Below, in pieces: positions 1-64,000 of a stretch of DNA of 64,000 nt; positions within the stretch are counted from its first letter, which is position 1; each line of letters begins with the position of its first letter. The stretch lies in assembly GCF_000952855.1 (NCBI RefSeq), contig NZ_JSVU01000001.1:310001-374000 (forward strand), read 5' to 3'. Below the pieces are notes generated by a model. That model had not been told where the DNA came from, did no database searches, and was given only the letters and a program-made list of their open reading frames with translations. The position numbers and the translations under genes are program-made. The stretch is from Aequorivita vladivostokensis. GTDB taxonomy: Bacteria; Bacteroidota; Bacteroidia; Flavobacteriales; Flavobacteriaceae.

Positions 1-52
1 GAAACTAAGATAGGTTTTCACCTTAATTATTAATCTTTAAAAAAGAATAAAA

Positions 53-1615
53 ATGGCAGGAGGAAAACTATCCCCAAGGCAGAAGATGATTAACCTGATG
101 TATCTGGTTTTCATCGCGATGCTTGCACTTAATATGTCCAAAGAAGTATTATCTGCTTTTGGACTACTTAACGAACGATTAACAGAATCCAATAACGCTT
201 CCGAAGCAAGAAATACCGCTTTTATGGAAAGCCTTGCTACCAAAGCTTCAGAACAACCTGAGCAATATGGGGCAGTAAAAGAGAAAGCTGACAGAATCAG
301 CGCAATCTCTAACGAGTTTGATGCCTATATTGAAGGTATTAAAAACGATATGATGAGTACCGTTAAACCTGAAGATGCGCAGGATTATGAGGTTCAAGAC
401 AAACCGGACCATCTAGATCAAAAGTTTTTCCAAGGCGATAAACTTTCGCCAGCTGGTCAAGAGTTTGTAGCACAGATAGACAAATATCGCGAAGGCGTAT
501 TAGGTGTAATTGGCGATGACCCGAGATACCAGAGTATAGCGGCAGATGTTGCCAAAAAATTTGAAACCCAACCGGTAAAACGTCGTGATGGAGTTGAAGT
601 GCCGTGGTTAAACTATCATTTTGAAGGATTTCCACTAGTTGCTTCAAGAACAAAAATGACGCAATTACAAAATGATGTTAAAACTACCGAGAATGAAATT
701 CTTTCAAATATGTTGGCAGGACAGCAAGCAGCTGCTCTATCTTTCACACAGTATAATACATTGTTAGAAACTTCTAAATCGGCATATTATGCAGGTGAAG
801 AGTTCGATGGCGGAATTGTTCTGGGACGTAAGGATCCAAATACAAGACCGAATCGTGTAGAACTTACGTTGGATGGAAGACCTCTATCAGAAGGTCAGTA
901 TGCAATTGAGAATGGTAAGGTAATGTTGAAAATAAGTGCCGGTTCTCCTGGCGATCACAAAATTGAAGGAAATCTTATCTTCCTTGAAAATGGTGAAGAA
1001 AAGGAAATTCCAGTAAATGTTGGTTTCTCAACTATATCTAAACCAAACTCCGCCGTAATCGCCGCAGATAAAATGAACGTGGTGTATCGTGGGGTGGACA
1101 ACCCAATGACGGTTTCCATTCCTGGTATTCCTGACAACAAGGTGAATGCATCTGCTCCTGGGCTTTCTAAGGTTTCCGGAAGTAAATATGTTATGCGCCC
1201 GGGTGCTGGTAGAACTGTAACTATAACGGCTAGCGGAACCTTGCCCGACGGTACAGGGGTTAGAACTCCAGCTGAATTCCGTATAAAGGATATCCCTGCT
1301 CCAGTAGGTGCTATCCGTGGAGAGACTGGAATTGTGAGAATGGAGCGTGGAGGTCTTGAAATTTCCTCCGTATCTGCTGTATTGCCAGATTTTGATTTTG
1401 ATGTAAATCTTAACGTTACCGGATTTAGCTTCAAAGTGTCTGGACAGCCAACCGTTCGTGTAAATGGAACCAAGTTGGATGCCGCTGCAAAAGGCGCGCT
1501 TAGACGAGCTGGAAGAGGCGAGACCGTTCAAATTTTTGATATCAACGCCAGTGTCTCTGGAAGTGGTGTAATGCTTAAGAAAACCTCTCCAGTTATTATT
1601 GAATTGACAAACTAA
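53..1615 (+). CDS. gldM: GldM, type IX secretion/gliding motor protein
   Basis: GldM (PorM) is the long periplasmic shaft of the GldLM proton-driven motor that powers type IX secretion and gliding in Bacteroidota. The 520-residue product has the expected length. It starts with a short basic cytoplasmic stretch and one membrane helix at about residues 13-35 (MYLVFIAMLAL core), followed by a wholly periplasmic region. The C-terminal half has the beta-rich repeated domains typical of the family. The next gene is gldN two bases downstream, the usual gldKLMN order; gldL would lie before the window start. ATG start is preceded by an A-rich leader. Identification is by family recognition and by this gene order. 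Confidence 0.95.
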   Translation: MAGGKLSPRQKMINLMYLVFIAMLALNMSKEVLSAFGLLNERLTESNNASEARNTAFMESLATKASEQPEQYGAVKEKADRISAISNEFDAYIEGIKNDMMSTVKPEDAQDYEVQDKPDHLDQKFFQGDKLSPAGQEFVAQIDKYREGVLGVIGDDPRYQSIAADVAKKFETQPVKRRDGVEVPWLNYHFEGFPLVASRTKMTQLQNDVKTTENEILSNMLAGQQAAALSFTQYNTLLETSKSAYYAGEEFDGGIVLGRKDPNTRPNRVELTLDGRPLSEGQYAIENGKVMLKISAGSPGDHKIEGNLIFLENGEEKEIPVNVGFSTISKPNSAVIAADKMNVVYRGVDNPMTVSIPGIPDNKVNASAPGLSKVSGSKYVMRPGAGRTVTITASGTLPDGTGVRTPAEFRIKDIPAPVGAIRGETGIVRMERGGLEISSVSAVLPDFDFDVNLNVTGFSFKVSGQPTVRVNGTKLDAAAKGALRRAGRGETVQIFDINASVSGSGVMLKKTSPVIIELTN

Positions 1616-1638
1616 TATTGAGTATAAAACCCTATAAT

Positions 1639-2538
1639 ATGAATTTGAAAAATGTTGTTTTATGTGTTTTTGGCCTGGGAATGGCTGCCAGTGGGGCTGC
1701 ACAGGTAAATATTCTAAATGCCAAAACTCCCGAAGATATAGGTAAAAAGACCGAAGCACAAATTGCCTATGACAATGATACCCCATTGCCCTATGGTTAT
1801 ACCGACGAGCGCGATGTGTTGTGGTCCAAAACCACTTGGGAAATAATCGATCTAGATGAAAGAGTCAACTTCCCACTTTATTATCCTATAGATACAAACA
1901 ACATTGGTTCAGACAGACGTTCCCTTTATGATGTTTTGGTGAAAAACATAAAAAATGGAAATATTGAAAATGTTTACGCTGATTCCTATTTTACTGAAAA
2001 GCGTACCTTACAGGATATTGAAGCTTCGTTGGTCTATAGCGATACTACTGATTTGGGTATAGAACAATACAATGCCGAAGGCGTTGTAGATCCTCAATTT
2101 GTACGTCGTTTTTCCTTGAATGCAGGTGATATTGAAGAATGGCACATCCGCGGGTATTGGTATTTGGACAAGCGTCAAGGCGAACTCAAATATCGATTGT
2201 TAGGTATTTGCCCCGTCGCAAACGAGGCCCGTTCCAAGGCTTTTCCCGAAGATGGAATAGATTCCAAAGTAGAACTGTTCTGGGTTTGGTTTCCGGGAGC
2301 GAGAGAAGTATTGCACAATGCCAAAGCATTCAATAGAAAGAATACGTCGCAACCTATATCTTATGACCATTTGCTGAATTCGAGGCGCTTCCACGCGGTG
2401 ATTTACAAAGAGGACAACGTACAAGGCGATAGGGATGTAAAAGATTACATCAATGACAATGCCCTTATGCAATTGCTGGAATCTGACAGAATCAAGGAGC
2501 AAATTCGTAATATAGAAATAGATTTGTGGAATTATTAA
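1639..2538 (+). CDS. gldN: GldN, type IX secretion outer ring protein
   Basis: GldN (PorN) forms, with GldK, the periplasmic ring attached to the outer membrane in the type IX secretion system. I place the start at the ATG at 1639 because a signal peptide follows directly (MNLKNVVLCVFGLGMAASG, cleavage near AAQ). The in-frame TTG at 1618 would add seven unneeded residues. The mature part begins with the NILNAKTPEDIGKK region and contains WSKTTWEIIDLDERVNFPLY, which fits the GldN family. Length is 299 residues. It is cotranscribed with gldM (23-base gap from the ATG) and followed by a hairpin terminator. Confidence 0.95.
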   Translation: MNLKNVVLCVFGLGMAASGAAQVNILNAKTPEDIGKKTEAQIAYDNDTPLPYGYTDERDVLWSKTTWEIIDLDERVNFPLYYPIDTNNIGSDRRSLYDVLVKNIKNGNIENVYADSYFTEKRTLQDIEASLVYSDTTDLGIEQYNAEGVVDPQFVRRFSLNAGDIEEWHIRGYWYLDKRQGELKYRLLGICPVANEARSKAFPEDGIDSKVELFWVWFPGAREVLHNAKAFNRKNTSQPISYDHLLNSRRFHAVIYKEDNVQGDRDVKDYINDNALMQLLESDRIKEQIRNIEIDLWNY

Positions 2539-2567
2539 TGGATTAATGAAACCATAATTTGAAGAAA

Positions 2568-2605
2568 GCCCTTCAAGTTCCATTTTGGAAACTGAAGGGT
2601 TTTTA
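2568..2605 (+). terminator. Rho-independent terminator after gldN
   Basis: CCCTTCAAGTT and AACTGAAGGG form a stem with one bulged base. It is followed by TTTTTAG, and sits 30 bases after the gldN stop. Confidence 0.75.
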
Positions 2606-2690
2606 GTTTTGTAATATTATTCAGCTCATTGCAAACTGCTGCAGAATCGTTATAAACAATAAGACACAGGTTTAAAATTTCAAATTTATT

Positions 2691-3737
2691 ATGAAGCAAT
2701 TAGATTATATAGTCGTAGGCTTGGGCATTGCTGGAATTAGTATGTGCGAGCAATTTCAAAAGCGGGGAAAGTCCTTTGTTGCGATAGATTGCAATCGGGA
2801 TGGCGCTACCGCAAAGTCCGGCGGTGTTTTTAATCCAACGGTACTTAAACGTTTTACGGCGGCCTGGAATGCATCTGCTTTTTTTCCTGTGGCGATTGAT
2901 TTCTATAAGATACTTTCCGATAAATTGGGAAAGGAGTTTTTTATTGAAACCCCAATTTTAAGGGTTTTCAAAAGTGTGGAGGAACAAAACAATTGGTCTG
3001 TTGCGAGCGATAAAAGAGAACTGCAGCAATTTCTTTCTTCGGAAGTGATAAAGAATAGCAATCCCGCAGTCCTCGCTCCATTCGGATTTGGAAAAGTATT
3101 GGGAACGGCCCAAATCCATACCAATGTTCTACTTTCGAAATACCGAAATATGCTTCAGAAAAAGGATGCACTGCTTCTCGAAGATTTCCAATTTGACCAT
3201 TTTGAACAAAATGAAAACGGAGTGGTTTACAAGAACATTTCAGCAAAAAAGATAATCTTCTGCGAAGGTGCAAAGGCCATTGAAAATCCGTTTTTTCCAA
3301 AACACACGATAATTGGCAACAAGGGCGAATATGTAATTATCCACGCCCCCGAACTTAATCTGTCAACGTTTTTAAAGGGGCCGGTTTACGTTATTCCTTT
3401 GGGAAACGACCATTATAAGGTAGGCGCCACCTATAGCCGCGATGATTATAGTTTGAATACAACGGAGGACGCAAAGGAAGAAATACTTTCAAAATTAAAG
3501 ACCTTCATAACCTGTTCCTTCCAACTGATAGGGCAAACTGCGGGAGTAAGGCCCACGACCAAAGATCATCGACCTTTGATGGGAAATTTAAAAGAAAACC
3601 CGAATGTGGTTTTTTTCAATGGTTTGGGCTCCCGGGGATTTTTAATGGCGCCGCTGATGGCCGAGGTGCTTTTTGATTCTCTGGAGCGCAATGTACCGCT
3701 TCCAAAGGAAATGGATATTAATAGAATGTTGAAATAA
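2691..3737 (+). CDS. FAD-dependent amino-acid oxidase-type oxidoreductase (DAO family)
   Basis: A 348-residue flavoprotein of the DAO fold. The N-terminus carries the dinucleotide-binding beta-alpha-beta motif (VVGLGIAGISMCEQ, residues 8-21) ending in an acidic residue (AIDC). A GGVFNP stretch near residue 44 fits the FAD-binding substrate loop. The C-terminal VRPTTKDHRPLMG and FNGLGSRGFLMAP segments match the conserved second FAD contact of ThiO, MnmC C-terminal and glycine oxidase proteins. Substrate cannot be deduced. It is a monocistronic gene, convergent with the DUF983 gene that ends 5 bases away. Confidence 0.8.
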   Translation: MKQLDYIVVGLGIAGISMCEQFQKRGKSFVAIDCNRDGATAKSGGVFNPTVLKRFTAAWNASAFFPVAIDFYKILSDKLGKEFFIETPILRVFKSVEEQNNWSVASDKRELQQFLSSEVIKNSNPAVLAPFGFGKVLGTAQIHTNVLLSKYRNMLQKKDALLLEDFQFDHFEQNENGVVYKNISAKKIIFCEGAKAIENPFFPKHTIIGNKGEYVIIHAPELNLSTFLKGPVYVIPLGNDHYKVGATYSRDDYSLNTTEDAKEEILSKLKTFITCSFQLIGQTAGVRPTTKDHRPLMGNLKENPNVVFFNGLGSRGFLMAPLMAEVLFDSLERNVPLPKEMDINRMLK

Positions 3738-3742
3738 ACTGC

Positions 3743-4129
3743 TTAGGCCTTCGCTTTTTCTTTGTCGTATTTCATAAAAAAATTGATCCAAATATTTCGC
3801 GATATTCTTAGAATTATAGGAAACATGATTACCAAAACCCCAATAATTGCAAGAAATGTATAGTGTTTGTCCAAGCCTATAAAAAAGAAAGCGATTATAA
3901 ATGCCGCAACCGCAAGAGCCACTCCCACCGCATAGCTTACATACATTGCCCCGTAAAAAAAGGATGGCTCCATTTTAAATTTTATATCGCAGTGGCTGCA
4001 TCTGTCGTGCATTTGTAGGACTTTCGACAGTTTATAAGGGTTGGCGTCCACATACATTTTCCCCTTATGGCAGACGGGGCAGGTGCCGGTAAATACGCTG
4101 TAGAGTTTGGTGCCTTTAAGGAATTGCAT
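3743..4129 (-). CDS. DUF983 small membrane protein
   Basis: A 128-residue protein with two CxxC zinc-finger-like pairs near the N-terminus (CPVCHKGK and CSHCDIKF), followed by two membrane helices at about residues 60-85 and 90-110. This is the DUF983 arrangement. I chose the inner ATG at 4129 (MQFLKGTKLYS), since family members start just before the first cysteine pair. An upstream ATG at 4162 is also open. Function is unknown. It is divergent from the ABC-F gene. Confidence 0.8.
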   Translation of the reverse strand: MQFLKGTKLYSVFTGTCPVCHKGKMYVDANPYKLSKVLQMHDRCSHCDIKFKMEPSFFYGAMYVSYAVGVALAVAAFIIAFFFIGLDKHYTFLAIIGVLVIMFPIILRISRNIWINFFMKYDKEKAKA

Positions 4130-4220
4130 TGTCGGTTTTTTTAGCACCGCAAAATTAAGCATCTTTGCAGAAATTTCAGCGGAAATTCATAATTCATCAA
4201 TTCGAATTCATATTTAATAA

Positions 4221-6131
4221 ATGGTAAATATCCACAATCTTTCGGTTTCCTTTCAAGGCGACTATTTGTTCGAAAAAATCACTTTTCAGCTAAAGCCGGG
4301 CGACCGGGTAGGTTTAGTGGGTAAGAACGGCGCTGGCAAATCTACGCTGTTAAAAATAATTGCTGGGGAGCAGGAATACGATACCGGCCAAATAGCGACC
4401 GACAAGGAAATTTCCATAGGCTTTTTAAAACAGGATATCGATTTTGAGAAAGGGAGAACCGTTCTGGAAGAATCATACGAGGCCTTTACCGAAATAAAAA
4501 AACTTGAAAAGCAACTTGCTGAAATAAATAAGCAATTAGCCGAGCGGACCGATTATGAAAGCGATGGCTATCACCAATTGATGGTTGATTTGAACGAAAT
4601 TCAACATCAATACGAAATTCACGGCGGTTATAATTACCAAGGCGAAACCGAGCGGATCCTCCAAGGTTTGGGTTTCCAAAGGGAAGATTTTACAAAGCTT
4701 ACCGAGACCTTTTCGGGCGGATGGCGTATGCGAATTGAGCTTGCAAAACTGTTGCTCCAAAATAATGATATTTTGCTACTGGATGAGCCCACAAACCACT
4801 TGGATATTGAATCCATTCTTTGGTTGGAGGAATTTTTGAAAGGCTACACCGGCGCTGTGGTTATCGTTTCCCACGATAAAATGTTCTTGGATAACGTGAC
4901 CAACCGTACCATTGAAATTTCTCTTGGAAAAATTTACGATTTTAACAAACCTTATTCCCAATATTTAGTGCTGCGGAATGAACTTCGGGAACAGCAATTG
5001 GCTTCGCAGAAAAACCAGCAAAAGCAGATCGAGCAGACGGAGAAACTCATTGATAAATTCCGCGCAAAGGCGAGCAAGGCTACCATGGCACAGTCCCTCA
5101 TAAAAAAGCTGGACAAGATTGACCGTATTGAGGTAGATGAAGACGACAATAGCGTGATGACGCTGCGTTTTCCCGTTTCCATCACGCCGGGAAAAGTTGT
5201 GATGGAAGCCGAAAATATTTCCAAAAACTATGGCGATAAAGAGGTGCTTAAAAATGTAAATCTTTTGGTGGATCGCGACAGTAAAATAGCTTTTGTGGGT
5301 CAAAATGGTCAGGGAAAATCTACCTTGGCCAAAATCATTGTTGGCGAAATAACCTATCAGGGAAAGCTCACTTTGGGCCACAACGTGCAGATAGGCTACT
5401 TCGCACAAAACCAGGCAGATTATCTGGACGGAAGCAAGACCGTGCTCGATACCATGATTGATGCGGCCAATGAAAAAAACCGTAGCAAAGTTCGCGATAT
5501 TTTGGGATCCTTCCTTTTCCGCGGCGACGAAGTGGAAAAATACGTCCGGGTACTGAGCGGGGGCGAGCGAAACCGGTTGGCACTGGCGAAATTATTGTTG
5601 CAGCCTTTCAACGTTTTGGTGATGGATGAGCCTACCAACCACCTCGACATTAAGTCTAAAAACGTGTTGAAGGATGCGCTTAAAAGTTTTGAGGGCACCT
5701 TGATTTTGGTCTCCCACGATCGTGATTTTCTACAGGGATTGACGAATAAAGTTTATGAATTCAAGGACCGTCATATCAAAGAATATTTGGGCGATATTGA
5801 TTATTTCCTGGAGCAGCGAAACCTTCAAAATCTTCGCGAAGCCGAAAAACGAACGGTTGTTACCGAGGTAAAGGAAAAACGAAGCGCAGGCGAGGAGTAT
5901 GAAATTCAGAAAAAACTGAAATCTGCAAAAAATAAATTGAGCAATGTGGAGGCCTCCATTGCTGCCCTGGAAAAAGAGATAGCCAATATTGACACCGAAC
6001 TGCTTATCAATTACGAGGAAACCATCGCGAAACCCCACTTTTTTGACAAGTACCAAGAAAAGAAAAAGAAGCTCAAAAAGCTGATGGAAGAGTGGGAAGT
6101 ACTTCAGGAAACAGTGGAATCCCTATCCTAA
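4221..6131 (+). CDS. ABC-F family ATPase (Uup/EttA-like)
   Basis: A soluble protein of 636 residues with two ABC ATPase domains in tandem and no membrane segments, the ABC-F pattern. The first Walker A is GKNGAGKST (residues 34-42) and the second is GQNGQGKST (around 363). Both domains have LSGGE/FSGGW-type signatures and LLLDEPTNHLDIES or VMDEPTNHLDIKS Walker B segments. A charged linker between the domains (about 250-300) and a C-terminal coiled coil (about 560-636) resemble Uup. ABC-F proteins act on the ribosome E site to rescue or tune translation. Which subfamily it is cannot be fixed by eye. Confidence 0.9.
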   Translation: MVNIHNLSVSFQGDYLFEKITFQLKPGDRVGLVGKNGAGKSTLLKIIAGEQEYDTGQIATDKEISIGFLKQDIDFEKGRTVLEESYEAFTEIKKLEKQLAEINKQLAERTDYESDGYHQLMVDLNEIQHQYEIHGGYNYQGETERILQGLGFQREDFTKLTETFSGGWRMRIELAKLLLQNNDILLLDEPTNHLDIESILWLEEFLKGYTGAVVIVSHDKMFLDNVTNRTIEISLGKIYDFNKPYSQYLVLRNELREQQLASQKNQQKQIEQTEKLIDKFRAKASKATMAQSLIKKLDKIDRIEVDEDDNSVMTLRFPVSITPGKVVMEAENISKNYGDKEVLKNVNLLVDRDSKIAFVGQNGQGKSTLAKIIVGEITYQGKLTLGHNVQIGYFAQNQADYLDGSKTVLDTMIDAANEKNRSKVRDILGSFLFRGDEVEKYVRVLSGGERNRLALAKLLLQPFNVLVMDEPTNHLDIKSKNVLKDALKSFEGTLILVSHDRDFLQGLTNKVYEFKDRHIKEYLGDIDYFLEQRNLQNLREAEKRTVVTEVKEKRSAGEEYEIQKKLKSAKNKLSNVEASIAALEKEIANIDTELLINYEETIAKPHFFDKYQEKKKKLKKLMEEWEVLQETVESLS

Positions 6132-6214
6132 AAACAGGGAAAATCCTATAAGTTCTTTCGATTATTTGTCTTAACTTGTTCTTTTTAAACAAGTTAAAAT
6201 TAATCGTGGGGCTT

Positions 6215-7942
6215 ATGGAAAACGAAAATACCTTCAAATTATGCATCACCATGGCGGGCGCCGTTTCCGCGGGGGCTTATACGGCCGGCGTTTTGGACTA
6301 TTTAATTGAAACGCTCGAACTTTGGGAAAAGGCAAAAGTTATAAACCGAAGTAGAGGCATCAACCATCCCGATTATGACCATTCCATTCCAATGCACCAA
6401 GTGGAGATTGACGTTATAAGCGGCTCCTCGGCTGGGGGTATTTCGGGGTCGCTAACTTTTATGGCTTTGGCCGATAAGCATTTCAAAAGTTTCAACAAAG
6501 ACAATCCGACCGGGACCAATAATATTTTCTACAAAAGTTGGGTAGATATGGGCAATACTCCCCAAAACAGTACGGTGGATAAACTGCTGAACAATAATGA
6601 TTTAAAGGAATACGGCGAAGTGCGTTCCCTATTGAACACCCAAGCCATCGATGTAATTGCCGATGAGGCACTATCAGTCCGCGAACAGCGCGAAATTCCA
6701 AAATATGCCTCCGATAGTTTGGACGTAATTTTGACGACTACCAATCTGCGGGGCATTAATTTTATGGTAAACTTCGACGATAGCGGCCGAGATACTTCCA
6801 AAGGAACGGTGATTACCAACCACGGAGGATTTTTCAGATATAAGTTGAAAAACAATAAGTTTCCTGTAGGAATTCCCGAAAAGGAGGACGAATTGTATTA
6901 TGTGCTCGACCTGTCAAATACCAAACACCTGCAATATTTGAAGGATGCCACTTTGAGCACGGCCGCCTTTCCCATAGGTTTAAGGTCGCGGGAGGTTGCA
7001 ATTTCAGCCGAATACATAAAAAGGTATCCGAAATATTTATTTAACAAATCGAAGGGTATTGAGCCGCTGTTGCCCGAAGGCAATATTTATAAGTTTAATT
7101 CGGTAGATGGCGGGGTTATCAATAACGAGCCCTACGGAATTGGGCTGAAAGTCTTAAAAGAAAAGAACCCCAAAAGTATTGAGGCCTGCAAATATGGCGT
7201 TATCATGATAGACCCGTTTCCCAATAAGGACCACGACGTGGCCGAAAGCGGTAGCGGAATCATGAGCATAGCCGGCGGACTTTTTAAGGCACTTCGCAAT
7301 CAGGTGATGTTCAACCAGGATGGAATCTTGGAAGCATTGGATATGACGGATCGTACCAAATTTTTGATAGAGCCCGTTCGTAAAATTGAAAAAAACGGCA
7401 AATGGGTCCGTCCCAAGAATGATTTGGCCGCAGCTCCCATCGGTGGTTTTGCGGGCTTTTTAAGTCGTGATTTTCGGGAGCACGATTTTCAGTTGGGCAG
7501 AAAGAATTGTCAGGTTTTTTTACGCTATTATTTTGCGGTAGCTTCCGAAGATATAGAAAAGCGGCTTAGCATAGTTCCAAACAATGCCATTAAGGACAGG
7601 TTTCAATTTTCGGTTCCGGCAATGGACCCGAACGGCGATAAGTTTTTTCCTATTATCCCAGATATGCGCGTTCTGCGGAACTTTGATAATCAAGTGGATA
7701 AAGAAAAATACGGAAATGATGCTGAAATTCAGGATCTGCCGTACCCAAAATTATCCTTCTCGGAGTTTGAGGATCGCTACAAAGCCAAAATGAAGGATAG
7801 GATTGGGTTGATTGTGAAACATTTGCTGAAGAATAAATTTCTTTCTTTTTTGGCCAATTTCTTTTATGCTAAAAATGCAGGATATAAATTTGTAAAAGAA
7901 GCGCTGGAAAAGGAACTGGGCGAAAATGATCTCTTGAAATAA
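6215..7942 (+). CDS. Patatin-like phospholipase
   Basis: Lipid acyl hydrolase of the patatin fold, 575 residues from the ATG at 6215. An in-frame TTG at 6176 would only add a poorly conserved leader. The oxyanion-hole loop (GAVSAGAYTAG) is near the N-terminus. The nucleophile elbow is SGSSAGG (GxSxG), and the catalytic Asp motif is DGG in SVDGGVINNEPYG. Ser and Asp form the catalytic dyad of this family. The C-terminal third has no motif I recognise. No signal peptide is evident, so a cytoplasmic enzyme is likely. It is probably independently transcribed after the ABC-F gene. Confidence 0.85.
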   Translation: MENENTFKLCITMAGAVSAGAYTAGVLDYLIETLELWEKAKVINRSRGINHPDYDHSIPMHQVEIDVISGSSAGGISGSLTFMALADKHFKSFNKDNPTGTNNIFYKSWVDMGNTPQNSTVDKLLNNNDLKEYGEVRSLLNTQAIDVIADEALSVREQREIPKYASDSLDVILTTTNLRGINFMVNFDDSGRDTSKGTVITNHGGFFRYKLKNNKFPVGIPEKEDELYYVLDLSNTKHLQYLKDATLSTAAFPIGLRSREVAISAEYIKRYPKYLFNKSKGIEPLLPEGNIYKFNSVDGGVINNEPYGIGLKVLKEKNPKSIEACKYGVIMIDPFPNKDHDVAESGSGIMSIAGGLFKALRNQVMFNQDGILEALDMTDRTKFLIEPVRKIEKNGKWVRPKNDLAAAPIGGFAGFLSRDFREHDFQLGRKNCQVFLRYYFAVASEDIEKRLSIVPNNAIKDRFQFSVPAMDPNGDKFFPIIPDMRVLRNFDNQVDKEKYGNDAEIQDLPYPKLSFSEFEDRYKAKMKDRIGLIVKHLLKNKFLSFLANFFYAKNAGYKFVKEALEKELGENDLLK

Positions 7943-7983
7943 ACTATAAGAGTATTATTTCTACCGGCTAAAAACTGTCCACT

Positions 7984-8166
7984 ATGTTAGAATGTTTTTT
8001 TCAATGCCCGCACTGTTGGGAAGAAATATCGATGTTGCTGGATACTTCCGTTCGGCACCAAAAGTATATCGAGGATTGTGAGGTGTGCTGCAACCCCGTA
8101 GAACTTGAAGTAACCTTTCAGGATGGCGAACTTATTGGCTTTTCAGCGAATAGTATTGGGCAATAA
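7984..8166 (+). CDS. CPxCG-motif cysteine-rich zinc-ribbon protein
   Basis: A 60-residue protein with CPHC near the N-terminus (residues 8-11) and CEVCC about 25 residues later, a minimal zinc ribbon of the CPxCG family. Acidic throughout, soluble. Family function is not established. It starts 41 bases after the patatin gene, on the same strand. Confidence 0.8.
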   Translation: MLECFFQCPHCWEEISMLLDTSVRHQKYIEDCEVCCNPVELEVTFQDGELIGFSANSIGQ

Positions 8167-8213
8167 GTTTTAATTTTTTAATTTTCGGGAGACAAACCAA
8201 CCAACAACTCCCT

Positions 8214-8567
8214 ATGCTCTCCTCATTTAGTCTTGCAGACAATATCATTGGATTTATTATTGACGGCCCTTATACCGAAGACTCCATTGATAAGGTTCAA
8301 AATGAAATACTTGATAGACTAGAGGTTTTTAGCAGCGTAAGTTTTTATATAGAAGACACGTCCAATGCGGAAATTTCCTTAAAAGCCGTGCTAAAAAGTA
8401 TTCCCTTTAAGGTAAAAACAGGAAACCGGTTTGATAAAGTAGCGGTGGTTACAGATCGGAAATGGTTACAGCTTTTCAGTTCTATTGAAAGGTTGTTTGT
8501 AAACGCCGAGATTCGCTTGTACAGTACCCAGCAAAGATTGGAGGCTATCCAGTGGATAAGCCACTGA
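8214..8567 (+). CDS. STAS/SpoIIAA-like domain protein
   Basis: A 117-residue single-domain protein. The alternating hydrophobic strands and the segment SVSFYIEDTSNAEISLKA, followed by KVAVVTDRKWLQLFSS, fit the SpoIIAA-like (DUF3478) fold. Proteins of this family are small cytoplasmic or membrane-surface proteins of uncertain role. It is in line with the zinc-ribbon gene and ends 2 bases before the convergent AsmA-like gene. Confidence 0.6.
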   Translation: MLSSFSLADNIIGFIIDGPYTEDSIDKVQNEILDRLEVFSSVSFYIEDTSNAEISLKAVLKSIPFKVKTGNRFDKVAVVTDRKWLQLFSSIERLFVNAEIRLYSTQQRLEAIQWISH

Positions 8568-8568
8568 G

Positions 8569-10113
8569 CTAAAGCAGGATTTTCTGTAGCGCGTTTTTCA
8601 CATTAATCCACAGATAATTAAAAACAGACTTGTTCTTATTGCGAGTTGCCTCAGCAGTGCCTTCTTTATAATATTCATCTTTCTTTTTGCTGTTTTTTGA
8701 AATAAAGATATTTGCAATGGCAGAGAGAAAATTATTTTTTTCACCTTCTTTTTGTAGCAGCGTAACCTTGAAGTCAGAATAATTGACTTTCATGGTGATG
8801 TTTGAGGTATCGTTATTTCCATCTATAGTAAAATATGTTTGATTGGTACTGCCCTGAAGTTTTACATTTAAATTGGGTTGCGTAAAACTGTTTAATCTGT
8901 CCGCTACCAAGTGACCCACGTCGGCACTGAAAAGAAATTGGTCGTTCTTATTTTGAACATCAAAACTCCAGTTCACCGAGATGGGGGTTTTTTCCATAAA
9001 GTTGGCATTGATCTTTATCTCCGTCTTCGTTGGGCTCTCGTAGGTATTGCTTACGTGGGCCATGGCAGCGTTTAAGTTTTCAAAATTGATGGAGCCGCCC
9101 ATGTTTTCTGCATTTTGACGTTCTTCATAAACTATTTTCGCGTCCGATATTTTAAGGGAATCCACAGTGAGCGCGAATGGAAGCTCCCGAAGCATTTTGC
9201 TGTACAAAGGCTTTGTCTTGGTCTCATCGGCCACCAGTTTATCCCGAAATAGTTCCAGTGAAGGTTCGGTTAGGGAAACCTTTTTACTTTTTGCATAAAA
9301 ACGATTTTGCTTAAAACCAAAATCAATTCCTTCTACCGACAGCGATGGTACTGAAAGGTCATAATGATCGCGCTCTTTCGAAATCAGTTTTGACAATTCC
9401 TGTTTTGAATACTTTGTTTTTAGCTCTAAATTTTTAAAATTGGCAGTGCGGTTTTGGATGGAAAAATCCTGTACGGTCAGATTCTCAAATGCGCTTACCT
9501 TTACGAAAAGCGTATCGCTCTTGGCCTCGTAGTTTTTATAATCAAGCGGTATTTTTCGGGCAATGGTGTTGTTGTCTATTTTAATACCATTAATTTCCAC
9601 GGAAAGGCCTTTGGTATAGAGTTTTGTGGAATCCTGCCCTTTTTCAAAAATGGCCAGTTTGGTATGGTTTATTTTCAGATTGTCGATTATAATTGGCTTG
9701 TAAATTGAAATAAGACCGCCATCCGTGCTGTCTTCGATTTTTTGGACCCGGTCTTGGTAATAAGCTATCGTCGGATTTTCGAGGGTGATGTTTTCTATAT
9801 GTATTTCACCGTGGATTAAATAATCCCAATAGCTTACATCGAAAATTTTAAGTTTTTCGACGTTTACAAACGTATGTTGCGCCTCATTCTTTTTGTTTTT
9901 AATGATAAGTGAGGCATTGGTGATGGAGAGTGAGCCTCCAAAAGTTTCTACGGAAATTTCATCATAGGCTCTGGTCATATTTTGCGGCAATCGGTTCTTT
10001 ATAAAATCCTCAACCTTATTTTTAACAATTAAATTGGCTGCTATTGTTCCTATCAGGAAAACCGCACACAATGCCAGAATGCCGTAAATAATTTTTCTAT
10101 AGTTCTTTTTCAT
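8569..10113 (-). CDS. AsmA-like / DUF748-type envelope protein
   Basis: A 514-residue protein with an N-terminal membrane anchor (about residues 8-30). A long beta-rich periplasmic region follows, in which the first repeat (FGGSLSITNASLIIKN) has the look of AsmA/TamB/DUF748 proteins. These are thought to bridge the envelope and help lipid or protein delivery to the outer membrane. The C-terminus is basic and has KDEYYKEGTAEATRNKNKS followed by a hydrophobic tail. It is monocistronic, facing away from the tRNA gene. Confidence 0.6.
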   Translation of the reverse strand: MKKNYRKIIYGILALCAVFLIGTIAANLIVKNKVEDFIKNRLPQNMTRAYDEISVETFGGSLSITNASLIIKNKKNEAQHTFVNVEKLKIFDVSYWDYLIHGEIHIENITLENPTIAYYQDRVQKIEDSTDGGLISIYKPIIIDNLKINHTKLAIFEKGQDSTKLYTKGLSVEINGIKIDNNTIARKIPLDYKNYEAKSDTLFVKVSAFENLTVQDFSIQNRTANFKNLELKTKYSKQELSKLISKERDHYDLSVPSLSVEGIDFGFKQNRFYAKSKKVSLTEPSLELFRDKLVADETKTKPLYSKMLRELPFALTVDSLKISDAKIVYEERQNAENMGGSINFENLNAAMAHVSNTYESPTKTEIKINANFMEKTPISVNWSFDVQNKNDQFLFSADVGHLVADRLNSFTQPNLNVKLQGSTNQTYFTIDGNNDTSNITMKVNYSDFKVTLLQKEGEKNNFLSAIANIFISKNSKKKDEYYKEGTAEATRNKNKSVFNYLWINVKNALQKILL

Positions 10114-10186
10114 CTTTTAAATATAAGTAAAGAAAGGCATCGAAAAATGAAAGGGTTTTTATTTTTGAAAAATTTAGTATTTCTTC

Positions 10187-10217
10187 CTTGTAAACTCTAA
10201 AAAGCTTCGTATCTTTG
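10187..10217 (+). promoter_or_regulatory. Flavobacterial promoter of the initiator tRNA
   Basis: The -7 box TATCTTTG lies at 10210-10217, 10 bases before the tRNA. A partial -33 box (CTTG) is at 10187-10190, 19 bases upstream. This matches the Bacteroidota TTTG/TAnnTTTG consensus. Confidence 0.7.
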
Positions 10218-10227
10218 CCGTCCATAT

Positions 10228-10301
<74 letters not shown>

Positions 10302-10317
10302 TAGTAAACAAAGGAAA

Positions 10318-10346
10318 AGCCAAGAATATACTTCTTGGCTTTTTTG
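10318..10346 (+). terminator. Terminator after the tRNA (element side)
   Basis: AGCCAAGAA and TTCTTGGCT form a stem with a short loop, followed by TTTTTTG. It lies 17 bases past the tRNA and belongs to the inserted element, replacing the host terminator now found at 43171. Confidence 0.75.
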
Positions 10347-10350
10347 CTGG

Positions 10351-10369
10351 GTACAACATAGGTACAACA
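10351..10369 (+). repeat. Integrase arm-type site, left copy
   Basis: GTACAAC-ATAG-GTACAAC, two direct GTACAAC units 11 bp apart. An identical 19-base copy in the same orientation lies at 42287-42305, just upstream of the integrase gene. Position about 50 bp inside each attachment repeat suggests binding sites for the integrase N-terminal arm domain (inference). Confidence 0.6.
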
Positions 10370-10378
10370 AAAGATTGT

Positions 10379-10888
10379 TTAGGTAGTCTTATAATAATGG
10401 GTTATACCTAAAGAAACGGCATCAAATAGTGCTGTCAAATATTTCTGAGAATCTGGATATTTTGGTTTTGGATATAAAAGCATTTCAAAACCTTTAATGT
10501 TTTTAGCAATCACTTCCGCAATTTCGTATTTCGTCTTTGCTCTCCAAATTTCAAAAACCAACCGAATATCCTCACGGGCATAGGAATAAACAGAGATACC
10601 TTGATGATTAGCACTTAAGGATAAGCTTCTTAGGAGTTGCTTACCTCGTCCACCTTTTCTTGAGAATTTGCAACTCATATCTTCAAGTATGAGTGCCTCT
10701 GGGGTATGAGTTTTTAATAGATCAGTAATGTCCTTTAGTATTCTCGTGTTATCGACTGGACTAATACTAACCATTTTCTTTTCTATAACTATAGTGGGGC
10801 CTTCCATAAGGACATAGGCGTATCCTTTGGAATTTGGATAGACAGACAATATTTTTTCGAATTCTTCATCAAGTTTTTTATTCGTCAT
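10379..10888 (-). CDS. RuvC-like RNase H-fold protein with a missing catalytic Asp
   Basis: A 169-residue product. The pattern SVYPNSKGYAYVLMEG (15-30), ALILEDM (65-71) and FDAVSLGITHYY (155-166) aligns by eye with the RuvC segments GIDPGS..GYG, the Glu-bearing strand, and the final helix DALAIA. Glu69 and Asp156 keep the acidic positions, but the first catalytic Asp is Tyr17. A RuvC-type structure-specific DNA-binding protein, perhaps without cleavage activity, is my best reading. Its start overlaps the end of the XRE gene by 11 bases, so the two are translationally coupled. It may work in replication or resolution of the element. Confidence 0.45.
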   Translation of the reverse strand: MTNKKLDEEFEKILSVYPNSKGYAYVLMEGPTIVIEKKMVSISPVDNTRILKDITDLLKTHTPEALILEDMSCKFSRKGGRGKQLLRSLSLSANHQGISVYSYAREDIRLVFEIWRAKTKYEIAEVIAKNIKGFEMLLYPKPKYPDSQKYLTALFDAVSLGITHYYKTT

Positions 10889-11222
10889 AAACTGATTCGT
10901 TTAGATACTTGACAAATCTATTCATATATGCTATTCTATTTTTACTCTTTGGTGGTTGCTCTGTTTCTAATTGGGCAATGAGTTTACGGCTTCGTCCTAT
11001 TAGTTTTTCTTTGAGCGTGTTAAACTGTTCACCGAATAAATTGATTAAGGGTGCATCAAAGAGGATGTGATACAAAAGAATAATTCTCACATTGGGTTTT
11101 CGAATCCCCTTCTCAATTCTTGAGAGATTGCTCGTATCGATGTTCAGTAAATATGCAACATCGTTTAATGATATGTTGGCTCTTGTTCTATGCAAGGCCA
11201 GGGAATTAATTTTTTTATTCAT
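10878..11222 (-). CDS. XRE-family helix-turn-helix regulator
   Basis: A 114-residue protein from the ATG at 11222; an upstream in-frame start at 11255 is less likely. The HTH is at about residues 9-55: LALHRTRANISLNDVAYLLNI, then SNLSRIEKGIRKPN. This is the Cro/C1 pattern, with the typical LSRIEKG recognition helix. The C-terminal basic helix has no known motif. It probably controls its own operon with the RuvC-like gene at the left end of the element. Confidence 0.8.
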   Translation of the reverse strand: MNKKINSLALHRTRANISLNDVAYLLNIDTSNLSRIEKGIRKPNVRIILLYHILFDAPLINLFGEQFNTLKEKLIGRSRKLIAQLETEQPPKSKNRIAYMNRFVKYLNESVYDE

Positions 11223-11456
11223 ATAACTATTGGCGTTGATTGTTACTTCAATCAACGCCTTTAGTATTATAAAAGAATCTTATCAAAATGAGATACTATC
11301 GAAAAAAAGTCAATATGGCATATTTCGACACCTTACTGGAAATTTTAAGGGGATTAAAAGTGGATGGTTGTAAATATTTTTTGATAATTCAAGCAAGCTT
11401 TAAGCTTGCTTTTTATTTAGTGATGCTGGGATTTATCTAAATTCTAATTTGATTTT

Positions 11457-11963
11457 CTATTCCCACATTCTTTTTTGTATTATTTCGTCCAACTTTTTCA
11501 CATTATTTACAGAGCTTTCGTTAAATCTGGCTTCCTGTTGTCTTAGTTTTGTATAAGTTAGTTTTGTAGTGTTACCTTTTGTACTAGGGTCTTGTGTATT
11601 TTTGTAATAAGGCTTAGGTAATAATGTAATAAGGCTCCCTGTGAGCCCGTAAAACACCTTTTCCTGCCCTTTTCTATCACTTGGGTATCTAAGCTCTCTT
11701 TTGTCTTCAGTTGTAGCAACTATTAGCTGTTTGGAAACAAGCATTTCTATAGCTTGCGAAATGGATTTTCGCGATAGCCCAGTTTTATTTGATAAGAATT
11801 TTTGGCTCATCCAATCCCTCTGTTTTCTTTGTCCTTTTGAATCTACCCATCCTAACGTTTGACGTATCACAATTAAAAGCACCTTCAGTTCTTTAACTGA
11901 AAGTGTTTTGAGATATATATCGAAGAGTTGATTGGGAACTTGAGTAGATTTTCGATAGTACAT
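11457..11963 (-). CDS. Winged-helix replication initiator-like protein
   Basis: A 168-residue protein resembling the N-terminal DNA-binding domain of phage replication protein O and plasmid replisome organisers. It has STQVPNQLFDIYLKTLSVKELKVLLIVIRQT followed by the helix-turn-helix LSNKTGLSRKSISQAIEMLVSKQLI. The rest is polar, with no primase or helicase motif. Adjacent to integrase and regulator genes at the end of an element, it likely helps replication of the excised circle. A hairpin at 11391-11417 lies between this gene and the XRE operon. Confidence 0.6.
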   Translation of the reverse strand: MYYRKSTQVPNQLFDIYLKTLSVKELKVLLIVIRQTLGWVDSKGQRKQRDWMSQKFLSNKTGLSRKSISQAIEMLVSKQLIVATTEDKRELRYPSDRKGQEKVFYGLTGSLITLLPKPYYKNTQDPSTKGNTTKLTYTKLRQQEARFNESSVNNVKKLDEIIQKRMWE

Positions 11964-11990
11964 AACTGCAACATACTCCTCAAGAAAGGC

Positions 11991-12917
11991 CTAGCAAAGT
12001 ATTCTTTCTTTGTCATTTGAAGGATACTCTATATTCATAGGGTGCTTTACTACTTGAGATCTTAAATGTTCAGCGCTTGCGGAGAGATAGATAGTTGTAG
12101 TTTTAATATCACTATGCCCCATCATTTTAGATAAAGAGTATATATCGCATCCTCCTTCTAGCATAAGAGTAGCAAAGGTATGTCTAAGTTGATGGATCGT
12201 AAAATGTATTCCAATTGCTTTTCTAAGTTTTAAGACTATTTCCTTAAGTCCGGAGTCGCTCAAACCTCTATTTCTATTAGAACAAGCAAAAAATTTTGTA
12301 CAAGTTTTCTTTTGTTTTTGACGTACTGTAATATAGCGTTTTAATGTTTTGGCCAAAGTAAAGGTCATAGGGATAATCCTATCTTTGTTTCCTTTTCCCT
12401 GGCGAACGAAGATAGTAAGGTTATCAACGTCGATATCTGCATATTTAATATTTAGCAGCTCACTCTTGCGCAATCCCGCAAATAGAAATAACGAAAAAAT
12501 TGCGTGATTTCTATATCTAAGATTCTTTTGGGTGTAAGGGTAATTGTATGCCAGTTCGAGTAATTTCATTGCATCCTGCTTAGTCAGTTTGTTTGGCAAA
12601 CTCTTTTCTAATTTAGGAAGCTCTATCTCGTCAGCATAATTTTTATCTAGATGCTTATGCTTTACGCACCATCGAAAAAAAACTATGAGAGTCATAAAAT
12701 AGGTGTGATACGTGTTTGGTTTCCAATGTCTTTCCAAACGCCCTCTCATAAAGAATTCTTGAACTAATTTTTCTGAGATTTCATCCATCTCGGTGATATT
12801 GGAGTATTTGAAAAAGAAGGCTATCTTTTCTCTATATCTTTTATTCGTTTGCTCTGAAACACCCTTTATGTACTCTGAATAATGACAAAATTCCTCCAGT
12901 AATAATTGATAAGACAT
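11991..12917 (-). CDS. Tyrosine recombinase/integrase (XerD-like)
   Basis: A 308-residue phage-integrase family enzyme. The N-terminal SAM-like core-binding domain (1-105) is followed by the catalytic domain. The active-site residues are visible: Arg150 (AGLRKSELL), Lys175 region (GKGNKDR), His242 and Arg245 (HQLRHTFA), His268 (MGHS) and Tyr277 (TTTIYLS). All are intact. It ends 28 bases before the Rep-like gene and lies on one side of a tRNA-like remnant. It may be the recombinase of an older, nested element. Confidence 0.9.
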   Translation of the reverse strand: MSYQLLLEEFCHYSEYIKGVSEQTNKRYREKIAFFFKYSNITEMDEISEKLVQEFFMRGRLERHWKPNTYHTYFMTLIVFFRWCVKHKHLDKNYADEIELPKLEKSLPNKLTKQDAMKLLELAYNYPYTQKNLRYRNHAIFSLFLFAGLRKSELLNIKYADIDVDNLTIFVRQGKGNKDRIIPMTFTLAKTLKRYITVRQKQKKTCTKFFACSNRNRGLSDSGLKEIVLKLRKAIGIHFTIHQLRHTFATLMLEGGCDIYSLSKMMGHSDIKTTTIYLSASAEHLRSQVVKHPMNIEYPSNDKERILC

Positions 12918-13289
12918 ATACTTTGAAGTATTGATCTATCGTAATTACAAGAGGAATTTTGTTTTAACCTATCGCCACATCTTTTTCAGATGTGGTAGTA
13001 GATTGGACTTTTTTAACCCCTTAATCTTTCTAAAATGAAAAATTATAAGGGGAATTGGTGGACCTGACAGGACTCGAACCTGCCACCTCGTCAGTGCAAG
13101 GTTTGTATAGAGGCTTATTTGGCTCTCAAGCCTTATTTTATAAAGGTTTCAACAAATTATGAGGTGTCTTTTAACCTTATTTTTTACTAGCCCGTCAGGA
13201 ACCACTTTTCTCTTATGATTACGACATTCAATACAGGTTAAATTTGAATAAATGTCGACAACAAAATTATACCTTATTTGATCGGTACA
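12918..13289. other. 372-bp non-coding stretch between two integrases
   Basis: Holds no convincing ORF. It contains a perfect 8-bp hairpin at 12975-12995 (CCACATCT/AGATGTGG), a CCCCTTA/TAAGGGG inverted repeat around 13017-13052, and a tRNA 3'-half-like sequence on the minus strand starting at 13056. Position between two recombinase genes suggests a former attachment region. Confidence 0.5.
13056..13100 (-). other. tRNA 3'-half remnant with encoded CCA
   Basis: Read on the minus strand it ends GTCAGGTCCACCA, preceded by T-arm GCAGG-TTCGAGT-CCTGT and a short variable loop. The acceptor strand CAGGTCC has only an imperfect partner (GGTTCCTGAC) about 140 bases upstream near 13192-13201, with no recognisable anticodon arm between. 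I therefore read it as a tRNA fragment, such as an attachment-site relic, and not a working tRNA. Confidence 0.55.
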
Positions 13290-14240
13290 TCAAAACGAGA
13301 TTTTATCAATATACATCCGTGAGTCTTCTGATCGTATCGACCTAAGGTATCTCTCCGTCATTTTGAAAGATGAATGACCCAAAACTCTCATTATACTTGT
13401 AATATCAGCATTATTTTTAGCCATACTACAAGCAAAAGTATGACGAAACTGATGAGCGTGAAATTTTATTCCGGAAAGCCGTACATATTTTGACACCCAA
13501 AATTTTAAACCGTGAGTAGTTAAATTCTTATCGTCTTTAGTTGATACAACTAAATATTCTGAAGTGAAGTTGAGATTTTTTCTTTCCTTTAAATAATTCT
13601 TTAAGCTAGTTAATAAGTCAGAATGTATCGGTATGTATCGGCTCCTTTTTGATTTTGAGGTTACTCCTCTTATAAAAATCAAACGTTTCTCAAAATCAAT
13701 ATCTTTCACCCGAAGAGCTAAAAGTTCACCCTTTCGAATACCTGTGTAGATAAATAAGTTTAAAATAGCCAAATCACGAACACAAAGAAATCTGTTGTTA
13801 ATGGTGTTAACTAAAATGGTAGAAGTGATTTTGGTTATATCCATCTCACTCAGTGCCTTTTCATCTTCATAGCTTGGATTTAATGGCTTTACAATTTTAT
13901 TAGATACTGCGTATTTTTCTAGATAATTATTGTTTTCAAGCCATCTAATGAATACTATAAGTTTATTGTAATAAGTGGCAATAGTAGACATACTTACTCC
14001 TACTTTTATTTTATCTTTTCCAACTACTCTTTTTCTCGTACTAAGTCTTTTAAAAAATATGCTAAATACTTGAGGAGTAACATCTGTTACAAAAATGACC
14101 TCAGGTAAAATCTTTAAAAATGTATTAAAAACTTCATTATAGCTTTTTATAGTCTCCTTACTCAAACTCTTTGAAAATTCACATTCTGAAAGATATATCT
14201 TATGGAGAAAGGCTAATTCAGTTTTAACAATAGGTGACAC
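13290..14240 (-). CDS. Tyrosine recombinase/integrase
   Basis: A 316-residue phage-integrase family protein, different from the one at 11991. Catalytic residues Arg169 (TGIRKGELL), His263 and Arg266 (HAHQFRHTFA), His289 (LGHSS) and Tyr298 (TERYLRS) are all present. The N-terminal region holds an XerC/D-type core-binding domain. It lies beyond the tRNA-like remnant, so that a remnant site is flanked by two recombinase genes in the same direction. Its target is unknown. Confidence 0.88.
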   Translation of the reverse strand: MSPIVKTELAFLHKIYLSECEFSKSLSKETIKSYNEVFNTFLKILPEVIFVTDVTPQVFSIFFKRLSTRKRVVGKDKIKVGVSMSTIATYYNKLIVFIRWLENNNYLEKYAVSNKIVKPLNPSYEDEKALSEMDITKITSTILVNTINNRFLCVRDLAILNLFIYTGIRKGELLALRVKDIDFEKRLIFIRGVTSKSKRSRYIPIHSDLLTSLKNYLKERKNLNFTSEYLVVSTKDDKNLTTHGLKFWVSKYVRLSGIKFHAHQFRHTFACSMAKNNADITSIMRVLGHSSFKMTERYLRSIRSEDSRMYIDKISF

Positions 14241-14347
14241 AAATTCACAATAGTAGGTTTAAGATTAAAACAAACTATCAAAATCTAGTCATATATAGGC
14301 CCTAGTGCACTAGCTAAATTCCTTCATAGTAGATGCCTCAATCGGCT

Positions 14348-14385
14348 GGCGGAGTAGGAAGTTAAAAAGAACTTGCCAAAATGAC
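14348..14385 (+). repeat. Direct repeat copy 1 (about 38 bp)
   Basis: GGCGGAGTAGGAAGTTAAAA followed by AGAACTTGCCAAAATGAC. Nearly the same sequence, with two substitutions and one deletion, occurs at 16214-16250. The pair brackets the two genes at 14695-16124. Confidence 0.75.
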
Positions 14386-14638
14386 AAGTAGTCTATTGGT
14401 TTGAATCCTATTTTAAACAATTCTATATCAGATAGTTAAAATAAATTTCGGAAAAATTGGTTCAGGAGTTCTTTTTCAGTAAGACGCATACCTTCAATAT
14501 CTAAGTCCATATTATTTTATATTAAATAAGTAATGAAGCTTTAGTGTGATAACAAGAATAGTGTACTTGAAAAAGCTATTGTTAAGTACATAGTGTTTGT
14601 AGAAAATACCCTGGGTTTAAAATTCGAAGACATAAGAT

Positions 14639-14667
14639 AAAAAACTATATCGAAAATATAGTTTTTT
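14639..14667. terminator. Bidirectional terminator-like hairpin
   Basis: AAAAAACTATAT and ATATAGTTTTTT form a 12-bp stem with a short loop. It lies 28 bases past the stop of the minus-strand gene at 14695 and has T-runs on both strands. Confidence 0.65.
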
Positions 14668-14694
14668 ATTTACTTCTTGTATAAAAAAATAGTT

Positions 14695-15357
14695 TTAATA
14701 AGGTAAGCGGTTAAATTGTGAATCCTGAATTTCAGATTCATAAATTTTTTGTTCTAAAAGATCACACTGATATGAGTTTTCTGGTTTACTGCAATCTAGG
14801 GTTCTTCCGTTGGAATAATTTTTTTTATCAGGCCAAATTACTCCAGAGAAAATAAAGACCCAGAAACCAATTACAGCTAACCAAATTAATATATCTTTAC
14901 TATCAAAAGAAGGTTTTTGTGAATTATTGTTTCTTTTACCGGCATTCTCTTGTTTTTCGAGTTGTTCTATTTTTCTAGCAAGGTCTCTTTCTCCTTCTTT
15001 CACTTTATTTATATGTTGTTCAAGTATTTTTCTAGGTAGAATTTTTTTCTCTTCTTTATTTTTTTGTTCCCAATTTTTCTGACAAGTCTCTAGTGATGAA
15101 TAGAATGACGAAGAAAACGCCCTCATATATTTATATTTATGCTTAAGTCCAATCAAAGAATGTAAAACTATCTTTTCTAGATCTTCATCTTGGGATATTT
15201 TAATTTTCATCTCATATTCCGAGTTACTATAATGAAATACAAAATTGTAATGTTTATATTCATCGGGGTTTAAATCAACAGATATATATACATCACTTTT
15301 GTATAAAACAGTATTGAAAAGATCCCTTAATTTAATTATTTTTTTTGGTAATTCCAT
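14695..15357 (-). CDS. Unknown coiled-coil protein with one membrane helix
   Basis: I do not recognise this 220-residue protein. Residues 1-85 look like a small mixed domain. Residues 90-140 are highly charged and likely coiled coil (KEEKK, KVKEGERDLARKIEQLEKQ). A single membrane helix lies at about 154-174 (ILIWLAVIGFWVFIFSGVIW), and a short tail holds two cysteines (DCSKPENSYQC) probably on the outer side. It is next to an exported coiled-coil protein on the same strand, 123 bases apart. The pair may form one membrane-associated unit. AT-rich, typical of cargo. Confidence 0.6.
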   Translation of the reverse strand: MELPKKIIKLRDLFNTVLYKSDVYISVDLNPDEYKHYNFVFHYSNSEYEMKIKISQDEDLEKIVLHSLIGLKHKYKYMRAFSSSFYSSLETCQKNWEQKNKEEKKILPRKILEQHINKVKEGERDLARKIEQLEKQENAGKRNNNSQKPSFDSKDILIWLAVIGFWVFIFSGVIWPDKKNYSNGRTLDCSKPENSYQCDLLEQKIYESEIQDSQFNRLPY

Positions 15358-15479
15358 TGCCTAATTTTAACTTAATTTAAATATAAAAGCACTCGGGTTA
15401 CACAGATACTTTTTTCTGGAATTTCAGAAGATAAAACTATTGAATTATTTTTATCATAAATATTTGTATATTCCTTTTA

Positions 15480-16124
15480 CTATTTTAATCTAAACCAATT
15501 AATAATTTTTTTGAACCAGCTTATTTTTTTAGGAAGTACTGTTCCAGTATCCTGACTATCCATCAAAATAGGTTCTGGGATTACAACACTTTCTTGTTTG
15601 GTTAGCTGAATTTTATCTTCTTCAAGAATCACAACTTCATTTTTTTGTGTCACTATTTCTCTCATAACTGGTTTAACGTATGCAGATTCAGACTTTTTAT
15701 TACTTGTTATTTTTTGAGATTCTAATTCATTGACTTTGTTTTCAAGTTCCAAGATTCTTTCATTAAGTTCTTGTTCTTTACGGATTATTTCAGCCTCTTC
15801 TTCTTTTGTTAATTCTTCTTCGTGTTCCCTGTCTGCTTTTTGTTCTTCTTCATAATCTACTTTTGCTTCAATTAATTCTTTTAGCCATTTTTTATATTCG
15901 TATTCACTAGTTTCAATAGATAAATTCGCCCCAACTTCATTAAAGAATTGTGAATATTGTGATAGAACACTTTTTCTTTGTGTGTGAGTTTTATTTTCTT
16001 CACAAGAATAAGCACTATCATAATCTGACACAACTCCACACCCAATAATAAAAGCTGCATTTGCTGAAGATGAAAATAATACACACGCTAGTATCCCTAA
16101 TATAATTTTTTGAACTTTTTTCAT
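15480..16124 (-). CDS. Unknown exported coiled-coil protein
   Basis: A 214-residue protein with a signal peptide (residues 1-23, ending SSANA). The predicted mature part has cysteines in GCGVVSDYDSAYSCEE, then a long charged coiled coil (about 85-140, with runs of Glu and Lys). It ends in an amphipathic basic tail rich in Trp, Phe and Lys (WFKKIINWFRLK). No family recognised. A tail of this kind could bind membranes (inference). Upstream, a hairpin at 16154-16183 separates it from the HEPN operon. Confidence 0.6.
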   Translation of the reverse strand: MKKVQKIILGILACVLFSSSANAAFIIGCGVVSDYDSAYSCEENKTHTQRKSVLSQYSQFFNEVGANLSIETSEYEYKKWLKELIEAKVDYEEEQKADREHEEELTKEEEAEIIRKEQELNERILELENKVNELESQKITSNKKSESAYVKPVMREIVTQKNEVVILEEDKIQLTKQESVVIPEPILMDSQDTGTVLPKKISWFKKIINWFRLK

Positions 16125-16153
16125 AATTTAATTATATACATATTTAAGAAGAT

Positions 16154-16183
16154 AAAAACCCTATAATGCTATATAGGGTTTTT
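16154..16183. terminator. Bidirectional terminator downstream of the HEPN gene
   Basis: AAAAACCCTATA and TATATAGGGTTTTT pair around a 4-base loop, T-tracts on both sides. It lies about 95 bases after the stop of the minus-strand gene at 16277. Confidence 0.7.
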
Positions 16184-16213
16184 GGGTCACTCCAATACTT
16201 TGGAGTTAATGCG

Positions 16214-16250
16214 GGCGGAATAGGAAGTTAAAAGAACTTGCCAAACTGAC
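16214..16250 (+). repeat. Direct repeat copy 2 (37 bp)
   Basis: GGCGGAATAGGAAGTTAAAA followed by GAACTTGCCAAACTGAC, matching 14348-14385 in the same orientation. Confidence 0.75.
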
Positions 16251-16276
16251 CATTTAAGATGAATTTTTATAGCAAA

Positions 16277-17014
16277 CTATGTTTGTCTACCTTTTAATTT
16301 GATTATGAAATCTGAAAGGTGACGTTCGGTTGAATCTAGGTTTTTATAATACAACTTCATATCTGTGTCTATATAATTTATTATTTCGCTTAAATCATAT
16401 ATAAGAGTTGATAAATGAACTATTGATTTCTGAAACTCTTTTTTACCGTTTTTGCTCTGAATCCTAACAATACTTGAGAGTTCTATTTTTTGAATTTCGT
16501 TATTTAAATTTTCATCTATAACGTTTGAAAATTTTACATTTTGCATTTGTTTATTTGTAAAAGAGCCAGAATAGATTGAACAAAATATAGCTTTGTCCGA
16601 TTCGGGGTATCTCTTGAACCAAGATACAGAACCAAAAATTGGGAGGTCTTCTTTGAGAAAAATTTCAGTTATTCGTTCGTCAATATGTTGATATGTGTTT
16701 CGAAGCTCTTTTGCTTTATTTATTTCAACAAATAATTTATTCCTAAGATCAATTTCGAAATGCTTTTCCAAAATGTTTCTGAAAATTACAGCATTATTAA
16801 CAATGGACCACGATTCTAAATAAATTTCAGGAAATGCATATTCTTCAACATTTGGGTTTTCTGTTAAATCTGATAATGCTCTGCATAACCTTATATAAGA
16901 TATCTCACATATTTCGACACTATATCTGATAGCATTTAAAATCAATACCAATTGAGGATTTATGAATGTCGGTGGATGTTTTAAGTAAGAATCAGATGGA
17001 ATTATTAATGACAT
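16277..17014 (-). CDS. Putative HEPN-domain protein, partner of the RloC-like ATPase
   Basis: A 245-residue protein without a named family that I know. Residues 20-125 look all-helical and contain RNTYQH at 105-110. This fits the HEPN ribonuclease signature Rx4-6H, with Asn right after the Arg as is usual. Residues 125-180 look beta-rich, and the end is helical. HEPN proteins are metal-independent RNases common in toxin and defence systems. The gene starts 2 bases after the stop of the RloC-like ATPase gene, so both are made from one message. I infer that the ATPase senses a trigger and that this protein is an effector or modulator. The HEPN call rests on the motif and helical pattern only. 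Confidence 0.5.
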   Translation of the reverse strand: MSLIIPSDSYLKHPPTFINPQLVLILNAIRYSVEICEISYIRLCRALSDLTENPNVEEYAFPEIYLESWSIVNNAVIFRNILEKHFEIDLRNKLFVEINKAKELRNTYQHIDERITEIFLKEDLPIFGSVSWFKRYPESDKAIFCSIYSGSFTNKQMQNVKFSNVIDENLNNEIQKIELSSIVRIQSKNGKKEFQKSIVHLSTLIYDLSEIINYIDTDMKLYYKNLDSTERHLSDFIIKLKGRQT

Positions 17015-17016
17015 AT

Positions 17017-19407
17017 TTATTCTTCTTCTGTAATTAATTCAACTCCAATGCTTTTTAACAAAGATTCATATTGATCTGTGTCTTTCTTGATTTTTTCTAA
17101 TATCAGCTTTGCTGCCTTGTGCATTTCGGGAACCTCTACTATAGTTGCTCCTCTCTCAAAAACACCGCTCAGATGTGAATATTCGTTATTTATCCTATCA
17201 GTCAAAACTGCAGGGATATCATCATCTCCAAAAAACTTTTTCATCTTAGTACTATCGTCTGAACTATCAGGATATTTATAATACAGGAATATTTCTAAAA
17301 ACTTTCTTGCGTTATTACCAAAATTGTAAAAGGTGGTGTAATTGTTATCATCAACCCTATCTATGGTAGAACATTTATATATCTGATTAAAAAGATAATT
17401 GAATTCAGTGACGTACTCCCAGATATAACTTGGCATTAAAGCAATAGTCGAATGGTCGTCAATACGTTCAAGTGTAAATTGTTCACATTTTGTTTTTGCT
17501 CTAGCTCCAGGTAACCTTTTTAAATATTTTAAAAAATTTAGATTATGTGTTGAAATAAACAACTGTTCAAATTCTTCCTCGCCAAAAATCTGGGTATTAA
17601 TTAATGAATAGATAAAGAAAATATGATTGCTGTCAAGACTTGAAATAGGGTCGTCAATCCAGATAATTGGTTTCTTTGTTTTAGTATCAATATCTTGAAG
17701 CTTTGCCATAAAATAACAAAAAGCAATAAGGCTCGTTTCACCTAAACTCAGATGATACGCTTTTTTATTATCCCGATGTACTTCAAATCTATATTGAACA
17801 TTTCCGGTTTCTTCATCGTCAAATTCAATTGCTTTAAGTGTAAGGAAATCGTGCCCGAAATAATTATTTAAATATTCGTTCACTTTATCGGCCCCCTTGC
17901 TTTCATCTTTTAATTCTCTTTGTTTACTAGCAATTTCAATTAAAATATCATCAACTTCTTTTTGTTTTGCGTTTTTCTTGTTTTTCTCTTGATCTAGTGA
18001 GACCTTAAGAGTACCAATGTTTGACATCTGCTTATCATATTCAATTAAATCTATAAAGTCATATATTTCTCGCAAACGAAGATTATCTTTTGCCTTCTTT
18101 TGCTCAGAACTAAGTTTTTCTGAATATTCATTTGAATCATTACGCAATTGGTTAAATTGACTTCGTAGAGAAATTATTTGCGAAGAACAATCTGTTGCCT
18201 CTTCGAATTTTTTCTCATTTAAAATATCTTCTTTTCGTTGGTTAAGTTGACTTTTAAGAGATTTAAGGGAAGATTCATAATCTTTCAAAGCTTTGTCGAA
18301 TAAGGCTGTTAGGTCATCAACTTCAGAATGAAATTTTGAATAAAAACTGGCACGTTTTATTCCACTCGTTGAAGAAATTAGACTTTCTTCAGTAGCAATT
18401 TTTTTTAAATGCGCAATTATTTCAGATTCTAACTTATCTGATTCTTCATCAAAATGCTTGTCTAGTTCTTTCCATCTTTCATCTCCAATTTCATTATCAC
18501 AAAATGCGCATTTTTCTAACTTATTTTTATGAAGATCCTTACCTTCTTTAACCCATCGGTTTAATACTGCATTTTTAAGAAGATCCTCTATTTTGTTAGA
18601 TTGTCCTATTTTTCGAGTAATCAGATCTTTACTGGTTTTTGTGATTGTATTAAAACTAAGTACTAATTCTGTTAATCCTGGAATAATATCTTTTGCTTTC
18701 TCATTTAATATAGTCTCTAAATTTATTTTTTCATCATCAGAAATAGGTTTAAAATCTTCTTGTTTTACGATTGCAATCTCATCTTTGAGTTTAGTAATTG
18801 TATAATTTTGATCTCCAAACTTTTGAGATTGATACTTTATTCCGTTTGGGTTATTAGTTGCCTTATTGCTGAGTTGTCCAGTCAAGCTGTCAATGGCAGT
18901 GTTATGAACTTTTACGGCTGTTCCATAAGCATTTTTTATATTTTCTAATTCAAGAAATAAACCAGTTTTATTATCCTCCTCATTTAATCCTAATTTACCA
19001 TTAAGTAGTTTAATTTCAGCTTCTATTTTTGCATTATCGCTTCCAAGGATTGCGAAAGGTTGAATATTCTCTTCTGGGTCAAAAATGAATTTTAAATTCT
19101 CTTTAATAAAATCTTCATTAAACACCCTAATTGTTTTATTGTGGGAATCAAAATTTTCTTGACTAATATCATTACTGCCTGAAATTGAAATACAGCACTC
19201 CGGGGTTTCATATTTATCAGAAATATAACCAGTTTCTAATGCCCTAATAATTCTTGATAAAGTTGTTTTTCCAGAATAATTTCTTCCATAAATGATATTT
19301 ATTTTTTTGAAATCTCTAATATTACCTTCTTTATCTTTTACTTCCGAGTCCCAATTGAAATTTTTAAAAACTGCAATATTTTTAATTGATTTGATTTTTT
19401 CAATCAT
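17017..19407 (-). CDS. RloC/PrrC-like AAA_13 ATPase, candidate anticodon nuclease
   Basis: A 796-residue ABC/SMC-type ATPase of the AAA_13 group. Walker A is YGRNYSGKTT (40-49), the ABC signature LSLGE is at 553-557, Walker B is IIWIDDPISSLD (581-592), and the H-loop is STHN (619-622). Between them lie long coiled coils with CAFC at 300-303, a CxxC zinc hook as in RloC. After the ATPase come about 160 residues with Arg701, Glu705 and His745 (ARKFLE, NEYSHL). This arrangement resembles the Arg-Glu-His nuclease triad of PrrC (R320/E324/H356). PrrC and RloC cleave tRNA anticodons when phage disarm a linked restriction enzyme. A type I system lies 2 kb away. Nuclease activity is inferred, not shown. 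Confidence 0.75.
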   Translation of the reverse strand: MIEKIKSIKNIAVFKNFNWDSEVKDKEGNIRDFKKINIIYGRNYSGKTTLSRIIRALETGYISDKYETPECCISISGSNDISQENFDSHNKTIRVFNEDFIKENLKFIFDPEENIQPFAILGSDNAKIEAEIKLLNGKLGLNEEDNKTGLFLELENIKNAYGTAVKVHNTAIDSLTGQLSNKATNNPNGIKYQSQKFGDQNYTITKLKDEIAIVKQEDFKPISDDEKINLETILNEKAKDIIPGLTELVLSFNTITKTSKDLITRKIGQSNKIEDLLKNAVLNRWVKEGKDLHKNKLEKCAFCDNEIGDERWKELDKHFDEESDKLESEIIAHLKKIATEESLISSTSGIKRASFYSKFHSEVDDLTALFDKALKDYESSLKSLKSQLNQRKEDILNEKKFEEATDCSSQIISLRSQFNQLRNDSNEYSEKLSSEQKKAKDNLRLREIYDFIDLIEYDKQMSNIGTLKVSLDQEKNKKNAKQKEVDDILIEIASKQRELKDESKGADKVNEYLNNYFGHDFLTLKAIEFDDEETGNVQYRFEVHRDNKKAYHLSLGETSLIAFCYFMAKLQDIDTKTKKPIIWIDDPISSLDSNHIFFIYSLINTQIFGEEEFEQLFISTHNLNFLKYLKRLPGARAKTKCEQFTLERIDDHSTIALMPSYIWEYVTEFNYLFNQIYKCSTIDRVDDNNYTTFYNFGNNARKFLEIFLYYKYPDSSDDSTKMKKFFGDDDIPAVLTDRINNEYSHLSGVFERGATIVEVPEMHKAAKLILEKIKKDTDQYESLLKSIGVELITEEE

Positions 19408-19583
19408 ACTTATCTAATTATACATTAGTATAGAAAATATACCGTTTGGTTAAACAAAATATTATTGTGCTAATAATTGATTGTAATAAAAATAACAAAC
19501 TCAGGGGAGAGCCATAAAGGTAAATTTTCTTTAGGCAATAAAAAAATACTATATCCAATATCTAATTTTTTCATACTACTTGT

Positions 19584-20762
19584 ATGAACCCGGAAATTAC
19601 CTACTTCGCCAAGACAAACTTCAGAGACCAGAGAGATTTATTCGGCATTAAACAGCCCGATAGAGCCTATCACACCTACATTATTGGAAAGACTGGTGCT
19701 GGAAAAACTAACTTATTAAAAACTAAAATTCTTCAAGACATTCATTTTAATCGGGGATTTTGTCTTTTTGATATTCACGGAGACTTAATTGAAGAAATAC
19801 AACATCGCCTTCCGCAGGGGAGAAAAGGTGATGTTGTATTTCTGAATGTCCCCGACCAAAATCTATCAATTGGATATAATCCTTTAAAACGGGTTTCCTA
19901 TGAAAAAAGATCCTTGGTAGCCAGCAGTATTCTTGAAACTTTTGAGCGTCTTTCATCGTCAAAATCGTGGGGTGCAAAATTGAGCCATATTCTAAGGTTT
20001 ATTTTGTTGACGTTGCTTGACCAAAAAAACGCTAATTTCTCAGATATTCTAAGAATTATTCGTGATAAAGAATACCGAAAAGAATGTATAAAACATATTG
20101 TAAATGAAGATGTAAAAGAGTTTTGGACTAAAGAGTTCTATCAATACACAAAATTCGATCTCGTTCCAATTTATAACAAGATAGGAGGGTTCTTAGCCCA
20201 TCCCGCCATACGAAGATTGTTGGTGGAGAATAAAGATTCATTGTCACTTCGGAAGATAATGGATGGAAAGAAAATCTTATTGATAAATTTGAGTAAAGGA
20301 GCAATTGGATCAGACAGTGCCTACCTTTTAGGCTCATTAATGCTCTCTTCAATTACATCAGCTTCTTTTAGTAGGATTGATACCTCAGAGAATGAGCGTG
20401 TTCCCTTTCATATTTATTTAGATGAGTTTCAAAATTATGTGAATCCTTCCTTGGTAAATATGTTATCAGAGTTGCGTAAGTTCAAAGTTACCCTCACACT
20501 TGCTCATCAATATTTGGATCAGCTTGATATAGACATCAAAAATGCTGTTTTAGGAAACGTTGGAACTCTTATTTCTTTCCGTCTTGGTGCGAGGGATGCG
20601 CAATATATGATGAAGGAACTTTTCAAAGAATATCAGCCAATTTATTCCATTGGGGATTATGTAAACCTTCCTAATTATGAAATCTATCTCAAACTAATGA
20701 TTGACGGAAAACCAAGCAAGCCTTTTTCTGCAACCACGATATGTTACGAAGATTATTTTTGA
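19584..20762 (+). CDS. TrwB/VirD4-like hexameric ATPase (soluble)
   Basis: A 392-residue P-loop NTPase of the TraG/TrwB-HerA class. Walker A is GKTGAGKT (35-42), Walker B is YLDEF (278-282) in FHIYLDEFQNYVNP. The Arg and Gln features of type IV coupling proteins (TLAHQYLDQL) follow. No membrane anchor is present, and it is shorter than a coupling protein. The main VirD4-type gene is at 34661. It begins a plus-strand run with two more genes (20835, 21204). Likely a DNA-translocating cargo protein of the element; its role in transfer or defence is open. It is divergent from the RloC-like operon (176-bp spacer). Confidence 0.75.
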   Translation: MNPEITYFAKTNFRDQRDLFGIKQPDRAYHTYIIGKTGAGKTNLLKTKILQDIHFNRGFCLFDIHGDLIEEIQHRLPQGRKGDVVFLNVPDQNLSIGYNPLKRVSYEKRSLVASSILETFERLSSSKSWGAKLSHILRFILLTLLDQKNANFSDILRIIRDKEYRKECIKHIVNEDVKEFWTKEFYQYTKFDLVPIYNKIGGFLAHPAIRRLLVENKDSLSLRKIMDGKKILLINLSKGAIGSDSAYLLGSLMLSSITSASFSRIDTSENERVPFHIYLDEFQNYVNPSLVNMLSELRKFKVTLTLAHQYLDQLDIDIKNAVLGNVGTLISFRLGARDAQYMMKELFKEYQPIYSIGDYVNLPNYEIYLKLMIDGKPSKPFSATTICYEDYF

Positions 20763-20834
20763 CCATCTTTTAATACTATAATCCGCAACTTCCAAAAACT
20801 ATACTGGCTATGAAACCTTTAAAAATAAATAGCT

Positions 20835-21191
20835 ATGAATACTACAGAAATAAAAAAACGGCTCACCGAAATGGCCAATAGTACGGATGAGAATATCCAA
20901 AAACAAGTTGCGGCAGAAGCTCTTGCTTATTCTTCTGATAACATTTGTGACTTCTTTAATGATTTACTGAAATACGGATGTGTAAGCGGAATGATAAGTA
21001 TGCTCATTTATTACTGCGATACCCACGAATTCTTTATGAAGCATTACGATGAAATTGAAGCACTGCGCTCAGAGTATAAAGATTCTACAGGTTTAGCTTT
21101 AAACCCCGAAGGAGATTTAATGAATTGGTATAGTTGGTTTGCTTTTGAAACGGTGGCGCGCAATCTCGCTGAATCTTTTGGAATCTATTAA
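20835..21191 (+). CDS. Small conserved mobile-element protein (DUF7222-like)
   Basis: A 118-residue soluble, mostly helical acidic protein. The segment FFNDLLKYGCVSGMISMLIYYCDTH is the kind of sequence I associate with DUF7222-type proteins of Bacteroidota mobile elements. The family name is from memory and not verified. Function unknown. Sits 72 bases after the ATPase gene and 12 bases before radC, on the same strand. Confidence 0.5.
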   Translation: MNTTEIKKRLTEMANSTDENIQKQVAAEALAYSSDNICDFFNDLLKYGCVSGMISMLIYYCDTHEFFMKHYDEIEALRSEYKDSTGLALNPEGDLMNWYSWFAFETVARNLAESFGIY

Positions 21192-21203
21192 ACGTGAGAT
21201 GTT

Positions 21204-21692
21204 ATGGAAGCGAAAAAAAGAGATTCGAAAAAAATGTATGAAGTTGGGATTGTGTATAAACGTCCTCTCTTTGATACGATGCCAGTGATAAAAAATTCTT
21301 GCGATGCCCATACGGTTTTGTCTGAACTTATAGATTATGATCTTGTTGACTTTAAAGAATATTTTTGGGTTCTATTACTTACCAAGAGTAATCGGGTTTT
21401 GGGTTTTTCACAAATAGGTATGGGAGATACGGCTGGTGTCGTAGTAAATGTTAAGGAGATTTTTCAGCTTGCATTAAAAACCAATGCCAGCGGGATTATA
21501 TTGTGCCATAACCATCCAAGTGGAAATCTTACAAGCTCAAAGCCAGATAGAACGTTAACGGAAAAAATTAAAATTGCCGGAAATATATTCTCCATTCAAT
21601 TAGTGGACCACATAATAATAACCCGAGAAGGATTTTATTCTCTTGCTGACAATGGGGATATTCTTGTGCCTGATAACACTCTGCCTTTTTAG
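21204..21692 (+). CDS. RadC-family JAB/MPN domain protein
   Basis: A 162-residue protein with a complete JAMM zinc site: the upstream Glu in KEIFQLAL, then HNHPSGNLTSSKPD (His102, His104, Asp115). This is the RadC (DUF2466) domain, without the N-terminal helix-hairpin-helix of full-length RadC. Such short RadC copies are typical of mobile elements and may act as anti-restriction or DNA-processing proteins, but their activity is not settled. It ends 12 bases before the convergent YgjP-like gene. Confidence 0.9.
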   Translation: MEAKKRDSKKMYEVGIVYKRPLFDTMPVIKNSCDAHTVLSELIDYDLVDFKEYFWVLLLTKSNRVLGFSQIGMGDTAGVVVNVKEIFQLALKTNASGIILCHNHPSGNLTSSKPDRTLTEKIKIAGNIFSIQLVDHIIITREGFYSLADNGDILVPDNTLPF

Positions 21693-21703
21693 GCAGAGTG
21701 TTT

Positions 21704-22393
21704 TTATAAATCCATTCCTGCTCCGTGGATGTTAAGCCAAGATTTTCGGTGAAGATAGTCTGGCATAACTTTATCGAGCTCATTCCAAAAAGCTTCAGAA
21801 TGATTTGGATGGATAAGGTGAGTTAATTCGTGTGCAACTATATAATCTAAAATTGTTAAAGGTGCCATAATGGTTTTCCAATGAAAATTTACATTTCTTT
21901 TTTCAGAACAAGAACCCCATCGGTTTTGCAATTCCATTATCTTTATGTCATTTGGTTCAACATTTAATAGCTTCTTCCAATAATCAACTCTTTCATTGAT
22001 TTTTTTTCTTCCTTTCTCTTTGTAGAAATTTATGAATAATTCTTTTGCGTTAGAGAGGTCTTTCCTTCTCAATAAAAACTGACCATTTTTTAATTTCAGT
22101 GCGGACTCTTGCTTTTCAACAATCTCTAACTTATAGGTTCTACCAAGATAGAAGAAACCTTCGCCGCTTACAAATTCACGATATACCCTAGAAGTGTTAG
22201 CATCTTCCCATTCAGCTAAATGACTATAGATTCGGAATCTTTTTCTCTCCAAAATATTCTCAATTTCATCTTGTTGTAATTCAGATGGTACGAGCACAGA
22301 AATACTACCATCTCGCTCAATGTATATGCTGGATGTTTTTCTCTTACTCTTTTTAAGGGAGTATTCTATGTCTTTGTATTTATGAGTTGTCAT
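21704..22393 (-). CDS. YgjP-like M48-type metallopeptidase (DUF45)
   Basis: A 229-residue protein ending in the zincin motif HELTHLIHPNHSEAFW (His188, Glu189, His192, with His198 a likely further ligand). This is the YgjP/SprT-like fold. The N-terminal part is the DUF45 beta-rich region, and NRWGSCSEKRNVNFHW matches the conserved block before the active site. The start overlaps the end of hsdR by 14 bases, so it is the last gene of the restriction operon. This family is often found beside hsdR; what it does there is not known. Confidence 0.88.
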   Translation of the reverse strand: MTTHKYKDIEYSLKKSKRKTSSIYIERDGSISVLVPSELQQDEIENILERKRFRIYSHLAEWEDANTSRVYREFVSGEGFFYLGRTYKLEIVEKQESALKLKNGQFLLRRKDLSNAKELFINFYKEKGRKKINERVDYWKKLLNVEPNDIKIMELQNRWGSCSEKRNVNFHWKTIMAPLTILDYIVAHELTHLIHPNHSEAFWNELDKVMPDYLHRKSWLNIHGAGMDL

Positions 22394-25300
22394 TACTTAA
22401 AGTTTGATGTCTTTTCTTTGCCAGTGCTAAAATTTCTGAAACAATTTTATCTGTTTTGTTTATAACAGGGGTGAGGTTAAGTTCTCCTGCAAGAACTAAA
22501 ATGATGTCTTCAATTTGCCCACGCAGTTTTTCAACTTCATCTTTCTTTTTCCAAAAACGATTAATCTTGATTTCTTTTTTTATTAATGGAAGTATTTCAG
22601 AAATTAGAGGTTTTAGTTGGTGCATAATCTCCAAAGATGCATCCTTGCCATATGCAATATCAATTATTAGGTCGTAAAAAGGAGCTTCCTCGACAGAAAT
22701 GCCTTCAATTGAACCTTCTTTTCTTCCTTCTTCTAATTCTTCTCTTAAGCCTTTTAAATTATCTAAAATAGCATCCCAATCTTCCCAATGAGATTGAATT
22801 ATTGTATCCAACTTTTCGCTCATTGATTTATAAAACACTGGATCATCAGCTAAGTTAATCTTAATGTGTTTTCGGGTGGCGTGCTCCATTTCGCTTGCCT
22901 TTGCTTTTACGCTTTTATTCTTTTCAAGTTCTTCTATAAAATTTGAAGAGAATAGTTCAGTTGGTGGAATCTTTGGATTAATTCCCAAGCTAATTAAGTG
23001 CTCATTAACCAACCGTTTTACCTTATTTCCTGCACCTGAAATATCGAGGGTAGTATCTTTATATCGCTCTTTAATTTTACTCAGAATATACCCAAATCTT
23101 TTTGTTGGGATTTTATAAGGGGTGGCCGCTTCATTAGGAAGTATAACATCCATACTTTCCTGGAAAGTTTTATAAAAAGTTGTAAAATTCGCTCTTATCT
23201 TAACATCCGCCATTAAGTCAATGGCGTTTTCTAATACATTGTATTCCTCAACTTTATTTTTAATTTTCTGATTTACAAATTCCTCAATGTGCTTGACGTT
23301 ATTGTCGCTAAATAATTGAAGCAGTCTTCTATATCTATGCTCAAGAATAGGAACTTCAGATTCTATATCTTTCATTCCCTGCATAACTTCCTCAAAAGCT
23401 TCACCGCCATAAATGGAAAGTGCGTCTTTAAGGTTATTGGCAAGCCCAATATAATCTACAATATATCCACGATTTTTATCAGGATATATTCGATTAACCC
23501 GTGCTATTGCCTGTAATAAATTATGTTCTTTCAACTTTTTATCCAGATACATAATTTGTTCGATTGGTGCATCAAAACCTGTTAGAAGCATATCGCAAAC
23601 AACAAGAAAAGCGACTCCAGAATTTGGTTCTTCATAGTTAATTTTCTTTTTAAAATTATCTACGGCGTTCATTGCCTTTGCCTCTTTTCGAGCTTGAGTA
23701 ATTACTGCATCTTCATTAGTGTCATCACTAGAAACGATAACTGCGGACTTAAGGAATTTAAGCTTCCGTAATAAATTTGGTTCATAATCGTCATCAATTT
23801 CTTTTTCTTGAATGACTTTTTCAAGTGCTATATCGATATATTTTTTATAGCGAACTGCGGCAAGTTTTGAAGAGCATACAACTTGAGCTTTAAAGTTATT
23901 TGGAAGAATGTTGGTTACATAGTGATGTACCATATCTTCGGCTATTACTTTTATTCGTTCTTCGGCTTCTAGAATATCGCCATAGGTTCCATATTTCTTT
24001 TTTATGGCTAATAACTCTTCTTCGGTTCTTTCTTTGAAAAGGTCTTCAAATTTTTTATCAAAAACTGACTTTTCGTTAAGAGCAGTATCTGCCGTCTTTC
24101 CTTCGTATAAGATTTGAACTGTAGCACCATCATCAACAGCATCCTGTAATTTGTATTTATCAATGTATTCTCCAAAACGATCTACAGTTTTGGTTTTATG
24201 CCTTTCAGTAATTAAGGGTGTTCCAGTAAAGGCTATTTTCGTAGAATGAGGAAATGCAGCGAACATATTATCGCCAAGATCAGAATTAACAGTTCTATGA
24301 CTTTCATCCTGCAAGATTAAAATTCTATCGGAATTATTTACGACTCCAAACTCTTTGTAGGTTGGAATAGGCTCTGCAACCTTACCTAAAACATAATTTG
24401 GCATTTGAGAATTATCACGTTCTTGAAATTTCTGTAACATCACCATCGTGGTGTTTGAATTTTCAGTAGAAAGTTTAGGTTTTAATTCATCAATATTATT
24501 AACGTAATCTACCTTTTCATCGGTATATCTTGCGGTATTTCCTAGCTGTTCTTCAAGGTCTGTCCTGTCATTAATGATAATAACCTTATAATCACTAAGT
24601 GCTGGAACCGTTCTTATTTTTTTAATAAGAAAGACCATTGTGAGTGATTTCCCTGAACCTTGTGTATGCCAAATTACCCCTGATCGTTCTTTAGGGGTTT
24701 TACCTGTAAGCAACCGTTCTTTTATTTTTTGAACAGCTCTAAATTGTTGGTAACGACTTATAATTTTCACCTCTTTACCTTCTCCTACTTCCATAAAAAG
24801 AATGAAGTTTTGTATGATGTCCAGTAAATTCTCAGGTGATAGCATTCCTTGAATGAGCCGCTCCTGCATTCGCTCCTTTCCTAATGGCGGAGTATAGTTT
24901 TTAAGGGTTTCAGGATATATATCTTTCCAGTTTAGGTAATATTGATCAGTTGATGAGATTGAACCGTAGGTGGCGTTTTCTCCGTAGCTCGCAATACATA
25001 ACTGATTGAAGTGGAATAACTTTTCCTCGCCTTCTTTTAAACCTGCTTCTTGGGTTTCAATACGTTGATTGCTATATCTTCTAAGTTGCTTATAGGCTTC
25101 GGTTAAGGGATTGGCTGTATATTCATTCTGGTCTTTACATTCCACAACAACTAAAGGTAGGCCATTAACAAAAAGAACAAGGTCAGGAATGATAAACCCT
25201 TTCGGTGTTCCTGGGGTGTCGATTCTAAATTGATTAATTGCTACAAAGTCATTTTGTGATGGTTGGTCAAAATCAATGAATTTAACTTTTGCGAATTCTT

Positions 25301-25634
25301 CTCCAGTTATTTCATTTTTATCTACGTTTGTTCCAGTAACAAGTAGTTCGTAAACTTCTTTATTGGCCTCTAAAAGGTCGTTAGATGAATGTTTTGTAAT
25401 CTCATCAAATAAATCCTCTAGTTGTCGGTTAGTGAGCCACTCTTCCCCATTTTCAGTAACATTGATAGAACGAACACTTTGTAAAAAGAGCTCTTTTAAA
25501 ACCACCTCTCTGAAAGATGTTCTATGGCTCTTTGAAGGGTCTTTGGGTATTCCAAAGCCTTGATCTATAATTTTCCATCCCAATTGTTGTAATTGGTCTA
25601 AAAAAGGTTTTTCTACAAAGTGATATTCAGACAT
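22380..25634 (-). CDS. hsdR: Type I restriction enzyme, translocase/nuclease subunit HsdR
   Basis: HsdR of 1084 residues, the motor and cutting subunit of a type I system. The N-terminal PD-(D/E)xK nuclease site is at Asp151, Glu165 and Lys167 (IIPDLVLF, VVVECKD). Superfamily 2 helicase motifs follow: Walker A TQGSGKS (325-330), DESH box (443-446), TGTPL motif III, and ARVNRIYPDK motif VI region. The C-terminal helical part is for complex assembly. It cleaves DNA after ATP-driven translocation when bound to HsdM/HsdS at unmethylated sites. It lies 5 bases after the DUF262 gene, in one operon with hsdM and hsdS. Confidence 0.96.
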   Translation of the reverse strand: MSEYHFVEKPFLDQLQQLGWKIIDQGFGIPKDPSKSHRTSFREVVLKELFLQSVRSINVTENGEEWLTNRQLEDLFDEITKHSSNDLLEANKEVYELLVTGTNVDKNEITGEEFAKVKFIDFDQPSQNDFVAINQFRIDTPGTPKGFIIPDLVLFVNGLPLVVVECKDQNEYTANPLTEAYKQLRRYSNQRIETQEAGLKEGEEKLFHFNQLCIASYGENATYGSISSTDQYYLNWKDIYPETLKNYTPPLGKERMQERLIQGMLSPENLLDIIQNFILFMEVGEGKEVKIISRYQQFRAVQKIKERLLTGKTPKERSGVIWHTQGSGKSLTMVFLIKKIRTVPALSDYKVIIINDRTDLEEQLGNTARYTDEKVDYVNNIDELKPKLSTENSNTTMVMLQKFQERDNSQMPNYVLGKVAEPIPTYKEFGVVNNSDRILILQDESHRTVNSDLGDNMFAAFPHSTKIAFTGTPLITERHKTKTVDRFGEYIDKYKLQDAVDDGATVQILYEGKTADTALNEKSVFDKKFEDLFKERTEEELLAIKKKYGTYGDILEAEERIKVIAEDMVHHYVTNILPNNFKAQVVCSSKLAAVRYKKYIDIALEKVIQEKEIDDDYEPNLLRKLKFLKSAVIVSSDDTNEDAVITQARKEAKAMNAVDNFKKKINYEEPNSGVAFLVVCDMLLTGFDAPIEQIMYLDKKLKEHNLLQAIARVNRIYPDKNRGYIVDYIGLANNLKDALSIYGGEAFEEVMQGMKDIESEVPILEHRYRRLLQLFSDNNVKHIEEFVNQKIKNKVEEYNVLENAIDLMADVKIRANFTTFYKTFQESMDVILPNEAATPYKIPTKRFGYILSKIKERYKDTTLDISGAGNKVKRLVNEHLISLGINPKIPPTELFSSNFIEELEKNKSVKAKASEMEHATRKHIKINLADDPVFYKSMSEKLDTIIQSHWEDWDAILDNLKGLREELEEGRKEGSIEGISVEEAPFYDLIIDIAYGKDASLEIMHQLKPLISEILPLIKKEIKINRFWKKKDEVEKLRGQIEDIILVLAGELNLTPVINKTDKIVSEILALAKKRHQTLSNDNS

Positions 25635-25639
25635 AGTAA

Positions 25640-27490
25640 TTAGTTTTTGATGCTACACAATTCTTCAATTTGTTGATAAAGCAACGTGGTTCGAGCTATC
25701 ATAAATTCTTCGAATTGATCTTTTTTAAGCATTTCTATCATTTCCTTTGAAATGAACTGCGAGTCCATTATTTCAAGAAATTCATCGTATTTGTTTGCTT
25801 CTATATACTGGTTTTCAAAATCAGTTATATAATCGCTCGGTAAGCGTGAACTAATGCGTTTATTGTTTGTCTCATTTGTTATGAGCGCAATGTTTGCTAT
25901 GTTATTAATAATATCATCATATTTATGCTTCTCATATTTACTTGAAATATTTTTCCCTAATTCTGATTTCTTCGGGAAAATATGATGCTCTTCTAACTTG
26001 TTTTCATTTGTTACATCTTTCAATGGTGTAAAGCCATTATAAAAGTCTTTCGCATTTTTTGATTTTAGCAAAAGCAACATTCCTCTATAAATTTGTTGGC
26101 TTCTATTAGAATAGTGCGCATCGAATAAGTTAAGATTGTCGATGGAGTTATTTTCCAAATACGTTAAATTTCTAGTATTATCGTTAATCATTCGCTTTAG
26201 CTTTTGAGGCAGTGTTGTTCTGTCATCAACTAGCAAATCATAATCTTTTGCAATACGCTCACTTTGTGCACCCGGATATCTGTTTTTAAGCAAGGTGTTC
26301 CAAAAATAAGACTTGAGAAATTCATTTTGCTTTACATCAATAGTGTCGAAATGAGAAATAGCTCCAGCTAAAAATTTAAGAATAGGATTGTATCGCCTTA
26401 GTTCGGTTACTTCCACATTAAAATTCTGGTCCATATACTGAATTACCTTAGTAAATTTGTCGTGAAGTAATTTAGTATTCTGCATTAACTGTTCAGTGTT
26501 CAATTTTAATATTTCACTTCCCTTAAATTTCTTGTTGAGAATAATCATTGAAAGTTGAAGCATATCGCTGTCCTCAACAGGTAGTGTTACCGTATCTAAA
26601 TCGAGGGCTTCAATATTTACGAAATAATCTTTATCTACACGTCCATTAAATTTAATGATTTTGTAGTAGGAGCGAAGGTCAAAAAAGCCTTGGTCAAATT
26701 TCCGATAGGTTTTGGCAACCATAATATCAAAAATAGAAAGCTTGGTGTTTTTCGTATTGATACGTTCAAAAACCTCCAATACTTGTTCCAAACTTCCCTT
26801 TTGCTCGATGTCGTAAACCTTTCTTGATAAAACTGTGTTTTCCAGTTCTTTTAGTTTTTGACTGTATTCGTATTGAAACTGAAACATTTTAGCCCTTTCC
26901 TCGGCATTATCTTTATTGAACCAATCTTCTACTATCTTGGACTCAAAATGAAAGGCGTGTTTTATTTTTACAAATCTTGTGTTGAATTTTTTGAACAGTT
27001 CTTCTTCAGAAAGTTCTTTTAGCATAAATGGTTCTTGAGGATTTTCCTCGTTTTCAATTCTTTCATCATCAAAAACCCATTTTAATTCGGCATCATCACC
27101 TGTGTAATGTGAATCCCAATAGAGATTTAATTTCTCTTTCTTTTTACTATTGTTCCCTTTAAAAATTGGTTTTTTGGTAAAAGCCAAGGTTAATGCGGTG
27201 GTACGTTGTTGTCCGTCCAAAAGATAAACCACATCTTCAGGGCGATCTTCAGGGATTTTAATATCCTTTACTCTTGCTCCAACTGCGCGCCGTGCAAGTT
27301 CGTCACCACCTTTCCAGATAAGAATAGAACTAATGGTGTAGCCACGATAAAGACTATCAATCAACAAACGTACTTGGTTTTTATCCCAAACGAAAGGCCT
27401 TTGAAATTCAGGTAGCCAAATTTCTTCTTTTCGGGATAAATCGATAAGCGACTTGATATTTACTTCAGTATTTGTAATATTTGGTTTCAT
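25640..27490 (-). CDS. DUF262/DUF1524 (GmrSD-type) protein with HNH site
   Basis: A 616-residue fusion of an N-terminal DUF262 domain and a C-terminal DUF1524-like HNH nuclease. DUF262 shows its conserved start LPEFQRPFVWD (26-36) and the DGQQRTTAL motif (92-100), a ParB-like nucleotide-hydrolysing site. The HNH part is LEEHHIFPKK (499-508) with Asn in NNIANIALIT. This is the architecture of GmrSD, BrxU and SspE, which restrict phage DNA, often with modified bases. It is embedded between hsdS (4 bases) and hsdR (5 bases), so it is part of the restriction operon and could cover phages whose modified DNA escapes HsdR (inference). Confidence 0.85.
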   Translation of the reverse strand: MKPNITNTEVNIKSLIDLSRKEEIWLPEFQRPFVWDKNQVRLLIDSLYRGYTISSILIWKGGDELARRAVGARVKDIKIPEDRPEDVVYLLDGQQRTTALTLAFTKKPIFKGNNSKKKEKLNLYWDSHYTGDDAELKWVFDDERIENEENPQEPFMLKELSEEELFKKFNTRFVKIKHAFHFESKIVEDWFNKDNAEERAKMFQFQYEYSQKLKELENTVLSRKVYDIEQKGSLEQVLEVFERINTKNTKLSIFDIMVAKTYRKFDQGFFDLRSYYKIIKFNGRVDKDYFVNIEALDLDTVTLPVEDSDMLQLSMIILNKKFKGSEILKLNTEQLMQNTKLLHDKFTKVIQYMDQNFNVEVTELRRYNPILKFLAGAISHFDTIDVKQNEFLKSYFWNTLLKNRYPGAQSERIAKDYDLLVDDRTTLPQKLKRMINDNTRNLTYLENNSIDNLNLFDAHYSNRSQQIYRGMLLLLKSKNAKDFYNGFTPLKDVTNENKLEEHHIFPKKSELGKNISSKYEKHKYDDIINNIANIALITNETNNKRISSRLPSDYITDFENQYIEANKYDEFLEIMDSQFISKEMIEMLKKDQFEEFMIARTTLLYQQIEELCSIKN

Positions 27491-27494
27491 TTTT

Positions 27495-28727
27495 TTATGC
27501 CTTAACTTCTACTTTCCCATTTAATAAATCTTGCATTAGACCCTTTTTGATGTTTTGGTGTTTTTCTAGATTTTTTAGTTCTTGTTCTATTAATTTATTA
27601 ATTGAAGTAAGTTTATCTGACATTAACTTTTGTTCTTTTAAACTTGGTTTAAATACCTTAAATGACTTTATTTTATCTAAGCCCAAATCTGGAACTCCAA
27701 TACTTTGGACCTCTATTTTTATTTGTTTTTGTAAATGGTTAGATTTAATATATTCCATTAAAAAAGCTGGTAGTATTTTATCCTCATTCACTCTAATCAT
27801 ACTTGCACTATGAAGAATGCTAAATTCTGGCATCCACGGTTCTACAAGACACACTTTACCCAAACCAGCTCCTATTCTGGTAAAAACTAAATCTCCATTT
27901 TTTAAATCTGTTTTTTTTCGGTTCTTTAAATGAGCTTTTAGAGATATATACTTGCACTTTTCAAATCTAATTTTTTCGTTTTTATCAAAATCTTTGGGTG
28001 AAATAATTGGTATTCCATCATCATAATAAGTAGGTGTAAAGTGGTCTCTATCTGTTATTTTTAATGTTACATTTTCAAAATTTTCTATCTCCCATTCAAC
28101 AGGGATCATTCCTAATATGCTTTCCTTATATAGCTCAGGGGCGTCTTTATATTTGGGCCTTAAGAGTCTTGTTTTAATATCAATACCTTTTGAAAATAAG
28201 TCTTGTACGATTCCTTTTTTTATAATTTTGTATTTGTTGATGCTTACTTCGGTGATTCTAATAACTTTATCAATTGTATCAAATATTTCTGCAATTTTTT
28301 TTTGTATCTCTATATTATTTGGATATTTTATCTTGAAGATTTTGTACAAATCCTTTGGAACGTGTGGAACTCCTGTCCCAGTTCTTTGATTCTGAATCCA
28401 AGGAAATTTACTATCAAGATAATGATATAAATACTCGTTGTTTATTTCACCCTTAACTGTTAACTTTGAAAAAGTCGAACCAACCACGCCATTAAACCCT
28501 AGTGCTACTAAACCTGACCTTTCGCCATCCCAAAGCATTAATATGTCGTCCTCTTTGCAAGTTATACTCCCAATAGGGTTTGCCCAAGTGAGAGTATTGC
28601 CTCCAACTGCTTCAGTATTTATAAGCGGTAAAAAATTATCTTTATTAAAGTCAACCTGCTCTGAAATTTTACCTTTTTTAAAGTCTACTAATTTACCTAT
28701 CGGCTCTTCTATCCAATTCTTATTCAT
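27495..28727 (-). CDS. hsdS: Type I restriction specificity subunit HsdS
   Basis: A 410-residue specificity subunit with two target-recognition domains, at about 5-125 and 205-355. Two conserved helical spacers follow them, EIQKKIAEIFDTIDKVIRITE and the C-terminal EQKLMSDKLTSINKLIEQELK, which set the gap in the bipartite DNA site. Both repeats end in similar text (KKGIVQDLFSKG, KKGLMQDLLNGK). The start overlaps hsdM by 8 bases. The recognition sequence cannot be read from the gene. Confidence 0.93.
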   Translation of the reverse strand: MNKNWIEEPIGKLVDFKKGKISEQVDFNKDNFLPLINTEAVGGNTLTWANPIGSITCKEDDILMLWDGERSGLVALGFNGVVGSTFSKLTVKGEINNEYLYHYLDSKFPWIQNQRTGTGVPHVPKDLYKIFKIKYPNNIEIQKKIAEIFDTIDKVIRITEVSINKYKIIKKGIVQDLFSKGIDIKTRLLRPKYKDAPELYKESILGMIPVEWEIENFENVTLKITDRDHFTPTYYDDGIPIISPKDFDKNEKIRFEKCKYISLKAHLKNRKKTDLKNGDLVFTRIGAGLGKVCLVEPWMPEFSILHSASMIRVNEDKILPAFLMEYIKSNHLQKQIKIEVQSIGVPDLGLDKIKSFKVFKPSLKEQKLMSDKLTSINKLIEQELKNLEKHQNIKKGLMQDLLNGKVEVKA

Positions 28728-31338
28728 AGCCCAATTGAATTAGGTATTCGTTTAAATTTCTTGCTTCTGCATCCCTAGAAGTCAAAATTTCTTTTATTGT
28801 AATTCTATACTTTGAATATAAGTTTTGTATGGCTTTCACATAATCATTTATAAAAGCTTTTACGTATGCCTTGTATTGATTCTGTAGATCATTTTGCCAA
28901 CGTTCTAAGATAAGTTGCTTTGCTTCCTTTTCAGAGATTTTAGAACGGGCTGCATCAACGAGCTCATCCTTTTTGGCTTCTACGGCTTTTATATCTGCTT
29001 TTAAATCACGAAGTTCCTTGGTAAATTCATTGTGGTTTTTTAATTGTCCATCAATTTCCAGCTTTTTATTTTCAGCATTTTTTAGTTGGTTAGATTCTAG
29101 AGTTTCAATTTTTTGTTGCAGGTTTTTTATTTCATTAGCATCAGCATTATCTGATTTCAACAGGATTTTCAATGCAGCTTTAAAATCCTTTATTTCTTTC
29201 TTAAACTTTCTGATGTCCGCAGCCTGAGTTTTTAGTTTTGCTTTCAAGTTTTTAACGGTTTCTTTTGACAAGATTCCACTTTCTTCATCCTCTTCATAAT
29301 CTTCTTGTTCGGCAGCATCAAAAAGCGTTTCCAATTCTGCAATACGGTCTTTGTCGTTTTCAAATTGTTCCAATACTTCAGGAAACTGACTTTGTAAAAT
29401 ATCTTGTTCGGGAATTAATTCTGGTCCCCAACCGCTGGCAGCAACACTCTTAAAATCAGTTTTAAGCGAATCCCAAAAACCTGCAAAAGCTCCACGAATT
29501 TCGTGCACATCAAGTGCCTTAAATTTTTCTAAATCAGTTACGATAGTTGGCAATACCTTATTCCGTAATAATGAAGGGTTGTTGGTGCCAGGAAGATTTT
29601 CAAAATCTTTTTTATGGGTATTCCACCATTTATCGATATTTGATTCGTATTCGGCATACTTCTTTGCAACCTCCTCACTTTTTTCAATGAAATCTTTAAT
29701 AGCATCTTTGCTATCTATGTGTTCTGAAAACGCTAAGAATTCCGCATCAGAGAGTTCAAAGATTTTTTTATTGATATCAAAAAGTGTTTTTGATTGGTCA
29801 TTTAGGATATCAACTTCTTCTTTAGGAATTCCGCCATTAAGGTGAGCTTTTACGTTTTGAGGTTCTTCGTCAGGAGAATTGTCTACATATCTGCGAATGT
29901 TTAAGTTATAGTCTTCCTCCTTTATTTCATCAACCGTTACCATTCTGCTGTATTTTGGAATGGTTGCCTTGGTGTCGTAGGTGTTGGTAATTTTTTCAAT
30001 ATCCTCAGGGCGAAGTTTATTCTGGTTTTTACCTTCTTTATATTCAGCATCCGCATTGATGAAGAGAATTTCTTTTCGATCTTTGGTTTCTTTTTTGTTA
30101 AAAACCAAAATACAAGCTGGTATTCCTGTTCCGTAAAATAAACCTGAGGGCATACCAATAACTGCTTCTAGAATTCCGCGACTAATAAATTTAGCTCTGC
30201 ATTCCTTCTCGTCACCACCTCTAAAGAGAACACCGTGTGGCATTACTACTGCCATTTTACCGTTGTTCTTTAAAACACTTACCATATGTTGCACAAACAT
30301 AAGGTCTGCTTTCTTTCCTGATTCTGGCATAAATGTGTGAAAACGCTCAGGAAATTTCATTTCTTTTTTGGAGTAATTCTGTGAGAACGGCGGATTGGCA
30401 ATTACCCTGTCAAAGGTCATTAACTTACCGTCTTCAATATGTTCAGGCTTTTTAATAGTATCTTCATTACGAATATCAGCATTCCTAATTCCGTGAAGAA
30501 TCATATTCATTTTACAGATTGCCCAAGTAGTTCCACTATCTTCTTGTCCAAAAATTGAAAGGTCTCGCGAATTACCACCATTTTCGGCTATATAATCTTT
30601 TGCTTGAATTAACATACCCCCCGAACCAACTGCCGGATCATATATACTCATTCCTTGTTTCGGAGCTAATATTCGTGTCATTAATCGTACAACTTCTGAA
30701 GGTGTATAGAATTCCCCGCCCTTTTTTCCAGCACTATCCGCAAAATATTTAATAAGGAATTCATAGGCCGCACCCAGGAGGTCGGGAAATTCAAAATCTT
30801 CATCCTTAAGAGGGATGTCATTAAATTTTTCAATAAATGAAACCCATTTGGCATCATCAATTGTTTTCTTTCCTACCTTACGATTGTAGTTGATGTTTTT
30901 AAGTACATCCTCAAAAACTTCGGGTTTAGCATCTTCAATAGCGTGTAAGGCTTTGTTAAGTCCTGAACCAACATCTTTTTTTAGATGGAGAATACCTTTG
31001 AAGTTTTTCTTTTCTTTACTTTTTTCTTGTGAAAGTTTTGCTTTTTCTTCCTCTGTTAATGTCCATCGTGCTATTGGAGGAACGAAAAAGTCGTATTTGG
31101 CAGGATTTGAAAGCTGACGTTCAATAAGGTCAGAACGCATATTTTTTGCTTCATACTCTTCTTTAAGTTTTTTGCGCTCTTCAACAAATTTATCGTTTGC
31201 CCGTTTTAAAAAGAGCATCCCAAAAATGAACTCCTTATACTCAGAGGCATCCATTTTTCCACGTAGTTCGTCACAAGCTTTAAGTAAGAGAGATTCAAGT
31301 TTGGAGAGCGTTAGTTTTTGTTTTTTTTGAAAGGTCAT
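28720..31338 (-). CDS. hsdM: Type I restriction N6-adenine methyltransferase HsdM
   Basis: An 872-residue modification subunit. The AdoMet motif is YDPAVGSGGMLIQ (233-245), and the catalytic motif is NPPF (315-318) of the N6-adenine class. The N-terminal helical HsdM domain is present. Family members are usually about 500-700 residues. Here the extra length is a charged coiled-coil tail from about 600 to 830 (for example IRKFKKEIKDFKAALKILL), followed by a helical end. It methylates the host site with HsdS. It is the first gene of the five-gene operon, with a good promoter at 31382-31413. Confidence 0.95.
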   Translation of the reverse strand: MTFQKKQKLTLSKLESLLLKACDELRGKMDASEYKEFIFGMLFLKRANDKFVEERKKLKEEYEAKNMRSDLIERQLSNPAKYDFFVPPIARWTLTEEEKAKLSQEKSKEKKNFKGILHLKKDVGSGLNKALHAIEDAKPEVFEDVLKNINYNRKVGKKTIDDAKWVSFIEKFNDIPLKDEDFEFPDLLGAAYEFLIKYFADSAGKKGGEFYTPSEVVRLMTRILAPKQGMSIYDPAVGSGGMLIQAKDYIAENGGNSRDLSIFGQEDSGTTWAICKMNMILHGIRNADIRNEDTIKKPEHIEDGKLMTFDRVIANPPFSQNYSKKEMKFPERFHTFMPESGKKADLMFVQHMVSVLKNNGKMAVVMPHGVLFRGGDEKECRAKFISRGILEAVIGMPSGLFYGTGIPACILVFNKKETKDRKEILFINADAEYKEGKNQNKLRPEDIEKITNTYDTKATIPKYSRMVTVDEIKEEDYNLNIRRYVDNSPDEEPQNVKAHLNGGIPKEEVDILNDQSKTLFDINKKIFELSDAEFLAFSEHIDSKDAIKDFIEKSEEVAKKYAEYESNIDKWWNTHKKDFENLPGTNNPSLLRNKVLPTIVTDLEKFKALDVHEIRGAFAGFWDSLKTDFKSVAASGWGPELIPEQDILQSQFPEVLEQFENDKDRIAELETLFDAAEQEDYEEDEESGILSKETVKNLKAKLKTQAADIRKFKKEIKDFKAALKILLKSDNADANEIKNLQQKIETLESNQLKNAENKKLEIDGQLKNHNEFTKELRDLKADIKAVEAKKDELVDAARSKISEKEAKQLILERWQNDLQNQYKAYVKAFINDYVKAIQNLYSKYRITIKEILTSRDAEARNLNEYLIQLGYE

Positions 31339-31381
31339 TATGGTTATAAAGGGCTAATTTCTGTTATGAATTTTATTTTAC

Positions 31382-31413
31382 CAAATATAACGGTTTGTGT
31401 CAGATACTTCAAA
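31382..31413 (-). promoter_or_regulatory. Promoter of the hsdM operon
   Basis: On the minus strand, TTTG (31413-31410) and TATATTTG (31389-31382) are 20 bases apart, an exact Bacteroidota -33/-7 pair. The -7 box lies 44 bases before the hsdM start. Confidence 0.75.
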
Positions 31414-31579
31414 GCAACGACCAGTCATTTAAATTGATTATATTTAACGCTGTTCAAGGAATGTTAATTACTAAATAATACTGTGCGTTGTTTCTATCCA
31501 TAATTTATTCAAATTAGTGATACTGAAGACTATGATGAATATGATATAATTGATATGAACGTGATTAATATTAATTTAA

Positions 31580-31587
31580 TACCTTTG
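31580..31587 (+). promoter_or_regulatory. Promoter -7 box for the zeta antitoxin/toxin pair
   Basis: TACCTTTG matches TAnnTTTG. Only 5 bases separate it from the ATG at 31593, so the message would be nearly leaderless. No clear -33 TTTG is seen. Confidence 0.5.
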
Positions 31588-31592
31588 CACCA

Positions 31593-31799
31593 ATGAAAAA
31601 AGATAAGACAGAAATGCAATTTACTGCTGGAATTTCTTACCAAGAACATATTAAGAGGGCTGATAAGGTTTATGAAACTATCGTTAAGCCTCAAGTTATT
31701 GCTGAGAAAAAATTAGAAAAGAGCGCAAAAGGAAATTCTCATAAAATAGAACTTACCCCTGCTCAAAAAGCGCTTTCGCATTGTCCAAGCCCTATTTAA
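31593..31799 (+). CDS. Small antitoxin-like protein upstream of a zeta toxin
   Basis: A 68-residue charged, helical protein (SYQEHIKRADKVYETIVKPQV) with no DNA-binding motif evident. It overlaps the start of the zeta-toxin gene by 19 bases, the arrangement expected of an antitoxin. I do not recognise its family; the antitoxin role is inferred from position and size. Confidence 0.6.
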   Translation: MKKDKTEMQFTAGISYQEHIKRADKVYETIVKPQVIAEKKLEKSAKGNSHKIELTPAQKALSHCPSPI

Positions 31800-32404
31800 T
31801 AATAGTTGCTGGATGTAATGGTTCTGGGAAATCTACTTTCTCCCAGTCATATGTGGAAAACATAGTCCCCTTTGATTACGATAAGAGATTTATGGAAATT
31901 TACAATGCTATGCCTGATAGTGAATTTCGAGAGGAGATAGCTAAAAACAAAACAACAGAAGAATTTAAAAGCTCCATAAATGGAGCTTTTTCTAATAAAG
32001 AAAATTTCTGTTATGAAACAAATTTTGACTCGCACCCTCTAGCCTGGGCTGAAAAAGCAAAGGAACTAGGCTACCGCTTAGAGCTTCATTTTTATTGCTT
32101 AAACTCTATAGATTTGGCAAAGAAGCGCGTTGCTCAACGGACTCGCTATAAGGGGCATTTTGTAAGCAACAATACAATAGAAATTAAGTGGAAAGAGGGG
32201 TATAAAAATCTGAATCTTTATTTTGATTTTTTTGATTTCGTAATGCTTATTGATAATTCTTCTGACGAACATAGACTTCTCAATTTGTTTTCATTAGAGA
32301 AACAGAAGAATGGAGAATTTAAAGTTGCCCAAAATAGTGAGTGGATTCCTAAATACGCTAAAAGACGTTATCCTCGTATTTTTGAGATTTTAAAAAAGAG
32401 TTAG
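31781..32404 (+). CDS. Zeta-toxin family kinase
   Basis: A 207-residue P-loop kinase with Walker A GCNGSGKST (11-19). ETNFDSH (near 79-85) fits the zeta-toxin substrate-binding motif, and RVAQRTRYKGHFV fits the Arg-rich lid. Zeta toxins phosphorylate UDP-N-acetylglucosamine, or related nucleotides in divergent members. The only start I see before Walker A is TTG at 31781, inside the antitoxin gene. This suggests weak, coupled translation of the toxin. Followed by a bidirectional hairpin. Confidence 0.82.
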   Translation: MSKPYLIIVAGCNGSGKSTFSQSYVENIVPFDYDKRFMEIYNAMPDSEFREEIAKNKTTEEFKSSINGAFSNKENFCYETNFDSHPLAWAEKAKELGYRLELHFYCLNSIDLAKKRVAQRTRYKGHFVSNNTIEIKWKEGYKNLNLYFDFFDFVMLIDNSSDEHRLLNLFSLEKQKNGEFKVAQNSEWIPKYAKRRYPRIFEILKKS

Positions 32405-32484
32405 CAAGCTTTAGCTTTTATATTGTTCCTACTCTTCAATTCAATTTTCCGAATTGAAATTTCAAGTTTTTAAAATGTTAACGT

Positions 32485-32513
32485 AAAAAAGCATCTTGGA
32501 AAAGATGTTTTTT
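32485..32513. terminator. Bidirectional terminator
   Basis: AAAAAAGCATCTT and AAGATGTTTTTT form a stem with a short loop between convergent genes (zeta toxin and the 123-residue membrane protein). Confidence 0.7.
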
Positions 32514-32883
32514 AATGATTGAACTTTGGTAGGTTTCTAATATTAATAGCTTTTAATATTATTCTTGTGAGGAAGAAACCGGCAACATATGCCAAAATTA
32601 AAATTGTTTTAAAATAGTCTTCAAGAATTATTTCTGGACCAAAGGTATTAATGATGAGATATATTATACCGAAATAGAAAGTATTATAGAGCAAGCTTCC
32701 GAGTGTTCCCCATCGTTGAGTTAGGAGAAATTTTAACATCGCGATATTTAAAAATATTATAATAACAATCGAAATAAACATCCAATTTTCTTTTATAATT
32801 GGATTTATAATACTCCATAAAAAGTTGATGGTATTTATTGGGAGGTTTATGAGAAGTTGCACAAATTGTTCTAGGGTTGTCAT
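32512..32883 (-). CDS. Unknown multi-pass membrane protein
   Basis: A 123-residue hydrophobic protein with about four predicted membrane helices: residues 10-27, 33-55 (FISIVIIIFLNIAML), 62-85 (LLYNTFYFGIIYLIINTFG) and 92-113 (ILILAYVAGFFLTRIIL). The C-terminal tail is short and basic. No family recognised. Isolated on the minus strand within the cargo region. Confidence 0.55.
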   Translation of the reverse strand: MTTLEQFVQLLINLPINTINFLWSIINPIIKENWMFISIVIIIFLNIAMLKFLLTQRWGTLGSLLYNTFYFGIIYLIINTFGPEIILEDYFKTILILAYVAGFFLTRIILKAINIRNLPKFNH

Positions 32884-33000
32884 ATTCTATATATACACTT
32901 ACTTTAAAATTGGTCAAAGTATAATAAAATCAAACAAGGCTAAAGGGCCTGAAAATAAATATATTGAATAATACCTAAAAGGAAGGTAAAATAAATATCT

Positions 33001-33177
33001 ATGGCAGACATTAAATTAATAAGTAAACTTCACGATAGAGAGTATCTGTGGAAAGATGATGGTACTGTCTGGGTTACAGCAGAAAATGGCAAGAAAATAG
33101 AGCCATTCAAGATTGATGAAAAGAGTAATCAATTTACTGACGTAAAAATTGAAAACTCAGATGTTATTTGGAAATAA
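33001..33177 (+). CDS. Small acidic-basic hypothetical protein (58 aa)
   Basis: An intact 58-codon ORF from ATG to TAA, preceded by AAGGAAGGTAAA as a possible ribosome site. The product starts MADIKLISKLHDREYLW and has alternating strand-forming residues with Trp at 17, 24 and near the end. It looks like a small beta-rich soluble protein. No family recognised. Position just outside the mobilization operon is noted. Confidence 0.5.
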   Translation: MADIKLISKLHDREYLWKDDGTVWVTAENGKKIEPFKIDEKSNQFTDVKIENSDVIWK

Positions 33178-33231
33178 AAACTAACAGTTTTTTGAGAATA
33201 AACAGACGCTTTCTTTAATAAGGGGTAGTTT

Positions 33232-33276
33232 GCAAGATTGCGTTTTATCTGATAAATCTCTAAAACGCAGTCTTGC
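33232..33276. other. Imperfect 16-bp inverted repeat, candidate oriT
   Basis: GCAAGATTGCGTTTTA (33232-33247) and TAAAACGCAGTCTTGC (33261-33276) pair at 15 of 16 positions around a 13-base spacer. It lies 78 bases beyond the relaxase stop in a non-coding interval. No T-run follows, so it is not a normal terminator. Relaxase nick regions often adjoin such repeats; assignment as oriT is an inference. Confidence 0.4.
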
Positions 33277-33304
33277 CAAAGGAGACCTTTGGAATCCCTA
33301 AACA

Positions 33305-33335
33305 AAAAATAGCGACCGTTTGGTCGCTATTTTTT
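33305..33335. terminator. Bidirectional terminator after the relaxase operon
   Basis: AAAAATAGCGACC and GGTCGCTATTTTT form a perfect 13-bp stem with a 4-base loop. It lies 19 bases past the relaxase stop. Confidence 0.85.
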
Positions 33336-33353
33336 AAAGAAGATAATTCTAGC

Positions 33354-34256
33354 TTAAATTTCTTGCTCAATATTTTTATCTGAATCCAGTCTTAGATTTT
33401 TAAGAGTATCCAATCTGTTTTCTCCCTGCTTGCTTAACTCTTTAATTCTTTCTGAAGAATATCCCAATGTTTTTAATCGATATCTTCTTTTCTCACCTTG
33501 AATACCCGCGATTGAACCGCCGCGTTCATATAATTTTAATCCCTCTGATTCAAGTTTTTTAAAGAACTTTTTTGAGGTTTTAGCTGAATTGAACACTTCA
33601 GCTATCTTGAGTTGAAGTGTTTGTTTTTCACTTCTTTTACCTTTCAGATTTAACTGATACTCGGCATCTTTAAGTAGTGTTTGGTCTTTTTTTTTAGAAT
33701 GTTGAACATTGCTAAATTTAAGTCCGAGTTCCTTTTGTTGCCATAGTTCCATTCGTTCCTTAACTTGCTGAAATTCCTTCTTGGATAGTCGTACTGTTTT
33801 TCCGGTAGCGAACTCAACTGCCGACAAAATGTTATGTATATGTAAGTGATCTTTATCAGAATGCATTGTGCTTACCACAATAGAATTCGGTGAGCGTTCT
33901 TTAGCATATTTTCTAGCAATTTTCAGGAGCGTATCGGTCGGAAGGTCTTTAGTGTCCTTTTTATGAAAGGAAATAATTTCGTGGGATGCTAAATTTGCAT
34001 TTTTTCTTTTGATCTTTCGTTTCTTATTATTTCCTACAAATTGATCAAATATATTTTCGACACGTTTTTCTAACCATACCATCTGCTGTTCCATATCGTT
34101 TTCCGCTTTTTCCAGTAAGGCTTCAAAAGGTCTATCTCCTCTAATAAAACGAGACATAACAAACCCAATGTCTTTCTGTTCTTCTTTTGAGAGTATATAT
34201 CTAAGCGCATTTTGTAACGCCTTTTTAGATTTAATTGCTTTGCTCTTTATTATCAT
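33354..34256 (-). CDS. Relaxase/mobilization nuclease (MobA/VirD2 type)
   Basis: A 300-residue MOB relaxase. The histidine triad is MHSDKDHLHIH (His132, His137, His139 with Asp134), the metal site of HUH nucleases. Tyr20 in ALRYIL is a candidate nicking residue. SHEIISFHKKD (91-101) fits the middle strand. The basic C-terminal region (180-260) contains a LYERGG segment typical of these proteins. It nicks oriT and pilots the strand. Its start overlaps the MobC-like gene by 26 bases. Confidence 0.88.
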   Translation of the reverse strand: MIIKSKAIKSKKALQNALRYILSKEEQKDIGFVMSRFIRGDRPFEALLEKAENDMEQQMVWLEKRVENIFDQFVGNNKKRKIKRKNANLASHEIISFHKKDTKDLPTDTLLKIARKYAKERSPNSIVVSTMHSDKDHLHIHNILSAVEFATGKTVRLSKKEFQQVKERMELWQQKELGLKFSNVQHSKKKDQTLLKDAEYQLNLKGKRSEKQTLQLKIAEVFNSAKTSKKFFKKLESEGLKLYERGGSIAGIQGEKRRYRLKTLGYSSERIKELSKQGENRLDTLKNLRLDSDKNIEQEI

Positions 34257-34686
34257 AATTTTGAATGTTGTGAATTTTTAATTCTAGTTCTTCAATCTTA
34301 GCTATAGTTTCGTATGCTAATTCATTTTTATCATCTAAAAGATTTTCTTCGATGTAAGAAATAATGAGCATTAATTGCTGTTGTATCTCAGCTAATAAAT
34401 CTCGTTGAATAAAGTTTAGAGAGTTGTTGTCTATTGCAGTACAGACTGCTTGGTAAAGAAACTTTGAAGTAGATAGACTTCCCTTTTTGTTTTTAATTTT
34501 TGATAACATTTCTGGCTCAAATCCTAACGTAAATTCCTTTCGGGTTTTCCTTCTTTGTTTATGATAATGCCGGAAATAAAGTTTCCAGTATGCCTTTTTA
34601 GCTTTCACTATCTCTTCATTACTAGGATTCTTTTTTTCTGAAAAAACTTCATCTAAATATTCATATACGCTCTTGTACTTCATCAT
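34231..34686 (-). CDS. MobC-like relaxosome accessory protein
   Basis: A 151-residue basic protein, with KAYWKLYFRHYHKQRRKTRKEF and a FTLGFEPEMLSKIK segment like the ribbon-helix-helix or MobC-type proteins next to Bacteroidota relaxases. The rest is helical. It overlaps both the coupling-protein gene (26 bases) and the relaxase gene, so the three are co-translated. Likely binds oriT and positions the relaxase. Confidence 0.6.
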   Translation of the reverse strand: MMKYKSVYEYLDEVFSEKKNPSNEEIVKAKKAYWKLYFRHYHKQRRKTRKEFTLGFEPEMLSKIKNKKGSLSTSKFLYQAVCTAIDNNSLNFIQRDLLAEIQQQLMLIISYIEENLLDDKNELAYETIAKIEELELKIHNIQNYDNKEQSN

Positions 34687-36106
34687 CTATAGTTTCAGTG
34701 TTGATATCTAAGTACTTGGCAGAGTAGGAGGGTAGGTCTTCTTTGTAGTCTTCAGGAAGCTCTGTTTCGGATAGTTTTACGAGTTGTGGTTGCTTATAGT
34801 AGGGCTTAATATTCGCATATATTGGTCGAATACCAGATGGAATTATAAGCACCTTGTTTTTGGGCATTGTCCTTATTTCATCACTGGTCATTAAGCTACG
34901 TGTTCGCTTATTTCCCTTCTCATCTTTAAAAGAATACTCGCCTAATATTTTTTGCAGCTGATTACACTCTTCAGTGAGTCCCGTGAAATATACTTTTGTA
35001 GCAGCGTTATTAAGTATGGTTTTAGCATTAAATTCTCCATAGTTATTGTGCAACTGCATTTCGCTTTGTAATATCCCCAGAATACTCGTGTGGAATTTCC
35101 TCGCATTCGCAAAAATATTTGAGAGATTAGGTAAATGTAAGCTGGACAATTCTTCAAGAATTACAGATATATGAAGATCGTCTTCCTGTGGAAGCTTTGA
35201 AAATATATAAGAAAAAAACTGTTCCCAAAAAATACTTAAGATAGTGCTGTAATAAGACATATCTCCTAATGGTAGGCGTAAGTAAATTACCGTTTTTTCT
35301 TTTCTCAATTGAGCAAAATCAATGGTATCATTACTCGTTAAATCACTAAGGGTTTGGTCATTACCAATAAAATTTAGACTTGCTAGTGCTGATGAAATTA
35401 TGGATGCCCTCGTGTTTTCAGAATTACCTATGAGTGATTTATATTTTTGCCAAAGATGCTCAGGAGCATTTTCAGCAAACAGTGCATCAATTTTTTCTGG
35501 ACTTCCTTGTAATAATTCAAGTAAATTAAAAACTTGAGCCAGATGATGATACTCTTTATCTGTTGTCGATAAAAGGTAGTTAATCATTAAGCCAATTAAC
35601 TCAACCGATTTATTCGCCCAGAAATCAAATTGGCCGTCTTTTGTAGTAGAACGAACCAACATTTGAGCGACTTTATTTATATCGGCATTATTTTTAATTC
35701 TGTGTAAAGGGTTGTAGTAGACAGAACCTTCTTTTTCACCAAAGTTCAAAGTCATAACCTTAAAACCTCTTGTTATAAATTGATTCTTTGTTTTTTCTAG
35801 AATTTCTCCACTAGGATCATTTATTATTAATGAGTGGTCTATGTTATAGCAACTAGGTAGTATTATTGTCGTTGTTTTACCTCCCCCACTTGGCGATACT
35901 ACAATCATTTGTTCTTCACTTTGCTTCACAGATAGGTGTTTTGTGCCAGTCACACAAAACCCCTTATTATTCGCGGAAACTAATTTTGATTCCCTTTCAA
36001 AACGAGCTTTGTGTGTATGGTCTTTTTTAGAAAGAGCAATTGAAAGTTGGTCAACTCCCTCTTCAAGCATTTCTAAACAGTAAATAAAAAATTCTTTTAG
36101 TTTCAT
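34661..36106 (-). CDS. VirD4/TraG-type coupling protein
   Basis: A 481-residue TraG/VirD4 ATPase. Walker A is SPSGGGKTT (71-79), followed by SLIINDPSGEI. A Walker B-like strand is ISVILEELSSL, and NKVLIIPSGIRPI lies near the end. The N-terminal membrane helices of classical VirD4 are missing; only a short hydrophobic start is present. That membrane part may be supplied by the 43-residue protein encoded immediately upstream, whose stop overlaps this start (ATGA). It links the relaxosome to a transfer channel, which this element does not encode. Confidence 0.88.
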   Translation of the reverse strand: MKLKEFFIYCLEMLEEGVDQLSIALSKKDHTHKARFERESKLVSANNKGFCVTGTKHLSVKQSEEQMIVVSPSGGGKTTTIILPSCYNIDHSLIINDPSGEILEKTKNQFITRGFKVMTLNFGEKEGSVYYNPLHRIKNNADINKVAQMLVRSTTKDGQFDFWANKSVELIGLMINYLLSTTDKEYHHLAQVFNLLELLQGSPEKIDALFAENAPEHLWQKYKSLIGNSENTRASIISSALASLNFIGNDQTLSDLTSNDTIDFAQLRKEKTVIYLRLPLGDMSYYSTILSIFWEQFFSYIFSKLPQEDDLHISVILEELSSLHLPNLSNIFANARKFHTSILGILQSEMQLHNNYGEFNAKTILNNAATKVYFTGLTEECNQLQKILGEYSFKDEKGNKRTRSLMTSDEIRTMPKNKVLIIPSGIRPIYANIKPYYKQPQLVKLSETELPEDYKEDLPSYSAKYLDINTETIDDEVQERI

Positions 36107-36234
36107 TTTTCAAAGGATTTTTGGAGAACGGAATTAATTGCTTGCAACATCATCTCAGCTCCTTTGGTCACAATAAATAGTGCGACCAAAGCGAGTTTGA
36201 GACAGAGTTTAAATAATAGAGCAAGCCATTTCAT
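36103..36234 (-). CDS. 43-residue single-pass membrane protein
   Basis: A short ORF, MKWLALLFKLCLKLALVALF at the N-terminus giving one membrane helix, then a charged amphipathic tail. It overlaps the coupling-protein start as ATGA and follows the lipoprotein gene by 10 bases, which supports it as a real gene. A possible detached membrane anchor for the VirD4-like ATPase (inference). Confidence 0.6.
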   Translation of the reverse strand: MKWLALLFKLCLKLALVALFIVTKGAEMMLQAINSVLQKSFEK

Positions 36235-36244
36235 AGTCTATTGT

Positions 36245-36961
36245 TTATAGGTTAGCTTTTACGGAATAAGATATTTTTAACTCTTCAAAAATTAAGTCGT
36301 AAACTCTAAGTATTTCTCTAAACTGAAGATTGTCATCGCTATTTTTTGCTTGATATACGATAATTACCTCAATATTCGAGTAATCTAAGGATGTGTCAAA
36401 CTCATTTAATAATTTTGTGGCAATGCTTTTTGGATTATGTTGTAACTGCTTACGATCTATATTCCGATAGAAAGAAAAGCCTCCCACTTCAGCATTATTT
36501 TCCAACAAGTCCGAAAATATAAACAGCTGACTATCCGCTCGTGGAAATTGAGATAAATAATTTAGTTCTCTAGAAATTCCAGATACTATAGTCGATTTTT
36601 TCTGTTCCTCTAATAGGATGGGATTTTCGACGATATTTGTTATAGAGTCGATAAATTCCTCAATCTGATGTTTTCGAAGAATGTTATTACCTGTAAGTTT
36701 ATTTTCCCTTGGAAGCATAGCGGAATATCGGAGATTGTAATCAACCTCTGATAAGTAGCCTTGTCGAAAAATGTATTCATCCCAAATATCTATATTAATA
36801 TCAAGGTATTTAATGAGTTCTTTCGCATTTGGTTGTGCAAAAAAATCTTCTTCTGTGCGGTCAGTAATTACTGATTGTATGTGACTGCGGGTTTTATCTT
36901 CTTTGTTCGAAGAACAAGAGAGTATTGTGATAATTATAATTATATTAAAAAAGGTTTTCAT
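36245..36961 (-). CDS. Lipoprotein of the mobilization operon
   Basis: A 238-residue protein with a lipoprotein signal peptide: hydrophobic IIIIITILSC with the lipobox Cys at residue 16, followed by SSNKED. The middle has QLFIFSDLLENNAEVGGFSFY, strand-plus-Asp text that recalls a von Willebrand A-like fold. No known family assigned. It is co-directional with the VirD4 and relaxase genes and is probably cotranscribed. Confidence 0.6.
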   Translation of the reverse strand: MKTFFNIIIIITILSCSSNKEDKTRSHIQSVITDRTEEDFFAQPNAKELIKYLDINIDIWDEYIFRQGYLSEVDYNLRYSAMLPRENKLTGNNILRKHQIEEFIDSITNIVENPILLEEQKKSTIVSGISRELNYLSQFPRADSQLFIFSDLLENNAEVGGFSFYRNIDRKQLQHNPKSIATKLLNEFDTSLDYSNIEVIIVYQAKNSDDNLQFREILRVYDLIFEELKISYSVKANL

Positions 36962-36976
36962 AGTATTTAATTTTAG

Positions 36977-38053
36977 TTATTCACGTTTTTGATAAAATGT
37001 TTGAAGGGGCTCTAGACCTTTATTGAAACATACTGGAACTAACTTATCTGGGCGATACTTGATATTCGTTTCTATAAAGAGATTGTGAGCAATCCTTAAT
37101 TTAGAGAGGAGTTCAAGCTCGGTGTTCTGTGCATATTGTGAAACTTGAAGACTTGTTACGCGGTGTGAGATATTTGTATTCCCTAGATCATTGCGCTCCA
37201 TTAATACCCGGTCTTTCTCCTTTTCTAAATTTTTAAGCTCTTTTTGCCGAACATTGAGCTCGTCAATTTTAATCTTTTCCTCTTTCGTAGGTTTATTAAA
37301 ATAGGCATACAATGCCACCGATATGAAAATCAGGTAATTAAACAAAACAAAAGCCATTTCACTTAACCCTTCTGAAAATACATTCGCATAATTACTTAAC
37401 TGTATTATTCTGAGGTTTGCTAGATAATAAAAGCAGGATATAAGAAATAATGAGAGAGCAACCGAAATTCCAATTTTTTGAAATTTTGTTTTACCAAGTC
37501 TTATAAGGGTCGGACTATACTCACTAAATATGAGTAGTGAAAGCCCATATCCTATTGCTAGTATTATTGCTCCATAAAATGGTAATCCAATAATTTCGAA
37601 TAAACTACTGGCTAATACCGTGTCTGCTCCTAATATTGCATAAAGAAATGGGCGCCGCCGCTTCCATCTTCTATCTTTATTTACAGTTGATTGTTCAAAC
37701 CGTTGAATTTCGGCCTTCTTCAATCCAATTTTGTGATTAAAATTATTTATTTCATTACTGATTTCTCCTTCACGTAATTCTAACTGTTTCCCTTTTTCAA
37801 CCGCACCATAATGATTAATTTCAGGTTGATTTTGCTTTTTAGCTTCAACAATAAGGTCTTGATATTTCGCAGGAATAAAATCTAAATAGGTTTTACCTTC
37901 TTGAAAATCAACCTCTGGTTTATTACTAGAAGCATATTCTTTTGCTTTGTGTTCAACATCTTTTAGAAACTTTTCGTGTTCTTCATTTATGTGAGTTTCC
38001 AATTTTGGATTTCTGTACTGATATACAGTTACTGTGTGTGTATGTTTTTTCAT
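36977..38053 (-). CDS. Unknown membrane protein with coiled coils, mobilization operon
   Basis: I start it at the ATG at 38053 (MKKHTHTVTVYQ), because the 22 codons upstream look like leader. It has 358 residues. An N-terminal soluble part (1-135) ends in a coiled coil. A membrane block follows with about four helices: FLYAILGADTVLASSLF, GAIILAIGYGLSLLIF, IGISVALSLFLISCFYYL and FVLFNYLIFISVALYAYF. A second coiled coil lies after it (about 260-300). Not recognised. It lies between two genes of the transfer operon and may help the relaxosome reach the envelope. Confidence 0.55.
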   Translation of the reverse strand: MKKHTHTVTVYQYRNPKLETHINEEHEKFLKDVEHKAKEYASSNKPEVDFQEGKTYLDFIPAKYQDLIVEAKKQNQPEINHYGAVEKGKQLELREGEISNEINNFNHKIGLKKAEIQRFEQSTVNKDRRWKRRRPFLYAILGADTVLASSLFEIIGLPFYGAIILAIGYGLSLLIFSEYSPTLIRLGKTKFQKIGISVALSLFLISCFYYLANLRIIQLSNYANVFSEGLSEMAFVLFNYLIFISVALYAYFNKPTKEEKIKIDELNVRQKELKNLEKEKDRVLMERNDLGNTNISHRVTSLQVSQYAQNTELELLSKLRIAHNLFIETNIKYRPDKLVPVCFNKGLEPLQTFYQKRE

Positions 38054-38108
38054 AATATTTAATTTAAGGGTTAAAAAAAGCACCCCCACAATGGAGATGC
38101 AACTAAAA

Positions 38109-38594
38109 CTATTTTTCAATTTCAGCTTTCAGCCAAATTAATGAGTTGTTATCACTGTAAATATTTAAAGCTTGCTGCGTGAGATGTTGCGAGTGATTCC
38201 GAAATTTTTCTTTAAGTGATTGAGTTGAGTGCCTTTCACTTAATTGGAATTTTGTAAAAGCTCGAACAAATAAGTATTTTGGGCTTTTAACGCGTACGGA
38301 ATGTTCCCTTGCCGTGTAAACGATATCGTCAAAACAATCGTTAGCTCTCTCAAGAATTTCAATTTCTTTCTCCTCGGAGTTTCTGTATAAAAGACTATAG
38401 TGTTTCCCCTTTATATAAAAGAAATACATTTTCAATCCTGGGCTTAATTCTTCTGAATCAATTTGGTTAAGTTGTTCAAATCCACTTTCTCTACCAAGTG
38501 GATTTTTGATAAGATCATTAATGTTTTTGAGATGTTGAAAAGTTTCCTTCTCGATTTGTGCAGTGCGCTCAGCGCTTAAATTTGAATTGTGCAT
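38109..38594 (-). CDS. Unknown helical protein, first gene of the mobilization operon
   Basis: A 161-residue helical, soluble protein with no recognised motif. The pattern (repeated amphipathic helices, LSPGLKMYFFYIKGKHYSLLYRN) could be a short TPR-like solenoid. It is the first of the minus-strand genes that continue through the VirD4 and relaxase genes, so it may be regulatory or structural for mobilization. Confidence 0.5.
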   Translation of the reverse strand: MHNSNLSAERTAQIEKETFQHLKNINDLIKNPLGRESGFEQLNQIDSEELSPGLKMYFFYIKGKHYSLLYRNSEEKEIEILERANDCFDDIVYTAREHSVRVKSPKYLFVRAFTKFQLSERHSTQSLKEKFRNHSQHLTQQALNIYSDNNSLIWLKAEIEK

Positions 38595-38915
38595 ATATAT
38601 GGATTTAAGAGTTACAAAACGGTACTCTCAAAACCACTTGTGGAAGTTGACAAAATAATCTTATGTGATAGATTATTTTCAAGTCTTTAGTTGCGCTAAC
38701 AACTTTTGACTAGCTATTTCCTCAAGGTGTTTTTGAGGTCAATAGTGGCCCGAAACATTTTCGGGCTTTTTTTTTGCCCGTAGGTAAGCCACTAAATAAC
38801 ACTGCTAATTAAAAATAGATGCCAGTAGAAGAGAAATAAATATTTTATATAAATTAACTTATGTTTGTATATGTGAATACAATTCAGTCCAAAAAGTAGG
38901 TTGTAAATCATAAAT
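38595..38915. other. 321-bp intergenic region between divergent operons
   Basis: It contains a perfect 10-bp inverted repeat AAAATAATCT...AGATTATTTT at 38652-38679 upstream of the mobilization operon (a possible operator or oriT alternative) and a strong hairpin terminator at 38747-38775. TATGTTTG at 38860-38867 may be the -7 box for the gene at 38916. Confidence 0.5.
38747..38775 (+). terminator. Terminator-like hairpin without an upstream plus-strand gene
   Basis: GCCCGAAA and TTTCGGGC form a stem around CATT-like loop bases, then nine T residues. No plus-strand gene precedes it within 350 bases, so it may end a small RNA or be a relic. Confidence 0.65.
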
Positions 38916-40523
38916 ATGCATTATAATCCAATCGAGCTAGATAAACTTAGAAAAAAAGTGCGAGTCGCTTTTATGTTGAGACATCAGGATGATGATGTTA
39001 AAAAAAACTCAATTTATGATGAGGCAAAATCATATAATAATAGTTTTCTACTTGCACTATCTAAGGATTTAAATGATTTATTTGGTGATAAAGCACCTAA
39101 AGCCCCTACTTTGTACAATCTTTATTTTGAAGAAAGAACATCTTTCAGAAAAGCAACAATTAATTACTTAAATGCGTATTGTGACTCTCAAAATTCTTCA
39201 AAAGATAGCAACACTAAAAATCTCGGTACTTTAAACGAAAACAAAAATAGTCTTAAAAGAATAAGAGGAAATGTATCTGAATTTTTGAGAAGTAATTACC
39301 TTAAAATCATAGGTTATTTATTTTTTTACCTACCTTTTATAGTCTTTCCTATTGCATCTATAGGTATATATAAAAACTTCAAATCTGATAAAGATCCGTC
39401 CAAAAAAGCTACAGGATATTTTTTATACAGCGGGATGATTTTTTTGTACATATGTGTCAATATTCTTGCAATAATTTTTCTTGCTAAAAGTAATTTAGGA
39501 ATGTTAATAGATGCAAATCAATCATTTGACTCACGAATATATGGAAATGGAATAGTATCTGTATCTAATCTTACTAAGGATGGTAGGGGTCAAAAACAAA
39601 TAGTTACACAAAATAGTACAAATGCCAGAGTTGGAGATACTATATTGGTTTCTATATTGGTAGGTAATATTAGTTCAGAGCCAATAGAAAATATTGACAT
39701 TGAATTGTCGCCTAGGATTTCTGGTAGTAATAAAAAACATACTTTTTCAGGTAGTCTTTCTGGATATAAGACTGACATACTTTTTGATAATGCTTTTGTA
39801 AACACTAATAGCAGTACAAATATGCGCTATATTGACAAAAGTTATATGCACTTTGAGAATTTGCAAAGTGATTTATTATGGTTAAATTCAGATGATAGAA
39901 ATGACCTGTATGCTGGTGGATATAAAATTGATAAGTTATATCCTGGAAAGAAAAATTTTTCGATTATTAGTTCATTATACGTTGTAGAAGAATCGACTCT
40001 TAACTCTGGGATTTTTCACAGTGACCCTGCGGGTAAAAATTTGGGATTTTTCACGGTGAACAACTGTCAATTTAAATGTGCTAATAAATTAGAGAGTATT
40101 AATGTATCTAGCCTCAAAAAAGACGATACCTTTAATTTTTTCACCTTTGTAGATTTTCAGAATATTGGCACTGTCAATATTACAAATGCTAGGGCGAAAT
40201 TATTTGTTGATACATCAGAATCTGACAAATACCTTAAAATAAATGCAGAACTTTCTGGAGATAATGTTCTTCCAATTTACGACAGCGTTAAAATATTTTA
40301 TGACAATAAAGATTTATATTTAGGGGTGATGGAGGCTTACGTAGAAAACCAACACGGTGATACTAACCCTAAAGATTGCGCAGGATATAATTTAATTGAG
40401 TCTTTAAAAATAAATGAAATAGAGGATTTAGTTGCAGAAATAGGTACTCTTGATACGTACAAAGGCGGTTTCTGCGATCAAGGATATTTTGTTGTTCATT
40501 TTCAAATTTCTAGGAATAATTAG
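38916..40523 (+). CDS. Unknown two-helix membrane protein with large extracytoplasmic region
   Basis: A 535-residue protein I do not recognise. Residues 1-125 are a soluble helical domain (EERTSFRKATINYLNAYC). Membrane helices lie at about 130-152 and 168-190. From 200 on, a beta-rich domain of about 330 residues follows, with VGDTILVSILVGNISSEPIENIDIELSPR, which reads like an Ig or DUF11-type fold. Two Cys pairs (NNCQFKCANK and DCAGYN...GFCDQGY) may form disulfides, pointing to an exported location. The gene is AT-rich, alone on its strand, and next to the excisionase/integrase end. A surface or defence role is possible but unsupported. Confidence 0.6.
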   Translation: MHYNPIELDKLRKKVRVAFMLRHQDDDVKKNSIYDEAKSYNNSFLLALSKDLNDLFGDKAPKAPTLYNLYFEERTSFRKATINYLNAYCDSQNSSKDSNTKNLGTLNENKNSLKRIRGNVSEFLRSNYLKIIGYLFFYLPFIVFPIASIGIYKNFKSDKDPSKKATGYFLYSGMIFLYICVNILAIIFLAKSNLGMLIDANQSFDSRIYGNGIVSVSNLTKDGRGQKQIVTQNSTNARVGDTILVSILVGNISSEPIENIDIELSPRISGSNKKHTFSGSLSGYKTDILFDNAFVNTNSSTNMRYIDKSYMHFENLQSDLLWLNSDDRNDLYAGGYKIDKLYPGKKNFSIISSLYVVEESTLNSGIFHSDPAGKNLGFFTVNNCQFKCANKLESINVSSLKKDDTFNFFTFVDFQNIGTVNITNARAKLFVDTSESDKYLKINAELSGDNVLPIYDSVKIFYDNKDLYLGVMEAYVENQHGDTNPKDCAGYNLIESLKINEIEDLVAEIGTLDTYKGGFCDQGYFVVHFQISRNN

Positions 40524-40753
40524 CGTTTCATATCTTTTTTCCCTAGATTCCTACTCCTGAGATTGGCTAATTCGGATATTTTATTTTTTTTAATTTCTAG
40601 ATGAAACGTTCTACTCCCATCCCTTAAAGCCCCAATGTACTCTATGTTTGACTCTGTTTGAACCAACTGCTCAATGAGTGAAGGATTATACTTGGCGAGA
40701 AAGTAACCATTGTTGAAACCTTTAATATATAGATCTGTATATGTTGCTTCCAT
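40520..40753 (-). CDS. Unknown 77-residue protein next to the excisionase
   Basis: A small protein (MEATYTDLYIKGFNNGYFLAKY, then a SNIEYIGALRDGSRTFHLE segment and a very basic C-terminus). Its start overlaps the stop of the excisionase-like gene by 1 base, so they are coupled. Commonly seen small hypothetical near element integrases, as far as I know; function unknown. Confidence 0.55.
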   Translation of the reverse strand: MEATYTDLYIKGFNNGYFLAKYNPSLIEQLVQTESNIEYIGALRDGSRTFHLEIKKNKISELANLRSRNLGKKDMKR

Positions 40754-41022
40754 TAAAAAGTGTTTTTTGAGTGTTGTTTAAGATATTCCATTATAGAATC
40801 ATAATCATAAAGGATTATTTTCTTCTGGGGCTGAGTGAATACAATTGCTCCAGTATCTCGCAGATTTTGGAGGGTGGTTTTACTTTTGATATTTAAAAGT
40901 TCCATTGCTCGTTCTGTAGAAACCCATTTATCTTGAGAGATTTTATGTTTCTCTTTTATGCGTTCAACAACTTCTTCAACCAAAGAATAAAAAGCTTCAT
41001 CTTCTAAACAGATTACATTCAT
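40753..41022 (-). CDS. Excisionase-like helix-turn-helix protein
   Basis: An 89-residue protein with a winged-helix MerR/excisionase-type HTH: WVSTERAMELLNIKSKTTLQNLRDTG (33-58), then a wing VFTQPQKKIILYDYDSIMEYLKQ. Directly downstream of the integrase gene (29-base gap). Acts as recombination directionality factor or operon regulator of the element (inference from position and fold). Confidence 0.75.
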   Translation of the reverse strand: MNVICLEDEAFYSLVEEVVERIKEKHKISQDKWVSTERAMELLNIKSKTTLQNLRDTGAIVFTQPQKKIILYDYDSIMEYLKQHSKNTF

Positions 41023-41051
41023 TTTATAAAGATTTAATTCTAAAAATACAT

Positions 41052-42260
41052 TTAAAATTTTAAAACTACATCCAAGGCCTCATCTTCTTCATTATGGATG
41101 AAATTAGATTGATAATTAACAGTGGTGGTTATTGAAGAGTGCCTGTAGAGCTTTTGAAGCATCTGTATTGGTATTTTAGCACCTGAAATATAACCAAAGC
41201 TATGCCGGGCAATATGCATTGAAATACTTTTATCAATCTTGGCTAATGTAGCCACTTTACTTAAATGCCGGTTAAACTTTCTTGTGGCTGTTTGAATTTT
41301 ACGTGTTACATCTTTGGAATCATTAAGTTTTGCCTTCTTTAATTCAGGAAAAATGAAATCATTCTTTTTTATATCAGATGTTTTATAACCATCTAGAATT
41401 TGAAGTGCTTTCTCAGGCATTTTAAGGCTTACTAGCTTCTTATTCTTACTCATACGGTAATTGAGTCGTCCATCAGTAATATCCCCCCATTTAAGGCGTA
41501 ATACGTCGCCTACACGTATGCCCGCGAGATAAAAAGAGAAAAGCCATACGTTCAGTGCGTGTTTCTTTGCTAGGCTTTCGAGGTTTAATGATTCGAGTTT
41601 GATAATTTCATCCTTATTGAGACCAACCTTATCGCTCTCAGGAATGCGTATTGTTACTTTCCCTCTTCCAAACGGATAAATATCGCGGTCAATTACTTCG
41701 TCACGAATAGCAATATTAAAGGTAGTACGGATAAGAATAAGGTAGTTCACAACAGTTCTTTCTGAAAGCTTTTTATCTCCTAATAGGTAACTTTTAAATC
41801 TATATAAAAACGACTCGGTAATATTTTCAAACGGTAAGGTTGTAGTTTTCGAAAATTCTTTAAGAACTTTAATTCGACCTTCTTCAGTCTTTGCTTGATG
41901 ATGTTGATTTCTTCTTATTAAGGTTTGAATATGTTTTTGAGCCAAATCAAAAAAATTAGTATCACCTCCCTTTTGAATTCGTTGTTTGATATAGGAAACT
42001 GAAGTTGATTTAGAATCACTCTCTACTTCAAGGACTGTGTCACTGATTTTAGCCATTTTAGATAACAAGAGATTATTCAATCGTCTAGAGTTAGGATGAT
42101 TCTTCTTAACAATGCGCTTTTGGTCATCCCATTGGTTCTCGGCGATATTAAATCCAGTATAGATGTAGGATGATTTTCTGTTTTTTGTCACTCTAATAGC
42201 TAAGGGAAAAAGTCCCTGGCTATTCTTCTTTTTTCGTAATATTGCAGTAACTGTACTCAT
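41052..42260 (-). CDS. Tyrosine integrase of the element
   Basis: A 402-residue integrase with the arm-binding N-terminal domain (1-90), SAM-like domain (100-205), and catalytic domain. Catalytic residues Arg249 (AGIRVGDVL), His349 and Arg352 (HIARHSFG), His374 (LYRHSS) and Tyr383 (VNYQS) are intact. Type typical of Bacteroidota elements. It lies 150 bases inside attR, so it is the best candidate for the enzyme that inserted into tRNA-Met. Two GTACAAC sites at 42287-42305 precede the start, and the same pair is at the other end. Confidence 0.92.
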   Translation of the reverse strand: MSTVTAILRKKKNSQGLFPLAIRVTKNRKSSYIYTGFNIAENQWDDQKRIVKKNHPNSRRLNNLLLSKMAKISDTVLEVESDSKSTSVSYIKQRIQKGGDTNFFDLAQKHIQTLIRRNQHHQAKTEEGRIKVLKEFSKTTTLPFENITESFLYRFKSYLLGDKKLSERTVVNYLILIRTTFNIAIRDEVIDRDIYPFGRGKVTIRIPESDKVGLNKDEIIKLESLNLESLAKKHALNVWLFSFYLAGIRVGDVLRLKWGDITDGRLNYRMSKNKKLVSLKMPEKALQILDGYKTSDIKKNDFIFPELKKAKLNDSKDVTRKIQTATRKFNRHLSKVATLAKIDKSISMHIARHSFGYISGAKIPIQMLQKLYRHSSITTTVNYQSNFIHNEEDEALDVVLKF

Positions 42261-42286
42261 AATGAAGATGTTTTACATTCATAAAG

Positions 42287-42305
42287 GTACAACATAGGTA
42301 CAACA
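42287..42305 (+). repeat. Integrase arm-type site, right copy
   Basis: GTACAAC-ATAG-GTACAAC again, identical to 10351-10369 and in direct orientation. It sits 26 bases upstream of the integrase ATG, so bound integrase could also repress its own gene. Confidence 0.6.
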
Positions 42306-42410
42306 TTTGGTGGTTTTATATGGTTTCATTTGTATTAATTTACACACAATACGTTGACAAACAATAATATAAAGAACACGTAATTACATAAAGATACATA
42401 GTACTTAAAA

Positions 42411-42453
42411 CTCATAACCCGAAGGTCACAGGTTCGAGTCCTGTTCCCGCTAC
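42411..42453. repeat. attR, tRNA-Met 3' fragment
   Basis: CTCATAACCCGAAGGTCAC followed by T-arm ACAGG-TTCGAGT-CCTGT and acceptor CCCGCTAC. This is the host's original tRNA 3' part, cut off from its 5' half by the insertion. Its T-stem pair A:T is shared by the two downstream fragments, not by the intact tRNA. Confidence 0.9.
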
Positions 42454-42459
42454 AACATA

Positions 42460-42486
42460 GCCCCAAGGAAACTTGGGGCTTTTTTA
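42460..42486 (+). terminator. Terminator in repeat unit 1
   Basis: GCCCCAAG, loop GAAA, CTTGGGGC, then TTTTTTA. It follows the tRNA 3' fragment at once and would end tRNA transcription before the GIY-YIG gene. Confidence 0.85.
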
Positions 42487-42498
42487 TTTTTTGCATAG

Positions 42499-42753
42499 AT
42501 GGAAGAATACGTGGTTTACATACTGGCTTCGTCTAAAACGGAAAAACTTTATAAGGGCCATACCTCCAACCTGATCGAACGTTTTAAATCGCATAATGCA
42601 CTTTCGAAAAAAGGTTGGACAATCCGTTATAGGCCCTGGAGCGTGGTCTTCGTACGTTTTTTTAAGACCAAAAAGGAGGCCATGTGTTTTGAAAAATACC
42701 TCAAGACGGGCGTCGGGAGGGAATGGATCGCCAAAAACATACATTTTGGATAG
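42499..42753 (+). CDS. GIY-YIG nuclease family protein, intact copy
   Basis: An 84-residue single-domain GIY-YIG nuclease. The two tripeptide positions are YVVYIL (4-9) and LYKGHT (17-22), then Arg28 (ERFKSH) and Glu65 (CFEKYLKTG), the expected catalytic residues. Its TAG stop at 42751 is the first triplet of TAGCTCGTC, which is also the D-arm of the decayed tRNA that ends the unit. The gene lies in tandem with a broken copy. Such tiny GIY-YIG proteins beside tRNA genes recur in Flavobacteria as I recall; a homing-like role is my inference. Confidence 0.82.
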   Translation: MEEYVVYILASSKTEKLYKGHTSNLIERFKSHNALSKKGWTIRYRPWSVVFVRFFKTKKEAMCFEKYLKTGVGREWIAKNIHFG

Positions 42754-42809
42754 CTCGTCAAGCCCATATCCGCCGCGGCGGACACAGGTTCGAGTCCTGT
42801 TCCCGCTAC
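42751..42809 (+). pseudogene. Decayed tRNA-Met at the end of unit 1
   Basis: TAGCTCGTC and the final 27 bases (CACAGGTTCGAG...CCGCTAC) match tRNA-Met. The anticodon arm between is replaced by 23 bases containing the 14-bp palindrome TCCGCCGCGGCGGA. No 5' acceptor half. Confidence 0.75.
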
Positions 42810-42815
42810 AACATA

Positions 42816-42842
42816 GCCCCAAGGAAACTTGGGGCTTTTTTA
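42816..42842 (+). terminator. Terminator in repeat unit 2
   Basis: Same GCCCCAAG/CTTGGGGC hairpin and T-run as in unit 1, 356 bases later. Confidence 0.85.
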
Positions 42843-42854
42843 TTTTTTGCATAG

Positions 42855-43109
42855 ATGGAAGAATACGTGGTTTACATACTGGCTTCGTCTAAAACGGAAA
42901 AACTTTATAAGGGCCATACCTCCAACCTGATCGAACGTTTTAAATCGCATAATGCACTTTCGGAAAAAGGTTGGACAATCCGTTATAGGCCCTGGAGCGT
43001 GGTCTTAGTACGTTTTTTTTAGACCAAAAAGGAGGCCATGTGTTTTGAAAAATACCTAAAGACGGGCGTCGGAAGGGAATGGATCGCCAAAAACGTACAT
43101 TTTGAATAG
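42855..43109 (+). pseudogene. GIY-YIG nuclease gene, nonsense-mutated copy
   Basis: It matches the intact copy at 42499 but codon 56 (AAG, Lys) is TAG at 43020-43022, through one A-to-T change in a run of T. The product would stop after 55 residues and lose the catalytic Glu65. Downstream codons remain readable to the TAG at 43107, so the break is recent. Other changes are few. Confidence 0.9.
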
Positions 43110-43165
43110 CTCGTCAAGCCCATATCCGCCGCGGCGGACACAGGTTCGAGTCCTGTTCCCGCTAC
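43107..43165 (+). pseudogene. Decayed tRNA-Met at the end of unit 2
   Basis: Same structure as 42751-42809, 356 bases later. It ends in CCCGCTAC, directly followed by the presumed original tRNA terminator. Confidence 0.75.
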
Positions 43166-43170
43166 GAAGG

Positions 43171-43197
43171 AAACCTCCTTTTTTTGGAGGTTTTTTT
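43171..43197 (+). terminator. Original host terminator of the tRNA
   Basis: AAACCTCC and GGAGGTTT flank seven T residues, then a T-run. It follows the last tRNA fragment as it would have followed the tRNA before the insertions. Confidence 0.8.
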
Positions 43198-43288
43198 ATG
43201 CCCTTTTACCTCCACAGTGACAATTCTTTAACAGCATTTTTACATTGCATTTAGTACATTAGCCGTTTATTTTTAAAACTGAACACTA

Positions 43289-45223
43289 ATGAAGTATTTC
43301 ACTTGCAGTCTCTTGGTTTCACTGCTCCTCACCACTGTTTCATTTAACTTATTTGCGCAGGAAGTAAAGCCCAACAATCAACCCCTTTTCGACAATTTCT
43401 CATATAGACAAGGGAATGTGTATCGTACCGCCTCGGGAAAACCAGGGCCGGAATATTGGCAAAACTCGGCCGATTATAATTTGGAAGCCACGCTTGATGA
43501 TAAAACGCACACCGTTTCAGGAAATGTAACTATTCATTACACAAATAATAGTCCGGAGACCTTAGATTTTATTTGGTTATATCTTGAACAAAACCGTTTT
43601 ACTGAAAACTCCCGTGGAACTTTGACCACTCCAGTTCAGGGCAATCGTTACAGTGGCGACGTGAAAGGTGGTTTTGAATTGAAAAATGTTTCGGCAAAAA
43701 CCAAGACCGGAACTTCTTCAAAACATATAATTACCGATACGCGTATGCAGCTTTGGTTGGATAAACCTTTGGAAGCCAAAGGAGGTAAGGTTGAAATAAA
43801 AATGGATTTCAAATTTAAGGTTCCCGTGGAGGGAATGGACCGTATGGGCAGACTGGAAGTAAAGGATGGAACTATTTACGCCATTGCACAATGGTATCCT
43901 CGAGTTGCGGTTTTTGATGATGTGGTTGGCTGGAATACTGATCCCTATTTAGGAGCAGGTGAGTTCTATTGCGAATATGGAAATTACGACGTGAAAATTA
44001 CCGCACCAGCCAATCAAACGGTAGTATGTTCCGGGGTTTTACAAAACCCCAAAGAGGTACTTACAAAAGAACAGCAAACCCGATGGGCACAAGCTGAGAA
44101 AAGCAATAAAACCGTTTACATCATAAAGCCGGAAGAAGTTGGCAAGCCTGTTGCTTCTGTGAAGTCAGATGGCATGCTCACCTGGCATTTTAAAATGGAA
44201 AACACCCGCGATGTGGCCTGGGCGGCTTCCAAAGCATTTATTTGGGACGCCGCGCGCATGAATCTGGGCGATGGCAAGACAGGATTGGCACAATCAGTTT
44301 ACCCAAAGGAAAGTGATGGCAATAATGCCTGGTCGCGCTCAACGGAATTCACAAAAGCTTCGGTTGAATTTTATTCAAAAACCTTTTTTCCTTATCCGTA
44401 CCATAACGCAATTAATGTAGCGGCTAGCGTGGGCGGTATGGAATATCCCGGCGTTAGTTTTTGTCACTACCAAAGTAAGGGCGAGGATCTTTGGGGCGTT
44501 ACCGACCACGAATTCGGCCACAACTGGTTCCCAATGATCGTGGGCAGCAACGAGCGCCGCTATCCGTGGATGGACGAGGGTTTCAACACTTTTATAAACC
44601 ATTATAGCACCGTGGCTTTTAACAATGGGGAATTCCCGACAACTACCGATAGCCCGAAAAACTTGGTACGCTATTTAATGTACGAAAACCGTGAGAGCAT
44701 TGATACCTATCCTGATGTGGCCAATGCAATGAATTTGGCTTATACCGCTTATTACAAACCCGCAGTGGGTCTTTACTTGCTTCGCGAATATATTTTGGGC
44801 GGGGAGCGTTTTGACAATGCCTTTAAAAGCTACATTCACACTTGGGCGTATAAACATCCGCAACCGAATGATTTTTTCAACCATATGGAAAACGTGGCGG
44901 GCGAAGATCTTTCCTGGTTTTGGAAAGGGTGGTTTTACGGCAATGGCAATATAGATTTGGGTATTTCTGAAGTGAAATCTTACAGCGGAAATTATTTGAT
45001 TACAGTTGAAAACGATGGGCAAATCCCGATGCCGGTGCAGCTTCAGGTGATTTATGATGACAATTCAAAAGAAGAAATCTCGCTTCCCGTTGAAATCTGG
45101 CAGCGCGGCAATAGTTGGACGCACCTTTTAAAAACAACCAAACAAGTACAGCGCGTGGTTTTGGATCCCAATAAAATGCTGCCCGATGTAAATGTTTTGA
45201 ACGACACTTGGAATAAACTTTAA
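43289..45223 (+). CDS. M1-family zinc metallopeptidase
   Basis: A 644-residue exported aminopeptidase-like enzyme with a signal peptide (1-23, ending LFAQ). The zinc site is HEFGH (407-411) with Glu430 in WMDEGF, the HExxH-x18-E arrangement of family M1. GGMEYPG (382-388) fits the exopeptidase motif GxMEN, changed to MEYP. An N-terminal beta-saddle domain comes before. Predicted to act in the periplasm or at the cell surface. Followed by a bidirectional terminator. Confidence 0.9.
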   Translation: MKYFTCSLLVSLLLTTVSFNLFAQEVKPNNQPLFDNFSYRQGNVYRTASGKPGPEYWQNSADYNLEATLDDKTHTVSGNVTIHYTNNSPETLDFIWLYLEQNRFTENSRGTLTTPVQGNRYSGDVKGGFELKNVSAKTKTGTSSKHIITDTRMQLWLDKPLEAKGGKVEIKMDFKFKVPVEGMDRMGRLEVKDGTIYAIAQWYPRVAVFDDVVGWNTDPYLGAGEFYCEYGNYDVKITAPANQTVVCSGVLQNPKEVLTKEQQTRWAQAEKSNKTVYIIKPEEVGKPVASVKSDGMLTWHFKMENTRDVAWAASKAFIWDAARMNLGDGKTGLAQSVYPKESDGNNAWSRSTEFTKASVEFYSKTFFPYPYHNAINVAASVGGMEYPGVSFCHYQSKGEDLWGVTDHEFGHNWFPMIVGSNERRYPWMDEGFNTFINHYSTVAFNNGEFPTTTDSPKNLVRYLMYENRESIDTYPDVANAMNLAYTAYYKPAVGLYLLREYILGGERFDNAFKSYIHTWAYKHPQPNDFFNHMENVAGEDLSWFWKGWFYGNGNIDLGISEVKSYSGNYLITVENDGQIPMPVQLQVIYDDNSKEEISLPVEIWQRGNSWTHLLKTTKQVQRVVLDPNKMLPDVNVLNDTWNKL

Positions 45224-45240
45224 AAATTCCAACAAAGAAA

Positions 45241-45278
45241 AATGCTTCCAAACTATAAATTTTGGAAGCATTTTTTTT
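45241..45278. terminator. Bidirectional terminator between convergent genes
   Basis: AATGCTTCCAAA and TTTGGAAGCATT form a 12-bp stem, followed by TTTTTT. Serves the M1 peptidase gene and the BlaR1-like gene. Confidence 0.85.
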
Positions 45279-45299
45279 AAATAATATTTGGTAATTAAT

Positions 45300-47135
45300 T
45301 TAGCATCCGCCTAAATGAACTATCGGATATTGGCTTACATCTATAATAACCTCATTTGTGCTTTTTTTCACCATTTCAATCGCTTCGTCTGTGCTGTAAT
45401 TATGTGGGCCTATGTAAAAAGTAGCTCCCCGTTTCCCCAATTCCTTTACATATTCCACCGGGTCTGCAATTGGCGCTGGCGGAGCCTCGGGAGCCATATA
45501 TAAGTTTCCGTTTTCTGCGGAAGGCATTCTTTGGTTATCCTTTATTGCAATCTTTTTTTTGTCAAAAGGCTCTTCGTACAAATGAACTGTATTTTCCTCT
45601 TTGCTGATATAGATTCCTATATTATTGTTTTTATCAAGTAACTCATTAGCTTTTTCAAAAGTGATTCGCTCTCCTTTATAGTAATAATTCGCTTCACTGA
45701 ACTTTTTATTGTCTTCTTCTCTAGAATAATTTTGCTTCTGATTGCATTCCGGAAAAGGTTGGGCTTTTGCCCGCTGCGCAAGTGTCATTTTTTTATAAAT
45801 GATTTCCAAACGTTCCAAATCCTTCTTTCTGATGATTCGTTCTTCAATGTCAACCGCATTGTATTTTTTCGCCAGTTTATTGTACTCGGCTATTTCTGCT
45901 TTAGTGGCTTCTGTGACGTCATTACTTGCCAGAGGGGTATTTCCTTTTCCAAGTACTATCTCTTGATTAGGGGTAACCATACGGTAAAAGCCGTATTCTT
46001 GCAATGAATCAAATATGAATTTTACTTCTTCACTTGGAATATCAGTGTTGCTTTTTACGTGAATATTCAAAATTTTATTACGAATTGCAGGACTTATATC
46101 TTGATGAAAATTCTTTACGGTTTTTACAAATGTTTGTTTGGTAGCAACTAAACCGTTTATGTTATAAGTTCCATTTTCTAAAATTTGAATGTCAAGATTC
46201 CGAGTGGTCATTTGTGAACTCTCTGGGAAAACTTCCGCATCTGCTTTTTGGTGGGTTAATTCAGTTGTTGTTTTAGTTTTTTGAACAACTTTATTTGTGC
46301 TAAACCCATAAATCAATACGGAAAGCAAGGGCAAAAGCAAAAGGCTTCGAAACCAAACGGCTCTTTTGGAGGTGCGTGTTTTCATAAGTGTAAATCGTTT
46401 TTTGATTGATGAATAATTCAGTGAATGCGCCAGTGAAGGCGTAGCTGCATTTGATGAGAATGCAAGTAATATTTTTTGATAGTCAGAAGTTTTGGCACCT
46501 GCGTTCAAAACGGCACGGTCCGCCAAAAATTCGTGGTTCAGTTTGATGCTTTTTTTGATGAAATGGAACAACGGGTTGAACCAAAACACGATCTGCAATA
46601 TTTCAACAAAAATAATGTCCAAACTGTGTTTTTGGCGCGCGTGTGTTTCTTCGTGAAATATGACTTCCTGCGGTATTTCACGATTTTCGAATTGCTGTTT
46701 GTTCAGAAATATATAGTTGAAAAAAGTATGTGGAATGACGGTTTCACTTAAAAGTACATTTATAAAAGGGGTGTTTTTATATTTTGGGTTTTTTCGAATT
46801 TGTTGGATTAATCCAAAAAGATTTCTGAAAAATTTTATGCTGAAAAACAGCACCCCCAGGCCATAAAACGTCCAAAGTACAAAAGGCCAATAATTGAGGG
46901 TTTGCTCAACTTCGGTATAATTCAATTGCGGAGTTACTTCGGAATAAATTGGGACGATGGACGAAACTTCCACATAACTGGTAAAAGTGATAAGCGGAAT
47001 TAGAAAAGCGGCCAATAAACTCCCGAACAGATAAAAACGCTTAAAAGTGTGCATGGAGGTGTTTTCCAAAACAACTTTATAAAAAGCGAAAAGGACGGCA
47101 AGAATGGCGGCGGATTTCAGTAAATATAGTTCCAT
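45300..47135 (-). CDS. BlaR1/MecR1-type M56 membrane peptidase
   Basis: A 611-residue membrane metalloprotease. Helices lie at about 5-23, 35-55, 83-105 and near 260-280. The zinc motif HEETH is at 161-165, with HEFLADRAVL downstream giving the third ligand. The long C-terminal periplasmic region (about 285-611) is not a penicillin-binding domain; it has repeats of polar sequence and may be a substrate or sensor domain. It starts 2 bases after the BlaI-like repressor gene. The pair is the usual sense-and-derepress module: the peptidase is activated and destroys the repressor. Ligand unknown. Confidence 0.88.
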   Translation of the reverse strand: MELYLLKSAAILAVLFAFYKVVLENTSMHTFKRFYLFGSLLAAFLIPLITFTSYVEVSSIVPIYSEVTPQLNYTEVEQTLNYWPFVLWTFYGLGVLFFSIKFFRNLFGLIQQIRKNPKYKNTPFINVLLSETVIPHTFFNYIFLNKQQFENREIPQEVIFHEETHARQKHSLDIIFVEILQIVFWFNPLFHFIKKSIKLNHEFLADRAVLNAGAKTSDYQKILLAFSSNAATPSLAHSLNYSSIKKRFTLMKTRTSKRAVWFRSLLLLPLLSVLIYGFSTNKVVQKTKTTTELTHQKADAEVFPESSQMTTRNLDIQILENGTYNINGLVATKQTFVKTVKNFHQDISPAIRNKILNIHVKSNTDIPSEEVKFIFDSLQEYGFYRMVTPNQEIVLGKGNTPLASNDVTEATKAEIAEYNKLAKKYNAVDIEERIIRKKDLERLEIIYKKMTLAQRAKAQPFPECNQKQNYSREEDNKKFSEANYYYKGERITFEKANELLDKNNNIGIYISKEENTVHLYEEPFDKKKIAIKDNQRMPSAENGNLYMAPEAPPAPIADPVEYVKELGKRGATFYIGPHNYSTDEAIEMVKKSTNEVIIDVSQYPIVHLGGC

Positions 47136-47137
47136 AA

Positions 47138-47506
47138 CTACTTCTTTTTAATTTCAGAATCTATCAATGTTTTAAGGGCTTCCAATTCTTTTTTGGATAG
47201 ATTGGTCTCTTCGGTAAAGAAAGAGGCAAATTGCGATGGACTGTTGTTGAAAAAGTTTTTGATCAAACTATTGACGTGTTTGGAGAAATAGTCTTTCTTT
47301 TTTACCAGGGGAAAGTATTCCCGCGAACGTCCAACTTGTTCGTAGTCCACAAAATTTTTGTCCTGCATCCGTTTCAAAAGCGTGGCAACGGTTGTGGTTG
47401 CGGGTTTTGGCTCGGGGTATGCATCTATTAAATCCTTCATAAAGGCGCGTTCCTGTTTCCACAAAATCTGCATTAATTGTTCTTCTGAATTTGATAAAGC
47501 CATCAT
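47138..47506 (-). CDS. BlaI/MecI/CopY-family repressor
   Basis: A 122-residue winged-helix repressor. SEEQLMQILWKQERAFMKDLIDAYPEPKPATTTVATLLKRMQDKNFV is the standard BlaI DNA-binding domain. The C-terminal helical part (SPSQFASFF... LSKKELEALKTLI) dimerises and is the cleavage target. The start may be either of two ATGs (47506 or 47503). Two operator dyads directly upstream suggest autoregulation of the repressor-peptidase operon. Confidence 0.93.
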   Translation of the reverse strand: MMALSNSEEQLMQILWKQERAFMKDLIDAYPEPKPATTTVATLLKRMQDKNFVDYEQVGRSREYFPLVKKKDYFSKHVNSLIKNFFNNSPSQFASFFTEETNLSKKELEALKTLIDSEIKKK

Positions 47507-47521
47507 TGAAATCTATTTGTA

Positions 47522-47565
47522 TTCTACAAACGTAGAACAAATATCTCAATTCTACAAATGTAGAG
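47522..47565 (-). promoter_or_regulatory. Two BlaI-type operator dyads overlapping the promoter
   Basis: TTCTACAAACGTAGAA (47522-47537) and TTCTACAAATGTAGAG (47550-47565) are 28 bases apart. On the minus strand each holds a promoter box: TTTG (47558-47555) and TACGTTTG (47534-47527), 20 bases apart, a match to the -33/-7 consensus. Bound repressor would cover both boxes. Confidence 0.8.
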
Positions 47566-47630
47566 GCGAAAAATTTTCTAAACAGCAAATCCCAAATTCC
47601 AAAAGATCAATCTAAACCTTAATATTAGCG

Positions 47631-47679
47631 CTCTGTTTCGATTTCTGTTTCGATTTCGATTTCAAAAAGAATATCTTTG
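47631..47679 (+). promoter_or_regulatory. Promoter of the PhnA-like gene with TTTCGATTTC repeats
   Basis: TATCTTTG at 47672-47679 is a -7 box 17 bases before the ATG. Upstream, CTGTTTCGATTTC-type units repeat about three times (47633-47663). The repeats may hold the -33 region. Confidence 0.55.
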
Positions 47680-47696
47680 AGCCAAATTATTTTAAG

Positions 47697-48272
47697 ATGC
47701 GTTTAGAAAAAGAATTGCAGCACCGAAGCGACAACAAATGTGAACTTTGCGGTTCCGAAGAAAATCTTAGTGTTTTTGAAGTGCCAAACTCCCCAACTGA
47801 TGTTGCCGATACAAGTATTTTAATTTGTGAAACTTGCAAAGATCAAATAGAAGACCCCGAAAAAGTAGATCCCAATCATTGGCGCTGCTTAAACGATAGT
47901 ATGTGGAGCACCGTGCCAGCCGTGCAGGTTATGGCGTGGCGTATGCTCAATAGGCTTAAAGCCGAAGGCTGGCCACAGGATTTACTGGATATGATGTATG
48001 TGGAGGACGAAACCAAGGAGTGGGCAAAAGCCGGTCTTGCTGAAAATACCGGAAAAGCAATAGTGCATCGCGATAGTAACGGCGTTATTTTGGAAGCGGG
48101 CGATTCTGTGGTTTTGATTAAAGACTTAAAAGTGAAGGGTAGCAGTATGGTTGCCAAACAGGGAACGGCAGTTCGCAGAATTTCCCTGGATCACGAAAAC
48201 GAAAAGTACATTGAAGGTAAGGTCGATGGGCAACAAATAGTAATTATCACTGATTTTGTAAAAAAAATATAG
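47697..48272 (+). CDS. PhnA-domain protein (YjdM-like)
   Basis: A 191-residue protein with an N-terminal zinc ribbon (CELCGSEE, then CETCKDQ) and a C-terminal PhnA domain at about 125-191 (VHRDSNGVILEAGDSVVLIKDLKVKGSS), which ends the way PhnA/YjdM proteins do. Despite the name, PhnA is not proven to act in phosphonate metabolism. The product is acidic and cytoplasmic. It is convergent with the TPR gene that ends 2 bases away. Confidence 0.88.
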   Translation: MRLEKELQHRSDNKCELCGSEENLSVFEVPNSPTDVADTSILICETCKDQIEDPEKVDPNHWRCLNDSMWSTVPAVQVMAWRMLNRLKAEGWPQDLLDMMYVEDETKEWAKAGLAENTGKAIVHRDSNGVILEAGDSVVLIKDLKVKGSSMVAKQGTAVRRISLDHENEKYIEGKVDGQQIVIITDFVKKI

Positions 48273-48273
48273 A

Positions 48274-50025
48274 TTAATATTTATAGTCCAATTTTTTCAT
48301 AAACTCCTTGAAACGAGTTTCGTTTCTATAGGCTTCAAACATAGGTTCGTTTGGCAATTCTATTAACCCAAGGTCATTGTACGTCCGGGCTTTTTCCAGC
48401 CAATAGTACATTTTTTCTTTATCTTGTAGTACTGCATAGGTTCCTGCAATTTGAAAGCTCCAAGCTTTTTCATATTCATTGATCATTTTAGTCAACGCGG
48501 CATTGGATTTTTCCTCATCACCCAATAAATGGTATACTATAGCTTCTATGTGTAACCTGAATCCTTCCAAAGGTTCTTTTTTTATGACTTCTAAGGCTTC
48601 TTTATATCTTTTCTGGTTCATTAATATTAGCGCATATAATGAGTATGCAACATCTTGATTGGCATTTAAGTCAATAGATTCCTTTATAGCTATTTCGGCC
48701 TCCTTGAATTTTTTCGCCATATAATAGGTGTTGGCTAGACTGTAATAATTGCCAGCATTTATGGGGTCGAGTGTAATTACTTTTTTGTGGATTGCAATGG
48801 CCTCTTCTGTATTACCACGCAACAGCGCTACTTCTGACGCCCTGTGGAGGGCTGTTTCATTATTGGGCTCTAAGCGCAAAGCCTTTTCGGCGAGTCTTCC
48901 GGCTTTTCCGATATCATTTTCATATTCCAAAGATAACAACGACAGGAAGGCATAAGTTTCTGCATAGGTGCTGTCTGCTTGTATGGCTTTTTCTGCCACT
49001 TGATATGTGAGCTTTTTAGCCTCTTCATAATCAATAATTCCAAAATTATTTTTTGAGTGATATATATTGCCCAATGTTATTAAAGCTGGAGCATAAGTGG
49101 AATCTATAGCCAAAGATTTATTCAATAATTGTTCAGCTTTGAGCAAAGATGAATCGTCAAAATTATTGTGAAATATATGCCTGCCTTCCAAAAATAGGGT
49201 ATAGGCATCGGTATTTGGTTCTTCTGTCTTCGGAATTATTTTATCCAATATCCGCAATTGAAGGTTTTCAGCTACTGCTTCGGCAATTTCATTTTGGATT
49301 TTAAAAATGTTTTTTAGTTCCTTTTCCCAACTCTGGGACCAAATATTGTTGTCGCCTTTAGTTTCAACAAGGTTTACACTTACCCTTATAACGCTGTCTT
49401 GGGAACGCACACTGCCTTCAAGAATATAGGCCACTTGCAGCGTCTTGGCTATTTCTGACAAGTCCATTGCTTTATTTTTAAATGAAAAGGCGGAGGTACG
49501 CGAGGTAACCTGCAGTTCGTTTATTTTAACGAGCGAGTTCAGCACCTCTTCTGCCAGGCCATCGGCAAAATAACCTTGCTGTTTGTTCGGTGACATGTCT
49601 GAAAAAGGCAAAACGGCTATGGATTTTTCAGGATTCGTTTCCAGAGCTATGGCGGGTTCGTTTTTTTGGGATCGCAACCTAAACCTATCTACAAACAATA
49701 AAATTATCGCGAGCGCCAAAAAAGCAATGATGAAAGTATTGAGTTTTTGACCCGTTTTTTGGGTTATGGATTTTTCTTTGGGAACGTTCCTGGTTTTTTT
49801 GATGCCATCGGCCGTAATTTCAAAAAACCATGAAATACAGACCCAAACCGGGAGCAGGACGATCAAAATGATTAAAATCATTTTTCCCACCCAAACGGGC
49901 GCATTAATAATAGGGGTGAGTATGGCTATGACCTGCAGCAATACCCACGAAAACACCAAATATGAAACGGTGCCTTTAAAGACATTTCTTCTTCTCAGCT
50001 CGTTAAAAAAATTATTTAGATTCAT
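48274..50025 (-). CDS. FlgO/TolB-like and TPR membrane protein, copy B
   Basis: A 583-residue protein. The N-terminal ELRRRNVFKGTVSYLVFSW stretch is followed by two close membrane helices and a third helix at about 94-112. A FlgO/TolB-N-like domain (about 134-260: SIAVLPFSDMSPNKQQGYFADGLAEEVLN) and about eight TPR units (280-560) follow. The family is often found as adenylate-cyclase-like or sensor proteins without an enzyme domain; none is seen here. It overlaps the paralogous gene upstream by one base (TAATG). Role unknown; possibly an envelope scaffold. Confidence 0.78.
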   Translation of the reverse strand: MNLNNFFNELRRRNVFKGTVSYLVFSWVLLQVIAILTPIINAPVWVGKMILIILIVLLPVWVCISWFFEITADGIKKTRNVPKEKSITQKTGQKLNTFIIAFLALAIILLFVDRFRLRSQKNEPAIALETNPEKSIAVLPFSDMSPNKQQGYFADGLAEEVLNSLVKINELQVTSRTSAFSFKNKAMDLSEIAKTLQVAYILEGSVRSQDSVIRVSVNLVETKGDNNIWSQSWEKELKNIFKIQNEIAEAVAENLQLRILDKIIPKTEEPNTDAYTLFLEGRHIFHNNFDDSSLLKAEQLLNKSLAIDSTYAPALITLGNIYHSKNNFGIIDYEEAKKLTYQVAEKAIQADSTYAETYAFLSLLSLEYENDIGKAGRLAEKALRLEPNNETALHRASEVALLRGNTEEAIAIHKKVITLDPINAGNYYSLANTYYMAKKFKEAEIAIKESIDLNANQDVAYSLYALILMNQKRYKEALEVIKKEPLEGFRLHIEAIVYHLLGDEEKSNAALTKMINEYEKAWSFQIAGTYAVLQDKEKMYYWLEKARTYNDLGLIELPNEPMFEAYRNETRFKEFMKKLDYKY

Positions 50026-51803
50026 TATTTACCGTTTTCAGTTTTAGGAAAGCCCATTTTGTCAATGAATTTTTGCCATCTTTTATCGGAGTGCAGATTC
50101 CGAAAGCGGGGTTCGGATAATACTTCGTTCAACCCAACATCGTGTACCTCGTACGCCTTATTCAGCCATTTGAAAGCATTTTCGGTATCATTTCTAAAGG
50201 AATAGCTTTCTGCAATTTGATAGGCCATATCATTGGTGTATTTTGCTATGAGTTCCTGCATATAGGCATCAGATTTTTCCATATAGCCCAATTTATAATA
50301 TATGTCGGCATAAATTTGCAGGCTCCATCCTTCATCTTCTTCTCTTTTAATAGCTTCCAAAGCGGCTTCAGTTCTGTTTTGTTGCAATAAGATTCGCGCG
50401 TAATAATAATGCACTGCATAGCGATTGGGCTGTAATTCTATACACTTTTTGGAAGCTGCCACGGCTTTGTCTAACTGGTCCGCACAATAATATGCATTCA
50501 TCAACTGATAATAGGAGTCGGGATTTAGGGGGTCTAAACTTGCTGAATATTCCTGAAGTCTAACGGCACTATCCACCTTGCCCAAAGCCAGTGCAAGCGT
50601 AGATGTAAGGCTTATTATTTCAGGATTTGAGCCGTCCAGTTTTAGGGCTATTGCATTTAATTGTTGGGCTTTGGTAAAATTCCACTCATAGCTTAATTCA
50701 ATATCTGCCAAATATGCATAGGCCAAGGCATTTTCAGGATCTATCTCCAATACCTTATTTGCCGCTTCCTTGGCTAATGTATATCCTTGCTTAAAACCTA
50801 AGGTTCCGTTATTGGCTTGGGTTTCATACACCCTTGAAAGTAGCAGCCAGGCTGGTACATACTTATTGTCTATTTCCAATGCTTTTTTCGCCAGGGATAC
50901 GGCTTCTACGAGTTTCTGTTCATCGCTGGAAAAATTATATGCGTGCACTGCCTGTAAATAAAGTTTATAGGCTTCGGGATTGGTTTTTTTCGACTTGGGA
51001 AGCGGTTTTGAATCCAACAAATTTAGCTCCAGTGCTTTTACCACAGCTTCGGAAACCTCGTCCTGTATTGCAAATATGTTATCCATATTTCTATCATACG
51101 TTTCAGACCATAAGTGCTTATCTTCTTTTGCTTCAATAAGCTGTGCGGTAATACGCAGTAAGTTTCCAGATTTGCGTACGCTACCTTCCAAGACATACGT
51201 AACGTTTAGTTTTTCTGCAATTTCGGGAATCTGTAAGTCTGAATTTTTAAAAGAAAAGGTTGAGGTGCGGGAAGTAACTTTCAGATTTTTGATCTGCGAT
51301 AATAAATTCAGAAGTTCTTCCGTAAGTCCATCCGCAAAATATTCGTTGTCGTTTTTTTCAGAAAAATCCTCAAATGGAAGGACCGCAATGGTTTTGGAAT
51401 TCATTGCTATGGGAAGATTAACGAAAGTATTGTTATTTTTTCTGTCGGTTATAATAAATCTGTCAATAACCAGAACAACAAGAATAAGCGCTAATATTCC
51501 AATTATAATTTTATTGAGTTTTTTTCCAGTCTTTTTTCGGATGGAAGCAGATTCGGCTACTTTACTGGTTCGCTTTAAACCAGTTGGTGTAAATTCAAAA
51601 ATCCAAGTAAGCAATAAATATATAGGAAAACCTATCAAAAGCAGGTAAAATAAGCTTTTGGAAATCCAAAGTGGCATTTCCGTAATATCCTTCAACAGTG
51701 CAGCAATGCGAATAAGGAGCCATGACACCACTATATATGAAATGGCTCCCTTTATTACATTGCGCCGCTTTAGTTCATCCCAGAAACTTTTGCCCCTCTT
51801 CAC
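50025..51803 (-). CDS. FlgO/TolB-like and TPR membrane protein, copy A
   Basis: A 592-residue paralogue of the next gene with the same domain order: three membrane helices, a FlgO-like domain (KTIAVLPFEDFSEKNDNEYFADGLTEELLN) and C-terminal TPRs. Tandem duplication followed by divergence is likely, because conserved stretches match but the TPR region differs. First gene of the two-gene operon. Confidence 0.78.
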   Translation of the reverse strand: MKRGKSFWDELKRRNVIKGAISYIVVSWLLIRIAALLKDITEMPLWISKSLFYLLLIGFPIYLLLTWIFEFTPTGLKRTSKVAESASIRKKTGKKLNKIIIGILALILVVLVIDRFIITDRKNNNTFVNLPIAMNSKTIAVLPFEDFSEKNDNEYFADGLTEELLNLLSQIKNLKVTSRTSTFSFKNSDLQIPEIAEKLNVTYVLEGSVRKSGNLLRITAQLIEAKEDKHLWSETYDRNMDNIFAIQDEVSEAVVKALELNLLDSKPLPKSKKTNPEAYKLYLQAVHAYNFSSDEQKLVEAVSLAKKALEIDNKYVPAWLLLSRVYETQANNGTLGFKQGYTLAKEAANKVLEIDPENALAYAYLADIELSYEWNFTKAQQLNAIALKLDGSNPEIISLTSTLALALGKVDSAVRLQEYSASLDPLNPDSYYQLMNAYYCADQLDKAVAASKKCIELQPNRYAVHYYYARILLQQNRTEAALEAIKREEDEGWSLQIYADIYYKLGYMEKSDAYMQELIAKYTNDMAYQIAESYSFRNDTENAFKWLNKAYEVHDVGLNEVLSEPRFRNLHSDKRWQKFIDKMGFPKTENGK

Positions 51804-51935
51804 AACTCAAAATATTTGGTTAGCTATATTGAATCCTAAAGGTAGCGAATTTATTGATTATCAGTAGTTACACTTAAGGGGATGCAATCAGGGGATTTTA
51901 AAATGCCTTTAAATGAAACTTAGCTTATATGAAAA

Positions 51936-53324
51936 TTACTTGCTCAATTCGGTGAAATAATGATAAAACTGCGGAATGGTTTCAATCCCTTTTAAATAGT
52001 TCCAAATCCCAAAATGTTCGTTGGGCGAGTGGATGGCATCACTATCCAAACCGAAGCCCATTAAAATGGTTTTGCTTTTCAGTTCTTTTTCAAACAGCGC
52101 AACAATTGGAATACTTCCGCCACTTCGCTGCGGAATCGGCGTTTTTCCAAAAGTTTCTTCGTACGCTTTTTCAGCAGCTTTATAGCCCAAACTATCTATT
52201 GGCGTAACGTAAGCCTGTCCGCCGTGGTGCGGTTTCACTTTTACGCGAACGCCTTCGGGGGCGATGTTTTCAAAGTGTTTCTTGAAAAGCTCGGTAATCT
52301 TTTTCCAGTCTTGGTTAGGTACCAAACGCATGCTTATTTTCGCAAATGCTTTGCTCGCTATCACTGTTTTGGCACCTTCGCCAATGTAACCGCCCCAAAT
52401 TCCGTTTACGTCCAAAGTTGGGCGGATACTATTGCGTTCGTTGGTAGAATATCCCTTTTCGCCATAAACGGCGTCAATGTCCAAAGCTTTCTTATAATTT
52501 TCAAGGCTGAAGGGTGCTTCCGCCATTTTCTCGCGTTCTTTTTTGGAAAGTTTTTCAACATCGTCATAAAACCCCGGAATGGTGATATGATTGTTTTTAT
52601 CATGAAGCGATGCAATCATTTTTGTCAAAACGTTTATCGGGTTTGCCACTGCGCCTCCGTACAATCCACTGTGCAGATCACGGTTTGGTCCGGTGACTTC
52701 CACTTCCACATAACTCAGGCCACGAAGCCCCGTTGTTATTGATGGAACGTCTTTAGCAATCATTCCCGTGTCGCTGATTAAAATAACGTCGTTGGCCAAT
52801 TTCTTTTTGTTTTTGGTAACGAACCATTCAAGGCTGCTGCTGCCAACTTCCTCTTCACCCTCGATCATAAATTTTACGTTGCAGGGCAGTTGGTCGGTTT
52901 TGGTCATATATTCCAAAGCCTTTACGTGCATATACATTTGGCCTTTGTCGTCACAACTTCCACGGGCGAAAATGGCGCCTTCGGGGTGCAATTTTGTTTT
53001 TTTTATGACCGGCTCAAACGGCGGACTGTCCCATAAATCCAACGGATCTGGCGGTTGCACGTCGTAATGGCCGTAAACCAAAATGGTCGGCAGTTTTTTA
53101 TCAATTATCTTTTCGCCGTAAACAATGGGGTAACCGGGCGTTTCGCAGATTTCGACCGAATCGCAGCCTGCTTTTTCGAGTTGCTTTTTTACGGCTTCCG
53201 CAGTTTTTAAAACGTCTTTTTTGTAAGCTGAATCGGCGCTGATGGAAGGTATTTTCAACAGTTCGATCAATTCATCCAAAAACCGTTCTTTGTTTTTTTC
53301 AATATAAGGTTTAGCACTTTTCAT
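51936..53324 (-). CDS. M20-family dipeptidase
   Basis: A 462-residue metallopeptidase of the CNDP/PepV-like M20 group. Zinc ligands are visible: His86 with Asp88 (YGHYDVQ), Asp125 (GSCDDKG), and EGEEEVGS (155-162) with the general-base Glu. The dimerisation domain follows (about 200-330, with GPNRDLHSG). A last His is in SDAIHSPNEHF. Cleaves dipeptides in the cytoplasm. Monocistronic. Confidence 0.9.
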   Translation of the reverse strand: MKSAKPYIEKNKERFLDELIELLKIPSISADSAYKKDVLKTAEAVKKQLEKAGCDSVEICETPGYPIVYGEKIIDKKLPTILVYGHYDVQPPDPLDLWDSPPFEPVIKKTKLHPEGAIFARGSCDDKGQMYMHVKALEYMTKTDQLPCNVKFMIEGEEEVGSSSLEWFVTKNKKKLANDVILISDTGMIAKDVPSITTGLRGLSYVEVEVTGPNRDLHSGLYGGAVANPINVLTKMIASLHDKNNHITIPGFYDDVEKLSKKEREKMAEAPFSLENYKKALDIDAVYGEKGYSTNERNSIRPTLDVNGIWGGYIGEGAKTVIASKAFAKISMRLVPNQDWKKITELFKKHFENIAPEGVRVKVKPHHGGQAYVTPIDSLGYKAAEKAYEETFGKTPIPQRSGGSIPIVALFEKELKSKTILMGFGLDSDAIHSPNEHFGIWNYLKGIETIPQFYHYFTELSK

Positions 53325-53395
53325 TCTGATATATTATTTTTTCTAAAAGTACTAAAAATGCCGTAATTTGGCAGGTGAACCAACGCTTTCATTTT

Positions 53396-54088
53396 ATGAA
53401 AACTGCTTTTTTGAAATTGCCTTTTCACTTTTCGGAAGAAAAACTTTTGGATGATCTAGCGATTTGCAAAAACTATAATTTCACTTCACACTTCAACAAA
53501 AATGATTATTCGGGCGATTGGACTTCTATCTCTTTACGCTCCGAAAATGGCGAAATGAACAATATTTTTGCGCTTCCACAGACCGAAAAAAAATATAGGG
53601 ACACGGAGTTGCTTCAAAAATGCACCTATTTCAGAGCAATTATCGATTCTTTTGAATGCGAAAAGGAATCAATCAGACTTTTAAATTTAAAACCCGGAAG
53701 CGTAATCAAAGAACACACAGATTATAATTTGGGCTATGAAGATGGGATTTTCAGAATCCACATTCCAATTACTACTAATAAAAATGTTCATTTTTTTATC
53801 AATCATGATGAAGTAAAAATGTTCCCCGAGGAATGTTGGTACGGCAATTTCAACTTACCGCACAGCGTTCGCAACGAAGGAAAAACCGATAGAATCCACT
53901 TGGTGATGGACTGTTTGCGCAATGATTGGTCTGATAAATTATTTGCGGAAAGTGGCTATAATTTTGAAGCTGAAAACGTCCAAACTGAATATTCCCGCGA
54001 AACAAAACTGCAAATGATTGAACAATTGAAATTGATGGATACCAAAATTTCCAGGGAAATGATACTGCAATTACAAAAGGAGCTTTAA
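53396..54088 (+). CDS. Aspartyl/asparaginyl beta-hydroxylase-like dioxygenase
   Basis: A 230-residue 2-oxoglutarate/Fe(II) oxygenase of the Asp_Arg_Hydrox type. GSVIKEHTDYNLG gives the His-x-Asp iron ligands, and NLPHSVRNEG the distal His with Arg behind it for 2-oxoglutarate. I start at the ATG at 53396; a GTG at 53375 is possible. Its stop overlaps the next start (TAATGG). Substrate unknown; related enzymes hydroxylate Asp/Asn or Arg residues or free amino acids. Confidence 0.85.
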   Translation: MKTAFLKLPFHFSEEKLLDDLAICKNYNFTSHFNKNDYSGDWTSISLRSENGEMNNIFALPQTEKKYRDTELLQKCTYFRAIIDSFECEKESIRLLNLKPGSVIKEHTDYNLGYEDGIFRIHIPITTNKNVHFFINHDEVKMFPEECWYGNFNLPHSVRNEGKTDRIHLVMDCLRNDWSDKLFAESGYNFEAENVQTEYSRETKLQMIEQLKLMDTKISREMILQLQKEL

Positions 54089-54582
54089 TGGAACAGAGGA
54101 AAGAACGTGACTCGATTTTGGAACGGATTTTTCAGTTTTTTGATGAAATTTCCATCCGATATAATTTCACCGAAATTGAAACAGAAACCTTTTTGCCGGG
54201 CATTCAAATTAAGAATGGAAGCTTGCAAATTGATTTGCAAAAGCTTAAATATCCCGGAGATTTAGTGCACGAGGCGGGACATATTGCGGTAACAAAATCA
54301 GAAGAGCGAAATGGTTTAAACGATAACGTAATTGAAAATAATGCAGAAAAAGCCGGTGATGAAATAGCGGTATTGTTATGGTCTTATGCCGCAGCGAAGA
54401 AAATAGGTTTGGCTCCCGAAATTGTTTTTCACGAAGACGGTTATAAAGGGGAAGCAATCTGGCTTCGGGAACAGTTTGAGGGTAAAAATTATATAGGTTT
54501 GCCGCTATTGCAATGGATGGGGCTAACTGATGTGGAAGGTAAGGATGCCTTCCCCAAAATGAAAGCTTGGCTGCGCGAATAA
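54088..54582 (+). CDS. Putative zincin-like protein with HEAGH motif
   Basis: A 164-residue protein. HEAGH at 61-65 with conserved Asp/Glu text around it (YPGDLVHEAGHIAV, then ENNAEKAGDEIAVLLWS) reads like a gluzincin zinc site. The C-terminal half has EAIWLREQFEGKNYIGLPLLQWMGL. I do not recognise the family. It overlaps the dioxygenase gene by one base, so the two may act on a common substrate. Confidence 0.6.
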   Translation: MEQRKERDSILERIFQFFDEISIRYNFTEIETETFLPGIQIKNGSLQIDLQKLKYPGDLVHEAGHIAVTKSEERNGLNDNVIENNAEKAGDEIAVLLWSYAAAKKIGLAPEIVFHEDGYKGEAIWLREQFEGKNYIGLPLLQWMGLTDVEGKDAFPKMKAWLRE

Positions 54583-54609
54583 AAAACCTTCAAAAAATTT
54601 TCAAAATAA

Positions 54610-54643
54610 GTTGGTATTCATTTAGAAGTATTATTTATATTTG
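54610..54643 (+). promoter_or_regulatory. Promoter of tRNA-Leu
   Basis: TATATTTG at 54636-54643 as -7 box, with a weak GTTGG at 54610-54614 near -33. The tRNA begins 44 bases downstream. Confidence 0.55.
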
Positions 54644-54687
54644 CACTCCTTTTACAATATGTCCTAAGTGTTGTAAAGGATTTTGAT

Positions 54688-54769
54688 GCAGGCGTGGTGG
54701 AATTGGTAGACACGCTAGACTTAGGATCTAGTGCCGTGAGGTGTGAGAGTTCGAGTCTCTCCGCCTGTA
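54688..54769 (+). tRNA. tRNA-Leu (TAG)
   Basis: Class II cloverleaf: acceptor GCAGGCG pairs with CGCCTGT (one G:U), D-arm TGGTGGAATTGGTAGACACG, anticodon loop CTTAGGA in the stem CTAGA/TCTAG, variable arm TGCCGTGAGGTG, and T-arm GTTCGAGTC. CCA is not encoded. Confidence 0.93.
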
Positions 54770-54780
54770 CAAAACAAAAG

Positions 54781-54807
54781 CCCTTCAGAAATGAAGGGTT
54801 TTTTTTA
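54781..54807. terminator. Bidirectional terminator after tRNA-Leu
   Basis: CCCTTCA, loop GAAA, TGAAGGG, eight T residues. The convergent EEP-family gene ends within its T-run. Confidence 0.85.
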
Positions 54808-55845
54808 TTGATTGTCCTTTCCGTTTTCAATCAACTCCTCAATCTCTTCTTTATCATCTCCGTTCAATTTTGGGTTTTTCGGGGTCTGGACTTTTTTTTT
54901 ATGATGAATTTCATAATACATAGCGAAATGATCACTGCCAAAATTTTTGGAACGGACCATTTTGCCGACGTACAAATCGCGGGTGTGAAAAAGATGGTCC
55001 AACGGGAAACGCAAAAAGAAATAATCTGCGTGATAGGTAGAAAAGAAACCCCGGCCCACGCGCGGATCGATCATTCCAGTCATTTTTTTGAAAAGTCGGG
55101 TGGTGCGGCTCCAAACCACATCGTTCATATCGCCACAAACCACGGTGGGCTTGTCCAAATCACGAATTCTTTTTCCGGTAAGCATCAGTTCGGCATCGCG
55201 CTCTTTTGAAGTTTCGTTTTCGGTTGGGCTTGGCGGCGCGGGATGCAGGCAACAGAAAAAGATAGGAGGATTTCCTTCAAGGGGAAAATCGAAAAAGATT
55301 GAAGGCTTGTCATCTTCAATCTGGTATTTCACTTCCACGTTTTTCAATTCCTTTTTTGAATAAAGGTGCATTCCGTAAAAATTTTCCAAAGGCACTTTTA
55401 CGGTGAACGGATAGTTTTTTTCAATTTCGGAAAGACAATTTTCCCAGTCTTTGTTGCTTTCCATCGTTAAAACCAAATCGGGGTCAAAACGTTTCACTTC
55501 ATTTAAAAAATCGGGATAGCAGGAATTGGTCTGCAACACGTTTCCCGCTAAAATTGAAACATGCCCATCACTTTCGGCCTGCGATCTTCTTCGAGGGAAA
55601 AGAGAACTGTACGGAAATACTTTATAAAGCTGATAAAGCATAGTGGCGCCCAAAGCTACAAGCAATATCCAACTAAAAACAGTAAAATTTTCTTCGAAAT
55701 ACAGAAACAAACACAATAAAATAAGTTGGATAAAGAGCGATTGAAGCCTTACAAAATCTGCCGTACGGAAAAACCAATGTGGGTTTCCCGTGGCCGGAAA
55801 GAAGGGGCTGATGATAAAAAAGATTATCAGAATGTATAAAACCAT
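54805..55845 (-). CDS. Endonuclease/exonuclease/phosphatase family membrane protein
   Basis: A 346-residue protein. Three membrane helices fill the first 85 residues. An EEP domain follows, with NVLQTN, LTMESN, CCLHPAPPSP, VCGDMND (Asp/Asn metal site) and SDHFAMYY near the end (catalytic His). The active site probably lies outside the cytoplasm. The family includes phosphodiesterases and nucleases; the substrate cannot be told. Acidic C-terminal tail. Confidence 0.85.
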   Translation of the reverse strand: MVLYILIIFFIISPFFPATGNPHWFFRTADFVRLQSLFIQLILLCLFLYFEENFTVFSWILLVALGATMLYQLYKVFPYSSLFPRRRSQAESDGHVSILAGNVLQTNSCYPDFLNEVKRFDPDLVLTMESNKDWENCLSEIEKNYPFTVKVPLENFYGMHLYSKKELKNVEVKYQIEDDKPSIFFDFPLEGNPPIFFCCLHPAPPSPTENETSKERDAELMLTGKRIRDLDKPTVVCGDMNDVVWSRTTRLFKKMTGMIDPRVGRGFFSTYHADYFFLRFPLDHLFHTRDLYVGKMVRSKNFGSDHFAMYYEIHHKKKVQTPKNPKLNGDDKEEIEELIENGKDNQ

Positions 55846-55944
55846 TTTCCAAAGTTAGGTTTTTTCAAAATGCTAAACCGTACAATTCTCTTTTTTGCTA
55901 AAACACATATCCCTACTTTTACGCTTTCAAAAAAAACCAAAATC

Positions 55945-57411
55945 ATGAAAAAAATTATCCTCAGTACTTTTTTACTTTTTCTAACTTTTATCGCCTTTGC
56001 ACAGGATTATACCACTCCAAATACTGGCGTAATCTGGACGCTGGATGACATTGCAGCGGCAAGTCCCACGACCATCACAATTTCCGGCAGCGATTATACC
56101 CTTTTGGGAAATCTTACAATTGCGGAAAATGATGCAGTAATCATAGATTCAGACTTGACACTCCTAATTGATGACGCAAAACTCATAACCGTTTTTGGGG
56201 CATTTACGGTAAATTCAAATGCGGTAACCATTACGGCTTTGGATGAAAACGCCCCTTACGAAGGTTTCCGTTTTGAAGAGTTTTCAGAAATAGATATTAG
56301 AAATGCTGTTATTGATAATGGAGGTGGGCTTCGGGTTCTTACCGAAACTTTTTCGATAGATAATTGCACCCTTACCGATAATGTTTCGGGAGCAACTACA
56401 AGTGCGGTTATACAGCTTTCTCGTGGAATGCCACAAATTACAAACAATACCATTTCTTTCAATGAAAATCCCGCAATCGGTTCGGCAGCAAATTCTACCG
56501 TTTCGGCATATATTTTCAATAATATGATTGAAGGAAATAACCAAGCCAACAGCAACCGTCCGCAAATAAATTTGGGTCCTACCATGGCCAATGAGTTTAC
56601 GGAAATTATTCAAAATACAATCATCGGCGACCCTGCTTTGGAACTAGCCGGCGGTATTGCCATTGCCAACTTTGTGGGCGGTAATGTAAACGTGGTTATC
56701 GATAATAACATCATTCGCGGCAATCGCTACGGAATTACAATTCTGGGAATAAATGATTCTGCGGAAATCACAAACAACATTATTGAAGACAATAACATTC
56801 AGGGCGATCCAAATCTTGGCGGAAGCGGTATCAACCTTAATAGTTCCACCGCGAGTGAAGATGTGATTATTTCGGGCAATGAAATAAGAAGAAACCTTTG
56901 GGGAATAACACTTCAAGGTTCGGCATCAGCGAATCTTGGAGACGATGCAAACAATCCCGGTGAGAATATTTTCGCCGAAAACGAAAACGGAGGCCAGGTT
57001 TATGCGCTTTACAACAATACCGCAAACCCGATTTCAGCAAAGCATAATTGCTGGATTGAGGGCCAACAAAGCACTGAGCAGCAGGTGGAGGACGTTATTT
57101 TCCACAATGTGGACGATCCTGCTTTGGGTCTGGTGACTTTTGATCCATTCCTTTGCGGTATTTTGGGAGTTGCCGATAATGCCGTTGAAAACTTCAGCTT
57201 TTATCCAAATCCGGTGAAAAATGAAATCAATTTCAACAATATCTTTTCTTTTTCAACAGTTGAAATCTATGGAGTACAGGGCAATTTGATTTCTTCGGAA
57301 ATCATTTCTGAAGGGCAAAACAGTTTACCTATAAATCTTCCTTCAGGATTGTATTTTGTGAATTTCAGAAATGATGCGCAAACCGTTACTGAGAAGATGA
57401 TTGTGGAGTAA
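55945..57411 (+). CDS. Secreted right-handed beta-helix protein with T9SS sorting domain
   Basis: A 488-residue protein from the ATG at 55945, where a signal peptide begins (MKKIILSTFLLFLTFIAFAQ). Residues about 40-395 show repeats of ITNNIIEDN/IRGNRYGI type, a pectate-lyase-like parallel beta-helix with many Asn ladders. The last ~75 residues are a type A sorting domain (FSFYPNPVKNEINF ... LPSGLYFVNFRN ... KMIVE). It is therefore a likely cargo of the type IX system that gldM and gldN help build. No catalytic residues are evident; binding or adhesion is possible. Confidence 0.88.
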   Translation: MKKIILSTFLLFLTFIAFAQDYTTPNTGVIWTLDDIAAASPTTITISGSDYTLLGNLTIAENDAVIIDSDLTLLIDDAKLITVFGAFTVNSNAVTITALDENAPYEGFRFEEFSEIDIRNAVIDNGGGLRVLTETFSIDNCTLTDNVSGATTSAVIQLSRGMPQITNNTISFNENPAIGSAANSTVSAYIFNNMIEGNNQANSNRPQINLGPTMANEFTEIIQNTIIGDPALELAGGIAIANFVGGNVNVVIDNNIIRGNRYGITILGINDSAEITNNIIEDNNIQGDPNLGGSGINLNSSTASEDVIISGNEIRRNLWGITLQGSASANLGDDANNPGENIFAENENGGQVYALYNNTANPISAKHNCWIEGQQSTEQQVEDVIFHNVDDPALGLVTFDPFLCGILGVADNAVENFSFYPNPVKNEINFNNIFSFSTVEIYGVQGNLISSEIISEGQNSLPINLPSGLYFVNFRNDAQTVTEKMIVE

Positions 57412-57433
57412 TCTATAAGTCGAAATATAATTG

Positions 57434-57469
57434 ACCCCAAAGATTTGAAAAAATCGTTGGGGTTTTTTT
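57434..57469 (+). terminator. Terminator after the T9SS cargo gene
   Basis: ACCCCAAAGATTT and AAATCGTTGGGGT pair with a mismatch, followed by seven T residues. Confidence 0.8.
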
Positions 57470-57502
57470 AAAACTAAATATTTTTCAAAATTTCAGTAGC
57501 GC

Positions 57503-57543
57503 TAAACCTAACAGGTCTCAAAGACCTGTTAGGTTTTTTTTCG
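57503..57543. repeat. Palindromic element AACCTAACAGGTCT, terminator-like
   Basis: AACCTAACAGGTCT, loop CAA, then its perfect 14-base complement and a T-run. A second hairpin so close to the first is unneeded for termination. Similar palindromes recur in flavobacterial genomes, as far as I know. Confidence 0.6.
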
Positions 57544-57645
57544 TGTTTTATTGTGGTTATTCCGAAAATCCCTTTCTAAAACCGTAATTTTGCAACCGCC
57601 TGCCCCTTTTCGGTAGGCCTTCAAAAAAATTCAAAAAACAAACAC

Positions 57646-59085
57646 GTGAAAATTCAGAATAAAGCTACGCTGGAATTGAGTAAAGAGGAAATGAAAACTT
57701 ATGGTTATGAGGTGGTTGATGCCATTGTGGAACACTTTGCAACCCAGAACGAAAAGCTGCCCGTGGTTTCGGGATCCCGTGAAGAAATGGAAAAATTATT
57801 TCTTGAGGATGCGCCCGAAAAACCCAGTGACCCAAGAAAGGTACTAAATTTTGTTTTGGAAGAAGTGATGACCAAAAGTAACATTGTTTCGCATCCAAAA
57901 TCGTATTCCTTCGTGCCGGGGCCGAGCAATTATATCAGCGCGATGGCCGATAGTTTGGCTTCGGGATTCAATATATTTTCTGGGGGTTGGGCGGCCTCGC
58001 CCGCAGCTGCCGAAATGGAAATCGTGGCGATGAACTGGCTGCTGAAAATGTTCGGTTTTCCGCAGAAAAAGGGCGGCGGGATTTTCACCAGCGGTGGCTC
58101 TATGGCGAATTTAACCGCATTGGTTACCGCGCGTTCCGTAAAGTGCGGTGATGATTTCAGCAAGGCCGTAATTTATCTTTCTGATCAGGCGCACTCTTCA
58201 AACATAAAGGCAATCCGCGTTTTGGGTTTTAGAAAAGAGCAGATTCGGGTAATTCCAACGGATAGCGAATTCAAGTTTTCATTGAATAAATTGAAAAACG
58301 CAATCGCAAAGGATCGATTGGAAGGCTTGCAGCCTTTTTGCCTGATTGCAACGGCCGGAACCACCAATACGGGAACGGTTGATCCGCTTGCAGAAATTGC
58401 GAAAATCTGTAAAAAGGAAGACATTTGGTTCCACATTGACGGCGCTTACGGCGGATTTGCAATTCTTGCCGAAAACGGAAAACAGCTTTTAAAGGGAATT
58501 GAAAAAGCAGATTCACTAACCGTGGACCCGCACAAATGGTTTTTCCAGCCGTACGAAATCGGTTGTTTGTTGATTAAAAATCACAAATGGCTGAAAGGAA
58601 CTTTCACCGAAAAGCCTGAATATCTACGCGATATTGAAGGCAATACTTCCGAAATAAATTTTTACGACCACGGCATTGAGTTGACGCGCCGTTTCCGGGC
58701 ATTGAAGTTTTACATGTCAGTAAAAACCTTTGGAATGGGCGAATTCCGAAAAGCGATTTCGTATAACGTGAAATTGGCCGAGGCTACGGAAGCATTTCTT
58801 CGAAAAAGCTCCAATTGGGAAGTGATTTCACCCGCAACTTTGGCTGTGATCAACTTTAGATATAACCCGATTGGTAACAAACTTTCAGAGAAAAAACTGG
58901 ATGAACTGAACCAACGAATTTCCAAAAATGTGGTCGATTCAAAACAGGCTTTGCTTGTAACTACAGTACTTAACGGACAAGTTGTTTTAAGAATGTGTTT
59001 GATAAATCCTCGAACAACACTTGATGATGTAAAGGAAACCATCACTCTCTGCGAATCTTTTGCGGAAGAAAAAGTCCTGGCTTGA
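57646..59085 (+). CDS. PLP-dependent group II amino-acid decarboxylase
   Basis: A 479-residue aromatic-L-amino-acid/glutamate decarboxylase-type enzyme. PLP binding residues are visible: the Schiff-base Lys297 in TVDPHKWFF, the Asp265/Ala pair in FHIDGAYGG, and the phosphate loop TSGGSMANL (148-156). Start is GTG at 57646, which gives MKIQNKATLELSKEEM, the usual family N-terminus. The gene ends overlapping the flavoprotein start by 4 bases, so they form an operon. Substrate (for example Tyr, Trp or Asp) is uncertain. Confidence 0.88.
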   Translation: MKIQNKATLELSKEEMKTYGYEVVDAIVEHFATQNEKLPVVSGSREEMEKLFLEDAPEKPSDPRKVLNFVLEEVMTKSNIVSHPKSYSFVPGPSNYISAMADSLASGFNIFSGGWAASPAAAEMEIVAMNWLLKMFGFPQKKGGGIFTSGGSMANLTALVTARSVKCGDDFSKAVIYLSDQAHSSNIKAIRVLGFRKEQIRVIPTDSEFKFSLNKLKNAIAKDRLEGLQPFCLIATAGTTNTGTVDPLAEIAKICKKEDIWFHIDGAYGGFAILAENGKQLLKGIEKADSLTVDPHKWFFQPYEIGCLLIKNHKWLKGTFTEKPEYLRDIEGNTSEINFYDHGIELTRRFRALKFYMSVKTFGMGEFRKAISYNVKLAEATEAFLRKSSNWEVISPATLAVINFRYNPIGNKLSEKKLDELNQRISKNVVDSKQALLVTTVLNGQVVLRMCLINPRTTLDDVKETITLCESFAEEKVLA

Positions 59086-60347
59086 AACAGGCCGATGTCA
59101 TAATAATTGGCGGCGGTGCTGCGGGCTTTTTCACGGCAATCAATGCTGCTGAAAATAATCCGAAACTTAAAATTATAATTCTCGAACGCGGAAAGGAAGT
59201 GCTCACTAAAGTGAAAGTTTCCGGCGGCGGACGCTGCAATGTCACCCACGCCGAATTTCTCCCAAAAGAATTGACGCAAAACTATCCGCGGGGCGAAAAG
59301 GAACTTTTGGGGCCGTTCCACACGTTTATGACTGGCGATACCATTGCCTGGTTTGAAAAAAGGGGAGTGGAGCTAAAAATTGAAGAAGATGGACGTATGT
59401 TTCCAGTCTCGGATTCTTCGCAAACGATAATCGATTGTTTTCTTTCCGAAACAAAGCGTTTGGGGGTTGAGATTCTTCTTAATCAATCTGTAAAAGAGAT
59501 TCAAAAAGAGGCGGATCATTTCACAATAAATACAACTACCGAGACTTTTTCCGTACCAAAAGTTGTGGTTGCAACGGGTAGCAATCCAAAAATCTGGCAA
59601 TTGCTGGAATGTTTGGGGCATACTATTGTGCCGGCGGTTCCGTCACTTTTCACTTTTAATATTAAGGATGTACGGATTGCTGATCTTGCTGGAATTACCA
59701 CGAATGCACGAATTAAAATTTTAACGGGTTCCTTCCCCCAATCGGGGGAAGGTGGCTTCCGCCCCCAAAGGGCGGAAGACGGAAGGGGGATTTTGGAAAA
59801 TGAAGGTCCATTGTTAATTACCCACTGGGGAATGAGCGGCCCCGCAATCTTAAAACTTTCGGCTTGGGGCGCGCGATTGTTGGAGCCTTTAAAATATCAT
59901 TTCAATATTGAGGTGAATTGGTTAAATAACCTTTCCGAAGAAGAAGTTTTGGATTCTTTAAAGGAAATAAAAAATATCCAAGGAAAGCAAACTATTTTCA
60001 AATATGCACAGTTCGACCTCCCGAAACGGCTTTGGCAAAGTCTGGTAAAAGCCTCCGGAATTGCCGAAACCCTTACTTGGGGCGATGCCACGCGGGAAAA
60101 TCTTCAGAACATCGCAAACCAACTTACCGCTGGAATTTTTGAGGTAAATGGGAAAAGTACTTTTAAAGAAGAGTTTGTAACCGCTGGGGGCGTAGATTTA
60201 AAGGAAATAAACTTCAAAACCTTCGAAAGCAGAATTTGCAAAAACCTTTACTTTGCTGGCGAAGTGCTTAATATAGATGCTATTACGGGCGGCTTCAACT
60301 TTCAAAATGCTTGGACGGGCGGGTATATCGTTTCGCAAAATCTTTAA
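59082..60347 (+). CDS. HI0933-family FAD/NAD(P) oxidoreductase
   Basis: A 421-residue flavoprotein. IIGGGAAGFFTAINA (7-21) binds FAD. VSGGGRCNVTH is the HI0933 signature, and the C-terminal GGVDLKEI and GEVLNIDAITGGFNFQNAW segments match the family end. Start is TTG at 59082, 1 base into the stop of the decarboxylase gene. At residues about 217-236 the sequence holds the translation of an inserted palindromic repeat (see 59731). Activity is unknown in this family. Confidence 0.88.
   Translation: MKQADVIIIGGGAAGFFTAINAAENNPKLKIIILERGKEVLTKVKVSGGGRCNVTHAEFLPKELTQNYPRGEKELLGPFHTFMTGDTIAWFEKRGVELKIEEDGRMFPVSDSSQTIIDCFLSETKRLGVEILLNQSVKEIQKEADHFTINTTTETFSVPKVVVATGSNPKIWQLLECLGHTIVPAVPSLFTFNIKDVRIADLAGITTNARIKILTGSFPQSGEGGFRPQRAEDGRGILENEGPLLITHWGMSGPAILKLSAWGARLLEPLKYHFNIEVNWLNNLSEEEVLDSLKEIKNIQGKQTIFKYAQFDLPKRLWQSLVKASGIAETLTWGDATRENLQNIANQLTAGIFEVNGKSTFKEEFVTAGGVDLKEINFKTFESRICKNLYFAGEVLNIDAITGGFNFQNAWTGGYIVSQNL
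59731..59790 (+). repeat. Double-palindrome repeat inserted in frame in a flavoprotein gene
   Basis: CCTTCCCCC-AATC-GGGGGAAGG (59731-59752) and CTTCCGCCC-CCAAA-GGGCGGAAG (59756-59778) lie next to each other, then ACGGAAGGGGG. Length is about 60 bases, a multiple of 3. The codons give SFPQSGEGGFRPQRAEDGRG, unlike any fold element. Confidence 0.8.
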
Positions 60348-60377
60348 TTACTTTATTGTTTTGTTATACTGTTTGTA

Positions 60378-60385
60378 TATATTTG
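60378..60385 (+). promoter_or_regulatory. Promoter -7 box of the ParE-like pair
   Basis: TATATTTG, 20 bases before the ATG. Flanking GTATATA and TATATAC form an AT-rich dyad that may be an operator for the antitoxin. Confidence 0.5.
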
Positions 60386-60405
60386 ATATATATAATCTAT
60401 ATACA

Positions 60406-60651
60406 ATGGGAAAGACAAAAAAATTGATCGAACTGGATGATAAAACGATAGCTATTTTAGAAGACCAAGCCAAAATGAACAAACGTTCTCTTAAAAATTT
60501 TATTGAATGGTCTTTAGAAGAAACCGCACTACGTTTGGCAGAGCCAAGTGAGGAATACAAGGCTATGATAGATGTATTAAAGAAACGCGATGCAGAAGGG
60601 AAGTTAAAATGGTATAGTTCTGAGGAAATAAAAAAGAACTATGGCAGATAA
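60406..60651 (+). CDS. Antitoxin of a ParE/RelE-type pair
   Basis: An 81-residue protein from the ATG at 60406 (MGKTKKLIELDDKTIAIL). The N-terminal half, ELDDKTIAILEDQAKMNKRSLKNFIEWSLEE, fits a ribbon-helix-helix DNA-binding fold. The C-terminal part (AEGKLKWYSSEEIKKNYGR) resembles the toxin-binding tail of such antitoxins. The end overlaps the toxin start by 11 bases. Confidence 0.75.
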   Translation: MGKTKKLIELDDKTIAILEDQAKMNKRSLKNFIEWSLEETALRLAEPSEEYKAMIDVLKKRDAEGKLKWYSSEEIKKNYGR

Positions 60652-60910
60652 AATATTCTTTTCGGAGGATGCCAAGCTTGATATTTATAGGGCGAAATGC
60701 CAATATGATCTTGCTCAAAAAGGAGATCTGTTCTTAGATGATATCTTTAATACATTAGAAGTTGTAAAGTTGATACCGCAAGCATTTCAGATTAAGTATG
60801 ATTCTATTCGGGTTGTTGCTTTAGAACATTTCCGTTTTTCTTTGCATTATGAGATCAAGGATAATGAAATAAGAATTTGGAGAGTTTTACACCAACACCA
60901 ATCCTATTAA
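60641..60910 (+). CDS. ParE/RelE-like toxin
   Basis: An 89-residue protein of the RelE/ParE fold: FSEDAKLDIYRAKCQYD at the start, and the typical ending RVVALEHFRFSLHYEIKDNEIRIWRVLHQHQ. ParE toxins poison gyrase; RelE types cut mRNA on the ribosome. The ending (RIWRVLHQHQ) looks more ParE-like. Both partners are intact. Confidence 0.75.
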   Translation: MADKIFFSEDAKLDIYRAKCQYDLAQKGDLFLDDIFNTLEVVKLIPQAFQIKYDSIRVVALEHFRFSLHYEIKDNEIRIWRVLHQHQSY

Positions 60911-60911
60911 T

Positions 60912-61433
60912 ATGCAAACCTACATCGCTCTGCTGCGTGGAATAAACGTGGGCAACAAACAGATGAAAATGGCGGACCTAAAACTACTTTTTGAGGAGTT
61001 GGGGTTGGCTGATGTTGTTACTTATATACAGAGCGGAAACGTTGTATTTGCATCGGAATCTAAAACCGGTTTAACTGAAAAAATCAGTAAAGGCATACAG
61101 AAATCGTTCGGGTTTGAAGTTCCCGTATTGGTAAAAACAGTTTCTGAAATTGAAAGGATTCTTGCCGCCTGTCCATTTTCCGAAGAAAAGAAAAAGGCTT
61201 CTTATTTTATCCTGCTCAATGAGCCGCCAGCAAAAAATTTAATGGATAAAGTAAGCCAAGAGGCATACCCCGGCGAAGAATTCAATATTACTGAAAATTG
61301 CGTGTATCTTTTTGCTTCCAAAGGATATGGTGTTGCCAAATGCAACAACAACTTTTTTGAGAAAAAACTGGGAGTTGCCGCCACTACCCGAAACTATCGC
61401 ACCCTCGCGAAACTTATTGAACTTGCAAAATAA
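60912..61433 (+). CDS. DUF1697 protein
   Basis: A 173-residue protein with the family start YIALLRGINVGNKQMKMADLK and the block VVTYIQSGNVVF, and near the end NNNFFEKKLGVAATTRNYRTL. This is the DUF1697 family, cytoplasmic, function unknown. It starts 1 base after the toxin stop. Confidence 0.9.
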   Translation: MQTYIALLRGINVGNKQMKMADLKLLFEELGLADVVTYIQSGNVVFASESKTGLTEKISKGIQKSFGFEVPVLVKTVSEIERILAACPFSEEKKKASYFILLNEPPAKNLMDKVSQEAYPGEEFNITENCVYLFASKGYGVAKCNNNFFEKKLGVAATTRNYRTLAKLIELAK

Positions 61434-61442
61434 GTCTCTTCT

Positions 61443-61649
61443 TTAAACTTTTGAAAGTGCGGAACCCTTATGTGCCGCAATGTGGTCTGTCTTGTCGCTT
61501 TTTATTTCGTACTGTGGGTCGTCCTTGCTGGCATGGTGTGTATAACCTTTGTATTGAAAATCTGAATGGTGTACTTTTATGATTTTCCCAGATACATGGC
61601 CAGCTTCTGAGTTCCATTTTACGTGGTCGCCTACCTTATAATTTTTCAT
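61443..61649 (-). CDS. DUF2945 (HVA1/Tudor-like) small protein
   Basis: A 68-residue basic protein, KVGDHVKWNSEAGHVSGKIIKVH at the N-terminus, the SH3/Tudor-like start of DUF2945, followed by HHASKDDPQYEIKSDKTDHIAAHKGSAL. Function unknown; convergent with DUF1697. Confidence 0.88.
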   Translation of the reverse strand: MKNYKVGDHVKWNSEAGHVSGKIIKVHHSDFQYKGYTHHASKDDPQYEIKSDKTDHIAAHKGSALSKV

Positions 61650-62037
61650 GACATTTTTTTTAAATTAATTTTTCTTTTAATCTAAAGATAGGGATTTGTT
61701 AGAGTTTTTGGAAATTTTTAGTCTTCGGAAACTTTAAAATAAAATTAAAGATTGGTTTGCGATTTTGCTAAAAAATAGAGATTTTTTGTATTCTGCAAGT
61801 TGATTAAGATCTTATTTTGATGACTTTTCAAACGCTTCCCGATATATTGGAAACCTAACCATTGAGGAGTGATTTAGGTTTAAAATGGGAGGAGAAAAGC
61901 TTCCGGGATTTTTATGCCCGGGAGCTTTTTGTATTTATCAGGGGCTTGTCCAAATCTGTTAACGCCCTGTTAAACAAATTTCTTTGTGTGCCAAGGTATT
62001 TTATATTGACTAAATTTAGTATCTAATTTCTCTAATC
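61650..62037. other. 388-bp intergenic region before aconitase
   Basis: No ORF. It holds a hairpin AACCTAA/TTAGGTT at 61853-61881 and a strong terminator at 61893-61931. The last 105 bases are the leader or promoter of the aconitase gene. A small RNA or attenuator is possible. Confidence 0.5.
61893..61931 (+). terminator. Orphan terminator upstream of aconitase
   Basis: AAGCTTCCGGG and CCCGGGAGCTT form an 11-bp stem with one mismatch, followed by a T-run. No plus-strand protein gene precedes it within 450 bases. Confidence 0.7.
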
Positions 62038-64000
62038 ATGCAACAAGACATCTACAACCTCAAGAAAACACTGGATACCTCCAAAGAAAAACTTATTTAT
62101 TACAGCCTTCCCGAACTTGAAAAACAAGGGCATAAGATAAAGCAAATGCCTTTCTCCATTCGGATTCTACTCGAGAATGCCCTGCGAAATTACGACGATT
62201 TCTCAGTTACCAAGGAGCATTTGGAAACTGTCCTGAATTGGTCGCCCAAACAAAGTGAAAAAGACGTGGCGTTTAAGCCTGCTCGTGTTTTAATGCAGGA
62301 CTTTACTGGGGTTCCGGCAGTGGTAGATATTGCCTCACTTCGTGCCGAAATGGCACGCAAGGGTGGGGACGCCTCAAAAATAAATCCATTGATTCCGGTA
62401 GATTTGGTGATAGACCACAGTGTGCAGGTAGATTATTTTGCCGCCCAGTACGCTTACCAACGAAATATGGAAGAGGAATACAAGCGCAATAAGGAGCGCT
62501 ATACTTTTTTAAAATGGGCGCAGAAATCATTTGATAATTTTAGCGTTGTGCCTCCGGGAATGGGAATTTGCCACCAAGTGAATTTGGAGTACTTCTCCAA
62601 GGGAGCCATTGCGCGCGATGGCATGGTATTTCCAGATACCTTGGTGGGTACCGATAGCCATACGCCTATGGTAAATGGAATTGGGGTAGTAGCCTGGGGC
62701 GTTGGGGGTATTGAGGCTGAGGCCGCCATTCTGGGCCAACCCATCTATTTTATAAGCCCCGAGGTAATCGGTTTGAGACTTACCGGAGACCTTCCTGTGG
62801 GTTCCACCGCTACAGATTTAGTGCTCACCATTGCCAACCTGTTACGGAAATACGGGGTTGTGGGCAAATTTGTTGAGGTTTTTGGTCCTGGTTTGGATAA
62901 TCTTTCGGTTCCGGATAGGGCGACCATCGGGAATATGTCGCCCGAGTTTGGTTGTACCATTACCTATTTCCCCATAGACAATAAAACCTTAGAATACATG
63001 CGGGACAGCAACCGCAGCGAGGAACAGATCCAATTGGTAGAGGATTATTGCAAAGCGAATATGCTTTGGAGGCAAGATGAGGAAATGATTAAATACACCG
63101 ATGTGCTGGAATTGGACATTTCCACTGTTCAGCCAACTGTGGCAGGGCCTAAACGCCCACAGGATAAAATCCTTCTTACTGAGTTGAAGGATAAATTTAT
63201 TGAACTTGAACACGCTTCCTTCGGAAGAAAATACATAAAACACTCCGAACGCGAAGAGGCCATTACCCGCTGGAAGGAGGAAGGTGGAAGCCAACCGGTA
63301 AAACAATCCCACCGTCCGGCGCCCGACGTTGAGATTGAGGCCAAAATAAAGAATGGTTTAAAAACTGTTTGGATTTCGCAGGGCAACGAAAAGTATATGC
63401 TTTCAGACGGGGCCGTGGCCATTGCTGCCATTACTTCGTGTACAAACACTTCCAATCCATTTGTAATGATAGGTGCGGGGCTGGTTGCAAGAAAGGCACG
63501 AGAACACGGCATCGACGTGAAACCTTGGGTAAAAACGTCCTTGGCACCGGGGTCAAAAGTTGTTACAGACTATCTTGAAAAAGCCGATTTATTAAAAGAT
63601 TTGGAAGCCTTACAGTTCCATTTGGTGGGCTATGGCTGTACATCCTGTATCGGTAATTCGGGTCCGTTGCCTCCTGAAATTTCTAAGGCCGTGGACGAAA
63701 ATGACCTAATAGTTACTTCCGTGCTTTCTGGAAACCGAAATTTTGAGGCCCGAATTCACTCGCAGGTAAAAATGAATTTTTTGATGTCGCCTATGCTCGT
63801 GGTTGCTTTCGCCATTGCGGGAAGGGTGGATATTGACCTAACCGAGGAACCTTTGAGCTTTGACCGTAATGGCAAGCCGGTTTTTCTGAAGGATATTTGG
63901 CCGACGGACGATGAAATTCACGAAGTAATGAAAACGGTACTTACGGCTAAAGATTTCAAAAAGAATTATGACGAAATCTTTGAAGGCAATGAAATTTGGA
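62038..64000 (+). CDS. acnA: Aconitate hydratase A (3' end beyond window)
   Basis: An open frame from ATG at 62038 to the window end (654 codons, no stop). Aconitase converts citrate to isocitrate in the TCA cycle with a 4Fe-4S cluster. The cluster cysteines are in ITSCTNTSNP and GYGCTSCIGN. DFTGVPAVVDIASLR, GTDSHTPMVNG, and VLSGNRNFEARIH are classical AcnA/IRP1 signatures. The enzyme usually has about 900 residues, so roughly the C-terminal quarter (the swivel domain) is missing from the window. Confidence 0.96.
   Translation, partial: MQQDIYNLKKTLDTSKEKLIYYSLPELEKQGHKIKQMPFSIRILLENALRNYDDFSVTKEHLETVLNWSPKQSEKDVAFKPARVLMQDFTGVPAVVDIASLRAEMARKGGDASKINPLIPVDLVIDHSVQVDYFAAQYAYQRNMEEEYKRNKERYTFLKWAQKSFDNFSVVPPGMGICHQVNLEYFSKGAIARDGMVFPDTLVGTDSHTPMVNGIGVVAWGVGGIEAEAAILGQPIYFISPEVIGLRLTGDLPVGSTATDLVLTIANLLRKYGVVGKFVEVFGPGLDNLSVPDRATIGNMSPEFGCTITYFPIDNKTLEYMRDSNRSEEQIQLVEDYCKANMLWRQDEEMIKYTDVLELDISTVQPTVAGPKRPQDKILLTELKDKFIELEHASFGRKYIKHSEREEAITRWKEEGGSQPVKQSHRPAPDVEIEAKIKNGLKTVWISQGNEKYMLSDGAVAIAAITSCTNTSNPFVMIGAGLVARKAREHGIDVKPWVKTSLAPGSKVVTDYLEKADLLKDLEALQFHLVGYGCTSCIGNSGPLPPEISKAVDENDLIVTSVLSGNRNFEARIHSQVKMNFLMSPMLVVAFAIAGRVDIDLTEEPLSFDRNGKPVFLKDIWPTDDEIHEVMKTVLTAKDFKKNYDEIFEGNEIW

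Follow-up and report, generated by a model that had tools for sequence, protein, structure and literature searches.

A probable single-chain RloC and its rare R-x4-H neighbour on a putative mobile defence element of Aequorivita vladivostokensis

In the genome of Aequorivita vladivostokensis (3.27 Mb, 25 contigs), a gene for a large ATPase is followed after two bases by a gene for a small protein with an R-x4-H motif, which raises the question whether the two products form one system. The initial annotation had proposed that they do: an RloC-like ATPase and a separate HEPN-motif protein would make up a two-part variant of the single-chain anticodon nucleases, in which the small protein either is the nuclease and the ATPase its sensor, or modulates the ATPase. 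We followed up this proposal in the window, meaning the whole stretch of 64,000 nucleotides that was analyzed, and among relatives of both proteins. We consider it quite probable that the 796-residue ATPase is a complete single-chain RloC, with an SbcC/Rad50-like ABC ATPase and a CX2C zinc hook, and that the small gene is independent of it. The pair comprises the following features:

17017..19407, minus strand: RloC-type ABC ATPase with a predicted C-terminal HEPN-type anticodon-nuclease domain, 796 amino acids (from Pfam, PADLOC, motifs and alignment)
18499..18510, minus strand: zinc-hook codons C300-A-F-C303 of the ATPase (cysteines invariant in 10 of 10 aligned rows)
17173..17307, minus strand: codons of the triad R701-x3-E705-x39-H745 and the HEPN-type R738-x6-H745 motif, ATPase residues 701-745 (from alignment and pattern; published RloC motif)
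17020..17487, minus strand: modelled C-terminal domain of the ATPase, residues 641-796, HEPN-like helical bundle
16277..17014, minus strand: 245-amino-acid protein of a rare family with an R-x4-H-x2-E-R-I motif (R105, H110), a putative HEPN-type active site; seven full-length relatives

The coordinates and translation of the ATPase reading frame agree with the initial annotation. Residues 26-770 match Pfam AAA_13 (457 bits), and residues 1-790 match the PADLOC model PDC-S06 (PDLC04887) at 1024.7 bits, compared to 48 bits for the PADLOC model of PrrC. From its PADLOC naming, we take PDC-S06 to be a single-gene candidate family; the small protein matches no PADLOC model. According to the accessible part of PMC11811056, PDC-S06 is one of several PADLOC candidates whose proteins are placed by DefenseFinder in systems of another name. 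For the window protein, this other name would presumably be RloC.

More specifically, the available text on RloC (Davidov and Kaufmann 2008, PMC2610378) defines these proteins by ABC motifs resembling those of PrrC, by a coiled-coil insert that bears a CX2C zinc hook and by a length of 658-897 residues, and describes a C-terminal triad R-x3-E-x36-52-H in which Ser often precedes the His. The window ATPase shares the ABC head, the hook and the triad with Ser before His, and its length of 796 residues falls inside the published range. A pattern test places Walker A (GRNYSGKT) at residue 41, the signature (LSLGE) at 553, Walker B and the D-loop (DDPISSLD) at 585 and the linchpin His, within STHN, at 619; the hook CAFC occupies residues 300-303 in the insert between the ATPase halves, and S744 precedes H745 of the triad. 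Among 19 pattern-tested proteins, Walker A, CxxC, signature and Walker B are present in all, the strict triad with Ser before His in 17 and the STH(N/S) motif in 15. Furthermore, in an alignment of the window protein with nine relatives at 36-58% identity to it, C300, C303, R701, E705, R738, N741, E742, S744 and H745 are invariant in all ten rows, which bears out the CAFC hook and the Arg701/Glu705/His745 triad noted at the outset. No PDB sequence relatives of the family were found at E 0.001 (profile) or 0.1 (single protein). The ABC head and the C-terminal nuclease triad are common to the window ATPase and PrrC, but the window ATPase has the zinc hook, and it is the coiled-coil insert with this hook that distinguishes RloC from PrrC. 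It differs from described RloC in that its gene stands two bases before an unrelated small gene and in that the protein is known from sequence alone. We regard it as an added member of the already known RloC family, with tRNA cutting as its predicted activity.

The nearest ATPase relative (L018, 59% identical) lies between hsdS and hsdR, names that were read from translations, and this is the classical place of PrrC. It overlaps hsdS by four bases; an unrelated 169-residue gene begins six bases on and hsdR comes later. Within this type I restriction locus (L018:1326-12891), the RloC relative is followed by genes for proteins of 169 and 372 amino acids and by an AlbA_2/HATPase gene. Three further relatives at 40-47% identity (L031, L032, L033) are on phage-like contigs and have no small gene, which fits prophage cargo. 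RloC genes are known to occur next to type I restriction genes, though rarely (PMC2610378, available text). The accessible portions of a HEPN survey (Anantharaman et al. 2013, PMC3710099) describe PrrC, RloC and APECO1_4465 as HEPN domains fused to ABC ATPases in restriction operons and prophages, and relatives of the window ATPase are likewise found in restriction loci and prophage-like places. A separate HEPN-like gene directly behind RloC is not described in those portions.

The small gene was likewise confirmed from reading frames and translations: it encodes 245 residues with RNTYQH at positions 105-110, and the junction of ATPase stop and small-gene start reads TAA-AT-ATG, leaving two bases between them. 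The two genes are probably co-transcribed. Searches of Pfam, PADLOC and NCBIfam gave no match for the small protein, and a PHROGs search returned only E 0.018 and 0.046. No result came from PDB sequence searches or from plasmid and phage searches, nor from viral contigs when these were searched with the single protein or with alignment A1. Seven full-length relatives, sharing 16-39% identity with the window protein, were found in G134 (L002/L004), a Paludibacteraceae genome (L003), G367 (L023), G755 (L045), G948 (L104) and G1052 (L105) and on a viral contig (L053). A match in G1110 (E 7.6e-4) and a 58-residue match in G948 (L052/L106) were left out of this count. In five of seven genomes the profile matches were weak (E 2e-4 to 0.009); of these loci a larger profile still matched L010 alone (E 0.0015), and they are not counted as relatives. 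Effectively, the family is rare, and it is undescribed in the searched family libraries and in the open-licence PMC literature.

A lone R-x4-6-H in one sequence is near chance: the motif arises in 49% of 5000 shuffles of the small protein, and R(N/D)xxxH arises in 2.9%. The evidence for a HEPN-type site is therefore invariance across relatives. The alignment of the eight family members has ten invariant columns (R30, W69, R105, H110, E113, R114, I115, G128, W132, L179), and R105 is followed by N in six members, by D in one and by G in one. Because R105 and H110, whose conservation the initial annotation had proposed to check, are retained in 8 of 8 members at these levels of identity, the motif stands above chance. 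We predict that the small protein most likely acts in its own right, as an RNase or RNA binder of HEPN type.

A possible but rather doubtful alternative is a helical small protein without catalytic activity, in which R-x4-H would instead serve, for example, to bind RNA or another protein. The missing library matches of the window protein are consistent with it, as are those of its relatives, which gave sub-threshold matches only in Pfam and PADLOC: five members are without a PADLOC match, HEPN_Apea appears at E 0.17 for one (L023) of five members scanned, three further members scanned have no HEPN match, and the best sub-threshold match is to a Cpf1 REC2 model (E 0.0076, for L104). The structural model (two rows used) also fits such a protein. 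It has three long helices, the motif ending the third, followed by two paired strands and a final long helix, and designed bundles, FAT domains and other helical proteins lead its Foldseek and VIA rows; the model is poor (pLDDT 45.6), and this comparison carries no weight. Against the non-catalytic alternative, the R, the H and the E-R-I are invariant throughout the family and N or D follows the R in 7 of 8 members, as in the HEPN active site, given in the available text of PMC3710099 as R-x4-6-H usually with a polar residue after the R. When their profiles were compared, the small family and the RloC C-terminal domain showed no link, which leaves a shared origin of their motifs without support.

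If the two genes formed a true defence module, the small HEPN-like protein would bind RloC and silence, activate or assist it, much as the restriction enzyme acts on PrrC. We hold this to be improbable. In its favour, the spacing of two bases keeps a functional link possible, the R-x4-H-x2-E-R-I motif is invariant in the eight small-family members, and both genes lie on one element with a restriction system. In addition, a distant RloC-like ATPase (L021:10294-10924, 28% identity) is followed after 201 bases by a gene for another small R-x4-H protein, which is unrelated (142 amino acids, RNYITH) and has no Pfam match. The pair, however, is without a second case. An ATPase of the RloC kind is absent from the examined flanks of all seven full-length relatives of the small protein (0/7), and none was found when eight small-family loci of 10 to 19.5 kb were inspected, seven with a full-length gene and one with a fragment. 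From the other side, the retrieved loci contain 47 distinct full-length ATPase reading frames (at least 600 residues, with a loose triad pattern present in 46 of 47 and lacking in L076, distant AAA_13 proteins included), and the window's own alone has the small gene nearby. In the other 46 it is absent from the examined flanks (0/46), which extend from none at contig ends to about 8 kb, so that a partner could be missed. The ATPase loci left out of this count for want of such a reading frame, broken and cut ones included (L024, L034/L042, L035/L043, L039, L041, L046, L056, L062 and others), contain no small-family match either.

Genome samples gave a similar result. In the family sample, the small gene is found in 2 of 299 genomes and the ATPase in 6 of 299 at E 1e-20; in the phylum sample, the small family gives a match at E 0.01 in 7 of 395, two of them strong, and the ATPase is found in 9 of 395. 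At these thresholds, only the window's own genome (G000) has both genes. Of four small-family genomes searched for the ATPase, three show no match at E 0.001, namely G755, G367 and the one that contains L003. In the fourth, G134, a more weakly matching ATPase relative (29%, E 4e-18) lies close to the start of a contig other than contig 1, and the small gene lies deep inside contig 1. Plasmid records contain ATPase relatives in 154 of 72,556 cases and small-protein relatives in none, two small-family relatives used as queries being likewise unmatched. Because the small family occurs without RloC in several chromosomes, its function seems not to need RloC; RloC in turn keeps its full motifs where the small gene is absent. 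With no second case in the loci and samples examined, the pair was rejected as a recurring system, and the co-occurrence elsewhere to which the initial annotation had tied its proposal is missing. On present evidence, the small gene is a neighbour of RloC and not half of a two-part system, and the small protein would be independent of RloC.

Small-family genes elsewhere have varied neighbours, named here from translations except for the TIR-domain gene. Three (L003, L045, L105) stand amid ordinary chromosomal genes, the one at L002/L004 is near a transporter and a toxin-antitoxin pair, and the one at L023 is by a resolvase. At L104:5959-7640, the small-protein relative is followed after 116 bases by a same-strand TIR-domain gene (Pfam TIR_2, E 2e-6). 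At L106:2609-3244, a small-family N-terminal stretch runs into a protein with apparent TPR repeats, a possible fusion or remnant.

In the window, the pair lies between two copies of a direct repeat, along with a restriction system:

10259..10277, plus strand: 19-bp direct repeat, left copy, inside tRNA-Met (10228-10301), likely attachment site
22380..31338, minus strand: type I restriction-modification genes (M, S and R from PADLOC, GmrSD_N from Pfam), namely M 28720-31338, S 27495-28727, GmrSD_N/DUF262 protein 25640-27490 and R 22380-25634
42411..42429, plus strand: 19-bp direct repeat, right copy, beside a tyrosine integrase gene (41052-42260)

GC content in 2-kb steps is 28-35% between the repeats and 37-45% outside. 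Two further integrases, making three tyrosine integrase genes in total, a relaxase and a coupling protein are also encoded. From its sequence, 10259-42429 is likely a mobilizable defence element integrated in tRNA-Met. Among its other genes, a GmrSD_N (DUF262) gene sits between S and R, a YgjP-like metallopeptidase gene (21704-22393) lies behind type I R, and a gene for a Zeta-toxin-like P-loop kinase (31781-32404; Pfam PF06414, E 6.7e-7) adjoins the restriction genes. Beside rloC is a divergent trio (19584-21692) encoding a coupling-protein-like ATPase (Pfam TrwB_AAD_bind; PADLOC mad8, E 3e-14), a DUF7222 protein and a RadC-like protein.

A more elaborate version of a joint function is a double-HEPN module, in which a new HEPN family would have been recruited behind RloC in this lineage. 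RloC would cut tRNA, and the translationally coupled small protein would either control the RloC HEPN domain by pairing with it or cut a second RNA target when RloC fires. We regard this version as quite improbable.

The ATPase chain itself has a candidate nuclease domain, and the initial annotation was silent on this domain being of HEPN type. In a structure comparison of the modelled C-terminal domain, the 13 best rows are HEPN-type proteins, and the model resembles HEPN toxins; in a Foldseek search with this model, no row reached E 0.001. We consider the support for a HEPN-like fold of the RloC C-terminus moderate, and we predict that this domain is an anticodon nuclease. Since the domain has an intact triad and looks HEPN-like itself, RloC would already carry its own nuclease. 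The idea of a separate HEPN protein acting as the nuclease, with the ATPase as a sensor only, therefore fails, and we give it almost no credence: gene order, spacing and the conserved R-x4-H of the small protein speak for it, but the ATPase triad and R-x6-H are intact in 10 of 10 aligned proteins, the C-terminal domain resembles HEPN toxins, and Ala in place of any triad residue of G. kaustophilus RloC abolished the nuclease, according to the available text of PMC2610378. We accordingly rejected the small protein as the nuclease that a mere sensor ATPase would lack. Of the original proposal, the RloC-like ATPase and the small protein with a HEPN-type R-x4-H are retained; the two-part variant with a separate nuclease or modulator is not, given that the ATPase keeps what looks like a complete nuclease domain of its own.

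By analogy with published work on RloC and PrrC, we propose that the ATPase head and zinc hook of the single-chain RloC would keep the nuclease inactive. It would be freed by DNA damage, or when a type I restriction enzyme is lost during phage infection; the freed nuclease would then excise the wobble nucleotide of tRNA, translation would stop, and few phages would leave the infected cell. The small protein would have its own trigger, having probably landed behind rloC on the mobile element, where it would be translated from the same message.

Taken together, the claim of a two-part RloC does not hold up on present evidence, and saying so keeps a false system out of the catalogue. Taken as an RloC, the ATPase is a clear-cut case on a mobile element where a type I restriction system is present too, a setting in which one could test whether RloC depends on restriction alleviation, as has been proposed. 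The small family is rare and unnamed, and its genes stand on their own elsewhere; one precedes a TIR gene and another is on a viral contig. Its protein may be the product of a stand-alone defence or toxin gene.
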